From: Lophium mytilinum
Taxonomy: Eukaryota > Ascomycota > Dothideomycetes > Mytilinidiales > Mytilinidiaceae
Reading direction: 5' to 3'
NCBI GenBank assembly: GCA_010093605.1
Contig: MU004185.1
Coordinates: forward strand, 641,334 to 705,333
Length of the DNA stretch: 64,000 bases
Numbering within the stretch: the stretch's first letter is position 1; each line of letters begins with the position of its first letter. A program made the translations under genes and the position numbers. This document shows, piece by piece, positions 1 through 64,000 of this stretch. The notes beneath the pieces are model-generated. The model was given only the letters and a program-made list of their open reading frames with translations. It ran no database searches and was not told the origin of the DNA.

Positions 1-835
1 GCAATCTGCTAGCTTCGGCCTCAGCAGATAAGACGGTGAAGCTATGGGATCTTAACACTGCGAAATGCGCAAAGTCATACTCATATCATACTGACAAGGT
101 CTGCTCGTTAGCATGGCATCCGAAAGAATCTACGGTTCTATTGAGTGGCAGTTACGACAGGACGGTAGTAGCAGCGGATATGCGAGCTCCAGACGCAAAA
201 GCACCACGATGGGGGGTCGAAAGCGATGTTGAGACCGTTAGGTGGGATCCTCATGATCCGAACTTCTTCTATGTATGAAAGCTACTTGCTCATTTGATCT
301 AATCATGCTGACATGCATATAGGTTTCCACTGAAAACGGTGTTATACATTACCACGACGCCAGACTAGCTCCAACACAGCCATCTAAAAGCAAGCCAATC
401 TGGACATTGCAGGCACACGACGAATCGATATCATCATTTGATATCAACCCGATCATACCGGGTTTCTTAGCTACTGGATCCACGGACAAAACAGTCAAGC
501 TGTGGAACATTCAAGCCAGTGGACCTTCTATGGTGGTTTCACGCAACTTGGACGTTGGCAAAGTCTTCTCAACAACTTTTGGACCCGATAAGGAGGTAGG
601 TTTCAGGCTTGCTGTGGCTGGAAGCAAAGGCTCGGTGCAAATTTGGGATACTTCGACCAACGCGGCTGTCCGGGCTGCATTCGCAACCAAGATTGCTCCG
701 GCAAACGGAGAAGTAAAGGAGCGACTGGTTGGACTTCAGGAAGAGGAGACTGATTCGGATTCGGAAGAGGGCGAAGACGAAGAGGCTAGTGGAGAGGAAG
801 CAGGAGCAGAGGGATGGGAATCAATGGAAGAATGA
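1..835 (+). CDS. PWP1: PWP1-like WD40 ribosome-biogenesis protein (5' partial)
   Basis: This is the C-terminal part of a WD40 propeller protein. Exon 1 enters from the window edge (in frame from position 3) and ends at 272. A 50-nt intron (273-322, GTATGA..ATATAG) follows, and exon 2 runs 323-835. Visible repeats include SASADKTVKLWDL, LLSGSYDRTVVAADMR and LATGSTDKTVKLWNI. Repeat order and the VSTENGVIHYHDAR segment right after the intron match PWP1 (periodic tryptophan protein 1), a nucleolar factor in 60S pre-ribosome assembly. The C-terminus is a long acidic Asp/Glu/Ser tail (about residues 725-832 nt region), which is typical of the family. The start codon and N-terminal half lie upstream of the window. 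Family assignment is by recognition of the repeats; a different nucleolar WD40 protein is possible but less likely. Confidence 0.85.
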
Positions 836-2430
836 GTACTTCGAGACTTGCAAGCTCGTTGTCAAAGAGCAGGCGCTGCCTTTCAGTCGACCTCGTCTCA
901 CTTCTTTGTATCAGTTAGGCTACAATACCCTCGCCGTTGCGAATAGCGACCAAAAGTAAATCAGAAACTCCAGCCGCGTGCTGCGTCTCATGGACAACTT
1001 GGACCCAGACTGTCTGCCTTGCTCCGCCGGTGAATGATGGTGTTGGATATTGATGAATCGTAACCTATCACCAGCTCCGCCACTGGTGCCGCCGAGGCTG
1101 GTGCACTTGTACACATACCAAGATAGCAGCTTTTTAGCATGAGTTATAACTAATCATCTTCTACAGAGGCGAAGTCAAGAGGCGCTTAGGTTGCAAAGCG
1201 CATGCAGATGGCATGGGCTGGTAGGTCAGACGGCAGCCGGCAGTTCTCAAGATAGGCTTTGACGCTGTTCGATTTCCAGGGCTACTTCGACGCATGTTCG
1301 GTAGCACGGCGGCTAAAAGTAGGGACTGCTGCAGAGCGTTTCGAAACAGCCCTCGTACCGAGAAACTGTGATGGAATCTCGCCCAGCACCCAGCATGCCG
1401 TGAGAGTCAGATCAGCCAATCCACGAGTGGTAAGAAACACATTGGAGCCAAATAAGTCTGAGGTGCTGGTGACGCAGCGTGGAAAGACGGACGGAGGGCC
1501 GTCCATGGATGCAGTCTTCCAGGTCCATACTGCTGTGCATGGAGTGCGAATGATAGCTGTCCGGTGGTCTTCAGCCATGGTTCCCATCGCCCACGCCGCC
1601 TCTCTCCCATTCCACCCCAACACTGGGCGCTCCACGTGCTTGAGGGCGGACCTGAGGCTTTGCAGCATGGCGCGTCGACTGGTGACGGTGGCCGTGAACA
1701 GGCTGTTTCGCTCAAGTCGAAACAGCGCAGTGTTTGCTGCACCACCGGCAGGGGACAGGACAGGGCCCCCGGGCCGTCTGTAACGTGCTGGCGTGCCCTG
1801 GTACGCTCGGCACTGCCGCCGTGGGGCGGTGATTGGGTGTGCTCACGGCGTAGGAGGCGAACTAAAGGGCGCTTTGAGCTGGACGTGGCCCGCTTTGTGC
1901 TCTTGTCCTCCACTCTAGGCGACGCAGCGGGTCACTAGCTCGACTGGGTTTTGCCATCCCCTTCTTCCTCTTCAAGAACCATACCCTCCTCCTCCCACGG
2001 TCTTTTGAGCAATTCGTACCACCACACACTCCCTCGCCGCCAGGCTGTTCAATCCTTACGATAGCTGGCCTTTTCGATCTTTCAAATACTCTCCTTTCAT
2101 CGCTGCTAGCCAGCGTCCCATTTTACCACCCAACCCCAGTACCTACGGACTTCATCACGCGCGCACATCGCCAGCATCGCACCGGGATAAATTCGTCTTG
2201 ATCAAGTTGCCCTCGCCCTTACGCAAACAACGCCCACAAGACACAGTCACCTGTAGCCAAGGGAATCACGTCGCACCGGGTTAAGTCGGTCTTGATCAGA
2301 TCGCCCTCATCTTCGTCGTCCCCGCATTCCTTTCGCTCGGCAGAACACGATCCTTCCCCGCCGGTCCTTTCTCCCGGATATTGCCCAGGTCTCTAGTCAA
2401 ACAAACTCACGGCTTTCGAACATCGTCACC
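836..2430. other. intergenic region and leader of the next gene
   Basis: About 1.6 kb with no gene I can support. From 1259 to 1940 several long ORFs overlap on both strands, but they have no recognisable domains and look like GC-rich by-products. From about 1940 to 2430 the strand becomes rich in C and T, as expected for the promoter and 5' leader of the gene starting at 2431. That leader holds an imperfect direct repeat (listed separately). Confidence 0.6.
2177..2313. repeat. imperfect direct repeat in leader (two copies, 94 bp apart)
   Basis: Copies start at 2177 and 2271, each beginning TCGCACCGGG and sharing GTCTTGATCA and GCCCTC. Over about 43 bp most positions agree and most differences are transitions. 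The pair lies 110-250 bp upstream of the ATG at 2431, so it is an old local duplication in the promoter or leader. Confidence 0.7.
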
Positions 2431-3282
2431 ATGTCTCTCGCCCGTGCTATGACAAAGCGCATGCGCCGCTCAGATGCTCCTCCGGCAGTGCCGACTCGCT
2501 CAGCGAGCGCAAGAAACCCTGGCCAACACATCGACAGGAAGAAGATCTCTATGCCAGTCGCTTTAATCTCAACGACGAACATGCTATCCTACAACGCGCC
2601 GGACATCGCGACCATGCGACATGCCTCGAACGGTTCGACTTCGACACACTTGTCCGGCGACGACTCTGATCACACTACGTCGACAACTAGATCTCGCTCT
2701 TCGTCGAATCATTCCCGCGAAACACTCACCGATGCGTCTTCCGTGGGTTCGTCGCCAACTTCACCAGAGCCAAACCACCTGTCTTGTTACTTCCCGCCAA
2801 CAAACCCCACACGCGAGTCCATATCTTCTGGCAAGGTGATTCGCAAGTCCGAGTCTATGGATTCCATGCCTGCTGCTACTGCAACTCTGTCAAGCCCACC
2901 AATCCCGCAACGGGCGCTTTCTCACAGCAAGCGTGCCCACGAGCGGATTGCCAACAAGCGATCGCTGCAAAACATGAAGCCACCGAGCAGCATCCACGCC
3001 AGAGACTCGAGTCGATCCTTGCGCGAACAACGGATGTCAGTAGACATGTTCAAGAACACCCCTGATGAGCACCCGTTCGGAAAAGAGCTAGAGCAACTCA
3101 ACGAAGTCGTCGAAGAGTTCGGCGGTGTCGCCCGGGACGCTGAGATGGACGAAGACATGGCCGTCATGGCCAAACTCGGCCTCGCCAGCTTCCGTGCTAC
3201 AGACTACTTGAGCGAGATTCAACCGCTCTTCAACAGCTTGTTTGAAACCCGATTCCTTGCTGCGCCAACGGCCTGGATCTAA
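2431..3282 (+). CDS. conserved Ser-rich fungal protein of unknown function
   Basis: Single exon, 283 aa, ATG in good context (GTCACCATGTC). Residues 1-35 are basic (MSLARAMTKRMRRS), and residues 65-200 are Ser/Thr/Pro-rich and likely disordered with many possible phosphosites. The C-terminal 85 residues look folded: an acidic amphipathic stretch (QLNEVVEEFGG) followed by LGLASFRATDYLSEIQPLF. Short proteins opening with MSLARA and ending in a similar helical segment occur widely in Pezizomycotina without known function; that comparison is from memory. I see no signal peptide, membrane segment or catalytic motif. Role unknown. Confidence 0.75.
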   Translation: MSLARAMTKRMRRSDAPPAVPTRSASARNPGQHIDRKKISMPVALISTTNMLSYNAPDIATMRHASNGSTSTHLSGDDSDHTTSTTRSRSSSNHSRETLTDASSVGSSPTSPEPNHLSCYFPPTNPTRESISSGKVIRKSESMDSMPAATATLSSPPIPQRALSHSKRAHERIANKRSLQNMKPPSSIHARDSSRSLREQRMSVDMFKNTPDEHPFGKELEQLNEVVEEFGGVARDAEMDEDMAVMAKLGLASFRATDYLSEIQPLFNSLFETRFLAAPTAWI

Positions 3283-3870
3283 AGCATGATGCAAACTCTC
3301 GACAGGACTGGATCCTTGGATGGACTGGCAGATATTCGGCCCAGATTTTGCCGAATACGCCAGCAGAACCTTCTTGTGCATATTTATATTTACATACACC
3401 CCCTTTGCTTTCGTCACACTCACTTTCGATACTCCCTTTTTTCTTTTGGTCCGGCTCGGGGGCAGGCGGAGTTTGAAGGTACAATATCGAGGTTTCTCCG
3501 TGGAGCCGGTTTTGGGGAGCTGTTTGGCTCCTGTTCACTCATTGATGACGCTACTGATTGCACACCTACTTGACGGTGTATGTTGGTCCCGAGTTACTAT
3601 GCAGACGAGTTGGTGGAGCGCTACGTGAGCACGCTGGTTATGTAGCTTGCTCTAGACAGAATGACGGAAGTTCAGGAAACAAATGGTTCTGACGCTTGTG
3701 ACGTGACGTGGACGCTTTTCGATTCGGTATTCCCGGAATTCCGACTCTTCAGGATGTGATTCAAACATGCATTTAGCAGATCTGCGAAATCTTACCAGAT
3801 GTACGTTTCAAAGCGTTTCGTCTTACCGAGAGGCAGACAGGGCTCGGCGAAACTTACATAGTAAGCGCCG
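3283..3870. other. intergenic spacer
   Basis: About 590 bp between two plus-strand genes. It contains short overlapping ORFs only and a T-rich stretch near 3380-3450 that fits a 3' UTR. No other feature seen. Confidence 0.6.
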
Positions 3871-6347
3871 ATGGAACTACCTACGTACCAGCAGCAGGAT
3901 AATCTTTTGCTCTTAGCATTCACGACAATACGAGAACAGTGCCCAGAAATTAAAAGTTTCCAGTTTAGAAGATTTCCCTCTTCCGAAAATTGGAAGCCTG
4001 GAAGCCCAAAGCCGATGAACAAGAGTAGTTATCACAAGTCACCCACTCGTGAATTCGGAACTGACAACCCTCAGCCCGCCGCGCAAATGGTCAGCTCAGA
4101 AGAGAAGGACTTTACGGAATGGTTCAACGAATATACAGCGGCGGACGCAAATAAACTCACAAAGAACTCTAAACTCATCCAAGCTGTTAACTCCGACGAC
4201 TTAGACGCGAACTTCGTCGAACAGCACATACGCGACTCAGCACCCAAAAGCCCTGTCACGAAAGGGTTCTGCGCTAAATGTCAAGATCTGTTCAACAATT
4301 GGCCGACATTAGGTGGTTCGTCGACTAGAGAACACGACTCGAAGCCGGATCTAGACCAGGAAGGATGGGACCACGGCGTTGCTCGTCCATGTAGCACTTT
4401 TGAACTGGAAGGCTCGACACGCGCTGGATGCAAGTTCTGCACATTCCTACTGCAACAACTGAAAGACAGCAAATTGCTTGATACTTTTCGCAAGATTGAA
4501 ACCCGACTATACCATCTCAATGACAGTGCCGTGTCTTTTCTGTCCGTCCAGAACTGGGGAACGAATCCACTCCAGCTCTTGTGGCTCAATCTACCAGGCA
4601 AGATCTGCACTTCTTGTAATTCTGGAATAGCTGCGGCAGTGAAATTCCAGTCATCTTTCCTTCCAGCATCAGGTGCGTCACTTTCCATCAGTATAGTATA
4701 AATCTATTACTGACATATTTAGCCGATTGTTACGATGAGCTGCCAGATGTGCTTGACACCGTGGGCAACTGGCTGTCAACTTGCTCGGAAGGCCATGAAC
4801 TCTGTACAAGCAAGGATGACGGCATACTGCCGTCCAGACTGGTCTCAATAGCTGGCGACTCGCCGCGGCTGATATTGACCTCGGCATACCAAACAAGGCC
4901 GCGTTATTCAACACTGTCACACAGTTGGGGATCCCATGATGTCATAAAGCTCACGTCAAAGGATCTAGACGCATTCATGAAGGTGATACCGGTGGACAGG
5001 CTCCCACCTACCTTCAAGGATGCTATCAAAATCACGCGTAGCTTGGGACTAGATCATTGCTGGATTGACTCGCTCTGCATCATCCAAGATTCGGAAGAAG
5101 ATTGGCTGAAGGAGAGCGCCCTGATGAGCTCCGTATATGGTGGATCGACCATCAACATAGCCGCGTCATCTGCGGTCGACAGCAGCCAAGGTTGTTTTAT
5201 GAAGCCACCCGACTTCAGCGGCGGCCTCCGAGCTCGGATCATCGATGGGGGACGAGAAAGAGTGCAGGACTTCCGCAGCTCAGAAGTCTATGACCTTTCA
5301 ACCAGTAAAACTCATTTGGGATCCAGGGCGTGGGCGCTACAAGAGAAAATGCTACCGCCTCGAACGATCCACTTCGGCGATCGAGGTGCCTTCTGGGAAT
5401 GCAGGACGACCATTGCATCCGAGTATTTGCCAGATGGTTTTCCAAGACATCTCGTCTCTCCACTTGTGCGTGGGAGGGGAAAGTTTGAATCGCTCTGGCG
5501 TCAGGTTGTAATGCTCTACTCTGCAGCCAATTTGACATTTGAAAAGGATAAACTACCGGCTCTTTCTGGAGTCGCAAGACTTGGGTTCAACGAGACGGGA
5601 GATCAGTACCTTGCGGGGCTATGGAGACGTCAGATTCTGGAACAGCTATGCTGGCGCAGGTGGAAACCCAAAACCAATTGGAAGCGACTACCATGGCGAG
5701 CACCGTCATGGTCCTGGGCTTCTATCGATGGAAAAGTGACATGGAGATATGTGCAGGAAGGCATCATGGAGGACAAGTACGCTCATGTTTTGGATGCCAG
5801 CACGACTTTGTACGGGCACGATCCGTTCGGCCAAGTCTCTAGTGGAGTGATCCGTCTTGCATGCTCTGCTGTAGCCACCGGATTTTTGGTCCCTTCAATG
5901 CCAGCTAGCAATTCCGAAGGGGAAACCGGCGCTATCGTTGTGTTACGCGCCAGCAATGAAGAACAACAGTTCCCCATCCAGATGGATTGTTTAGACGACA
6001 TCGACAGCGAGAATAAGAAACCGATCTATATCGTGCCTCTCTTAGGTGGTAAGACCGGCTCGGGGATGGCCCCCCACGGCGAAGTAATAATTGATGAGCT
6101 TGTGATTCAGGGCGTTGCGCTTCGAGGTACAGGTGTTAGGAAGGGCGAATTCTCCAGAATCGGCACGTTCGACTTTTACAAGGACAGAGTGACAGGCGCA
6201 GCTACTGAAAGAGGGTTCAACGAGTACTACGATCTTTTTTTGCAGGTGTTGGAGGAACATGGGACAGCGACAGCTGAGGCAGCATGCGCTGAGATTATAT
6301 CGAATTCCGAACATCCGAAGGATAGATACGTTATCACTATCGTATGA
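3871..6347 (+). CDS. HET-domain protein (heterokaryon incompatibility type)
   Basis: Two exons, 3871-4672 and 4723-6347, joined across a 50-nt intron (GTGCGT..ATTTAG) inside an Ala codon; 808 aa if the first ATG is used. The next in-frame ATG at 4087 is a plausible alternative start. The HET domain (about residues 329-470) is clear: YSTLSHSWG, LPPTFKDAI, WIDSLCIIQDS and a downstream IAASSAVDSSQGCF. The N-terminal region carries CxxC pairs (FCAKC, GCKFC) seen ahead of many HET domains. Family members act in non-self recognition and regulated cell death, but many HET genes have no tested role, so allorecognition here is inference. No NACHT, ankyrin or WD repeats follow. The gene stands alone and looks intact. 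Confidence 0.88.
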
Positions 6348-6620
6348 GAGAAAAGAAGGAAAATACAGAGACCGGCTACAAATCTGCACACACTCGTTTG
6401 CCACTGCTGGGGGTGCCCGGTAGGGTGACCACAATGTAGTCGTCATATAAAGATTTAGACAGTATAATCTGGGGTTCCTATTGACTAAGAGGTATCCTCG
6501 CAGTAGGGCTGCCCCTGAAAGTGTCATCCAGCTTGCAAAAGAGGCAATCAAATAGTCATATTTGTGTGCCCAAACTTATGGCCAAATATTATACACGATT
6601 GAAGGCAATACTCCAAAAAG

Positions 6621-7744
6621 CTACAAATCGTCAACGAGCGGGCTAAGCCCTTGCGCAGTCCCAATTTTGTCCTCAAACCGGAACCGTAACCTCTCCACAG
6701 CAGCTCGATCCAGCATAAAATCCCTGAAAGCAGTGACGTTGGTACCTGGCATATCGAAAATAGTAGGGTAGCCGCTGGGTCCAGGAAGGTCGCGGCGTAC
6801 GCTCCAGCCTGACGCTTTCTGATATTCGTCGCTAAGCACGAAGTTGGTCAGCAGCTTCGCGCCTTCAGGGTGCGGTGCGTCGGCGAAGATAGCGCCAGTC
6901 TGTGGCCAGCTGACAAACTGCCCCTGCGTGGGAAACGATACGTTGAGGCTTCCAGAGGAGGTAAGGCCGATTCCAGAGGTGAAGGTTGCGGCGTAGGAAC
7001 CGTTCGAGCTACTGATGAGTGTAGCAGGAGTGGCTGTTCCGCGTACCCAGCGAGGGTTTTGCGCTATCAAGTCGTCGAACCATTGCCAGCCATACTGCTT
7101 GATGCTGATGACTTGGTCAGCAGACTATGACAATCGAGCGGTCGGCGGTTCTGCACTCACATCAGATCAAACTGGAACGCAACAGCGTCATCGTCATTTG
7201 GGTAAGTGAGCGCCAGCTTATCCTTGAACACAGGCTTCAGGTAGTCTGTATATTCCTTCGGCGCGCTAGCAGCGTCAACTTTGCCAGTATTCCAGATGTT
7301 GGACCAGGAGAAGATAAACACGCCGTAGTACGCGCCTTCGCTGTCCTTAAATTGATCGAATATGTTCTTGAATTCCAAAGGTTGGTAGTTCAGCAGCGCG
7401 TTTTCGGACTTCCATCTGGGGAAATCGTGAAGAGATTGAAGGAAAGTGGCGTCGACGTAGAGATTATTTGCTGCGAGCTGCTCATCGATCCTGCCATCGT
7501 GGTACTTGGACAAGTCTACGGTGACGTTTAATGTCATTCCTGGAAAGCGGGTTTCGAAGGCCTCTTTCAGGCCGTTCTGTTGATCCTTTTCATCTCCACC
7601 AGCCCAAAGGTTCACGACGCCGCCTTCTGCTTTCGCAGCTTCGTGGATCTGATCTAGAGATCTGGTTTCAATGTCGGCAGTGCAGTAGCCTCCAGACACT
7701 GCTAAGCTGCCAATGAGGAAGCCTAATGTGGAAAGAGAACGCAT
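6621..7744 (-). CDS. secreted bacterial-type solute-binding protein (Fe3+ ABC family)
   Basis: Exon 1 is 7744-7161, exon 2 is 7104-6621, with a 56-nt intron (GTGAGT..CATCAG) splitting an Ile codon; 355 aa. Residues 1-23 form a signal peptide (MRSLSTLGFLIGSLAVSGGY). The mature part follows the class II periplasmic-binding fold of iron(III)/sulfate-type proteins: AEGGVVNLWAGGDEKDQ near the start, FDLIIKQYGWQWFDDL across the splice, and PHPEGAKLLTNFVLSDEYQ near the end. In bacteria such proteins feed an ABC importer; fungi lack that importer, so the ligand and purpose are unknown. The family is known in ascomycete secretomes and is generally taken as an ancient acquisition from bacteria. The gene converges with the HET gene, whose stop is only 273 bp away. 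Confidence 0.85.
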
Positions 7745-8326
7745 AGATAAAAAAGTTGATGAGATGCAGGTGATTGGATCCGACTTACTTGAGGTAGTCG
7801 AGGATGTGGTAATCTATATACGTTAGGCCATCCGGTGTACCCCCTACTCCGACACTGATACTCGAGCATGGCCTTACAAATGCCGAGTGCCAATACTTGA
7901 AGCTGTCTGTGCGAGTGCGGGTCGATTCCGCCGCATATAGATGATCATCGCCTATACGAATGATTCGTCCTCATGGGGAAGTAGAGTGGACCTGACGAAA
8001 CGCCAAGGCCGCCCAAATTTCCGAGTAGTGCTTTCATCATGGGCTGCTACCAGAGTTCGGACTCCCTATTGATGCTTACGAAAGATGTTATATGTCTTAC
8101 ATGCAACATCGTTGAGGCACAGAGAGATCACTACTGGTTCCTTGGATGACAGCATTGCGAGCCTACAGGTTAGTAATGAAGAGTGTAATGCTTGCAAACG
8201 AGAAGGGTGAAAGTGAACGAGGCTATTGTAGATCACGTGCCGGATATCGGAGAAACCATATTCCATCTCGATCTCCAAAAGTCCTCCACAGCATGTATCC
8301 CATGAATCCATCCAATATATCCAACA
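7745..8326. other. divergent intergenic region
   Basis: About 580 bp between the secreted binding protein (-) and the mitochondrial ribosomal protein gene (+), so it must hold both promoters. A palindromic TCACGTGC sits near 8234. No convincing ORF. Confidence 0.6.
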
Positions 8327-9155
8327 ATGATTTGCCAACGATGCCTGCGGGCCTCTTCGCGCCTAAGACCCTCTCATCGCTCTTCAATTATCAGTCCTTC
8401 GACTAGCACGCTCAATCCCGCGCCGCTACTCCGCATACCTCACCTCTCCTTCTCCACCACCAGCTCACAGCAAACACAACCTACACAACCCCAATCCGCT
8501 CCTCCACCCGCCGCGACCTCAACCTCTGCCGCACAGCCTTTCAGCACCCCCCTAACGCCCTCTCCAGCCGCTGAAGGCACACCCACCAAACCAGCGCCCA
8601 CCGCATCCGTCGTCACCCTCTCCTCCGTGCCAGCGGGGACGCCGCTCAAAGGCCTAAACTTTCTCAAAAACGCGCAGGATCCAGTAGCATTAGAAGACTC
8701 GGAGTATCCGAGCTGGTTATGGGATATTCTGAAGAAGGAGGAGACGAAGGGCGATGGGGCGGGCGAGGGAGATTTGTTCTGTATGTTTTTATCTCTCCTC
8801 ACTATCTGCAATCCACGAATGCTACAACAATTCTTTTGGAATCCGGGATTAGAAATCAGTTGCTTCCAAGGTACGAGCTTTAGAGAAGTAAGAGTGCTAA
8901 TTGCATGCGATAGCTAAATCAAAGAAACAACGTCGACTCGCTGCAAAACGTCTGCGCAAGCAGGAACTACGCGACCCTGACGCTCTCGCGCCTAAGATCC
9001 CGATATATGAGCAATCGATTGATTTGCCGGCTGGCAATGGCACTGTGCAGGGTGCGATCCAGGCTGCGGCTGTGCGCAAGGAGCTACAGAAGGCGATGCG
9101 CGTGAAGCGACGCGGTACTATCAAGGAAGGCAATTTCTTGAAGACGATGGGCTAA
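8327..9155 (+). CDS. MRPL37: mitochondrial large-subunit ribosomal protein L37 (mL54)
   Basis: Exons 8327-8780 and 8914-9155, with a 133-nt intron (GTATGT..CGATAG) splitting a Ser codon; 231 aa. The N-terminus (MICQRCLRASSRLRPSHRSS) is rich in Arg and Ser and fits a mitochondrial targeting peptide, followed by a Pro/Ala/Thr-rich linker to about residue 105. The conserved core is PLKGLNFLKNAQDPVALEDS, then YPSWLWDIL and the basic helix SKKKQRR-like segment KKQRRLAAKRLRKQELRD. These define the Ribosomal_L37 (mL54) family of the mitoribosome large subunit. Size and layout are normal. Both splice sites are consensus. Confidence 0.93.
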
Positions 9156-9580
9156 AGATATCTATCGATACCTAAGACGAGTATGAAGGATAGACTGGTG
9201 TATAAAATCTGTTGTAAACGGGCTCTGCTCTTGGCTCAGCGAGAGTCGGAGTAGCAGAAGCATTGAAGTGTATCATATGCGTCATACGCAAGAATTGTAC
9301 CATATTGCTCGCCAAAGTATATCAGAATGTACGCTTTGTCGTGTCAACTTCTCACCAGGCTATGTACTCTTTGTTCCCACGCGGAATGCCCTTCGCACCA
9401 CTCCTGGGTAGGTCTCATTCTATCATTCTCACCTCCCTCTAGTCCGCTTTGCCAAGGTAGCGCCCTCGACTTTTCGTCCGTGCCTTGCGTTCGATTTTGC
9501 CTCTCTTTCATCATCTCAAAGTCATGACACTCCAAATCAAGCTACAGAATTAGGTCAAATTACAATACATTATGATGTAC

Positions 9581-9628
9581 AAACGGGAGCCAGTCCGTGC
9601 GATCCGCACTCGGTTTGAGCATGTTATT
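9581..9628 (-). repeat. 48-bp dispersed repeat, copy A
   Basis: The reverse complement matches 40485-40532 at 39 of 48 positions by hand alignment, with an unbroken identical 23-bp block at one end containing CGCACGGACTGGCTCCCG. Six of nine differences are transitions. See copies B and C. Confidence 0.8.
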
Positions 9629-9946
9629 GTTCCACACCTCGAATCAGGAGAGGAAATCAGATGCGCCTTTTCTCACCCAAAGGGACACAGGAAGCGCTCC
9701 CAACATAGCAGGAACGTGTCAGTCGGCAACCCGATGAGGTCTGGGGTTGCGTTTTTGGTATTTTCACGTGTTGTGAGGCTCGATACACGCCGCCTTCTAT
9801 GTAAAGAACCTTTTTGATCTGAAACTAGACTTGGACTTGAGCTAACATCCAGAGCATGAAGACCGTTGTGGACAGCAAGGTTCAACGTTGTCTAGCTACC
9901 CAGCGTGTCCACCTCCCCTCGCCCAAGATCTATCAAAGTAAGTCTC

Positions 9947-10445
9947 GCGCGGTCAGATTCGTCATACTTGCTCACATTTATGGACGGGAAAGACCCCCAC
10001 CGTTGGGATACCCGGTGTACCTTCGCCTCTCACCTAACGTCTACTAGAATAATCATTACGCGGTTCAATCCGTTACTTTTACTCATGTTAGTACACTCAG
10101 AGGGCGCACGTTCTCTATAGGCAAAGCGTGTCTATAAAATTCACTCGATGCTTACCAAAATGGGCTTCACCCGGTTCGATTCGTTACTATTTCTCACAAA
10201 CTTGCAGGAAAAGGGCTTCCGCGTTGCAACTCCATCAGAAATCCATACAGCGTAGACTCGTTCACGCGGCGTCTACCAACCCATCTTCAAGCGGTTCGAT
10301 GCGTTGCTCTTACCCATGTTAGGACAGGCTATGGCTCTATGTTGCGTTGACCTACCTATCGTAGAGTATGCAAGGTCCGAATAAGCACGCGAGGTCTATG
10401 AATTTCCTAATCAGCACTTCGATCCAGGAGTTTTACCACATTTTA
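9947..10445. repeat. degenerate tandem array, units of about 111-122 bp
   Basis: Five related motifs start near 9948, 10059, 10170, 10290 and 10411. Each has the pattern CGGTTCRAT-CGTTACT-TTACTCAT-GTTA with substitutions, for example GCGGTTCAATCCGTTACTTT at 10060 and GCGGTTCGATGCGTTGCTCT at 10291. Spacing of 111, 111, 120 and 121 bp indicates an old tandem duplication that has drifted. No ORF is conserved across the units. Confidence 0.65.
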
Positions 10446-10837
10446 CGGCAAACTAATAGACAACGGGAAAATGATAGGATCTAGAGTCAGGATAGCATTC
10501 AGCCTCACACTAGCCCAAAAAGCTCTTTGGAGAACAGGAGAAGTAATATGTACAGAGGAGTGTAATCCAACACCCCACCGAGTAGGGAGGGAAAGCTCCC
10601 GTGAAGTTTTAGAAAGTATTCGATACGAGAAGGAGCCCCCAATAGCCAAGGCTGGGATATCCAACCAGAAAGGGACGACAAGATTCAAAACTCCACAAGC
10701 CAAAACGCCCCCGCTTTGAACTAAAACCGCAAGCTCCAACGCTCGATGCCGCGAAGAATGCTCAAGAAAGGAAGAATAAAGGAACTCGTATAAGCATGAT
10801 TCTTCAAAAAGTATTAACCAACTGACGAGACGAGCAC

Positions 10838-12645
10838 CTATCCAACCTCCAGCAAGTCTCTTATCTTCGCGTAAAAACTCGCGGGATACTGTCTTATTTC
10901 CTCATCGGTTGGTGGTCCCTTCTTTGGATCTCTAAACCTGTCCGCTACGCGTTGGATGATCTGGCCGAGCAGCTCTTGCGGGATTCGTAGGTCTTCGCCA
11001 GCGTCGGGGTACAGGAACGGGTCTCGTTCATTCAGGAGAGAAGCTATTGAAGGTCGACGGGATGAGTCTCGCTGGAGGCAATGCCGCAACGTTGATCGTA
11101 GGCCGGCAGGCACCTTGACACCGCCAACACCCGTCGGAGGGTATTCAATGTTGACCGAGGGATTTACAATGGCCATGACGCGGTGGATCTGATTCGGGAT
11201 ATGTGCAAATGGAGGCCGTCCGTACACCATCTGATACAATATGCAGCCGAGACTCCACACATCACTTGGCTTCCCTAGCTTCATCATCTTTCCCAAGCTA
11301 GCACCAGGCTGTGCTCGCATTCCTGCGTTGGTGTCTTCCAGAGATTCGGGCGACATGTAGTTGGGTGTTCCCACATGGCTGTCCCGGTGGACATTGACGG
11401 TGTTGTCAATATCAATTGCGTTTGCGATACCGAAATCGATTAACTTTAGGCGCCCTGAGCATAATAGGAAGTTGGCTGGCTTGAGATCCGAATGCACTAT
11501 ATCATACTCGTGCACCGCGGCCACACATTCGAGCATCTCTTTCCAATAGTACCGCGTGAAACACAGGTCGAGCTTTGCGTCTTCGGGGTCGAGCTTCATA
11601 TGTAGGACGCGCGCAAGATCGGATTCGCCAATTTCCATGAGCTATCGCTTGCGTTAGCAAATATGTATCACTTCAAAAGTCTGGCTCAACTTACGACGCT
11701 GAGAATCTGCCTGTTATCGTCCACTTCCCAATCAAACAATCGTACAACCCTTTCAACATCATCCAGTTTCCGTAGTAGATCGATTTCGCCTTTGTAGCCG
11801 CGGACAGCGCATTCGTCGGCGTCTTCTAATTTTACTCTCTTCAATGCAAACATCTTCGTGTTTTCCGCCATAACTCGATAGACTTCCGAACTTCCACCCT
11901 TCCCAAGCTTCCCCATATGCGAGTATTGCTTTCCATTCACAGTCATGTGGCCGCGTTTCCGTCGCTCGCGGGTTTTCGTAGTCGCCGCCCCCGCTGCCGC
12001 TGTTGCAGTTTCCAATACAGACATCTTGGGCGGTGGGGGCGGCGGCGCTGGTCTCCGGGGTGTGTTGACGCTGACCTGGGATAATGGCATTGGCTTCTCC
12101 TCGCGCTGAGCTAAGGGCTGCCCAGTTGGTCGCTGGATGCTCTCGACCTTCATCATTATAGGCTCTGCCTTTGACTCTTGCCTGATCACTGATGGCGGGA
12201 GATTTTCCTGGTCCTGCGACGGTGGGTGGTCATCGTCTCCCTGGGGCGTCCGCCGTATTTTCCTCATAGGTGCTCCGCGCACTTGAACTCTCTTGATACG
12301 CAATGACGGCGCTGGCGTGATAGTATTTTGGACCGGCGTATTTGATTCTGATCCTGAGCCATTTCGAGATATGCGCAGCTTCGGCCTCCGTGTCTGCTTC
12401 TCGGGCGAGTTGATCTCGTTCTGCGCGAGAAGGGCGGTTGTCAGAGCGCTCAGCTTCATAGGCTGGGGCACCTCGTCGTCAGAGCTGTCGCCAATGTTGA
12501 TGTTCTGCATCATGGGCGCGTCGGCAGAGAAGCCATGGGATTGTCCAAGCACGGAGAGCGGCGAGTCTCGTCGCGAAAAGGGTCGAGTCGAGGGCTGTCG
12601 CATGCGGTTATAAGCGCCGAGGGGGGTGGGCGAAGCGGTCGCCAT
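10838..12645 (-). CDS. MPS1: MPS1/TTK-family dual-specificity checkpoint kinase
   Basis: Exons 12645-11695 and 11641-10838, 53-nt intron (GTAAGT..CGATAG) at a codon boundary; 584 aa. The N-terminal 240 residues are disordered, Pro/Ser/Arg-rich, with basic clusters. The kinase domain begins at about residue 241: glycine loop GKLGKGGSSEV, catalytic Lys269 in FALKRVK, catalytic loop IVHSDLKPANF (Asp369; HSD in place of HRD is typical of MPS1), and IDFGIAN (Asp386). MPS1 acts at kinetochores in the spindle assembly checkpoint and in spindle pole body duplication. The ATG at 12645 (MATASPTPLG) was preferred to an upstream GTG-opened extension of the frame because MPS1 relatives begin in a similar way (from memory). 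It is transcribed away from the thiolase-like gene. Confidence 0.93.
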
Positions 12646-13358
12646 TGTTTTAAATGTTATGTACGGTGCAAGAGCAGAGTAACGAATGTCTCCTGTGTTA
12701 GTAGCTGTCCATACATGTAGGGCGCGGGGCGGCGGTGTATCGATGCTGCGGAAGCAAAGTTTGAGGTCGCGGTCGGAGCGCGATGGGGACTTGCGGACGT
12801 TTTGGTGTCGTGGTTGCCCCATGAACCGCCGAGCGTAAACAACCCGCGCCACAGCATCACGACGGGGCTAGCCGCCTCAAACTACTGTTCACTATTCACT
12901 ATTCTCGCGCTATTATCGCACTGTTACCGAGTTCGAGTCAGGGAAGAGTAACTCAGTGTTTCGTCCTGCCAATGTTGTCGCATGTCCGTGGCTCTGTTAC
13001 TCTGTTACTAATGTGCTAGAGAACTCACGCTTCACTTTCTCCAATAGGTGTATTCATACGCCATGGAACACCAAGCAGTCGCAAGATTCTCGGTAGCTTC
13101 AATAATTCATTCAGTACATTCATAGCAATTTCTTGTGATGTTCGAATGTTACACCTGTATACTATCGATGCTGACCGTATTGAACTCGGTTCGTCTGACC
13201 TCGGTTGCAGCTTTCCTCCCCTCTTGACTAAGAAAGGCATGACCAGGCAGCATGACATCAAATTACTGTCTATAACTTACAGGAACCCGAGGTACATGTA
13301 AATTTGAATAATTTCGGTCTTTGTGTCATCCCTTCCACTCACCTCGAGCAAGATCATT
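12646..13358. other. divergent intergenic region
   Basis: About 710 bp between MPS1 (-) and the thiolase-like gene (+), so both promoters lie here. It includes short direct repeats of TTCACTAT near 12887-12900. A 78-codon minus-strand ORF at 13025-13261 has no recognisable family. Confidence 0.6.
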
Positions 13359-15307
13359 ATGGCGACTCCAGTGGTGATTGGCGTGGGCGACTTCAAGAAC
13401 AGGTCTCAGAAGGTGGAAGATGCTATTGAGCCTGCCAAGCTTATGCTCGAGGCCATTCGTCGAGCCATCAAGGACACCAATCTTTCATCCACAGCTTCAT
13501 CTACTCTTCAGTCCAGCATCGACAGCATCGCTGTTGTAGAGACTTGGACTTGGCCATACCCAGACCTCGCAGGTCTCATAGCGAAAGACTTAGGTGTGAG
13601 TCCACGTTACAAGCAAGTCAGCCCACATGGAGGAAATCAACCAGCAAAGATATTTGACGAAGCTGCTCGCCGCATCTCTGTCGGCGAGGCGAAGGTAGCA
13701 GTAGTCACCGGCGGGGAGGCTTTAGCTTCACGTATGTTCTTCCAAGCATCAAATATTCAGTGAATCACGTGCTAACATCATCTTCCTAACATTATAGTCA
13801 CTGCTTGCGCTGTCGCCAAAAAGATGCCACCCCCTGGCTGGACCAAATCCGCAGAGAATGTTGATTCTGTTTTTACTGCATCCAACACTAGTCTTCTTCC
13901 ACCAAGTACGCATGCCCAGACGTGCGTTCTCGATGTTGCTTGCTCACATGCCTAAGGTCTTGGCTCTATTCACTCCGTCGGTGTACCCATTCAGGTCTAT
14001 CCAATGTATGAGAATGCGTTTCGAGCACATCGTGGACAGTCCATTCAGCAAAACAACGAAGAGTCAGGTCATTTGTATTCTGAGTTTGCTAAAGTAGCCG
14101 AGCATAATCCTGTCGCTTGGAACTACGGAAAGACCGCCGACTCTCCAGAGGCGATTACTACTGTAACAAAGAAGAATCGAATGATTTGTTTTCCATGTAT
14201 GGTCAACGCATTCCAAGAAAGACATCCGCTAACGCGTACCGCAGATCCACTCCTAATGAATGCTTTCAACACCATCAATCTAGCCGGAGCTTGTATATTG
14301 ACTTCTACTGATTACGCAAGAGAACTCGGCATTCCCGAAAGCCGATGGATATATCCCCTAGGAGGCGCGGGTACTAAAGATGTTGATAACTGTAAGAACT
14401 TCCTATACATAATTGAAGGCCAAAAACGCTGACATCGACTCTTTTTCAGTCTGGGAACGTCCAAACTTCCACTCCAGCCCCTGCATTTCGAGATCGATAG
14501 ATGCCAGCCTTCAGGTCTCCGGTCTTACGAAAGACGACATTGACTTATATGACTTCTATTCGTGTTTCCCGATCGTCCCCAAAATAGCTTGTGATCATCT
14601 CGGGCTGGACATCAAGAACCCTGCCAAACCTATCACTCTCCTTGGAGGACTGACATCTTTCGGTGGTGCAGGTAAGCGTATCCCCATAGACAACAGGGCT
14701 TAGACTAACGATATCTGAAGGGAACAACTATTCAATGCATGTATGTTCCTCCGGACGCAACTTCACCTGCACAGTAACATATTCTAACCTCGCTAGGCTC
14801 TGACCGAAATGGTAAGGCAACTCCGCAGAGGCGACAAGAAAAATGGCCTTGTCCTCGCCAACGGTGGTGTCCTCGGCTACCAGCACGTGGTTTGCCTGTC
14901 TTCACAACCGAGGAAGAATGGCAGTGCGTATCCTGGCAAGAACCCGCTGCCTGAACTGCTATCCGATCTTCCCGTTCCGCCTATCGAAGAGCATCCGGAG
15001 GGAGAGGCGACGATTGAGGTAATCCGATCCCTTTCAATTCATATCAACAAGGGTCGAGTGCTGACGAAAGATGTGTCAGACATACACGGTGGAGTACAAC
15101 CGTGACGGCAGCCTCAAGAGAGGGTATATCGTAGGCCGATTAGAATCCAATAGCCACCGATTCCTAGCGATCGACGCAGATGCAAAGACGTTGAAAGAAT
15201 TGTCCAATCAGTCGGAAGAGCAAATCGGGCGAAGCGGCTGGGTGAGAAAGGATACCGAAAAGGAGGGCAGGAGCCTGTTTAGTTTTGAGAGAGCAACGAA
15301 ACTGTAG
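13359..15307 (+). CDS. thiolase-like protein (acetyl-CoA acetyltransferase family), eight exons
   Basis: Exons 13359-13731, 13798-13905, 13957-14196, 14245-14391, 14450-14671, 14721-14740, 14797-15018 and 15080-15307; all junctions keep phase, giving 519 aa. Exon 6 is a 20-nt microexon. The intron at 14197-14244 is 48 nt and stop-free, so it can be mistaken for coding sequence. Recognisable family segments are HSVGVPIQVYPMYENAF, PVAWNYGK, NAFNTINLAGACILTS, WIYPLGGAGT, YDFYSCFPIVPK, LLGGLTSFGGAGNNYSMH and a C-terminal domain ending GRSGWVRKDTEKEGRSLF. This matches the SCP2-like/TLP1 branch of the thiolase fold. The usual nucleophilic Cys motif is not visible where expected (HGGNQPAK instead), so classic thiolase catalysis is doubtful. 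Substrate unknown. The last acceptor could also lie nine nt upstream. Confidence 0.88.
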
Positions 15308-16180
15308 GTCGAGTTGTAGAGGTATTCAAGAATGGGGTCGATATGCAGCGGGTTCGAACCAATCAGCACGGCGGGGGTGCAGCACCCCCTGGTGTACACT
15401 ATGCGGCCACTACTTCTGTTGCTTCAGCGTAAGAAGAGATTTCTGAGACGACAGTCTACAATCCCCAATTTCAAACCTCCGTTAGCCGCTGCCTGAGGTG
15501 TCCCAGCAAGCTTTCAAGTTGTTCCCACAGAACAGACCTCAAAAATCACAAAAAGACACTGTGAGCCGCCAAGAATCAAAGGGACAACGTAGCCTCACGC
15601 CGAACCACGGAAACCCAACGCGTCCCCCCCACACCACCCAGCTTGTCCAATAACCCTTGCCCCCTCCTCCCCCATCACAATATCGCTTTTCTCACGTTCT
15701 ACTTTCCTATCAACTATATAAGCCATATAATTCCTTGGCTCCTCCAGGAAAGTTGCTCAGTCGATATCGCTATATATCTTATATTTAAACATATTACGCA
15801 GTGGAAACTGACATGTTCTTCGGAACCCTTTCCTTTTGCTCTTGGGTTCGAGGCCGGGTGGTGTTGGGGTTGTGCGGGGGATTCTTTTTTTATTTTTTGC
15901 TCTCTTTTTGGGAGGTTTGGGTTGGATGAACGAACGTTTAGATCCCGCCAGCGCCTTCAGGCTTGTTATGTGTCTTCGTGTCTTGGCTCATGGTGTTGCA
16001 AAGATGGCCTGCGCACAGTGTAATTCTTTAGAGTACAGTCTCGTGCCCGATATGGCACACTCATGACCAAGGAAGGGACTTCAAGCAGCGGCAGTCAAGC
16101 GTCCATAGCTCTATGACGAGGCATTGCACTAAAGAAGCACCGTTCAAATTCCCCCAAGCACACAATAATCAGGTGCCTGA
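15308..16180. other. intergenic region between convergent genes
   Basis: About 870 bp of 3' flanks. It is AT-rich around 15700-15800. A GC-rich inverted repeat (GGGGGTGCAGCACCCCC, 15373-15389) lies 66 bp after the thiolase-like stop and may fold in the transcript end. No gene supported. Confidence 0.55.
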
Positions 16181-17252
16181 TCACATGTATTCTCTAGGTC
16201 TGCAAATCCCCCGCCAGTCCAAGTTCATCAAGCCCTCCGTAAACGGAACCGCCATAACAACCCAGCTAGCAATAACCAACTCCCCAATCCACGACAGCGC
16301 CGCGCGAACCCAGTGCCTCTTCTTCCCCCAAACAGCCACCTCGACGACGGTGACGACGCCGTTGACAACGAAAAACAACCCTATTCGTTTGACGCCTTCC
16401 TGTGACAACAACGGCGCTAATGTCCACATGTGGAAGATGGCCATGAAGGAAAAGGTTGCCAGGACCCCCGCGACTCTAGCGACTGGTTTAGGGAGGCGTG
16501 ATGCGAGGACGAGCTGATAGATGGGCGTGTACGCTAGCGTCATGCAGGGGGCTGTGAAGCAGTTATGCCATGTCTCCGCCCAGAAGCCGGCGAAACTGTC
16601 GATTAGATACAGAGGAGCGAAGAGAGGCGGCGAGTTCTTGTAGCGGAAGAGAAGCTGCATCGAGGTGAAGATGATGTAGAGCGAGAGCAGGATTTCGTAG
16701 GCCAGGACTGGAGGCACCTGCGGGAGTGCTTGGAGCACCGCGAATGCTGCTGCATGGATGCATAGTTGGATAGGCTCGGAGAACGGCTTGATGTGCTTGG
16801 GTAGGCGCACGTAGTTAGGTGTGAACGATTCGTAGCGGAGTTCGGTTAGGAGGATCAAGGCGAATATCCAGTCGGAGGGCCGAGGGCCAGCGGTGTACTC
16901 GGGGAGGTTGTCGCGGCGGATGAGAACGTCTAGTAGCTTCATGGTACCGATTGCGACTGTATCTTGTTATCAACTTTGTTCTCAAGCTGTATGAGGTGAT
17001 TTTACTTGGGAAATTGAGGAGAGCGCGCGCAGCTCCGCAGTTTACTGGGGCGGCATGTGGACTGCACCAGAGAGTGAGGATGGCGCCGGCAGCGAGGAGT
17101 TTAGAGATAGGATACTGCTTCTTCACGAAAGCAAAGATGGAGAAATATATGAGAAAGAGTGGCATGAGCAGGATGGTGAGGGCTCTAGGAAACTCGCGGA
17201 GCATCTGCTGCAGGTAGACATCTTGTTCCTGGAATAAGGACTGCAAGCCCAT
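16181..17252 (-). CDS. MBOAT / wax-synthase-domain membrane acyltransferase
   Basis: Exons 17252-17006 and 16956-16181, 49-nt intron (GTAAAA..ATACAG) within an Ile codon; 340 aa. There are about seven or eight hydrophobic segments, beginning with ALTILLMPLFLIYFSIFAFV. The diagnostic parts of the wax-synthase/MBOAT_2 domain are FWAETWHNCFTAP (about residue 205) and the conserved His in SFMAIFHMW (about residue 260). Fungal members acylate small hydroxylated products such as terpenoids or sterols at the ER. No secondary-metabolism cluster surrounds this copy, so its acceptor is unknown. The start is the first ATG giving a membrane-type N-terminus; a further upstream exon cannot be excluded. Confidence 0.8.
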
Positions 17253-19701
17253 TGTCGACCATAGGATGGTTGCGAAGGCCGAGAAGCTTACGGAGTATTG
17301 GCGTGGTGTTGGCAGCCGTCAGATTGCCTAGCAAACACATGATGACTAGAGGAAACAGTGTTCGGCTGTGCCGGAAGCCAGGATTACCACTGGACGAGTA
17401 GCACTTGCCACGTTGGTAGATGATATTCCGAAGCCTGCTATTTCTGAAAAGGTGTTGAGGCAAGTCAAATGAGGGTACGCTGATGCAAAATGAGAGAGAG
17501 AAAGAAACAAAGAAAAGAAAAATGTTATGATAAGGCTGATAAACCGTGTCGTGATGTTTGTACATCACCGTCTGGGGTGGCCTGTGAGGCTATGAGGTTT
17601 ACGAAAGCTATTGCTTTACCATACCTAATAATACTCCAGGGAACCTCAAGCAGTGCTAATTAAGAGCACAGAATTTTAGAAAGAGCACATGTCTCGATTA
17701 AGAATGGGTTGGGATATAACTGGTCGGAATAACTCTAGAATGAGATATACCTCTAAAGCCAGGCATTAAAAGCACCGTGTACTATTTGATTACCGTAGTA
17801 ACGACAGCCACAGACATATAGGTACAGTACATGGCCAGACTTACGTGAATTGTCTTTCCAACGTCTGTGGTGCCCCAACACAGGATCAGGATTAGGGACG
17901 AGACGGGGATTAGCGATTTTGAGCAACCTGTCAACCTGCTGAGCCACCTCAGACGGGTGTAGCCTATGATAACACATACGGATGTACGGTATGCCTCAAA
18001 AGCGTAACGATATTCTAGGGTGCACGCATATATGACAAAGCGAGGTCGAAAGAAGCGGTCAGGTGTCTTGATGGGCGGTTAACCCGCTTCAATCCGCTAT
18101 GAAGGAGTGTTGATAGGTATTTCGGGCTAAGTCAGGCATGGAGCTTATGTGCCGAGTCGTTAAAGGTTCGCTGGGAGGGGACCATGCCCACTCTTACGGC
18201 CGGCAGTCGGATCAGATCTAGAAGATGGCACGCGAGCAACTGCCCGTAAGAGGACTCCATGTCTGTGGCTGCAGCGGATGGGACCGCGGGGCAATAGGCC
18301 ACTCTGGACGCCAGGTGATTTTTATTCCTATCGCCGGAGGATATGACGTGGAGCGGAAGTCGAGGAGCAGTTTTTGGCATCACGGCAGAGCAGCCAATGC
18401 GTCAGTCCCGCGACGCAACGAGAATATCACGTCGCACTGCAACACACGATGCTGCTGCGTCTGGCGAGGCCCGAGAGGAGATGGGCTACGAAAAGGTGAT
18501 CGGCACCGCGAGGCTCGAAAACCCTGCATTACGAACCGAGGTGACCCTTCGGCGCTACGGGTAGAGTCTGAGCTTCCTCCGGGGTTGCATACCAACCAAA
18601 AACACACGTTGAGGCTTTGTTGCGTCTCATTGGCTGCTCCCGACTTCATGCTCGCCAGCATCTCCAACTTCACCCACCACGTGCGGCCATCGCCACTGCT
18701 CAGTTGCCCGTCTTCACGGCCTCACCACGAGCTTCGTCGATGGAATTGAGCACCTAATTCGATCGCTGTGGCGCTGAAAACCCCAGATTCGGGTTCCTTG
18801 GTGTGCAAAGAGGCGTCCTGGGCCGTGACAAGCTCCCGGATCAACGCCAGCGGCGTCGTGGGGAAAATGACGATGCTGATGGGGCGCCGCCTTGGCTTTC
18901 CCGTTGCGTAAACTGGCCTGCCGGTCGTCGCTCCACCTCTCAGAGATTTCGACGCCAGCTGCGGAGGGGTACATACTTGGGGCACCGTGGCTAGCTAGAC
19001 ACGCTTACTACCTTTCCTCCTCTTATTTATTCTCAAGCCCCAGCTATTCCCGGCTCTGTACGCATTTTGCACTTCAGCAGCTTGGCCTCTCAACTCTGGT
19101 TAAGCCTCCCCTCTATCCACGTTTCCCTACTTGCGTGTTGCCAAATCGACACGTAGCTCCACACTTGACAAGCCCTCTTGTTTGATATTTTGCTTTTTAA
19201 AGCTCAGCTGGACTCCCCTCTCCCCACCGAGCAGTGAGCCTCCCCACCACGAGTGCCCTCCAGGCGCTTTCTATTTCATACCTCGCGCCACCAATTCCAC
19301 CTCCCGCGGCATACAGTCGAACCAAAGACACACGCCTGCCCGTTAGTCGCCAGTATTCACCCTTGAGCACTCGGATTTCGACGTCTGCAAGCCTCGTCCG
19401 GCAAAGACGGACCAGTGCAGTCCCTGCCTACAGCCCGCGTCTCTCAACATCTGACCACTCACAACCCGGGCCCAAGAACGTGCTTTCCGGAAACACGCCT
19501 ACTGCTTCCTTTGGTGGGTCAGGACCTTAGAAAGATTATCTCACTTCACGTCATTGATCACGTCGTTTTGTGTGTGTGGCACTGATCCCACGGAGCCAAG
19601 CACCCAAGCACTGACAAGCTTCCACACATAAAGCTTGAGCTTTGGGCGAAGCAATTGGCGGGAATCGTCACCCTTCACATACACCACACGCCAATTCAAC
19701 A
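17253..19701. other. long divergent intergenic region and transporter leader
   Basis: About 2.4 kb. It has overlapping ORFs on both strands (for example 18132-18749), none with a recognisable domain. From about 19000 to 19700 the plus strand is rich in C and T, fitting a long 5' leader of the transporter gene. A CACGTG box is present at 18678-18683. Confidence 0.6.
18678..18683. promoter_or_regulatory. CACGTG box upstream of phosphate-type transporter
   Basis: A perfect CACGTG palindrome lies 1.0 kb upstream of the transporter ATG. This is the core site of bHLH factors, including the fungal phosphate regulator (Pho4/NUC-1). A single six-base match is expected by chance fairly often, so the regulatory link is only suggested by the identity of the gene. 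Confidence 0.25.
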
Positions 19702-21909
19702 ATGACATCGTCACTACGCGACTATGGTGCAGCCGCCCCTCATGGCCCCAACATGGAACGCCATCATGTCGCTACCCAGGACGTCTCAGCCATAAACCCG
19801 AACGAGGCTGGAGCTCTCCACAATCTCCTTCATCCCGACGACATCTACACCGAGAATGGCACCTACTGGGCTGACCTTCCTATGGGGCAGCGCCTGAAGT
19901 TCGTTACCCACGTCGACAGCCAGGAGTCGAAGAAGGAATTGCGATCAATCGGGACTATGTTCAAAAACGATCCGCTAAGCCCATTGGGATACTATCTCCG
20001 GAACATGGTGGTCCCTGGAGCTGGTCTCCTTCTTGAGGGGTATGGAACCACTATAGCTAAACGTATGCGGTCACTAACCTCCGACTAGATATGTCTTGTT
20101 CTCCATCGGAAATGTCAGGCCGTTACTCCAAGCCGCATTCCCCTCCTGCTGGAAGACTTTCGATACCTGCAACAAAACCTGGACTGAAGCCATCGACTAC
20201 CTTGAGATAATTGGTATCATTGTTGGTAAGTTAGCCTGCTTGCTTCGTTTCCAACATGCGTCTAACCATCAAAAGGCCAAATTCTCGTCGGTGTCATCGG
20301 AGACTGGTTGGGACGCCGCTGGGGTCTCATCCAGGATGCTGTCATCATGTTTGTCGGTCTGATCATGCTCACGGCTGCCTGGGGTGTGGACCAGAACGGA
20401 TGGGTCATCTGCTATGTCTGGTCTCTATTCTTTTACGGCATCGGCGTAGGAGGCGAATATCCGATGACTGCTACGTCTGGCATGGAGAACGCTGTTGGCT
20501 CTGGTAAAGTCTCGACCAAGGATGACCGTCTTCACCGCGGCCGGAAAGTCACCAGCGCCTTCTTGATGCAAGGCTGGGGTCAATTCACCAACCAAGTTAT
20601 CTTGATCCTTCTTCTACTCATATTCCATCATGGCAGTGGGAACCCTCCTTACTCAAAGGTACTTTCCCTTACTCCACCAGCTCAAAGCCTTACTAAGTCG
20701 CATCCAGGTCGCTGCACAGTGGACATACCGTATCAGCTTCGCTATCCCAGCAGTGGGAACACTCTGGCTAGTGTACTTCCGTTACTACAAGATGAGGTCG
20801 GCAAGCAAACAGCTCTTCTTGGCCAAGAAGAAGCAGAAGGTCACCGGATATGACACTCAATCACTCAAGATGACTCTCACTTACTTTGGCCCTCGCCTCC
20901 TTGCTACAGCTGGCGCATGGTTTGCCAACGACATATTCTTCTACGGCAACAAGCTGTTCCAGAACCAGTTCATTGCTGTCCTGACGCCGAACAACCACTC
21001 GGTCATGGAAGGATGGCTGTACAACCTAGTCAATGTTGGTGTCAGCTTGGTGGGCTATTACATGGCCTCTTTCTTCATCGACAACAAGCTCTGTAAGTTT
21101 AGCAATGACGTTAAACTCAAGGTGAAACTAATAGGATCAAAACAGACGGCAGGAAATGGATGATGATCGTTGGATTCTTGGCCGACTTCATCCTATTCGT
21201 TGTCCCGGCCTTCAACTACGATTTCTTCACGTCGCCAGACCACATCCATGCTTTCCAGGCCATGTACTTTCTTTCATCGTTCTTCAACCAGTTCGGCCCC
21301 AACTCGGTGACATTCCTAGTGGCCGCAGAAGTATTTCCAACGCCAATTCGCGCGACAGCTCACGGCTTCTCAGCGGCTGTGGGGAAGCTTGGCGCATTGA
21401 CAGCGGCGGTTCTCTACAACTACATCACAACGAAGCAGAAGTTCTACGTTGTGCCGTGGTTCGGACTCGCTGGCGCTCTGCTCACCTGGCTCTTCCTACC
21501 CGACACGACCGGCCTGGACCTCAAGGAGCAAGAGCGACGCTGGTCGTACATCCGCGCAGGTCGCGAAGAAGACTACCACGGCATCGCGATCCACCCGAAG
21601 CATCTGTCGCTCTGGGAGCGCATCCGCGGCGTGGGCAAGCACTACGACGCAGCGCTGGACTACCAGCAAAAGGTGGAGGAGCTACGAGCTGAGTGGGAGG
21701 CACGGCAGGCGCGCAAAGGTAATGAGGGCGTCAAGGTCGAGGACGACGAGGATGAGGATGATGAGTACCCGCACGAGGTGCACAACTACTTCAGCCGGAC
21801 GGCAACGAACTCGCCTAACATGACGCCGATGCTGCGGCCGAAGGAGAAGCAGACGTCGGAAAGCGACAACACGAGCAACGAGAAGTTCGATATTGACGTG
21901 GCGCGGTAA
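19702..21909 (+). CDS. MFS phosphate / glycerophosphodiester transporter (Pho84/Git1 type)
   Basis: Exons 19702-20039, 20089-20225, 20276-20658, 20708-21092 and 21146-21909, with four introns of 49-53 nt and consistent phase; 668 aa. It is a 12-TM major facilitator protein. The family motif after TM2 is GQILVGVIGDWLGRRWG, and GVGGEYPMTATSG matches the GGEYP signature of the phosphate:H+ symporter family. LPDTTGLDL near the end of TM12 is typical of the superfamily. The long cytosolic C-terminus (about residues 560-668) is acidic and Ser-rich. It probably imports phosphate or glycerophosphoinositol at the plasma membrane; the sequence does not tell which. The start is the first ATG after the leader (CAACAATGACATC). 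Confidence 0.9.
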
Positions 21910-23207
21910 ATAGCTGGCCGAGCCGGGTTTCATCCGGCCATGGCAACAATTGAATGTTTAGGTTCATCGACGAGCGAACGCACTGCATGGGCATGTAAAC
22001 AGTGCACGACGGGGCCAATGGCGTACAACTGGGCGTATCTGGCGAAACGGAGCCGTGTACGGGATTCAGATTCAGGGGCGCTTCTGGTCTCAGAGTGATG
22101 GGCGGCAAATTGCGGACCGGCTGCAGGTCGATGCAAACGCGCACAGGGTGGTTGGATGGGCCATGCTGTGCGATGCTGTTCCTGCCTCTCTCCTGCCTGT
22201 GGCACAGTGCACGGGCTATGAATACCTAGCAAGCATCCAACAAGCGTTTGGCGGTGTCATGGCTTTCACTTCATTTGCATGTGCTGGGGCCCCGAATTGC
22301 GATTGCCGTGCACTGACTGTCATGTGGAGGAGTCGTCGCAATCATTTGCTTCGATCGCGTAACGGTCTTCGTAGTTTGTACATAGTAGTGCTCTGAATAG
22401 CAACAGAACCAGCGAAGACTGGTCAAGACGCGACAATGCACAGAAAGGAGTGGGTGAGAGCGGCCAGAAGCACAGCGCGGGGAGGCTCCGCTTGGGGGAG
22501 TGGTTGCAGGACGTTCTCTCCTGCTGGTGGCTTGCGCGAGGACGGCTGGGCGCCTCTCAGGCTCGCCACGACCATGGATTGCAGCCGGGTAGTTATCTCG
22601 CCACGCCAACTTTTTGCGAGTCGATAGGGGCGTGCAGTAAAGGGGCCTGTGCGGTGACGCAGCGTGGTCCAACGTTGCGCGAGGCTTGTTGTTGGCCCGC
22701 CAGCGCCTGCGACCGCCTGCTGTCCCGGTGAGTGGTTGTTCCGTGGTTCGCAATTGGTCTCGAGGGCAGTCTCTGCAGAGAATTGCGGTCCGGCGAAGCT
22801 TTTGGGCGAGGGTTTCGACGGCTTCGGCAGCGGAGGCGTGTCCGCATGCCGCTGCAGGGCGCTGTGTCTCGGCGTGGACGAGGCTTCGGGGCAGGGATGT
22901 GGACGGGGGCAGAAGCGGCTAAAACCAAGGAAGCCGGGCTGCAGGGGTGGGGCCGGCGTCGTTAGCGCCTGCCAGCCTGAAACGCCCCAGGGCCTGTCGA
23001 TCTCGCCTGTAAATAAAACCAGCGCCCTGCTGCCAACTTCCTGCCTCCTCACCTCACACACACAACACCTTCGCTCAGAGTCCCTCGTTCAACTCTCACA
23101 GCTCTATCCACCAAGCTTAGGCCTCTACCCACCAGCTTCATCACATTAATTCCATCGCTCCACCACCCCAATCAATCCATCACTCCAAACCTCACACACT
23201 CGTCAAC
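21910..23207. other. intergenic region and promoter of cell-wall gene
   Basis: About 1.3 kb, GC-rich from 22430 to 22980 with overlapping ORFs on both strands that lack domains. It ends in an AT-rich box (TAAATAAAA near 23010) followed by a long C/T-rich leader directly before the ATG at 23208. Confidence 0.6.
23010..23018 (+). promoter_or_regulatory. putative TATA-like box of cell-wall protein gene
   Basis: TAAATAAAA is an isolated A/T run within GC-rich DNA, 190 bp before the ATG and just upstream of a CT-rich tract (23030-23200). Position and contrast suit a core promoter of a strongly expressed wall-protein gene. No start-site data. Confidence 0.4.
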
Positions 23208-23678
23208 ATGCGTTTCTCCTCCGTCGCTATCGCCGTCGCGGCCGCCGTCTCCGTCTCTGCTCAGGGCGTGACTCAGATCTCTGATGGACAGCTCCAGGTC
23301 CCGACCTCGATCCCAGCTGCTGCTACCTCAGCTCCCGTCGTCGCTACATCCTACCCGGTTGTGACCCCGTCCAGCGCTGCCCCCGTCACCGTTGTCCCCG
23401 TCTCCAGCGTCGTCCCGGTCGTGCCAGTGCCTTCCTACCCGGCCGGCAACTCGACCGCCCCCATTGTCTCCCCGAGCGTTGGCACCGGCAGCACTCTGCT
23501 CTCGACTGTGTCCCCGACTGCCTCCCCGACCACCGTTGCTGCCACTGGCACCCCAGTGTCCGCTACCGGCACCGCCGCTACTCCCACCGGCACTGGCGCC
23601 GCCATCAACTCCTTCGGCAGCGCCCTTGGCTCTCTCAGCTTCGCGGCTCTCGCCATGGCTGGCTTCGTCCTGGCTTAG
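23208..23678 (+). CDS. small GPI-anchored cell-wall protein with a PIR-type motif
   Basis: Single exon, 156 aa. Residues 1-18 are a clear signal peptide (MRFSSVAIAVAAAVSVSA). Residues 23-30, QISDGQLQ, match the core of PIR repeats (Q-I/V-x-D-G-Q-x-Q), whose first Gln can form an alkali-labile ester bond to beta-1,3-glucan. Residues 31-130 are low-complexity Pro/Val/Ser/Thr, likely heavily O-mannosylated. The C-terminus fits a GPI signal: small residues GTGAAINSFGSALG then the hydrophobic tail SFAALAMAGFVLA. The codons are strongly GC-ending, as in highly expressed fungal genes. The protein is probably exported to the wall. One PIR unit together with a GPI signal is noteworthy. Confidence 0.85.
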   Translation: MRFSSVAIAVAAAVSVSAQGVTQISDGQLQVPTSIPAAATSAPVVATSYPVVTPSSAAPVTVVPVSSVVPVVPVPSYPAGNSTAPIVSPSVGTGSTLLSTVSPTASPTTVAATGTPVSATGTAATPTGTGAAINSFGSALGSLSFAALAMAGFVLA

Positions 23679-25135
23679 ACGCCTCGTCTCGCTCCATCGA
23701 CGCGACTTCTCCTTCCTTTCGACGACCTATTCACCGGCATACAACAGCACAGCGGCATCTTAGTCCCACAGCATCTTCTGACTCGATGGCAATCATTTGG
23801 TAGTTCTGATGGAGAAGGGAGACTGTTATGTTTTGCGGGCGAATGATTCGATGCATTTGGAGGAGGGAAGACCAACTCGACTGACAAGACAACACGGACG
23901 GAACGGTATTGGTGTTATTGGCTTGCATTTTTCTTTCTGTTCATCTTGAAGAAGGCTTCGTGCACAGGCTATTGCATGGGATAATTCCTTTCTTCACACC
24001 CCCCGATCACGGTCGCGGTCATGCGATTTGTGGATTGCACTTCTCAAAACACGATAATGCCCCATGCTAGTCATGTACACATAGACGATACACACAAATG
24101 ATCCCCATTTGAGCTGCACAATTACCGCGGCTTCAATACCCACTCTCCTCTTCTTCTGCCATCCTGACATGACTTGATTGCCTCTTACCTTACTCGGCCT
24201 GTGAAACATGTCTCGCGTGATAGTTGCAAACAATCCACGCAACCTCGCTGCATTACGCGTCCAGCGTCGTCCTCAAAAAGCAAACTCTGGAACCGGTCGT
24301 CAGGTACCCGCAATTCGGCCGCGGGACCTAACATCTAGCCCAGCGTTGGCCAACCCACTAAAATCGCTTAAGCTTTCGCCCCAGAAGCGTCGCGACCGGG
24401 AGAGTGACCGCTTTCGACCACAGAAAGTAGACTTTCAGAGGAACCAGTTCCAGACTCTATTATCGCCAGCCCTTCTCGCGAGATCTGAGGGAAGCTGTGT
24501 AGCAAGGGGCTCGGGAGCAGCTGGCGGAATTCCCACCGCCACCTTGCTGCAGCATTCTACCTAGAGGAGGGGCTGGCTGGCTGGCTGGAGGAACGCGACG
24601 CGCAATCCCGCGAGCGTAATCGAAACAATCCCGAGAAATACAGCAAGCTGGGCACTCGCACTGCACTTGCCCACTTGAATATCTCGACGCCGCTAGCTCC
24701 ACCCTTGCGTGAAGATCTAGATACAGTAATAGCATGGTATGATGACGACTACCTAACCAGCCAAGCCAAGCCAAGCCGGCCCAATAAAGCATCGCACGAT
24801 AGCTGAACTTTGAGTGAGACAGGTTGGCGAAGCTTACTTGCTATTCGGGAGGGGGTTCCACAGTTTCTGGCTCCTGTAGGAATGGGGCGAGGAGGGCGAG
24901 GACGATGAGGTGCGCTTTTGTGAGATTTGCGCCATTGCCCCGGCCCTTGCCAATGGAACCAACAGCGGTGGGGGGGATCTTGGGGCCAATCGTGAAGTTT
25001 TGCCACTTGGACCCTCGCTCCAGCACTGAAACTCCCCTAATAAGTCGTGTAATCACGATGGCCTGGAAAGCGCTTGGAACGGCTGGGTTTGTAAGGTGAT
25101 ATGTACTGTTATTTTCGAAAGACTTGAATTCAATA
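23679..25135. other. intergenic region
   Basis: About 1.46 kb between the wall-protein gene and the tRNA. No gene supported. A 118-codon plus ORF at 24208-24564 has no recognisable domain and biased composition. A (GGCT)n tract lies at 24571-24588 and an AAGCC run near 24765. Confidence 0.55.
24571..24588. repeat. (GGCT)n microsatellite
   Basis: About four and a half perfect GGCT units. A similar GGCT tract occurs at 60707-60728. No role is apparent. Confidence 0.8.
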
Positions 25136-25236
25136 GGCATCATGGCCGAGTGGTCTAAGGCGGTAGTTTTAAGTCACGTCACTATGTGGATACACTACTG
25201 GGGCAACCCGCGTGAGTTCGAACCTCACTGATGTCA
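25136..25236 (+). tRNA. tRNA-Leu(UAA), class II, with intron
   Basis: The acceptor stem pairs GGCATCA (25136-25142) with TGATGTC (25229-25235), discriminator A at 25236. The D arm is TGGCCGAGTGGTCTAAGGC. The anticodon stem pairs GTAGT (25163-25167) with ACTAC (25194-25198), placing T-TAA-G in the loop: anticodon TAA at 25170-25172. A 19-nt intron (25174-25192) sits one base 3' of the anticodon, the standard nuclear tRNA intron position. The long variable arm (TGGGGCAACCCGC) and T arm GTGAG-TTCGAAC-CTCAC mark a class II tRNA. A TTTT run at 25247-25250 can end Pol III transcription. The mature length is about 82 nt before CCA. Confidence 0.93.
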
Positions 25237-25624
25237 AAAATTTATCTTTTGCTGGTTGGGTTGAGGTTTTGATTTTTGGTGTTTGGGAGAGGGAAGGGGT
25301 GGATTGTGAGGATGGAGAGGGGGGAATGTGTTTTGGGTTGGGTGATCAAGGAGGGAAGGCAGGAAGGCGGCCGTGATGGGGCAGCAAGGAAAGGATGGAT
25401 TGGTGGCTTGATGGTCGTATTTGTTTTTGCTGATATCGATGGTGATATTGCTTTGGCTATGGAGTAGGACGGAACGCTGCTGGTGTTACATCCTTCTCGC
25501 CTCTGCTACTCTATCTACGACGAGGGGGCCTGCTGCTGACGATGTTTTTGAGCACTTTGTGTGTACAAGGGGCACACCGAGTATAGAAGGATGAAGACCC
25601 CTACTCGATTCGAGATTCATACAC
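25237..25624. other. intergenic spacer
   Basis: About 390 bp, strongly G-rich on the plus strand between 25280 and 25400 (GGGAGAGGGAAGGGG and similar). It follows the tRNA and precedes the 3' end of FAN1. No gene seen. Confidence 0.5.
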
Positions 25625-28272
25625 CTAAGACGCTACAACTCTCACCTCCTTCGCAACAGCATGGCACAGCTCAACCCTGACCCCCGCGCCCGTCAACACA
25701 TGAATCCAAAGCCTCTGCGTGTCGCTCAACCGATCATTCTCACTCTTGACCTCCGCAAACATCACCTCTTTCTTCTCTAAATGCCACAGAAATAGGTCAG
25801 GCACTCCACCGCCCCTCTGTCCGTACTCCTGCGCCATAACTTTACATACTGTAGCTAGTGCACCACCGTCAAAGCACTGCACAATCTCGATCAAGTCGTC
25901 GAGCTCGTAGGACCAGTCTAGCCCCACGACGCAGGTTTTACGCTCGTGGTGCTCGTCCCATACGTTTCTGAGCAGACTTTCTGCGTCGCCGTTGCCAATT
26001 GAAGCGAGACGGCGGTTTATTTCGGAGATGCGGCTTGGGAAGAAGGCGTCGGTGTGGAGATCCAAAGGACATGTCTGGTAAGGGGTCTGGAATACGTTCG
26101 GAACATACGTGAAGAGCACATCGAAGAAGAGGTATCCAAACAGCGTCCGCACAATGCCGCCTTCGCTGTGATACCCCTTCCAACCTTGCGAGCGGTAATG
26201 TGAGAGGCACATTGCTTCGACAGAGCACTCGCCGTTGTCTTCGAGCGGGTCGAGCCAGATAGTCTTGGCGCCTCTTTTGCTGGTGCTGTTTGGGTGTGGT
26301 GAGCTAGTTCTCCGTCTGAGTGATGGGAGGTCCTCTTTCTCGATTCGGATGCCTTCGACGTTCACTTCGACTGCGGCCGCGAGGCGGACGTGGGAGAAGT
26401 CGTGTTGGGCGCGTTTGGCGATCTTGATGGCTTTCTCGAGTTTTGTAACGCGCTTTTGGAGGTCGTAGTGGTGGATTATGTGGACCATGTTGTCTTGTAG
26501 TCCGTCTTCGCACGTTTGAAGAGCGACACGTTTCCAGTGCTTCTTTTGTGCGTCGTCGCTGCGACCATCGGCGGGTGTTAGGGAGGCCATGTAGTGTTCC
26601 TCTAGCAAGGCTTTTCGTTGATACCATGCGCCTCTACGTGAGGCATGGAACAACCGTTGAGCGAGAAGCTCGGAAAGAAGCTCGTGCTCGCGCTTGTGTT
26701 GCTTGAGCTTCCCAACGACGTATGCAGCTTTGTGCACAATGCGAGTATAGACCCATGCTGGTGACAGTCTACGTAGATAGGCGCCCTCGCCGCTTTGGTA
26801 GACACGGTCCTCTTTTCGCTGCTCTTCTTTCAGTAAGGCTTGCCAGCGCGGATACACTTCTTGGAAGACATCTAGAATTTCTTGGAGCCCTGAATCCGTA
26901 GGTCTGCCGTTAAATTCGAGGATGTTATCAATTCGAAATTGGGTTCGTATGGAAGCTTCAAACTCCAATAGACTCGCACGTGACGAGAATATATTTGCTG
27001 AGCGTGACACAATGAACTCTGGGAAGTTGCGCCGCGCAATCTTAGCCAGTATGATGGTCGTCAAGGACTTTTCAGTCCATTCCGTAGACCGGTAGAAGAC
27101 TAGGTGGACCCTCTCGAATAGTTTCAATGGTGCCAATGTCAATCGAATACATGGTCCAGTCTCTTGAAGTATCTTGCGAGTAAAGTGAGTGTCTCGATTA
27201 GCTTCCGAGCTGTTGTCGTCTTCTGCATCAAGTTCAGCTGCTTCACTATCCATCCCGGATGCGGATGAGCGTCTCGAAGAATCCGTGTCGGAGCGCTTCA
27301 AGCCCACCCATCCTAGCCCTGCTTGTTTCTGGCTTGTCCGGCGTAGTGCTCTAAGCAATTCGCCTTTATTCTTCCCTTGCACCTTTGCATCTTTTGCGAG
27401 AGCTTTCAGCTCATCTAACTTCAGGAGAGATGACGCTTCTTCCAGCGTCTTGATCTCATCCTCAGATCTATCCGCAAATGTGAACTCATCACCAAGTGTA
27501 GTCCCTGCTGGTGGTTCCAACTCGCCTGGATTGGCTTGTACTTGGGAGGAGGAGGATGGTAGTGCTCTACTTTGTTGTAAAGATAGTATGGAGGTATCAA
27601 GGTCGGAAATATCACTATGATAGCCTAGCGAGTTGATGCGATGCCAACTAGCTGTCTTTCGGAGAAACAATCGGACGTATCTGAGACTATGTAAGCTACG
27701 GATGCTAGGTGGAGCTCCTGTGTGACCTAGCATGACATATCGACCTACAAATATTGGGCTTCATAGTCTAAATCTCGCCATCTCTCAAAGACTGTCATCT
27801 CAGCTTCATCAAACAGATGGCTCTCCTCGTCTAGGACAGTTTCTAGGGCCAGATTGAAGGCATCCACGTATATTGAGCTCTTGCCACGGATCCATGTCCG
27901 AGTGCTCAGCCGTCCTTCCGCATTCGCAGCCTCCTGATCTTGAGAGGCTTTGAACGCTTCGTATTCCTCGATAGCCTCCTCATCGGTACTAATAGGTGGC
28001 AGGGCGCTCTCCAGATCCGTCTTGTGGGGATTGGACAAAGGCTTTTCTCCATCTTCATCATCGATTCCATCATCGCCATGGTTCCGGGCTCCAAGCTTGG
28101 GCGATGGTGGAGCAGAGGCGGTCTCCGAGACGTCGTCGGTGTCTAGCCGCTGCAGTCGCTGTCGCTTCAGTGGTCGGCTGTCGTCGTCATCGAAGTTTGT
28201 CGATTTAGGGTGTTTTATGAAGCGTCCGAGCATTTGGTTGTGTTTTGTAGGACTTTGAGCCTGAAGAGCCAT
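25625..28272 (-). CDS. FAN1: FAN1 structure-specific nuclease (VRR-NUC)
   Basis: Exons 28272-27749 and 27686-25625, 62-nt intron (GTAGGT..ACATAG) splitting a Phe codon; 861 aa. The spliced segment around residue 175 (EAQYFLRYVRLFLRKT, then WHRINSLGYHSD) is characteristic of FAN1. A SAP-like helix pair follows (LLKLDELKALAKDAKVQG, near residue 270), then a TPR-like middle and the catalytic region: GYHSEGGIVRTLFGYLFFDV with its acidic residues, and GGGVPDLFLW with Pro804-Asp805 and EVK 820-822 as the PD-ExK core. FAN1 cuts DNA flaps and unhooks interstrand crosslinks. There is no N-terminal UBZ finger in the first 175 residues, as in other fungal forms; the N-terminus has a basic KRQRLQR cluster that may target the nucleus. 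The start is the ATG at 28272 (MALQAQSPTK). Confidence 0.93.
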
Positions 28273-29011
28273 GGTGTGCACGTTTCGGGGAGCATTCAAG
28301 GCTAAAAGAAACGCGTCAAAGACGCGAAATACAAACACGAGATCACGCCGCCAAGGATTTATCTGCACGCTACGTTAAGGACGACTTGTCCGTCGCTGTT
28401 ACATGGAGTTGTCCTTTACACGTTAAGGCGTTCATCTGGCCAAGCAACTGCTATACGGGGAGATCAAGGGTTGGAAGATATCCCACCAATACTCGTAGGA
28501 TATTTCTGGACCAGCCTTTCTTTTCGTTGCGTTTCTATTCTGTCTTTGATTCATCGCTACCAATTCTATCAAGCTACCTTTCTCTCACTATTTCAAACGC
28601 GAAAACCAGATCTAAATAGGGCCTTAATGAACGATCTCATGCATTGAGGTTTAATTCCTGGTCGAAACACAAAAGGCGGAATTTTAGAGCTGGTTTGCAG
28701 TCGATATTCACAACATTCTAGACAATTCAATTCACTGGAGCCAGTCGAGAAGCACTAATCAGTTACAAAGGTAATCAACAGCACCACAAAGACACTCGAT
28801 TGAAGGGCACTCGGATACGCAGATTGAGTGCCTTTTTACATCACCACATACCTACGCAAAGGGAAACGGAAGAGATTATCAGAGCATACGTCCTACTTAC
28901 GCAATGGAGTACAAAACATGCTCTCTTATGTGTACACTACACTTTAATAGCACCGTCCACAGGAACATCAAGAACCCTTCCCGCGTTGATTCCATGGTGG
29001 TTACCGGCCAT
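28273..29011. other. intergenic region upstream of FAN1
   Basis: About 740 bp holding the FAN1 promoter and the 3' flank of the disrupted paralog. A minus-strand TTGGCGTGATC-type element is not clear enough to call. No gene supported. Confidence 0.5.
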
Positions 29012-29454
29012 TCAATCGTAAGCCGGGTTCTCCTCGAACCATTTCAAATTCATACTATACCACTCCCGCCACTCCTCTTCCGCCGCATCTGTCTGGCCTG
29101 TAGCCTTTCCTTCTTCATCCCATTCCCACTGACTAAATCTATCCGTATCCTCTCGCAGTGGAAGCACTCTGCGACACCATCTCAATTCTCCAAAGGGATC
29201 ATCGTCGTCATCACTTCAGCAGAGTCCAATCGCGTGACTCCCATCGTCGAAAAAGTCATGTGCGTAAACTGCCATAACTTTCTCGGGCATGTCCTCTTTC
29301 TCAAAAGTGGGGTTGTGGAAGATTTCCTTGGGGTCTGCGCGATTCGCGATCGCCCAGCCCATACTCCTTGAAATTTCTTTGACTTTGATGGATTCTTGTA
29401 CTCTTTTCTCGAACTTATGAGAGATTGCGGATCAGATACTTCCTGGTTAGACAT
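29012..29454 (-). pseudogene. disrupted paralog of the adjacent small acidic protein
   Basis: Reading the minus strand, the frame closed by the stop at 29012 encodes an acidic, Trp-rich protein: FEKEDMPEKVMAVYAHDFFD, then a TGA at 29218-29216, then in the same frame RWCRRVLPLREDTDRFSQWE and EEWREWYSMNLKWFEENP. It aligns without gaps around the TGA to the intact neighbour (29622-30077): DDG-x-G-x-C-stop corresponds to DDG-x-G-x-G-Trp, so TGA replaces TGG. The ATG at 29454 is in another frame, and the coding frame opens only after 29431, which implies a second lesion (a frameshift). A 26-nt intron would also bridge it but is too short. This is most likely a pseudogene; sequencing error at both sites would make it a gene. 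Function of the family unknown. Confidence 0.7.
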
Positions 29455-29621
29455 AGCTGGATCGGATGATAAGACTGAAAGTACGTAGCACCCCCCAAGA
29501 CTTTTAAACAGGACACTCTATCGAACAGCAATCCTCTAACCACTTCTTTGACAAACGTAATCCACCCACAATGCTTGCCGCTCGCGCACTTGACTCACCT
29601 CCCACGGCCACATGAGCCATC

Positions 29622-30077
29622 TCAAACCGTCATAACTTCATACCCCGACTCGCTGTAGTACGCGTCAAGCGCCCCACGCCAGATCTTCCATACCTCTTTC
29701 ATAGGTTTCGGTGCACCATCTATCTCCACCTCCTTTTCATCATCCTTCGTGACGACATTCCAAATCCCATCCTCTTTTTTGAATCCTGGCCCCTCGTCGT
29801 GGTCAAGTTTCCAGTACCAACACTTGTCCACGACGTTACCGTCCTTATCGTACTTCCAACCAAAGCCCATGACATCGCCATCGTCGGCGAAATACTTTTC
29901 TGTGAATATCATCGTGACCAGCGGTGGCATTTCGTCTTTCGTAAAGCCAGCGGAGTTAGCGGTAACGCTGTCGTGCTGTTTGATAAGGTTCCACGCTGAA
30001 TCGCCTGAATATTCGGGCATGAGCAGGAAGTCGGAGGTGAAGTTCACTCGTGGAGCGAATACGTCAGTCCTACTCAT
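29622..30077 (-). CDS. small acidic Trp-rich protein, unknown function (intact tandem paralog)
   Basis: Single exon, 151 aa, ATG at 30077. No signal peptide or membrane segment. Residues 45-75 contain KDEMPPLVTMIFTEKYFADDG, then GFGWKYDKDGNVVDKCWYWK and a C-terminal VWKIWRGALDAYYSESG. It resembles the disrupted copy 170 bp downstream in spacing and Trp positions, so the pair arose by tandem duplication. I do not recognise a named domain; the beta-rich, Trp/acidic composition is like small ligand-binding folds, but that is a guess. A minus-strand gene fragment lies next upstream. Confidence 0.65.
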   Translation of the reverse strand: MSRTDVFAPRVNFTSDFLLMPEYSGDSAWNLIKQHDSVTANSAGFTKDEMPPLVTMIFTEKYFADDGDVMGFGWKYDKDGNVVDKCWYWKLDHDEGPGFKKEDGIWNVVTKDDEKEVEIDGAPKPMKEVWKIWRGALDAYYSESGYEVMTV

Positions 30078-30401
30078 GATATCCTAAGATTTCCCGTTTA
30101 GTAGGCTTCTGCTTGGCAGGGTACGCTGGTGCTGTTGAAGTCTCGCGATATCGACCACGTAGTGCTTGAGAAAGCTCTATTAAGTAGACCTGTTCACAGC
30201 AGTGACGTTAGACAGATCGTGTGGCTTTCCCCTTTCGTCATGCGGTGAAGTCAGCTCACTCCTGCAAACGATCGAGCAATTGAACACGATCATCGTAGAA
30301 GTATCCATGTAGTCATGTTCGCTTTAGATGACCAATGCTATTGCACTCGTGGTAGATGCAAACCAGTGGCAAGCTTTCCAGTCTCGTAGGGCGGCCAAAA
30401 C

Positions 30402-30840
30402 TACTCAACGCAGGAGGTCTTCGTGGGCTGTAAAGGTGCTGAAGATGAGTGCTTTCTCCTTTGAGCGCCCGAGCAGAGATTCGAAAATCTGATAATCCCA
30501 CCCGCCATTGATTCGAAGCTCACTAAATTTGTCCATTGAACTTGCCATGGATAGCCATACGAAGAGCCCATGACTCCTCCTGTAGACCATAGATGTCCGG
30601 TGCTCAGAGGCGACAATAATCACTGATAACGTGTGTTAGCGAGATCACAATGAAACTTAATGGCTGAGACTCACTACTCCTGCAGCGACATCTGGGTCCC
30701 GAACTCTAAGCAACATATGCTTTGGATCCTTGTTAAGGGGGGTAACGTCGAAGTGTCTCTTGGTCGAAGACGCCGTGCTAGACAGCAGAACGGGGGGAAG
30801 ATTCGTTGAATGATAGCACTGTTAGATCTAACCCTTAGCC
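30402..30840 (-). pseudogene. gene fragment or two-exon hypothetical gene
   Basis: Two protein-like blocks lie in line on the minus strand. Block 1 (about 30840-30675) reads KRHFDVTPLNKDPKHMLLR then VRDPDVAAGV up to a GTGAGT donor. Block 2 ends at the stop 30402 and includes INGGWDYQIFESLLGRSKEK. An intron from GTGAGT to CCTCTGAG joins them in phase, but block 1 has no start codon except an internal ATG (MLLRVRD), and the next gene's stop lies directly upstream. I cannot name the family. It is probably a truncated remnant; a short functional gene from the internal ATG is possible. Confidence 0.35.
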
Positions 30841-30900
30841 GTCGCTATTTGACGAGGCCCGAGATGATGGGTAGATTGTCCGTGGCATCTGATTGGTTCT

Positions 30901-32016
30901 TCACCTAGAAGCTTTCTTCTTCTCATATTTCACCCACTTATGCATCTTCTCTTCGTAACCGGCACTCTCACCTATGTGGCCTTCAGCCCAACACTTCCTA
31001 CAATAGAGGTCTCCATCGCATCCTCTACACCTCACAGTAGCATCATCGTTACAGATGACGCACCATGTTTCGATTTCTTCATCCTTGAAAGGTATCGACT
31101 TTGTGACCTTGATTGGTTTCTTCGAGGGATGGAAAGAAGGTGCAGAGGGGAGAGACAACGCATTCATTCGCGCCGTGAGGGCATCTTCCATCGTCTTTGC
31201 GCGCGTGAAATCGTCGTCCTCGTCTGCATTTTGAGCAGGGGAGATCGGCTGAGTAGATGGAGCAGCCGGTAGTTCCAAGTCGCCTCCACTAGATCTAGAT
31301 GGGGATGTAGCTTCTTTAGGATTCTTATTGTCATCGTCGCTTGTCTTTTCTGGATTTGCGGCCTTCGAGTCAGGATGCTCATGCTCTCCACCATTATTCG
31401 AAGCATCGTCCTGATCCTCCCCACCACCATATTTCTTCCTGAGCGCCAAATCTGCGAGTATTTGTGCAATATATTCATCTGCCTCCGTTTCATCCATGGC
31501 ATCTTCGACTTCATCATCTTCGCCGTTCTTTCCCTCGTGAGGCACCTGCTCATCCTTTACTTCCGCATCTCCACCACGGCTCTCTCCATTCCCTCGAGCA
31601 TGCTCACGAGTCTGATTAAGCTCTGGCAATATCCTTCGTGCCTCCTGTACTAGTTTTCCTAAGTCGCCCTGGTCTTTCCCGCCTATATCCCATTGTGACC
31701 CAGATCCCAGCTCTTTCAGTAGCTCTTCCAAGCTCCTCTCGTCTTCATCGTTATGTTTCGAATCTCGTCCGAGACCTTCGGCTACCCCTTCAAGGTAAGT
31801 AGCTGCACCCGGAGCTATGGTTGGAGCTGTGATTCCAGGGCTGGCGTTCGTGCCGCCTAGCCTTCGGAAGCGGGCGGCGAGGTCGTCCTCATCTTTGAGA
31901 GGTGGTGTCGAGGCAGAGGGCGAAGCTATAGAGGGCGAGCTCGATACTTCTACATGTGTTCTCTTGAGCGCGTTCAGACGGGCAAGTAGAGCATCGTCAT
32001 CATCTAGTGGTGGCAT
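30901..32016 (-). CDS. ANCHR/ZFYVE19-like abscission regulator with B-box-type zinc finger
   Basis: Single exon, 371 aa, start ATG at 32016 (MPPLDDDDALLARLNAL). The C-terminus carries a zinc-binding domain: WCVICNDDATVRCRGCDG, CRKCW, then H347 and H359, the arrangement found at the end of ANCHR (ZFYVE19). The middle is acidic and disordered. Three segments match the MIT-interacting MIM1 pattern (D/E-xx-L-xx-R-hydrophobic-xx-L): residues 7-17, 43-53 and 277-287. Human ANCHR binds the VPS4 MIT domain through MIM1 and delays abscission when chromatin bridges persist. A role at septum closure or endosomes with Vps4 is inferred from this. There is no FYVE domain, as expected for the fungal form. 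Confidence 0.8.
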   Translation of the reverse strand: MPPLDDDDALLARLNALKRTHVEVSSSPSIASPSASTPPLKDEDDLAARFRRLGGTNASPGITAPTIAPGAATYLEGVAEGLGRDSKHNDEDERSLEELLKELGSGSQWDIGGKDQGDLGKLVQEARRILPELNQTREHARGNGESRGGDAEVKDEQVPHEGKNGEDDEVEDAMDETEADEYIAQILADLALRKKYGGGEDQDDASNNGGEHEHPDSKAANPEKTSDDDNKNPKEATSPSRSSGGDLELPAAPSTQPISPAQNADEDDDFTRAKTMEDALTARMNALSLPSAPSFHPSKKPIKVTKSIPFKDEEIETWCVICNDDATVRCRGCDGDLYCRKCWAEGHIGESAGYEEKMHKWVKYEKKKASR

Positions 32017-32275
32017 GGTGAGTAGTGGGTGGCGGGGTTGTTCGTGTGCGCAATGTCTCGAGTTCGAGATGACAGTCGGCACGTGCTTAGACCCAACCAT
32101 GGGACGAATTAGCATACTCGTATTTGGGGAAACAGCCTGTATAACTACACATTCTTAGTAAGAAAGGATTCGTGTCCTTCGATTGCACTATCAAGTCGAA
32201 AGCGAGAGTGCTGCTGATAAGAGCTTTACTATTCTATACATAGTTGTACTGCAATCAGACAATGCTCTATTGCCA

Positions 32276-34385
32276 CTACCAATTCCATATTAACCAGAGA
32301 TACCAGACAAATACAATGCTTCCCACCCTGACGATGCTCCATTTTAACTCCGCGGTGAAAAGTGAAAATCCCTTCAGCTTCTTAGGTCTCCGTCTCGCAC
32401 TAGTATTTACACTGGGCTCTGGTGACTCTTCTGTTTGCGGGAAATAACCCGCATGCTGAACCAAGGGGTATGTATACTTCGAGTCTGTAGCAGGAAGGCC
32501 GTAACCACTTGCGGGACTCGCGCTGCGAGTTCGTGCATTCGAGGTTCGAATGGACAATTTTCTTTGATTTGCCGAAGCAGAGGACTTAGACGAAGAACCG
32601 TCGGAAGAGCCCGATTGGCGAGAGTAGATCTCAGCCTTCTCCGTTTCCGCCGAAGATGTGTATTCTGAGGTTGGAAGGACGGGGCCGTCGACGTGAATTA
32701 GGTTCGACGAAACCCGTCCAGCTACAACAAGCATAGCCCGGACAGCTAGGAGGAACACTGTGAGCCCGAAGAGGTTGGCGTAACGGATGAACAAGCTGAG
32801 CTGGTCAGGCAAAAGACATAGATGGCTCTGTACGGTAGGAGCTCCAGCATCGAACCCGTCGTCCTTGCTGGTAGCTATGTTGTTGCCGTGGCTGTCAATG
32901 GGATTCCACAAACTCAGCATAACAACGCCCGGCTTTCGAACACCCATCGCCCAGGATATAGACTTGACGGTAATTTCTCGGATGCCACCACCAGCGGACG
33001 AATATCCACGATGCACAACCTCACAGTAGTCGTGGTCATCCCCTGAAAACGCATACCCGATATTCTCAATCTTCTCAGTGATGGTCTTGGTGAGTTCTTT
33101 GGCCACGACATTTTGGTACTGGTAGCCTCCCCGTACTGCAATCGCGTTTCGCTCGTCTATTTCCAAAGTCTCCTTTTGTCCCTTGGGTGGTGGTGAAGGC
33201 GGCCAATGTTCCCTCATTGGCCCGCAGGGAGTTCCCTTATCACGATAAAGTGGAACATGGCTAAGTAGTATCGTTGGAAAATCGGAAAGGGCGTCCTCGA
33301 AACGCGGTAATTCAGCCTTTGCAAGTTCCTCCGTGCCGAATATTGTGTGTTTGAAAGGTAAGTTTGGCTGAAGGCCTTGTTGGGTTCGAAGCTCCCGTAA
33401 CATCGCTCGTCTCTTGTTAGCTTTCGCGTTATCCAAAAAGTCCATGGTAGGCCTCCATAAGTCTTCCACTGAATGCGGGTCCTCCTGTCCTAGGGCGCTG
33501 AACGAGACAGTGTCCACAGACACGAATGTATGATTCCCAATGATGTCAATCCGGTTGCCATCTCCGAAATACGCATTGAATCTCTTGCGCACTGACATCT
33601 GAATGCCTTTCCCAAAGCCCAAGTCATGGTTACCGGGCAAGCTGCTGATGATTTTGCGCCCTGGTTGGCCAGGCCTTGGTGTCATCCCTCCATCGCCCCA
33701 ATGGTCAAAGAATATACGACCAAATCGATTGTATTCCCGAAGCCAAAAGCTGTCGCCGTATTTCCTCCATTGCGCTTCTGGACTGACCGTTGATCGGGTA
33801 GACCACTCGCGTCCACCATCAAAGAGATCTCCCAGAAAGAATACGGTGTCAGGGTATAGGTCCATTTGTATACGGGAGAATGTTCGACGAATATACGCAT
33901 CCGTGAACTTAACGGTAAGTGCCGACAATGGCCAGGGTCGTCCGGGGTAGGTATGCGGATCTACTAACTGAGGGTCCGCTACGAAAACGAGTCTATGCGG
34001 CGATGCATCCTGGGGCTTCACGTACAGTCAGTGTCTTGATATATAGAGGGCGGAGTGGATCTGGCAGTAGCAAGCTAAGGAGAACACGAACCCATTTCTC
34101 CCAATTGTCCCATTGGCAGTTGGCGATGCTGCTTGTAAAGACTGATCGTTCCCCCCAGTAGAGAACCACGAACCAGACGAGTGCTATCCCCTTTACTAGC
34201 GTCAAGACACTACGGATAGTCCAACGCCCAGTTCTCCATTGTTGGTACTTTTCTGAAAGCCATGGTATGATGTACTGAATAGCGAATGCGTGGAGCTGGT
34301 GTAGAATGCGTGCGGCGAAGCTCGGAGGTGGAGGATACTGGTTTTGTGCGCCTACAGGGAAGCCATAGTCGTCGTAGGCTGTCAT
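32276..34385 (-). CDS. CDC1: Cdc1-type ER metallophosphoesterase
   Basis: Exons 34385-34092 and 34015-32276; 677 aa. The 76-nt intron has a weak donor (GTTCGT); the acceptor TGAAG at 34017-34016 gives WPQDASPHRLVF, and CCCCAG six nt downstream is an alternative that removes two residues. An N-terminal TM (SVLTLVKGIALVWFVVLYWG) is followed by the luminal phosphoesterase: FVADPQLVDPHTYPGRPWPL, FFLGDLFDGGREW, SLPGNHDLGFG, LLSHVPLYR and GDDHDYCEVVH, which together supply the metal ligands. A second TM (near residue 455) and a hydrophobic C-terminal end (VGSIVFVWYLWLIW) follow. Cdc1 is a Mn2+-dependent enzyme that removes ethanolamine phosphate from GPI anchors (PGAP5-related). Fungal Ted1 is the nearest alternative, but the PHTYPGRPWPL block fits Cdc1. 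Confidence 0.9.
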
Positions 34386-35159
34386 GATACTGGCGGGAGG
34401 AGGTGGAGAAGCTGCCACAGCATCTTTTGCAAGCTGTTCGCAATTATTGTCGCATGTGATGGGGATGGAGGCGTGGAGGCGTAGGTGAACTTCTTGTGAT
34501 CGCCGAGAACCCTGTTAAGGGGACCTGTTATTCGGTTACGTTGCCGCTTACGTGGGCGTTTTACTTCGACGTCTATCAATTCACGATCACATGAACGCGG
34601 CTCTGATTTTCAGGGGAGCAAATCATTCGAATCCAGAGACTGCTTGCTGGCAGACAGCTTCACCTAAAATTATTGTCTAACCAGTGTCACCATAAAATAA
34701 ACCTCGTAAATTAGAGTCGCCTGAGTCAGATTTGGATGATTGAAGGCTTTCCATTAAATCAGAAGTCTAAGCCGACTTCATGGAATATAGAGAATCACCT
34801 TCGAGCTGTTTCATAGCCCTGGATTTGTAGATAGAGGTGCTTAAAAATTGCTATCATCTTTGATGCGCCTACCTCCTCATCCACACGTATTAGAGAAACA
34901 TGTAGATTGCACGGGGACACTCATATACTCTTCGATATGTGTAATAGGGGCTACTAGCTTGATCAGGTCAAACCAATCCCATAATCACCATTTTCTGACC
35001 CTTTAAGACCATTTAAGATGAGTAGCTAGCCCTAGTATGCACGATGTTCTACCTGGGCAGTCGCACGAAGAGCTCAATGTGCCCCTTACGCCATATCTTC
35101 AAGCATTCCATTCGCCGGAGTAGACGCTCACGAGCTTACCTCCTCGGTAAGAAACGTGA
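34386..35159. other. intergenic region, AT-rich
   Basis: About 770 bp between the Cdc1 start and the UBA3 stop. It is AT-rich from 34660 to 35040, unlike its neighbours, and has no gene. A plus ORF at 35044-35304 is the antisense shadow of the last UBA3 exon. Confidence 0.6.
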
Positions 35160-36818
35160 TCATTTCTTGAAGACGAGTTTGAACTTGAAAGCAATCTGGA
35201 ATGCCGGGTCTTGTATAGCAACTTCTTCACCGTCTGATACTAGCTCGCTGAGAGTCTTGGATAGATTGGGTCTTGTCTGCTCTTCAAGCGCTGGAGGTGA
35301 TTGATAGTACAGAGACTTCGCCTCTGTTCGAATGGTGGGCTTCTTGAGTTGTCTATTTTGTCGTCAGCAACTGAAAGGCCTATTGACTCGGGTCAACTCA
35401 CGCTTCCGGCCTCTCTGCTAAACTATCGATGAACTCCTGGAGCGTAGATTTCGAGTCTACTTCAAGATTCTTGGCGAGATTGCCACAAACAGGGCAATCT
35501 GGCTTCTTCATGTGCTGGAAGGTGTAAGTGTAGACGCTCTCGTCCCCGGTATACATCATGTAGTTGTCGGTCTCGGGAATACCCAAGAAAGGGTTGCTGT
35601 TAGTAGCCAGTTTGAATGCCTCGTTGCAGCAACTCGCAGCAACAATAGCGTTCGTGGATGCTATGGCCGGTATGATGTTCTTCACGACTCCCTGGGTCAT
35701 AGAGTACGTGACTCCAGAGATGTTGAACTCTTGGGCTCGCTTCAAGGCCTTTTGGAAGAGCCAGGTAATATGTTCTGGATCATCTGTGTCGAGGGTGATG
35801 TCTAGAATAGCATGAGCACAACAAAGAAGCAATGATTTGAATTTCTCTTACCCTTGCGCTCTTCTTCCCAGGCAATGATGTGAGCCCATTCAATGCAATG
35901 CTGAGGCTGTCGGGGAATAGTTGCTAGCGTGCAAAGGGGCACCGCTGCTCGTGGTGCATGCATATCAAGTTGGCATTCTATGCAAGATGTCATCGTAGGG
36001 AATACAACCCTTGCCTGGCCCTTGAAGCCTATAGAGTGTTAGAACTCTAGACGAAATAATTGTTGAGTGTCGTTAAATTACCCTCCGTTCCACCGTCAAT
36101 CAGAGGCTTCAAGCTGTCCGGGTCCTCTTCGTTGAACAACCCAACGAGGGTGGCATTGATCCAACGACGGGCTTCAATGCTATCGAGTCCACACACGACC
36201 ATTGCGAACTGCATGTAATAGTCATCGTCCTTGTCCTGGATTTTGCCGCAGTATGGCGTGATCTTGACGCCCTTTACCCGCTTCTCAACGAAACGCGCAG
36301 CGACATCAGCTTTGTATTTGCCTACATCGGCGTGACGAAAGAGAAACTGTCGATTCAGATTCGAAACGTCGATGGTATCTGGAACCGAGATCAGCCTTGA
36401 ACTGAGCCGCTGGGCATCAAATCGTACCCATATCAATCACGTGAATGTCTTTGAAACCAGAGAGAGCAAGGTTCTTCAGAATCTCGCATCCTAAACCGCC
36501 TGCGCCGCTGCACGAGGTTAGCTTGGAAGGGACCTCAATTAGTCGGTTTTGACGCACATGACCCTAAGAACGTTAGCAGAAATTTACCGTCAGGGCAAAT
36601 TTGCGTCCATACAATATCTTTGCTCTTGACAAGCCTTCAATGACTGCTTCACCAGGCTCCCAGTCTGGATCTGTGAAGGGTCCCGGCCGGCTCAGAATCT
36701 TGTCGAGATACTTCCTGCGGACTGGAATCAGCAGCTGAAAACAAGCCAATAGGATCCTTATTTACCATCTTAGTCTCTGGGGGTCAGCCCCATTCATGTG
36801 GGCGGGGTCTGCTGCCAT
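35160..36818 (-). CDS. UBA3: NEDD8-activating enzyme E1 catalytic subunit UBA3, eight exons incl. 6-nt microexon
   Basis: Exons on the minus strand: 36818-36766, 36714-36613, 36563-36558, 36507-36428, 36378-36082, 36028-35852, 35801-35402 and 35352-35160; 435 aa. Exon 3 is only six nt (GGTCAT). With it the protein reads [18 protein letters not shown], the invariant nucleotide-binding strand and loop of ThiF/E1 enzymes; without it, two residues are lost. Later landmarks are [33 protein letters not shown], zinc Cys pairs SCIEC (195/198) and CPVCG, the catalytic Cys212 in [10 protein letters not shown], and the C-terminal E2-binding ubiquitin fold ending [12 protein letters not shown]3 with its ULA1/APPBP1 partner forms the Rub1/NEDD8 thioester and passes it to Ubc12 for cullin modification. 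It diverges from TEL2 across 267 bp. Confidence 0.93.
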
Positions 36819-37085
36819 GCTGTAGTAGTGGTAACAGGACGACGGCTTGCGTGAAGTTGAAGTGATCAAGGACAGGCACCCATTTATACGGGTCGATGTC
36901 GCCTAGTGAAGGAGGCCCGTGCGTAAGGCGTAGCGCCACCTTATTAAGCTTGCACCTTTCAGTATTCAGCTATCATTTGTCCCCCCAGCAGAAGAAACTC
37001 ATCACAGATGAGGATCACAGAACGTACCTGACCTCTCTTCATCCGTAACGGCCTGTCAACCCGTCCGACTCATAGAAAATGAGAG
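36819..37085. promoter_or_regulatory. bidirectional promoter between UBA3 and TEL2
   Basis: Only 267 bp separate the two start codons, so both promoters must lie or overlap here. No single box stands out; a CCAAT-like core is not evident. Shared regulation is possible but not shown. Confidence 0.6.
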
Positions 37086-40000
37086 ATGGACGACTCTCTC
37101 AAGGCTGTACGCACTACCTCCACGATAAAAGACGCGCTGTTTGTCCCAGGGTCAAGCAAACAACAACAACAGAAAGGCAGTTTCGCTTTAATCGAGACTC
37201 CGGAGGGCATTTTAGAAGCCCTTAAGGCTCAGCCAGACTACGAAACGGTCCGAAAAGCCTTGAGCTACTTGTCTTCTACTGTTCACAGCAAAAAGTCTTT
37301 TTCAATTCTATCACCAGGGCCTTTATCTGCTCAAATAATCCACATCATAGTTAGCGTCACTATCCTAGATTACTGGCGGCACTTCAACGATAGCGCGAAA
37401 GATTCTCTTTGCCGCAATCAGATCGTTCGATGCCTCCAAAGTGCGAGCGGGATTGGCGCAGTCATTGCCCGACTCAAACTTCTCATCGCCGACGCTAAGC
37501 AAAGCAAACCTGCCGAGAGGATCAAAACTTCATCTCAACATATCGAGGACCTTCTAGATGTTCTCTCTCGCATGCTAGGGGGTGATGAGATATCTTGGCA
37601 AATTTGGGCTGATATCAGTCTACTTGCGCCCAGCACTGTTCGGAAAACCCTTATTTGGAAAGAGTTCGTGTCACAGACAGCGTCTGGCAAGATACTAGCC
37701 ATTGCGGCTGAAGCAGAAGACACGTCGGAATATTCAAGGACAGGTCGAAAGGATGCGTGGCTTGCCCAAGGAAGCGAATATGCGACTTGGCTGGGTCGCA
37801 ACATCGTGAGAATGATTACCAGCATGAACGCTTCCAATGAGAACGAAGCAGCAGGAATATCTACTCTCTTCGGTAAAGCGTTGACGCTTGGGCATACAGG
37901 CAAGTGTACTGTCGTTACCTACATCAGTACCATCTAACAATTCTAGATCGCTTGATCAGTCCTCTGCTCTCAGAGCTGTCCAATCCCGTCTCCAGTTCCA
38001 AATTTCAGGATATACTCCAGAGTCTTGCACCTTATCAGCAACGCCAATTCATGAACTCGACTATACTTTGCCTCTCTAAAGATTATCTAAACCCTCTCCC
38101 TAATACACAGGACGAGGCCGCATTGAAGCCATCTCGCATTGTTTCAGAAGTTGCCGGCCTAATCCACAACTTGATCAAGGGCAATGATCTTCTAGCTGAC
38201 TACCTAGTCTCCTTGCTGACAGGCGCTGTTAGCGGAGCTGTTGATATGCATCTAGCGGTCCGCAGAAGCGTGATAGCTGCTCTTTCCTCTGAAACTGGTA
38301 CGCTCAGGTCAGCGTAAAATTAGATAGTATACTTATTACTTTCTAGGTAGACTTCAATCTGTCATGGAGCGAAGTCTCGCTTCGTTTGGCGACCAGATGT
38401 ACATTAGGCATACCCCAATATTACACCAAGAAGGTAAGTGGACTCGTAACCATCCCACGATCCCAGCCTTACAAGATCTAGCGCTTGCCCAGACTCTCTT
38501 ACTCGCATGCGGACACGTGCATAGATCTCAGCCGAATTCATTAGCTGCCTTGTCGAATTCCAGTATCCATCGGAATGGGATGTCGAACCGAATTGGGGCG
38601 TCTTCGCCTAGAGCTCGCTTCTTAGGAATCATAGTCGGTACTGTGATATCTGAAATCGTAGATGCGCCAGAAAAGAGGATGAAATTCGAGCTTGACAACA
38701 TCGAAGCAGTAGATCTCAAGTGGCATAAACAGCTTACCCACGTCCAAGACCCACTAGGCAATCCCAGCGACCTGATCTCTCCAGAGAAAAAGCGGTTAGA
38801 AACCCAGAACAAACCAAAACAGAGATCAAAGAAAACTCAACAGCAATCAGAAGCTACAGCTCCTAAGGTAAGTTCTAAGCGAACGGCCCTTGACTCTGGT
38901 CAGACCGTTGGCCCAAGAATCGTCGAGATATTGGACTCGTCGGAAGACGATGATCTTATTCCCTATGGAAAGCCAGATTCGGATCCAGAGGATGAGGACG
39001 ATGACCCCACAATGGTCCAAAGAAACAAGCCTACCGCCCCTGTGTACATCCGCGATCTTATAGCTGGCCTGAAAGAAAACGAGGACTACGATCGGCATCA
39101 ATTAGCACTTTCTACTGCTGCTAGCTTAATTCGCAAGAAGGCAAACTTCGGCAAAGAAGTGACCGACCACATCGAACAACTAGCCAGTACTCTTGTGGGA
39201 CTGAATGATCCATTTGAATTGGAGAATTTCTCAGAGATGCGGCAGCAGGCTCTAATAGCTACGTTGCTCGCTCAACCAGCACAAATGGGTCAATGGTTTG
39301 CACGTTCTTTCTTCTCTGGAGACTATTCCCTCACTCAACGAATTGCCATGCTCACCACCATGGGGCTCGGTGCACGAGAACTAGCAGGACTCGAGAACAA
39401 CTCCACAGAATTCACCACCCATACGCCCTCCTTCCCCTCCAAAACCCTCCCTCCAAGACTCCACAAGCTTTACGCCGCCGAGGCAATACCGGTAGCCGCA
39501 CTATCCAACAAAATGGAACATCTCATGTTATCGCCCATGGCAGCCTCAGCCGCCGACAGTCTTACCGGCCCCAACGCCCTGAAAGTCCGAACATTCTCTT
39601 CTCGTATGGCTGTCGAAGCAAAGCGCAAGAAGCCTATTCCGAACGCTCTTGCCGCTATCGTTGCGCAGAACTTCTTCTTCCCGCTCACTGGCCGTTGGTG
39701 GACGCATATGCAGGCGTCTGACCCAGACAATCTCTACACCTCGCCACATCTTCTCCCACCCTTTCTACAGACCCTCGCCATCTTACTCAATGCGAGCGGT
39801 CCAAATACGCTAAGCCTACCGCAAATGACTTCAGAACTGTGGGACCTGCTTTTGAGTGTGAGAGGCGCGGCCATGCAGGATCCGCTGATATTAGCGGCGC
39901 TGTTGTTTGCCCTGCTCACGCTACTCGAGACGAATGAAGATAAGCAGCGGTTGGCGCGAGAGCAGGCGAAGGAGCTGCTGGAGACGCAGGAGTGGGTGAG

Positions 40001-40139
40001 GGGGGTGTTTGAGAGACTGGGGGCGGGTGCGGAAGAGGATGAGAAGGTAAGGATGCTGGCGGCGGGCGTTATGGTTAGGTGCCATGAAGTTGTGGAGAAG
40101 TACCAGCGGAGCATGGCGGGGGATATGATGGATTATTAG
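37086..40139 (+). CDS. TEL2: TEL2/TELO2 telomere-length and PIKK-stability factor
   Basis: Exons 37086-37899, 37947-38297, 38347-38433 and 38482-40139; 969 aa. Intron 1 uses a GC donor (ACAG|GCAAGT..TTCTAG), the phase-correct choice. Intron 3 (48 nt) is stop-free and lies in HQE|ALAQTLLLACG, where Tel2 homologues have no insert. The N-terminal half is alpha-solenoid. The conserved Tel2 C-terminal domain runs over MERSLASFGDQMYIRHTPIL and DLIAGLKENEDYDRHQLALS. An acidic Ser patch (EILDSSEDDDLIPYGKPDSD) is the kind of CK2-site cluster that recruits the R2TP chaperone via Pih1. Tel2 with Tti1/Tti2 stabilises TOR, ATM and ATR kinases. The start is the first ATG after the 267-bp divergent promoter. 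Confidence 0.92.
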
Positions 40140-40817
40140 ATGGTGCCCGGACATGAGTCTATGCACTAGCTCTTGAAGCCTTCTTCGGACTCCTCATTAT
40201 GTGCAGGTCTGCCCTAAGTAACGGAGGCATAGGTTGATTAGAGCTATATAGATGGCTCCATGTTGCGTTATCTAGACTTTCATACCCCATCTTAGTTTCT
40301 GGTAATGCGCTGAAGCCCCTCAAACAGTAGCACGCAAGAAAGTGCTAAGGCAACGAGCTGGGAGGACCTGGAAGCGGAAGGCCCAAAAGCTGATAGAATG
40401 GGGGATTAGGTCCTTGCGTCTTGAATTATATCCTAGCTCCCACTCTTACTTCTCAACGTGAGGTCTGAATCACAATCTTGCTCCAATAACATGCCGAAAT
40501 CAGGTCGAAATCGCACGGACTGGCTCCCGTTTAATCTCAACAGTGTGAGAATTACCCTATGTCCAAGGTCCGGTTTGAAGGGTCATGCATTTGACATCGC
40601 AGGACTCGGTGAAATCAAGCGGCTAGCGAGCAATAGCAAAGAACGCGCAAGCAGAAAGGGCCAGCATCGATTCAACCCTGGCATGCCGTTGTTTATTACC
40701 ACCCGGCGGACCACCAATCCCTAAAATATCCAAGAAACTGCTTACGCCGGCTGCCCTGATGAAGATATATTGCCCCCGAGTTCTCTCTTTCATGACTTCG
40801 TAAACTCCACTTCGCCC
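40140..40817. other. intergenic region between convergent genes
   Basis: About 680 bp between TEL2 and WSS1 3' ends. It contains copy B of the 48-bp dispersed repeat (40485-40532). An 88-codon ORF overlapping it (40458-40724) has no recognisable domain. Confidence 0.6.
40485..40532 (+). repeat. 48-bp dispersed repeat, copy B
   Basis: Matches copy A (9581-9628, inverted) at 39/48 and copy C (48970-49017) at 36/48 by hand alignment. The shared block is CGCACGGACTGGCTCCCGTT. Outside the 48 bp I cannot align the three flanks reliably. Confidence 0.8.
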
Positions 40818-42351
40818 TCATGACTCCGCCTTCATAGTCCCGCACAACGAGCACGTCCACCACTGATTCTCCATAAACGTTCCGCAGTTCAAACAATTCC
40901 AGCCGAGCCGCCCCTTCGCCGGCTCAAAAGGAGTAGCACCAGGACCCCGCATGCTAGCAGCTGGCGGAGCTTTCGGCAGTGGGGGACGCTGCGCGGGTCC
41001 GTATCGCTTGCTCCTGGGTATCGGCTGAGGCGGCTGCTCCAGCCCACAAATTTCGCAACTAAGGAAGTCGAGGGGGTTTAGTAGTGTGCATTGCGGACAT
41101 GCCCACTTGTCCGGGTCGCTGGATGGGACAGGCTCGAGGGGTTGCTCGAAGGCGGGAATGCTGGGGAGGGCTTTCGAGCGGCGTCGTTGTTCATCGTCTT
41201 CGGAGATGAGGCGAGAGGGGGGTCGGCTGGCGCGATTGGCTGAGGAGGTTGTTGAAGAGGATGGTGTTCGAAAGGGGCCAGGGTTCTCCGTGAGGAGTCG
41301 TGATACTGGACGGCTATTGCGGTTGGGTGGCTTTGGGTGGTCTAGAATTAAGCCCTTCTCTTTATTCCAGCTCAAACCTGGTGACTGAGGTTGCGAGTTG
41401 TCGTCGAATGAAAGGCCGTTTTCGCGGTCCCATGCTAGGCCACCGGCTCCGCTTGGTGCATAGAGTTCGTCTAGCCTCGTCATCTCTTCTTCCTCCATAA
41501 GCTCCCGTAGAGCTTGTGCAATAGCACGATCGTTTGCATCATCTTCTTCCGCCTTTGTCCGGAAGCCAATCTTTGATGCATCTGTTGACAGTTTGCCTGC
41601 CTCTTTGCTACCAGAGGCACAGCCTTCAGTGATTGAGTTTCGCCGAGCTGCGGCGTCTGCAATGACCCTCCGCATATCAACGCCAGGGGTAACAGGTGAG
41701 CCGCCGAGCTTCCTCCCAGATCCAGCAGTGATTGCGCTGATCGAGCGTCGCTTTTCGGCGGCAGCGCGGGCTTGTCGCCGCATTTCGGTCAAGGGGACAC
41801 GCTTCCCGCCCAATTTCTTGCCTTGCCCTAAGAAGCCCTCGCCGGTGTAGCCCTTGGCGAGCAGCGACTGATGCTCCTCGCGAAGCTCATTCCAGCAGTT
41901 TTGGAAGTTCTGATCATGCGGACCCCATATGATATGTGAAAGCCTATAAATATTAGTAGTCAGCACGTGTTAGTATATCGGGGTCTTACTCGTGTAGGAG
42001 TGTATCTATGACTTGCTCCAGTGGGAGGAACTGTCGGGAATCATAGTGGTAGCGGAGCCGAATCAGGATTCTCTCAGTCTTATTGACGTTAAGTCCTAGA
42101 AAATGATTAGACTGACAGTTGATGTAATTAAAGACATGGATCTTACCCAACAGGTTTTCTTGGTCTGGTAGAAACTCAGCCAGTGTTCCTACTTTCCAAC
42201 CGCGCTTCCTCATCATAGGCTTAGCTGCCGAGGCAGCCTTGCGAAGCATGACCAGAGCCTCTTGCTCACGCGGGAGATGCTTCATATGCTCGTAAGCATC
42301 GAAGTGGGAGTCGATCTCCCGCATATTTGCAGATCCGCCTGTGCGGCTCAT
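40818..42351 (-). CDS. WSS1: WSS1-like WLM metalloprotease (DNA-protein crosslink repair)
   Basis: Exons 42351-42147, 42095-41990 and 41943-40818, introns of 51 and 46 nt; 478 aa. The WLM domain spans about residues 10-200. Its zinc-protease motif crosses the second splice: HELSHIIWGPHD (residues 103-114), with His103, Glu104 and His107 and the third ligand near His113. The C-terminus has two RanBP2/NZF-type zinc ribbons: WACPQCTLLNPLDFLSCEIC and WNCLNCGTFMENQWWTCSLC. Between them and the protease lies a disordered Pro/Ser/Arg stretch. Wss1 cleaves DNA-trapped proteins with Cdc48 and SUMO (SPRTN-like). It faces TEL2 tail to tail. Confidence 0.92.
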
Positions 42352-42933
42352 GGTGTTTCACAGGCTTGTTAAGAAAGTGGGTATGAAGTCGCTTGCACGG
42401 CGGTCGATCTTAGCACCAGCCTCTTAGTTGATGTTGATGGGCTGCAGCTGGGTCTTGACAAGAAAGATAGATGAGAGCGAATATTTTAGCGGAAAAAACA
42501 CTCGAGGGCGCGATATCATGGAAAGACATAGAAGAGGATTATGGAAGAGGTTACGTCCGCGAAGGCAAACTCGGCCACGTAAGCTGCATTCACAAGGCTG
42601 ATGAGAAAGCTGGGTATTGAGAGAGAAATGGTTTGCTGCAAACTTAGAGCCACAGTACTCGAGAGCGCTTTGCTACTTGTTGGATTCGACCCTATGCAGG
42701 TATCCGTGGTGGGAGGCTCCCATATGTAGTCGCTGACGGCGAGGCTGAGTCGAGGAGCATTGCCACCACCAATGAACGCGGACAGCTCCATATCGGTCAC
42801 GTGCTCGGCGATAACACGACACTCCCGCCATGATGATCATCTTGAACCGTCATCTCCAACGTCTCCTCTTTTGTTCCACGTAGCCATCTAGCTCCGCACT
42901 TATTGATCATTTGCTCTCTCAAAGTCGACAGCC
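42352..42933. other. divergent intergenic region
   Basis: About 580 bp between WSS1 (-) and the DUF1776 gene (+). A 91-codon ATG-started minus ORF (42791-42516) has a hydrophobic C-terminal half but no recognisable family, so it is not called. Confidence 0.55.
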
Positions 42934-44429
42934 ATGACGGCCGACGACCAGCACTTCCTTGATAGCGTGAGCACACCCCCGCGTATCCCCAAAGACGCTT
43001 TGATTAACATCTCTAGATTTTCTACGGTGCCGAGAAGATTGGCAATGGCGTCGCCGACTATACAAACCAACACATTGCCTGGGTAGCAGGCAGCATAAGA
43101 AAGCAACTCGAAGATGCGGACTGGCTTCCACAGGCCGTCCGACCACCCCCGCCCCCACCACGCGCCCTCTCCAGATTACCACCCGGATACCTCGAGCGTG
43201 TGCAGGACTGGGTGTCACAGAACCGAGCGGTGACCGCAGCGCTTGTTGCATTCATTGGAACTGGGTCCTTCTTGCTTTATAGGAAGAAGAAGACATACAG
43301 CCGGAAACGGAGGGCGAGGAGGGCCAGCAACGGCGCAAGGCGGGAAGTCGTCGGTATGAAGTCTGCTTATATTGCGCATTATGATGGAGGCTGACAGACG
43401 CAGTGATTGCCGGACCACCGAGCTCACCTATCACCAAGTCGATATCGCTAGATCTAGAACGGCGAGGATTTATTGTGTATGTGGTCGTGAATAGTGTCGA
43501 GGAGGAGCAGACAGTGCAAAGCGAGGCGCGGGTAGATATCAGGCCGCTTAATCTTGATATCGTTGATGTAGGTACACTACTGGCTCCTCTGACTACGAAG
43601 CTAATCCACAGTGTAGACGTTAAGCGCGCAGGAAGCAATCGAGCGATTTAACAATCTGCTACTGAGTCCACATGTCGCCTTCTCAGGAGCCTCCCCGCAC
43701 AACCTTCATTTCAACGGTCTTATCCTCGTCCCAGACCTCATATACCCCTCAGGTCCGATCGAGACAGTGTCCCCGGAGCTCTGGTCAGATGCGCTTAATG
43801 CGAAGGTGCTGAGCACGATTGCAACTACACAAGCGTTCCTACCTACTATCTGCGAGTTTAAAGCGCGAGTGCTTGTCCTCACGCCGAGTATCGTCTCGTC
43901 GTTGAGACCACCCTTCCACGGGGTTGAGAGCGCCGTGGTGGGGGCGCTTGAGGGGTTCACAACGTCCCTTAGGGGAGAACTAGGCACTTTAGGGATCGAT
44001 GTATGCCAGTTCAAGCTGGGCACATTCGACTACGGAAGCGTGGGCGGCAAGCAACATCTGCAGTCCATCGGCGGACCCAAGACTTACACCTGGCCGGCAT
44101 CGGCGAGGGCACATTACGCGCACAACTATGTGACGCAAAGCCGGATTGCGGGGAGCAAAGGGCTGTTCAATGAGCATGGCAGCGCGGCATCAGGAAGTGC
44201 GCTGCGGGAGCTGCACAATGCCATTTTCGACGCGTTGACGCAGAAGCATCCTCGGAAGGTGTGGAGGGTCGGACGAGGCAGCGTGGCGTACGACGTGGTG
44301 GGCAAGTGGGTTCCGGCAGGGCTGGTGGGATGGATGCTGGGGATACGGCGCGTATCACTGGACGAGGTCGCCGAGCTGCAATTGGAGGACAGCACGCAGT
44401 CGTGGGAGAAGGTCGAGTCGGTTGTGTGA
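42934..44429 (+). CDS. DUF1776 family protein (SDR-like fold)
   Basis: Exons 42934-42966, 43017-43353, 43404-43567 and 43617-44429, introns of 49-50 nt; 448 aa. The first exon is only 33 nt. One TM segment (residues 82-99, AVTAALVAFIGTGSFLLY) follows a Pro-rich stretch (VRPPPPPPRAL). The C-terminal part resembles a short-chain dehydrogenase: VVVIAGPPSSPITKSISLDL replaces the canonical TGxxxGIG nucleotide loop, and a downstream block has HGVESAVVGALEGFTTSLRG. This is the fungal DUF1776 family (a degenerate Rossmann fold with an N-terminal anchor). The classic YxxxK pair is not evident, so enzyme activity is doubtful. The acceptor at 43616 (GTGTAG) was chosen over CCACAG because only it stays open. 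Confidence 0.86.
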
Positions 44430-45577
44430 GGTAATGGGTGCGGTGCTTAGGCGCTATGGCGTTGATTCCACTCCTGTACGATGAGAGCACGGCAGACAGC
44501 GGGTATGTTTTCCTGGGCCGTCGAAGCTCTGTATTTTCGAGGGGACTAATGGCGAATTGGAAGTGGATCGATGCAGTGTGAGCGATGGACTGTTCGAGGA
44601 ATCTCCCGTCAACCGTGCTCTGTACTATGTATGGAAACAAGCTCTTCTCTAGCGAGCCGCAGTCGTGTGAAGCGTGATGCGTTCTACCATGGAAACCAAT
44701 GCCACTACCCAAACAGACTAGATAACTTCGTGATGGCTGCCAGAGTGCAGGACAGTGACGCAACAGAGTGGTGTTGAGTAAGAGGCTATGGATTGCTATT
44801 TTGGAACTGAAGGTGCTAGCTCTGCATCCGCATCCGCATCCTGAATCTCGTATACTCACGGCCCGTGGGTTGATTTCTCATAAGAAACAGTCAGCGCGGT
44901 GCCAAGAGGCGCAATTTGGCGGTTCTGTGGAGAGGCGGTCGCAATTGAAATCACTCGCAGCGATGATCAGCAGCCAAAAACAACACCAAAGCCAGGCTGC
45001 GTTCACGATGGACTGCGAGGCCCTGACAGGTGGAGAAAGCGTAAGATGAGCCGGCCAGATGCATCGCCAGGCCGTCCCCGGGCGCTCGTGATTGGTGCGG
45101 TGCCGTGGTTCATAGCTGAAACCCGTGCTCTTGGCCCGACCCCGTATTCCAAACTCAACGGCTTCTCCTGACCTTGAGACGACCACGCCCTCCATGTCCC
45201 TCGCTCTCTCCTGGACTGCCACTGCCACTGCGTGCGAGAACTTCTTCCATACCGTCCTCACTGTCGCTACGTGTCCACCAGCCGTGCATACCGCCGCCTC
45301 GTCACCGCCGGCTTGCCATTCCTTCACTGCGACAATCACCACTGCGCATGAACCCTGAACGCTGCCGTCGCCACCACCTGCCACAGCCACCCACCCTGAG
45401 ACTACCTTCTATGCGCTCGACTCCCCCTCTTAATTCCTCACCCTCCTCTGCACCTTAGCCGCTGCCTCGACTGCGCCCGCATGACGGCACGCGACTACCA
45501 ACCAGCTACCCGCCCATAATACATCGACATCACCGCTCACCTTTCACCCTCCACCCTCCTAGTAATCTGCCTTCAAC
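44430..45577. other. intergenic region and leader
   Basis: About 1.15 kb. A (GCATCC)3 tract lies near 44823. From 45180 on the plus strand is C/T-rich, as for a long leader of the next gene. ORFs on both strands lack domains. Confidence 0.6.
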
Positions 45578-47914
45578 ATGGTCAATCGCCCGGATCGCCC
45601 GTACAATTTGGACTTCCAGCCCAACCACAATGCGCAATCGCAGTCGGACTCGCGGTCGCGCAACCCCGACTTCGTCCTTAATGATCTGCCCTCTCCGACG
45701 TCGGGTGGAGTGTGAGTTAAGCCCCTCTAATAAGATGTAGTAATACTAATAAAACGTCAAGACCACCCGCCCTTTCACCACTTGATGCTCTAGCGCTACG
45801 GGGCAGATTGCTCGCCCAGGAGTTCGAGAGGAAGAACAGCGTTGGACGTCGGATTAGCAGGCTGCCCCCGCTCACCATCGCCAACGAATTTGGAAACCGC
45901 CCCGACTTCTTTCGATCCATTTCGGGGGAGTCTGCCAATTCTCAATCGCTCCCATTTCAGGACGAACCAGATGAGCTCGAGTTCCAAGAAGAGCACACGC
46001 CCCAGAGTGCACGCGAAACGCGGCCAGACAACAAGCACAAGTCTTTCTATCCCCAGATTCAGTCGGATGATGCGCCTTATGAGAAGACCTTCCCCTTTCG
46101 GAATAATCTATCAAAGGTGGACGAGGCGGAGCAGCCTGTGCCTGACAGCCAGGACTACTTCGGCATACCTAGGACACATTCGCCAATGCCAGCTGAGCCC
46201 CGTATAGGGCCCGTCCAAGAAGCTACTCCAGTGACTCCCGGTTCGCATCTCGGCCAAAATGCAACGTACCCGTTTACTTCCAAACAGCCTCTCAAGCAGA
46301 GCACACTGGCTATCGATTCCGTGGCCGCACGGGGCTATGGACCAAATGCTCTCCAGCCACCACGGTCTCCGGCACCATCGAGGTCACCTCGCGTCTCACC
46401 TAGCATCCGCTCGGTCCCTGGCGACAGCTCTGATGAAGTCGAGGGTATGTCCCTAGGAGGCTCATACGACTCACTTCCTCGGCGACAGATGTCTACAAAT
46501 TCTTCTTTTTCACACCCTTATTCTCCAGGATCCCCATTCATCAATCAATCTATTCCTCGGTCGCCTTCTTTATCGTCCGAATATTCCGTTGGGGGTACAC
46601 AACTACCTCGCCCTGCTTTCAACTTTTCTCGGCCACTTAGCAGTGCTAGCCGGCCTTCTTTTGACATCCGACCTTCATTTGAAGGGCCCTCTCGACAAAC
46701 GTCAGACGAGAGCGCCATGATGAGGCCTTCGTTTGACAGTTCAAGGCAGTATGCCAATGATAGTCCCCTCACGAATTATTCGAACGACGTCGTGCACACC
46801 CCTGTGAGCATGACCAGCGAAGACTTCCGCAGATCGTCAGACTCGCAAAATCACCCGGTACCGGCTTATACCTATTCCCGATTTGATCTACCCCGTGGGC
46901 GAGAACCTCAGCGAGAGTCAATCAACGCAGCTGATTTCTTGAACAAACAGATCCAATGGGACCAACCTCAAAACGGCAAAGGCCCTAACAACCCACCTAC
47001 ATCGCGGACACGGCCACCTTCACCACCATCACCGCCTCACTCCATGGACAGACCTAGAAGTCAACCTGCACCGCCAGCTGCAGTGTCTCGAACTTCATCA
47101 GCAGAACGTCACGGCGCGCCTTCGCTCACGTCCAGCAACAGCACAATCCGACCAGCCCGTCCTGCCGGTTCTGGCGAGGTCACTGCTGAACAGCATCTTG
47201 ACCGCGGCATTGCATGCCATGAAGCTGGGTCTTTGAAAGAGTCAACCTACCACCTTCGTCTTGCTGCAAAGGCTGGCCTCCCGACTGGCATGCTCCTTTA
47301 CGCCCTCGCCTGCCGCCATGGATGGGGCATGCGCAAGAACGAAGCCGAAGGTGTGTCCTGGCTACGCCGTGCTGTCGACATCGCCCAGCTCGAGGTAGCC
47401 GAGGATGAGGACCAGACGAAGCAAGGCAAACCCTCGGATATCATGGAACGCAAGACCCACAAAGCCCAATTCGCTTATTCCATCTACGAGCTCGCTCAAT
47501 CGTATGCGAATGGCTGGGGCATTCAGCAAGATAAAACTCTGGCATTGCGGTGCTATGAAATTGCTGGAAACTGGGGAGACCCAGATGCCCTTACCGAGGC
47601 TGGTTTCTGTTATGCACAGGGAGTAGGATGCAAGAAGGATATGAAGAAAGCGGCGAAGTTCTACCGAATGGCTGAAGCGAAGGGAGTGAGCATGGCTGGG
47701 AACAGCTGGTGAGTTTATTTCGGCACTGTTACACATCTACAATGTACTAATTTCAAACAGGATCTACAAAGATAAATACATGGACGACGCGTCCTCAGAT
47801 GCGAGGTCCACACGATCAGGCCGCTCGACGAAGAAAGACACGTCAGAGAAGAAGCCCCGCGACAAATCACGGACGCGAACTATCTTTGGCCGAAAGAAGA
47901 GCTTCGCCACATAG
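45578..47914 (+). CDS. Sel1-repeat protein, Nif1-like cell-cycle regulator
   Basis: Exons 45578-45711, 45762-47708 and 47761-47914, introns of 50 and 52 nt; 744 aa. The first 505 residues are disordered, Ser/Pro-rich, with many SP/TP sites (for example PRSPAPSRSPRVSP). About residues 510-695 form four or five Sel1/TPR-like repeats: LDRGIACHEAGSLKESTYHL, CRHGWGMRKNEAEGVSWLRR, YANGWGIQQDKTLALRCYE and YAQGVGCKKDMKKAAKFYRM. The tail (exon 3) is basic, ending TRTIFGRKKSFAT. This layout matches fungal proteins related to S. pombe Nif1, which binds the Nim1/Cdr1 kinase and restrains entry to mitosis. The Skt5/Chs4 chitin-synthase regulators share the repeats and are the alternative. A terminal intron splits Trp exactly as in the second Sel1 gene at 60.8-63 kb. 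Confidence 0.8.
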
Positions 47915-49369
47915 ATCGAACCCCCTTTTCTCTTAAAAAATGTGCATACTGCAAGTTTGCAGAAGCATTGTCATTGGCGACGGCGTACCTGGGTGTTTGT
48001 GCATTGCGGGTCTTATTGCATATCCTCGGACAGGCACGGCGTATTGGTATGAGGAGGATTCCACCCCCCATTTCGGGATTCTGTCGCACTTCTCTTTTCG
48101 TTCTTACTTATATCCTCACTTTGGGCTATGCCACCACACACGCACGTTTTGTTGCGTGTATTTGGGCAGCCGCTGCACAGCATTTTCCTTTGTCTATATG
48201 TCTGGTGCTTCTTTTGACATCACTGGAGTTTGATGTCACAAGGGCAATTTGTTTCTGTAAAACATACTCCCAGCACTGGTGCTGGCTGCGGACCTGGTCT
48301 CGTTAGGGGAGGAGAAAGGGACAGGTTGGCGTGTTAATGTCTTCGAGAGGGTTTTATTCACCATGTTGGGTGGAAGGAAGTGCTTCGAGGGAGGGCCTGC
48401 CAGGTACAGAGTGTATCTATTGGTGGAAGTTGTCGATGTACTTATGTACTTTTATGAATCCAGAGGCGTTGGATTACAGATTGGTCATTGGGAGCGTTCA
48501 TTGAGAGTGACATACGGTGCCTGATGAACTCGTGTACACCTTAGACAGGTTGATCTCACCTACTGAAATGGGAGTGATACCGACTCCCATCATTACAGTT
48601 GTACTCTATTCGAGTAGAGTAGCCTGACTTCGAAGGCACGACAATACTATGCCAAATATGCACTGGCTCCCCTTCATACATCCCGATACACTATAAGTCA
48701 GTCTGATCCTATGGTCTAATTCAGGGCTACACAAATTCACAAACGAAAGTTGTGCCCAAATCACACAGGCTTGTCAATCTACTACTATCTACCCTATGAA
48801 AGAGATCTTATAGAGGTGTCGATGTGCACGCAACCAAAGTGTTATTTAATGTGCGATGTTAAGACACTTCGTTGGGCTTGGATATTAAATTATATATTGG
48901 AGACCTTCAAGCCATGGCAGGAAGGTGTATACTCGACACTCATTGGCGGTCTGATGTAGGATGTCGTGCAATAATGAGTCAAAATCGAGTTTGAATCACA
49001 CGGACTGGTTCCCGTTTATACGTTTCGATGCCTCGAAACGACAGCTAAGACCCTGGCCTGATTTGCAGCGTGCTGGACATGACATGTTGAAAAAGGGGGA
49101 TAATAGGGTCCTGGGTTGATGTATTCAAGCTCCCTACGCCGTCTCAGGTCATCGTCTTCTTCCATGTGTCCCAAGGTATATATTGAGCTGTTATAAAATT
49201 CGAAAAGATTTGATTCCTACGCCTTTGGTCCTTCTATGATGTGTTGTATATACGAGTGTGACGAGAAAGATAACGGCCTCCTGAAAATAGAAAATCCAAC
49301 GCCAACCGGCTCATGCTTCGCGAATTGATACAAAAAGCTCTTTATACAAACAGAAACAGAAACAGGGGT
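47915..49369. other. intergenic region between convergent genes
   Basis: About 1.45 kb between the Nif1-like and PTC7-like 3' ends. It is T-rich early and AT-rich from 48700 to 48960. It includes copy C of the 48-bp repeat. Short ORFs here have no recognisable domain. Confidence 0.6.
48970..49017 (+). repeat. 48-bp dispersed repeat, copy C
   Basis: Aligned by hand to copy B, 36/48 positions match and 10 of the 12 differences are transitions, mostly C to T or G to A in this copy (for example CACACGG for CGCACGG and GGTTCCC for GGCTCCC). That pattern fits repeat-induced point mutation or old CpG-type decay. Confidence 0.75.
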
Positions 49370-50656
49370 CTACGCCGTGCTGTTCTCCACCACAACAGCC
49401 ACTACGGCTGCGATATCATCTGGCTTCCCGCCATGCCATTTCTCCTCAGGGTAATACTTCTGCACCTCCTTCGCAAAGGGACCGTCTCGCCTGGTGTTCA
49501 GGCTCGTCTCCTTTGCCTCCTTGGTGATAGCGAGAGCGAGCTTCGCCTGGAGGGATTTGGCATTCGCTTTCTGCGACGCCTTATCTGCTTGCGTCAGCGC
49601 CGCAAGGTCTTCGCTGACGCCTAACTCCTGGTCCCCCTTTTCGACCCACGCTCCGAGCTCCAACATGCACTTGCTGACGACCCCGAGAGCGTCCTGTGAG
49701 CTCAGATTATCCCACACGCCATCCGTTGCGAAGATGAGGACGTCGCCATGGCGGACACGATGGGACGTTACATTCGCATCCTTCGGCAAGTCAGCCAGCG
49801 GGCTGGATCCAAACACCGACATCTGCACCAACATGCGCTCCGGCGTCTTCGACAGCTGATACGGAGTATTGAACGCGTGGGTCTGCGGGCGCGAAACATG
49901 CTTGACCGCATGCAAGCTCAGATGCATGAAGCCTGAATCCCCCAGATTCGCAACCTCCACAGAACCGTCCGCCGCGCCCAGCGCAACACTCGCCGTGCTG
50001 CCCCCGCCCAGAATGCTCTTGTCCGCCATGACCTCGTCGAAGCCCACTTGCAGCAGATCCCTGGGTCGCAGCGGGCCCGGCTTCGCCGCCGCCGCCGGGT
50101 GCATCCGCGCTGCGCACGCCATGTAGTCGCAGAGCCCGTGGGCGAAGTCGGCCGGGTCGACCCCGGATTCCGCCCACCCGCCCACGCCGTCCGCGACGCC
50201 GAAGACGGTCGAGGACGTTGCGCCGACTTGGCTCACGAAGAAGGCGTCTTGCCCGCTCCGCGGCCGCGGGCGAGAGGCGTCGGTCTGGCGCTTGCATTCT
50301 TTCAGGTCGGTAAGGGCGCTCTTGTGGGCTTCGAAGGGCTTCTGGGTGAAGAGGTTCGTGTCGGGGGCAAGGCGGTGCCCTTTTGCGGAGTAGGAGGCGG
50401 CGATGCGGTAGGTGTAGGTAGGCGCAGTGTTTGAGGCATGGCAGGTGGAGCTGAAGGGGCGGTTTGCCGGGCAAGTTGGTGCGGGCGAAGTACCCCAGAC
50501 GTGAGGATTGTAGGCGCGTGTAGCGGACGCGGCGGCGAGGAGAGAGGAGGTCGAGAGGCAGAGGAGGAGGAGGCCGGGGGAGCGTGCTAATCGTGAGCTG
50601 GCGCGATATGCAAGACTTTCGGAGAGTCCCAATGCGCCGGGAGCGGCGAAGCCCAT
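49370..50656 (-). CDS. PTC7-like mitochondrial PP2C phosphatase
   Basis: Single exon, 428 aa from the ATG at 50656; an upstream in-frame TTG is unlikely to be the start. The N-terminus is Ala/Ser/Arg-rich with a hydrophobic run (SPGLLLLCLSTSSLLAAASA), fitting a mitochondrial presequence or inner-membrane anchor. The PP2C metal motifs are FGVADGVGGWAESG (about residue 160), GGGSTASVALG, ANLGDSGF, FATDGVWDNLSSQD and KPDDIAAVVAVVV at the end. DGVGGW with one Asp in this layout is the PTC7 subgroup. In yeast Ptc7 dephosphorylates Coq7 to promote coenzyme Q synthesis; the same role is inferred. Confidence 0.9.
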   Translation of the reverse strand: MGFAAPGALGLSESLAYRASSRLARSPGLLLLCLSTSSLLAAASATRAYNPHVWGTSPAPTCPANRPFSSTCHASNTAPTYTYRIAASYSAKGHRLAPDTNLFTQKPFEAHKSALTDLKECKRQTDASRPRPRSGQDAFFVSQVGATSSTVFGVADGVGGWAESGVDPADFAHGLCDYMACAARMHPAAAAKPGPLRPRDLLQVGFDEVMADKSILGGGSTASVALGAADGSVEVANLGDSGFMHLSLHAVKHVSRPQTHAFNTPYQLSKTPERMLVQMSVFGSSPLADLPKDANVTSHRVRHGDVLIFATDGVWDNLSSQDALGVVSKCMLELGAWVEKGDQELGVSEDLAALTQADKASQKANAKSLQAKLALAITKEAKETSLNTRRDGPFAKEVQKYYPEEKWHGGKPDDIAAVVAVVVENSTA

Positions 50657-51043
50657 GGCCGTCGCCAAAGCCAGGGGCGCAGATTAGGCGTCGGTGGCCT
50701 GGAGGAAGCGGGGGGAGGAGTTCGGCATCGTGAGGGTGGACAATGTGGAAGAGAGTCGTCTAGATAGATCTGCGATATGAGAAAGATTTGGCGAGATGAT
50801 TTCATTGCTTGGCGGCGGAGGCTCTGCTGCAGCAGAACACTAGCGTCCAGAGTTCACTCTGCATCTGATCTCAATCCCAACACATGATATCGACCTAAGC
50901 TTCACCATTCACATTAGAGCTACTTAAGTCATTTCTTGGAAAACACTCTTCAACCTCACCTTCCTCACCTCTACCACGTCGCGACCACCTTACGAGACCG
51001 TTCCTCCCCGCGCTGGTTGCGCTTCAGCCAGAAAGCCGCGAAG
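50657..51043. promoter_or_regulatory. divergent promoter region of PTC7-like gene and PRP4
   Basis: 387 bp between the two starts. A TTTAAGT-free, C-rich stretch (50940-51030) immediately precedes the PRP4 ATG. No specific site stands out. Confidence 0.5.
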
Positions 51044-52802
51044 ATGATGCATCCATCGAGACAAGCCTATGTAGAGGAGGCGGAAGTCGAGGTAAGCGCA
51101 GATTCTTCGAGTTTGTCCGCTGTAATTCGGTATTCACAACCGTGTGTAGAGCAAATGCTCTAGATTTCAGATATCCGCATGTGAACTGCACATGAAGCGC
51201 GCAAACTCAAGCTGATGGTAGGATGGGTACAGGATTCAGATATGGGAGGCATTGACTTAGCCGATCTCCGTGAGTATTCGAATCTCAATTCGGCCTTCCC
51301 TTCTTCGAGGAATGGTCACTGACGATGCTACAGCGGCTGATCGCGAGTATACCCTACCGACCGGCACAGCTGGCGCAGGCGAGAAGGCATCTGCCATCCT
51401 TTCACAATTCGAACACAAACGTCGAGCAGCTGCGATAGCTGTACCAACCGCCGATGCACACGTCAAAGCTAGCCTGCGTCGTCTCGGCGAACCGATCACG
51501 CTCTTTGGAGAAGGACCGGGCGACAGACGAGACCGATTGCGGGAGATCCTGACACTTCAGGCGGAAGCGGGCGAAGATGGCTATGCCGAGATTCAGATGG
51601 GAGATGCCGACGATCAATCAGGCGATGAGCAGGAAGAGTTCTACACGCAGGGTGTCCCACAGCTTCTTGATGCACGGAGAGACATGGCACGATACTCGCT
51701 ACCTCGCGCGAAGGAGCGAGTCGCATTTCAGCGAGACGAAGCGTCAATTGTTCTCCGAACTCACGTCAAATACCGCAAAATCATCAAGGAACGATTGCAG
51801 GGGTTCGAGCTGTACGGGTCGCAAGTCGCCGCCGACCGGCCTGTGGGTATCGCACGGTTCTCCCCGAACGGCGAGTACATTGCGGCCGGCAACTGGACTG
51901 GAGGCATCAAACTACTCGACGTGCCGAACCTCGAGACCAAGCAGGTCTACCGTGGCCATACCGATCGCGTTACAGGGGTAGCGTGGTCACCTGGAGCGAC
52001 CCTTTCCGCAAGCAACGTTTCCTCTTCGTCCGTGAACTTCGCCTCAGGAGGCGGCGGTGGGAACGTGCAACTCTGGTCGCTCGATCAGACTGCCCCTTTA
52101 TCTACGCTGTCTGGCCACAATGGAAGAGTTTGCAGGGTCGAGTTCCATCCATCCGGTCGATATCTCGCGTCCGCTTCCGAGGACACAACCTGGCGCCTGT
52201 GGGACGTTGAAACGTCAACAGAACTACTAATTCAAGAAGGTCATTCCAAGGACGTCTATACCGTCAGCTTCAATGCCGATGGATCCCTACTAGCCAGCGC
52301 TGGACTCGATAGCATCGGACGAATTTGGGATCTTCGTACAGGCCGCGTTGTGTATGTCATGGAGAGCCACATTAAGCCAATTTATGCTTTGGATTGGAGC
52401 GTAGACGGCTACCGCGTGCTTTCAGGCTCTGGTGATGGCTTCGCTAAATGCTGGGATATTCGTGCCATGCGAGAGACGACTTCTATCGGCGCCAACGTAG
52501 GCGGAGTCACAGACCTAAAGTGGTTCAAAGGAACAGACTCGGCGACGAGTGGCAAGAAGCTTCCGAAAGATGAGAATGGAGACTTCATCCCGAAGAAAGC
52601 AGGGACCTTCTTCATTTCCTGTGGATTCGACAAGAACATCAAGATCTTTTCCGAGGGAGATTGGGCTCTGTGCAAGACCCTGAGTGGGCATTCGGGGAAT
52701 GTTCTCAGCGCAGACGTCACTAACGATGGGAGGTGGATTTGCAGTAGCGGTCACGATCGCACTGTCAAGCTCTGGGCAAGGGAGGATCAACAGGGAGTAT
52801 GA
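51044..52802 (+). CDS. PRP4: PRP4-like U4/U6 snRNP WD40 protein
   Basis: Exons 51044-51091, 51233-51269 and 51334-52802, introns of 141 and 64 nt; 517 aa. The first exon (MMHPSRQAYVEEAEVE) and the 37-nt second exon (DSDMGGIDLADLP) were placed by phase and by the typical N-terminus; the 141-nt intron may hide another small exon. The PRP4/SFM domain follows: AVPTADAHVKASLRRLGEPI, then LFGEGPGDRRDRLREIL (about residue 75). Seven WD repeats fill residues 215-517, for example SGHNGRVCRVEFHPSGRYLA, SASEDTTWRLWDVE and SSGHDRTVKLW at the end. The protein is the human PRPF4 counterpart, part of U4/U6 and the tri-snRNP in splicing. Confidence 0.9.
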
Positions 52803-55800
52803 GCGTCTTGGAATGGCATTGGGAATCGGTCAACAATCGCGCAGGTAGGCCGTACCAGCTACACCACCCAAAGCATCCTCTTTGCTGGAGCTGGCGCTCT
52901 TAAGGAGCATCTCACGTTCGCAGAAGTCTCACCTGCTTCTCGTAGCATGTCGATAAACTTGAGGGCACGAGAAAGCTCGGAACTACATGTACTAATTCAA
53001 ACCCCTCAATATGTGTTGGTCTAAAGTCTGTTTCCTCTATCACTGATTCAACAAGCGGTCAAAACCTGAATTCACAAAATTTGTCGTTTTATTGACTCAA
53101 AGCGTCTCACCGCAACACACCGCAACTTTCTATATTCATACATCTTGCTGTTTCTGTTCTCCCCACCGCTACTCATTATCCAAAGGAGCATCTACCCTGC
53201 CTGCCCCGACTCTACCAAGCTCCCATTTCGTCATTTGTTTAGAACGCTGCAAGCCTGTCTTCTGATTGTCATATGTCGCACGGTTCGAGTATATGTCGGC
53301 TATCACTCAATGACTCCGCCGTCCTAAATCCTGAAGCCAGGCTTGGCACGGGTGGACGGCCGGCTAATTCTTCACCGCCACACGGCGTATTCAAAACGCT
53401 ATTAATATACGAACGTCATGTTTCAGAAGCATTGCCACACTGCCTAAAGAGTGGATCAACAGATGTAAGAATCCCTCCGAGAGTCGGCTAGATCGGTCCT
53501 GGGATCAAGGCGCTGATCAAAAGTCAACTTCCTGGTAAAAGACGAGGGAGCAGTCCCGGTAGGCGCACTGCCAAACCAAGCCCTCGGAGCATGCTAATCT
53601 CTTCACTAATTGTCAACACTGCCGCCTCAAAGCTGCTTTCGAAACAGCGGAGACTCGCAGATCGTAAACATGCATCCGAAAAATCGCAGAGATTGTCTAA
53701 TGCTCGATGACGAAGCACATGACCAGAATTTACCTGCATCATCCTTCCGAGGCACAAGCTAGGCTATCTGCGAAAGGTCCACCGTCATTCGTCTTCTCGC
53801 AGGAATGATTGGGTCCAACGGAGGGCGCAAAAGGGGGATGGAAGCCAATTGGATAGAACAAAGGGCCAATTCACCGTGCACGAGCACCAGCTACTGTTTC
53901 GTCAAGCGTACCAGTCGGATTTCACGCCGTTTCCACGTAGGAGCTTGCATAGCTCCGCTGTTATCCAAGAAATCAAGGCTACGGATCGTGCTACCTCTGC
54001 AATGGGTGCAATTGAGAGAAGAGGATTGACTCATACAAAGAGCGACGACGTGGACACGCCTGCATGATATCTAGAATTTTCCAATGCCAAGTAGATCAAG
54101 TCGGGCCCACTTGATGGCATATGAGTGGCCGTTCACGCAGCAAGATACAGAAGGTTGGCACGAAAGCGACGCAGGTTCGTCGTCCCGCAGATGGGCGGCC
54201 TAACCAATGCCTTGGAAGGGACGGAGAGCCACTCGCAGCTGCAGCCTTGCCTTTCCTTCAATTCGCATGACCAATTTCAGATGGGCAGCAGTAGCCTCGT
54301 CCATTGGGCCTCCATAACCTCGAGGCTGCAATTCAATATTGCTGCTGAGGCTTAGAGCAAACGCTCATTGCTTCAACGCGGCCGGTAAAACGCCAATGTC
54401 TCGGGGCACGCGGTGGTGGAGCGTCTGGAGCCGACGACTGGATCTGGAGAAGCTGTCACTCCCAGTCCTCTGGCAAAGGCCTGAACAGGCGAAGCCATCT
54501 CGGGCATGATCAGCCCAACGGTGGTTCCAGACGCAAAGGCGAGCGACCTCTTAGCTACGGCTGCCGGTAGCTGCAAGAGCCCTCCCCGTCCGCGACCGGG
54601 CCGTCGCGGCGTGACTGATGCACGTCGCGATTCCGGTGTAGTGCTCGCGGCGTCGGTGTCGTCACACGAATCATCACGGTGCGCTTATGGCAGAATTGTC
54701 TTATTCGTCGCGATAAGGGTAGCACGATGCGGGAGCTGTCCACAAACAGGAAGCAATGCCTGGTGCCGGCCACCTGCAATTGGAGAGCAGAGGGAGCTTC
54801 AATGTGGTCCCGCCAGCTTGAAGCTGCCAGGCCAAGCAGCCGTGGGTGAGACGCGGCCTCGAGGAGAGATCGGATCGGGGTGGGCACGAGCACAGCAAGT
54901 CAAGATTCATCAGCAACAGCGCAGCCTTGCCATGTTCCGGCAGGCGAGCAGCTGGAGTGCATGTCCCCGCGCAATAGAACGAAGGGGCTTTAAAGTGGCT
55001 GTAGGTTTGCCTCGGAGCTTGGGCGTGCGACGTTACGACGCACAGAGCAGAGCACTGAGCAACACTTCACGATAACTCGCCATGGCACAGAAAGGGAGGT
55101 CGGAGGGTGTCTCTGGACGAGGCCACTACCAGCGAGTGGAGCGGTGAGATGACTCGCGCAAAAGTTGGACAGATGACACAGCCATGGCGGAGGATGAGGG
55201 AGAGAGGGTTGACCTTGCGGGCAACTCGCCATGTCGCCTGATTCTCGAAGAGGGCCGATGAAACCACGCGGCCGCCAGGAAATGGCGCTCCGAAGTTGCG
55301 AGTGGTGTTGAGCAGTCGCAGCAGCACCTTGGAGCCAAAGCGCAGGGCGAAGAGAGGTAGAGATGAGCGATGCGCTGCTTCGGTATCAACGCGCTCCTCC
55401 ATGGCGGGTTCAGAGTTTTCGCGACCTGGGCCGGCCCGCCAGGATACCCAAGCGAATCACCGCAGCGATGGACGCCCGCGGGCCGGCCCCGTCCACTGGA
55501 CTTCTGCACGAAGTCGCACCACGCTCCCGCTTCCTGCCCCCGTCCTGCCCGCTCTCTGGGCGCTCAACACTGGCGGCAACGGGGCCCGCGGGCCATGTGG
55601 ACGAGAGGACGGCAAACGGCGCGGGCTCATGGCATCGCGTTTTGCGGCGTTGGCGGCTCCGGCTGGCAGTGGACTATCTGGACATCTGAGCGCGCAGCAG
55701 GGCACTGGGGCAGTCGCTCGCTCGTAGGGTGGCAGTGGTAGGCTGGTCCGGCGGGAAGTGTCGCAAACAAGCTGGCGCTGGGGTATGGCTGGCTGCAGCA

Positions 55801-56275
55801 GTAGCCCGGCAAGCGCAGCAATTGACTGGCTATGAGCGGCTCCATGCCCAGCGACCCGATGTCGCTTTTGGGGCGCCGAATGGCAGGGCGAGCATTTTCG
55901 GTGGGTGGGGAGGTCGTGGGATGCCCCAAGTGAAGCCGTGCCAGGCGTGCCCGCACAGCCGAGCCCTTCACTTTGCAGCGGAACCAGCACGGCCCTCGCT
56001 GTCACGCTCACCCCCCCCAGCCCGTAATCATATCTATCCGCACCGCCCAGCTCCCTCCCGCTGCCACCATTTCCCCACCATCGTCGTGCTCCCTAACGCA
56101 CGCAGAGAATTAATACAACACCACGCCCCGACCCCACGAGAGCCAGATTGACGCTGTGCTCCCCGCCCCAACGCCCTCCACCAGCTTGCATTGCCAAATC
56201 GAGCCATCCACACCGCCATTACTGCCGCTACACCGGTATTTCGCACAAAACCCACGCCTCCCCCAGCCACCGGCC
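52803..56275. other. very long intergenic region (3.5 kb)
   Basis: No gene could be supported. The first kilobase is AT-rich 3' flank. From about 54360 to 55980 the DNA is GC-rich with several overlapping ORFs on both strands (up to 189 codons), none with a known domain. From 55990 to 56275 the plus strand is strongly C/T-rich and leads into the bZIP start. This looks like a large regulatory region or a long leader rather than genes. Confidence 0.6.
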
Positions 56276-58343
56276 ATGGACTTCCAACACCACATGGACT
56301 TCCACAGGCCCTCGTCCACGCTCTCCGTCGACCGGAAGCCCAGCACATTCTCCTACGACGACAACGTCACGCTCGACTCTACCATTCTCGACACCCCCAG
56401 CATCATGTCGCCGACGAATTCGCACCAGGGCATGTTCTCGCCCGAGACGTCGCTGTGGGAGGACTTCCCGGCCTCAGGCCCCTTTGTCGACCGCCAGCAG
56501 ACCTCTAACAACAGCAATCCCTTCTTCGAGCAGAACAACAACCCCTTTACCCGCCTACCGCCCACCCAAGCAGCTACCTACGGCCAACAGCCCGCGGCGT
56601 GGCCGATCAACGACAATTCTGGCTCCCGGACACCCACGGCGACGAAGCCGCTGCACGCGTTTGGCCAGGCCGACTACGATGCCCCGCCGCCGTCCGCCTT
56701 CATCCCGGTCGGCTCCCACATGCCGTCGACGTTTGGTGGACTGCCCCTCCAGAGCAACGTGCAGCCGAGTGCCGTGTTCCCCGCTGCTCCCGAGACGCCG
56801 CTGTCGCCGCACAGCAACAACGAGTGGATGGCCCTCGCCCAGCAGGAGCTGGATTCGCGGCCGGGCCCCAAGCGCATGCGAGCCAACTCTCCGCCCCGCT
56901 CCTACTCGCCGCGGCGGGACGGCATCCGGAAGAAGAACGCCCGCTTCGACATCCCGCCGGAGCGGAGCCTGCTCAACATCGACCTGCTGATCCAGAACTC
57001 CTCCAACGACGAGGAGATCAAGGAGCTCAAGCAGCAGAAACGCCTACTCAGGAACAGACAGGCCGCGTACGTCCTCTCCTTTGGATTTTGGTTCTTTGGC
57101 TTTGGTCTTTCGGTCCAGCGTGCCAATTGGTTTTGTAATGTCCCTCTGCTAACCTTTACATAGTCTTGATTCCCGGCAACGAAAGAAGAAGCACACCGAA
57201 GAGCTCGAGGAGGAGAAGAAGCTTTGGACCGAGCGGGTGGGCTGCCTCGAGGATGAGATCACCAGCCTACGTCTGCAGATGGAGGGAATGCTACGGGAGA
57301 AGGAGCAGACTCACCACGAGCACAATGAGATGAGGAATATCATCGATCAGCTGCAGTGGGATAAGGAGGAGCTCGTCCGATCCCACACTGTCGAGACTGG
57401 CGACCTCCGCAAGAAGGTCAACGTCCTCACCGAACGACTAGAGAGCGCCAGCACTGCCATGTCCGTTGCACCAAGCTCTACCTTCACTGACTTCGCCTCC
57501 GATATGGACAACCTCAACATGGGTGCGAACGACTGGGACAACTACATCTTCGTTCCCGATTTCGGATGCATGGACGAGTCGACGCCATCGGCAACAGAGA
57601 ACCCACAGCAGGAGCACTCCCTCGTCGTCGCGCCCCGCAAGAAGGATGCAGAGGACAAGCCCGTTGCTTCAGGTCTCCTCCTCATGCTCCTCCTCTGCGG
57701 CGCCTTTGTTGCCAGCAAGTCTTCCGGTTCTACTGCTCCGCCTCTTCCTCGCATGCCCGACGACGTCCGCGCCGCATCAGCCACCGTTCTCGACAGCATT
57801 TTCAAGGACGCCGGTGTCGCACCTTCGCCTGCCCAGCACCACAACCTCATTGCCAACCGAATCGAAGCTCTTGAGCCTGGACCATCCGGCGCCAACTGGA
57901 ACAAGCGTACCCTGTCTGGAGCTGAGTTCGCCAGCCTCTCGCACGGTGCCTCTTCTCACCTCGACCAATTACACGCCCATCTCGCCGCCCCTACCAAGGA
58001 CCAGGAGAACGAGCAACTATTCTCCATCACGCCGTCTCAGTACAACAGCCTCACTTCGGCAGAGTTCACCCGGCGAGGATACAGCGTGCACAGCGACGAC
58101 ATCAGCGACCCCTTGTCACCCGGATCACAGCCTTCGCACCACCGTCGCAATCTTGCCGAAACTCTTGCCGCCATGCGTGAGGAGAGCAAAGGCGAGACTG
58201 CAGCCGAGGTCTACACACGAAGCCTTCTATGGGAGCGAATCCCAAGCGAGGTTGTGCACGAGTTCAAGCGCATGGTCGAGGAGAGCGACCGTGCAACAAC
58301 GACAAGTGAAGATGGCATTCGCAAGGTCGAGGTTTCCGGCTGA
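56276..58343 (+). CDS. bZIP transcription factor with internal hydrophobic segment
   Basis: Exons 56276-57066 and 57164-58343, 97-nt intron (GTACGT..ACATAG) splitting an Ala in the basic region; 656 aa. Residues 1-245 are Gln/Ser/Pro-rich with a PGPKRMRANSPPRSYSPRR basic patch (likely NLS). The basic region is KRLLRNRQAALDSRQRKKKH (about 252-271), then a long leucine zipper/coiled coil to about residue 360. Residues 431-448 form a hydrophobic stretch (VASGLLLMLLLCGAFVAS). Basic regions with RNRQAALDSRQRKK occur in a fungal bZIP group; I cannot assign a gene name. The segment could be a TM (a tethered factor, as in CREB3/ATF6-like proteins) or an export signal. The start is the first ATG (MDFQHHMDF), with GCCATGG context. 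Confidence 0.85.
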
Positions 58344-59684
58344 ATGCTCCACATCCACGATCACTGTCCTTCCTACCCTTGAGTTGGATGACGGACGACC
58401 ACGCCATTTATTCCCTTTTGAATCTACTTGCATATTCTGGATTTTTGCATGAATTACTTCACTTCTTGGGCCTTTACCGGCATTACTAGGGACAAATTTG
58501 CATTTGGAAGGTATCCGTCAATTCTTCAGTCCATACACCGATCGCCGTCAACGTACCGACGACGCCTACCACCGCCTAGCCCAGGCCCTTCTTCTTGTGT
58601 TTTTTCCTCGACTCACGGAAAAAATGGGCCGGCTACTTCTGATTTTTCTCACTGTTTTCAACGAACCTACGATTCATGGGAACCGCGGGAAATCATACCG
58701 TTTATCGAGCATCTTGGGCGGCTGGGACTGAGACTGAGACTACGCGAATTCTGATTGATGGAGATCACAACAATCACAGCGCAGATTCTCATTTGTCACC
58801 TTCTATCTTCAAACTTGGACATTTTTATCTTATTTTGCCATATAGGTCGGGATTTTGTATGAACCTGGAAGGAAGCAAGCAAGCGAGCGATTTGGGATTG
58901 TCTTTGTGTGTCATTTTATTGTCATTTATTGCAGAGCAGAGCGAGCGTGTCATTTGGTATATTTCTTGAGAAGGATTTTTGCTGTTACGAGACCACATGT
59001 CTTTTGGGAAAGAACTACGATTTGGATGGATATCATGTCTTGCGACCTATTTGTCTTGGACCTTTCATATTATTACTATCAGCGTCACGAATTGTACATG
59101 GGCACAGCTGGAGGAAGGGGCCTTTTTGGGTATTCAAGCGCCCGCTTTTTCACTCTCAGCACGACGCTGCGGGAACCAAACTACTGGCTGAACATACACA
59201 TCACATACAACACCCCCCCACTGCAACGATTATCAAGAAGAAGCAAGACGAGATGACTACACACGAAAGACTACCCACGAAACTGTCTATGTTTTAATGC
59301 CGATCATGAGGAACATACACTGTACTGTTGTTTCAGAGGACACACACAGTACGCAGCTACTCTGGAACCTCGGAGCCAGCTATTTTTAGCGGTTATCATT
59401 ATCATTCCTCCATTGCTCCTTATCGTCATCGTCATCATTGGTCCCTGTTTTCCTTAAGACCACAGACGACATTTACTTAATTGGCTCCTGGAGTGCATGC
59501 GACATGCCACGAGCTGGCTGAGCGTTTGGGGGTGGCACACATCACCCCATGATTATTTTGTATGTAGCCCGTCTTTCCGAACCAACACTTTCCGTTGCGG
59601 GGTGTGCGTGGTGTGGCGGTTTCTTGGAAAACGCAGGAATGGGCTGAGCAAAGCTGAGCTTGCTCGGAAGTATCTCCCTCTCTC

Positions 59685-59708
59685 GAATCAAATCAAATCA
59701 AATCAATC
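59685..59708. repeat. (AATCA)n microsatellite
   Basis: Four AATCA units in tandem followed by a partial unit. No role is apparent. Confidence 0.8.
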
Positions 59709-60706
59709 TACCGTCCACCATCGAAGTGACATTCTCGCATCAATCTATCGAAATCTGCGCAAACTGACTACAACAAGTGACTCCCCTGGCAAGGATAAAA
59801 GAACAGTAAAGGATGCCGAAGTGCTGGCAACCCAAACGCTCCTCTCCACGTGCGCCGCTGCGACGCCGGCAAATATTCGTCTGAAATGCTGTCACTGCAC
59901 CCGGCACTGCACTTTGTCTGCACCCGGGCTCCCAAGTGGAAGGATCCGGGCGTGCATGCACGCACGCACGCAGCAACAGATCATTTTTCACCCACCCTGC
60001 AACCGGCTCGGCAGCCTAGGCGTGGATCCGGGCAGAGCGTGGCGCTCGTGGGCGGGTGTGTGTGTCGCCAGCTCACGAACAACAGCCAGATTAGATGCGA
60101 GCTGGGTCCTGCACCCCGCAGCAAGACTGCACCGCGGCAGAAGCAAGCAAAGCAAGCAGGCAAAGCCCTGAACACATCCCCCATGCCTCATCATTGCCCC
60201 CCCATCTGATCTCGGACGTACTCCAGGCCCTCATCCGTCCACACATGGAGAGGAGGACGTGCAGTGCATGCAGCAAGGCTGGTCATGTAGGTGGTGGGTA
60301 GTGAGACAGATGGGACGCAGAGGTTGGCAGAATGTAAGCTCAGCAATCGAATCGAATCGACCACCGCACCCACCCACCCACTCGACCCCCTTCCAAGAGA
60401 GGGAAATCAGGGCACCCCCCATCTGCTTTGGTCCAGATGACCGATGCGGTGGATCGGGTGCGATGCGCGATCTCGAATAGAGGCCTCAGCAGGCGCACAC
60501 GCCACCATAATGGATATTGAAAGCCTTTTCCAAAGAGGGGAAGGAGGGGGGGAAGCACACAAGCAAGTAGGCAAGCCACATTCGTTCTTTTCCAACTCAC
60601 TCGTGCCAAGGACGGTACAATACCCAGGTACGCCTAGGGTGTTTAGTGAGTAAGAATGATAGATTGCTGAATGAGGTATCTAGAGCATGATTCGAGCGGC
60701 TTTCCC

Positions 60707-60728
60707 GGCTGGCTGGCTGGCTAGCTGG
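60707..60728. repeat. (GGCT)n microsatellite
   Basis: About four GGCT units followed by AGCTGG. It lies 85 bp downstream of the Sel1-gene stop (minus strand). Confidence 0.75.
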
Positions 60729-60790
60729 AGAGATGCTACTCCGTCCGTGAGATGAGATATCCCGCGGGATACGTAGGCCCCCTCTAACCT

Positions 60791-63003
60791 TTATGGCTTA
60801 GGGTTGTACTTGTCTTTCCAGATCCTATGGCGGGAGAAGAAGGAAGCGTCAGCATCAGCACACAACAAGCTCGCAATCGATGATGAAGGGAAACCCTCTA
60901 GCGGCACACCCGCATCGAGCGGGCTGCCAGAACAGGCCGTAAACAGAACGAGGCAAGAAAAGTGTGAATAAAAAAATAGACGATGGCGCGCAGGGGAGGC
61001 CGGTCCAGCTCTAGCGGACGAGGGCAATCAGGCAAGTGTGGAGGGTGCGAGCCAAAACGGCTGGAGGGCATGCCAACAGCGAGGTGCCACGTGTATGCGC
61101 GCCAGTCGAAAGCAGGATACGGCGCTGGGCTCTCGTGATATAGTTGGCGGGGAATATGGGTGGGGGCTGGGGGCGAAGAGGGTGTGCATTGGAAGAGGGC
61201 TCTGGTGCGTGAAAAGGCATGCGGCGAGGGCCGTTCCCCTCCCTCTCGGCTAAGCGAATCGACAACGCAGAGCCACTCGATTCACGGGCAATGCGCGCCG
61301 CTGAAACATCCGAGCCCTAGCCTGTCGAGGAAGCAGGAACAGCATGCCGTCACGCTGTGCCCGGATGCTCTCTCGGCATCGTCTGTCCGGCCCGCGGCGA
61401 CAACGTGACGCGGGCCGGCCGACCTCACGCGTTGCGCGAGGGAGCTCGACGCGATGCGCGCTGTCAGGGACGGCCAGCGCAGGGACGGGCATGACGGAGG
61501 TGTGGAGAGAGACAAAGAGACTAGTAGATAGGAGAGACGTCTTGCTTACCAGGTGTTGCCTACGATCTTACTGCCCTTGGACTCGGCGAGGCGCAGGAAT
61601 TGCGCGGCTTTGAACTGTGAGGCGTGGAGACGCAAGTCAGCCTAGTTCAAAATGCTGCCCAACGAATGAGGCTGTATGATTCTGGTCTCGAGCTCGAGTG
61701 TGTGTGATGAGACTGCAGCAACTGACACCGGTCACGGAGCTGGTTGTCGTTGAGGGGCCAAAAGGGGACTCCAGCACCAGACTTGGGGGGGAATATACTG
61801 TAACAGGGCGACTGACCTTGTCTTTTTTGCATCCGAAACCTTCCAAATAGCACCAAGCTACTTCATTCATCGCGTCCGTGTCTCCGAGGTTCGCTGCCGT
61901 CTCGTAGTACTGCTTTGCGGCCACAGGGTCTTTCTTCGCCCCCCAGCCATTGCGGAAACAATTACCCAGCTCGAATATAGCGAGCGTGAGCTCTCCTTTT
62001 GCAGCACCCCCTTTCTTCATGCCTGCTGCTAGAGCGAGTGACTCCACGTCGGCACTGTTGGACGCGGCGTATGAGAGGTACGTGACGGCAAGCTCCTCGT
62101 TCTTTGTGCAGCCCCAAGCATGTCTACACATCGTGTCAGTGAACTGTAACCAACTGAAAACGTTTGCCACTACAGCCATAGCAAGCTGTTTGAGCGTTGC
62201 TTCGCTCGATCGAACTGACCTTAGGGCGAGCCCATAGAGGACCTGGCTCAGCGCGTTGTTTGCGCCATTGGGATCCGCCAATTTCCCAAACATCACAGTT
62301 GACTGATCATATTCTGCAAGCACCGTTAGGTACGATCCCAAAGTTTGCGAGAAAACGCGTCGTTGCCTTACCACCAGCTTCATGCAACCTGATAGCCTCC
62401 TGGATGTTCACCTAGCAAACCTATTAGCACATCTCCACCTCAATTAGACAGCCCCAAACTTACATCACCACCCGCATCACTAACGCTCACACTCCTACTC
62501 CTCTTCCCCTGCGGTGGCCCTCTCCCTCCCTCCCCCAGCGCCGCCTCACTGCTGTGCCTACTGACCGAATTCCCCTTCGCCAGCAGCGTCGCGCGCTTCT
62601 CCCAGTTCGCCTCGTCCTCCGCCGTCTTCGCCACCGTATTATCAATGGTCGGCAGGTCCTCCGGCACATTTACCGAGCTCGAGCTGCGCTCGCGCGAAAG
62701 GTGCAGCCGCTCAGAGAGCCGGCGGTCGCCCTTCTTGCCCTCATCTAGACTCTGATTCTGCGCCGCGTTCGAGTGTCTGCGAAAGCGGCCGCTGAGCCGT
62801 TTATGGTCCCGGTGGGCCTCTGGGGTTTGCTGGGGAGGCGCGTCGCCGGGGAAGATTGGGGGCGCAATCTCCTCTTGGGTGGTTGTGGTCGTGCGCATGA
62901 AGGTGAACTCTGGTACGTTCGGGGACAGAGTGGGACTGGCGGCCGGCGCGGTGCCCTCATCCTTTATCTTGTCTTTCTTTTTTAAGAGATTTTTGAGCGA
63001 CAT
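60791..63003 (-). CDS. Sel1-repeat protein with unusually long 3' introns
   Basis: Exons on the minus strand: 63003-62464, 62411-62372, 62313-62220, 62123-61817, 61614-61550 and 60824-60791; 359 aa with every junction in phase. Introns are 52, 58, 96, 202 and 725 nt; all others in this window are 46-141 nt. The N-terminal 180 residues are basic and Ser-rich (MSLKNLLKKKDKIKDEG). Sel1 repeats follow: IRLHEAGEYDQSTVMFGKLA, NNALSQVLYGLALRHAWGC, LGNCFRNGWGAKKDPVAAKQ and VAWCYLEGFGCKKDKFKAAQ. The last exon of 34 nt encodes IWKDKYNPKP after a split Trp, matching WIYKDKY in the Nif1-like gene. The 725-nt intron model rests on that match. Function unknown; Sel1 proteins act as scaffolds. Confidence 0.8.
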
Positions 63004-63670
63004 GTTCGATCGTGAGGACTAATTGGGGCGAGGGGCAGGGCGGCGCGTAAGAGCTGAAGGTAGGGAGAGCTGCGCGGGGGCTGTCGTACAGACTTGACAA
63101 TGCGATTGTACGCTACCTGATCCTAAGAGTAGTTCGATATCTTCGGAGACTTCGTGATGAGAGGCGTATGATCATTGAGAAGGATACGCGCAGGCGAAGC
63201 TTGTGGTTTAAAGGCACCGTTGACGTGCGGCCAAGAACGACCTGCAGTGCTCAGCCTCAAACTTCGGGTCAGACTTCTAAGGAGTCCGCTCCAGGTACCC
63301 GGTCACAAGTAGATGTGTGACCACTGTTCTTCACAGGCTACCGTAGCTCACTTATTATGCGAAGTGTCACGTAGTAACATGTTATCAAGGTATAATGATT
63401 CATTTCTATTTAGACCTAGTACTACAATCTTTCTGATGATCCTCGTAGAGGCCATCAACCATTTTGAAGGCCCAAAACCAGACTGTCATAATAATTCCAT
63501 GCTCTTGCAGAAACAGAGATCGCAAATAGATCTGATGATGCTGTAACCCTAGCAATGCCATAAAATGGGTATCAATGGCAAGCTCTACCATAATCCGAAC
63601 GCCGGCATAATGCTCATAGAGCTTCAGGACTCAAGGAGTCCTGGGAGCATACCCTAACTTACTGTTACTT
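63004..63670. other. intergenic region
   Basis: About 670 bp between two minus-strand genes. It must hold the Sel1-gene promoter and the 3' flank of the CCCH gene. It is AT-rich from 63310 to 63640. No gene seen. Confidence 0.55.
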
Positions 63671-64000
63671 TCAGATTCGCACGTAGTCCTGCTGCTGAGA
63701 AAGCCCGAGACCAATAATGTCGGAATCATCATCGATTCCCTCAGAGTCAAAGTCGTCGCTGTCCCCAAAGACCTCCTCATCGCTGGAAATGTCTTGGGAG
63801 TCATCATCGTCCGAGACCGGCAGGCTTCCCGCTGCAGCTGCCTTACTGCGGAGTTGGCTTGCACGATCGACATGGGGAAGACGACACTTCGCATTCCGGC
63901 ACATTCCCTTGTTAGCATAGTCAGGGCACTCAAACATATGACGGTCCGGGCAGTCGACGCCTTTGTCGCAGTATCCGAGGCGACCAAAAGCGCGGCAAAC
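63671..64000 (-). CDS. CCCH zinc-finger protein, 3' end (5' partial)
   Basis: The minus-strand frame is open from the window edge to the stop at 63671 (109 codons plus stop). Two tandem CCCH fingers are visible: CRAFGRLGYCDKGVDCPDRH (C-x8-C-x5-C-x3-H) and CPDYANKGMCRNAKCRLPH (C-x8-C-x4-C-x3-H). An acidic tail follows (DDDDSQDISSDEEVFGDSDD). The short fingers followed by an acidic end resemble the fungal Red5/ZC3H3-type RNA-binding proteins that act in nuclear RNA surveillance and poly(A) handling; that family call is tentative. More fingers probably lie upstream, outside the window. Confidence 0.8.
   Translation of the reverse strand, partial: VCRAFGRLGYCDKGVDCPDRHMFECPDYANKGMCRNAKCRLPHVDRASQLRSKAAAAGSLPVSDDDDSQDISSDEEVFGDSDDFDSEGIDDDSDIIGLGLSQQQDYVRI

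Follow-up and report, generated by a model that had tools for sequence, protein, structure and literature searches.

Within the 64,000-nt stretch of Lophium mytilinum DNA analysed here (the window), one minus-strand gene raises the question of whether six bases, GGTCAT, that lie between two apparent introns are an exon in their own right, or whether the 105 nt that contain them leave the transcript in one piece. The two answers differ by two residues in the strand that leads into the glycine loop of an E1 enzyme.

The UBA3 gene and the position of the hexamer

Judged by sequence and homology, the gene is UBA3, the catalytic subunit of the NEDD8-activating E1, an identity that an earlier note on this DNA had proposed. 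In our model it lies complete within the window, from 36818 to 35160 on the minus strand (as do all features below), with 8 exons and 7 introns encoding 435 aa. Exon 1 (36766..36818) opens with the start codon at 36818. Exon 2 (36613..36714) ends with AAGATATT, which encodes K and I and opens the codon for L with two bases; the hexamer follows as exon 3 (36563-36558), and exon 4 (36428..36507) starts with CGGCGCAGGCGGT, the last base of I and then the GAGG of the GxGGxG loop. Downstream lie exon 5 (36082..36378), exon 6 (35852..36028), which contains the sequence SCIECQLDM that we take to carry the catalytic Cys, exon 7 (35402..35801), and exon 8 with the stop codon (35160..35352). The introns measure, in order, 51, 49, 50, 49, 53, 50, and 49 nt, so that all fall between 49 and 53 nt.

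The predicted product contains a ThiF adenylation domain (PF00899; 189 bits against a Pfam cut-off of 28.1) and a full-length E2_bind domain (PF08825; 114.5 bits, profile positions 1-82 of 82, residues 352-433, encoded by exons 7-8), the domain that distinguishes UBA3 among E1s. When the N-terminal 160 residues are compared with PDB sequences, human UBA3 is the closest match (192.2 bits), followed by UBA1 (115.7) and SUMO-activating subunit 2 (93.7). In the fungus's own genome E2_bind has one match over the cut-off, a search with the E2_bind profile and a UBA3 query found no second UBA3, and the gene is apparently single copy. The Cullin_Nedd8 profile has three matches over its cut-off in the same genome, indicating that the NEDD8 pathway is present; across 14 control genomes, Cullin_Nedd8 matched once, below the cut-off, and E2_bind had zero matches.

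The hexamer is preceded by a 49-nt intron (36612-36564; GTATGG...TGCTAAC...TAG) and followed by a 50-nt intron (36557-36508; GTGCGT...AGCTAAC...CAG), both in phase 2. The earlier note had given the coordinates, lengths, and letters of all three elements exactly. Both introns have GT-AG ends and a CTAAC, with the branch A 9 or 10 nt upstream of the intron's end. At 6 nt and with GT-AG introns on both sides, GGTCAT falls within the size class of microexons (internal exons of at most about 30 nt). Together with the flanking exon bases, TT before it and C after it, the hexamer completes Leu-Val-Ile, and the joined product reads K-I-L-V-I-G-A-G-G-L-G. Because both junctions are in phase 2, inclusion is in frame and skipping is frame-neutral; removal of the whole stretch as one intron therefore keeps phase, loses Val and Ile, and gives KIFGAGG, just as had been noted from the letters. 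Reading through the 105 nt, as would follow from its retention, meets stops.

The earlier description of the two introns as having good donors, CTAAC branch points, and AG acceptors holds for the CTAAC and the GT-AG ends of both and for the downstream donor, GTGCGT, which 4 of the 61 training introns share. GTATGG, the upstream donor, is no more than fair, and so is the acceptor at 36564: under a splice-site model that had drifted, their scores are equalled or exceeded by 41 percent of the GT and 59 percent of the AG dinucleotides in 264 kb, respectively. (It should be noted that this self-trained model shifted towards background composition over its iterations, and is considered unreliable; it is not leaned on here for that reason. 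In addition, the training introns were chosen by a donor pattern without G at donor position 6, so GTATGG could not be fairly ranked.) The same drifted model gives the skipping pair 17.7, compared with 16.3 for the upstream intron alone and 19.8 for the downstream intron.

Splicing alternatives and the fit of the protein

Splicing was enumerated over 36660-36450 with one or two introns, each starting with GT or GC, ending with AG, and no shorter than 35 nt. The 154 solutions that were free of stops through exon 5 (33 with one intron, 121 with two) were then scored against one human UBA3 sequence. The microexon solution outscores all the others, at 466. The runner-up, at 457, is a variant with a one-base exon that places LTSCS where the microexon solution has SRAKILVI. 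Direct skipping scores 447. If the interval 36612-36508 were a single 105-nt intron, the hexamer would be a chance match and the fungus would make UBA3 with KIFGAGG. Such an intron has a usable donor and acceptor, keeps the frame, and, at 447, ties as the best one-intron GT/GC-AG solution, but it falls short of the microexon solution by 19 score units. Nor does relaxing the boundaries close this gap: among 3236 open solutions in which a single segment of at least 20 nt is removed between 36660 and 36450, with any boundaries, the maximum is 457, so that no single removal, canonical or not, equals the microexon solution. None of the 12 such solutions listed, of the 3236, has L-V-I before the loop. 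With the hexamer included, the best-matching human UBA3 chain scores 192.2 bits in phmmer instead of 182.4, and ThiF 189 bits instead of 178.5.

The strand and loop of E1 enzymes hold ATP, and homologues show which residues the strand carries. Prokaryote and viral contig collections were read without splicing using a 56-residue core query, which gave 3 viral and 55 genome loci. A GxGGxG-type pattern parsed 53 of these 58 (L050, L052, L076, L084, and L086 were dropped), a set that includes the apparent near-duplicates L030/L031, L057/L058, L066/L067, and L077/L079. In all 53, the second position ahead of the glycine loop holds V, I, L, or M. The first holds V, A, I, or L in 52; the exception, L043, has a stop at this position, which perhaps reflects a code difference. 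The included form, I-L-V-I, matches this pattern. In the skipped form, A-K-I-F, Lys stands at -3 and Phe at -1, and each of these is found in 0 of the 53 parsed homologues. Both the best-scoring splice solution and the homologues thus support the proposal that the residue pair ahead of GxGGxG is restored by the hexamer. Two of the loci, L034 (1830-1991, in a Planctomycetota MAG) and L042 (2767-2943, in a Clostridia MAG), appear to encode UBA1-like E1s of eukaryotic type, the former by its match to UBA1 structures (E 5e-28) and the latter as assessed by eye only; the bacterial bins that hold them probably contain eukaryotic contamination.

How often such a hexamer would arise by chance was gauged from 20,000 dinucleotide-preserving shuffles of the 105-nt stretch. 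A 6-nt segment between AG and GT, with room for both introns, occurs in 1,138 of these, and a hexamer coding hydrophobic V/I/L-like residues in 65. The exact Leu-Val-Ile hexamer is found in just 2, and a V/I/L-like hexamer with CTRAC in both introns in 1. The protein fit of the hexamer is beyond chance. The splice signals alone are less decisive. A strict two-intron pattern around an exon of 1-30 nt occurs at 2 places in 264 kb, counting both strands, and of these only the UBA3 hexamer has open flanks; five Markov-random sequences of equal length contain 0, 1, 0, 4, and 1 such structures, of which 0, 1, 0, 1, and 0 have open flanks. Because random sequence yields these structures about as often, the weight rests on the protein, and the signals permit the reading. 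With its lower score, its dependence on a chance hexamer, and a strand pattern that is absent from the parsed homologues, the single 105-nt intron is extremely improbable.

The same interval could also be viewed not as two introns and an exon but as a stwintron, a single complex intervening sequence whose nested introns leave in two steps. A total of 105 nt holding a pair each of donors, branch sites, and acceptors is reminiscent of the stwintrons described in fungi (PMC12403724, PMC9024468). However, the [D1,2] type requires a G before and a T after the internal intron, and the two introns here are flanked by T/G and T/C. In addition, the net product would again be the disfavoured KIFGAGG. 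We regard the chance of a stwintron as practically negligible.

How the proposed microexon may be spliced and where it may come from

Taken together, these results argue that GGTCAT is very likely a constitutive 6-nt microexon of the apparently single-copy UBA3. We infer its constant inclusion in transcripts because one UBA3 was found, because the NEDD8 pathway is present, and because loss of the two residues should disable the enzyme. Two ordinary introns of ~50 nt would stand six bases apart, inside codons of the first beta strand of the adenylation domain, and each, being short, would be recognised by the spliceosome as a unit through intron definition. If so, there would be no minimum size for the exon between them and no need for a special enhancer; the hexamer would have to accommodate only 3 bases after the acceptor and 3 bases before the donor. 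Joining would then complete the strand and loop that bind the nucleotide and that NEDD8 activation requires. Work on intron definition in fission yeast is cited in a Trichoderma paper (PMC11121469).

Since skipping is frame-neutral, it had been suggested that the hexamer could act as a switch for NEDD8 activation, that is, as a cassette microexon that is left out in certain circumstances, such that a UBA3 two residues short either lowers NEDD8 activation or acts as a dominant negative. Both ThiF and E2_bind are still detectable in the skipped product, and the 20-nt microexon of Trichoderma Xlr2 is reported to act as a switch that depends on glucose (PMC11121469). Nor does its length by itself speak decisively against the intron that skipping would create, since a loose scan of 264 kb gave 30 candidate introns of at least 100 nt among 102 (3 of the 102 at 100-110 nt), a class that is probably rich in false positives. 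Against this, skipping requires an intron of 105 nt where the 7 introns of the gene measure 49-53 nt, the donor at 36612 must bypass a nearer acceptor having its own CTAAC, and the resulting strand, with its Lys and Phe, is unlike that of any of the 53 homologues. Frame neutrality is the sole basis for the idea, which finds no support here. Moreover, because UBA3 is apparently single copy, steady skipping would only cost activity. A regulated switch is therefore very unlikely, and less likely again is its more specific form, in which condition-dependent skipping would make a UBA3 that binds its partners but does not activate NEDD8, providing a fungal splicing brake on cullin control.

For the intron pair, an origin through intron duplication or from an introner was considered and dropped. 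The mutual likeness of the two introns is at chance level (137 of 500 shuffles match or exceed it), and a search of the fungus's own 43-Mb assembly found no other copy of the 105-nt stretch; either origin is thus unsupported. A search of that assembly for 5.8S rRNA gave no hit. No fungal UBA3 orthologue was found in the viral and genome contig collections scanned. Within the fungus's own genome, the UBA3 query returned 8 matches, which include other members of the E1 superfamily (L003/L006, L005, L007, and L008; by their motifs these look like UBA1, AOS1, UBA4, and a TcdA-like protein, respectively). ULA1, the partner of UBA3, was not recognised among these 8 matches. A further member, the UBA2-like gene L002 (C8:338289-338459), appears by reading to have an intron just before the equivalent strand (...RIKD, intron, SRVLMVGAGG). 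The introns near the strand in this gene and in the UBA4-like L007 stand, again by reading, at other codons than those of UBA3.

Overall, the microexon reading is probably right, and on present evidence it does not reveal new regulation. It is of use to annotators, as automatic annotation could easily drop two residues from the catalytic strand of a central enzyme. It also suggests that a housekeeping gene can hold two introns of ~50 nt with only six bases between them, and, if the intron pair proves to be old in related fungi, it would offer a convenient natural substrate on which intron definition could be tested at the limit of size.

Comparison with known very small exons

No published report of a microexon in UBA3 was found in the open-access literature searched. 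In a human splicing-software paper, the one passage on UBA3 concerns an RT-PCR test and describes no UBA3 microexon. The "6-nt exon" of PMC4624585 is not comparable, since the term there refers to a 6-nt portion of exon 2 in a construct. Among plants, small microexons of 1-15 nt are often missed in annotation, and those of 1 nt in APC11 and VPS55 are reported to be conserved and confirmed by RNA (PMC8831610); these belong to a different kingdom, and NEDD8 does not appear in the main text of that study.

The other parallels are fungal. In the P450 genes of Phanerochaete the shortest exon is 6 bp (PMC1184071), and the case resembles the UBA3 hexamer in exon size, in its frequent small introns (45-55 bp), and in coming from a fungus; it differs in that it concerns another gene family in a genome-wide survey, whereas the gene here encodes an apparently single-copy E1 enzyme. 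An 8-nt exon in a P450 I-helix motif has also been described in Phanerochaete (PMC12940212). In Trichoderma virens, the 20-nt microexon of Xlr2, like that of UBA3, occurs in a filamentous fungus and lies inside a conserved domain; it is reported to respond to glucose, whereas the UBA3 hexamer is known from sequence alone (PMC11121469). A further comparison is with CYP621A of Fusarium, in which a 1-nt exon completes the PKG motif, as confirmed by RNA reads, and was compared over many orthologues (20 according to the abstract, 24 genes according to the discussion; PMC12940212). In both cases a tiny exon completes a motif, its omission damages a constrained site, and discovery began from homology. 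The CYP621A exon is 1 nt and its omission breaks the frame, whereas the UBA3 exon is 6 nt, frame-neutral, and described from the DNA of one gene. As fungal exons of 6, 8, 20, and 1 nt are already in print, the UBA3 hexamer would extend a known class.
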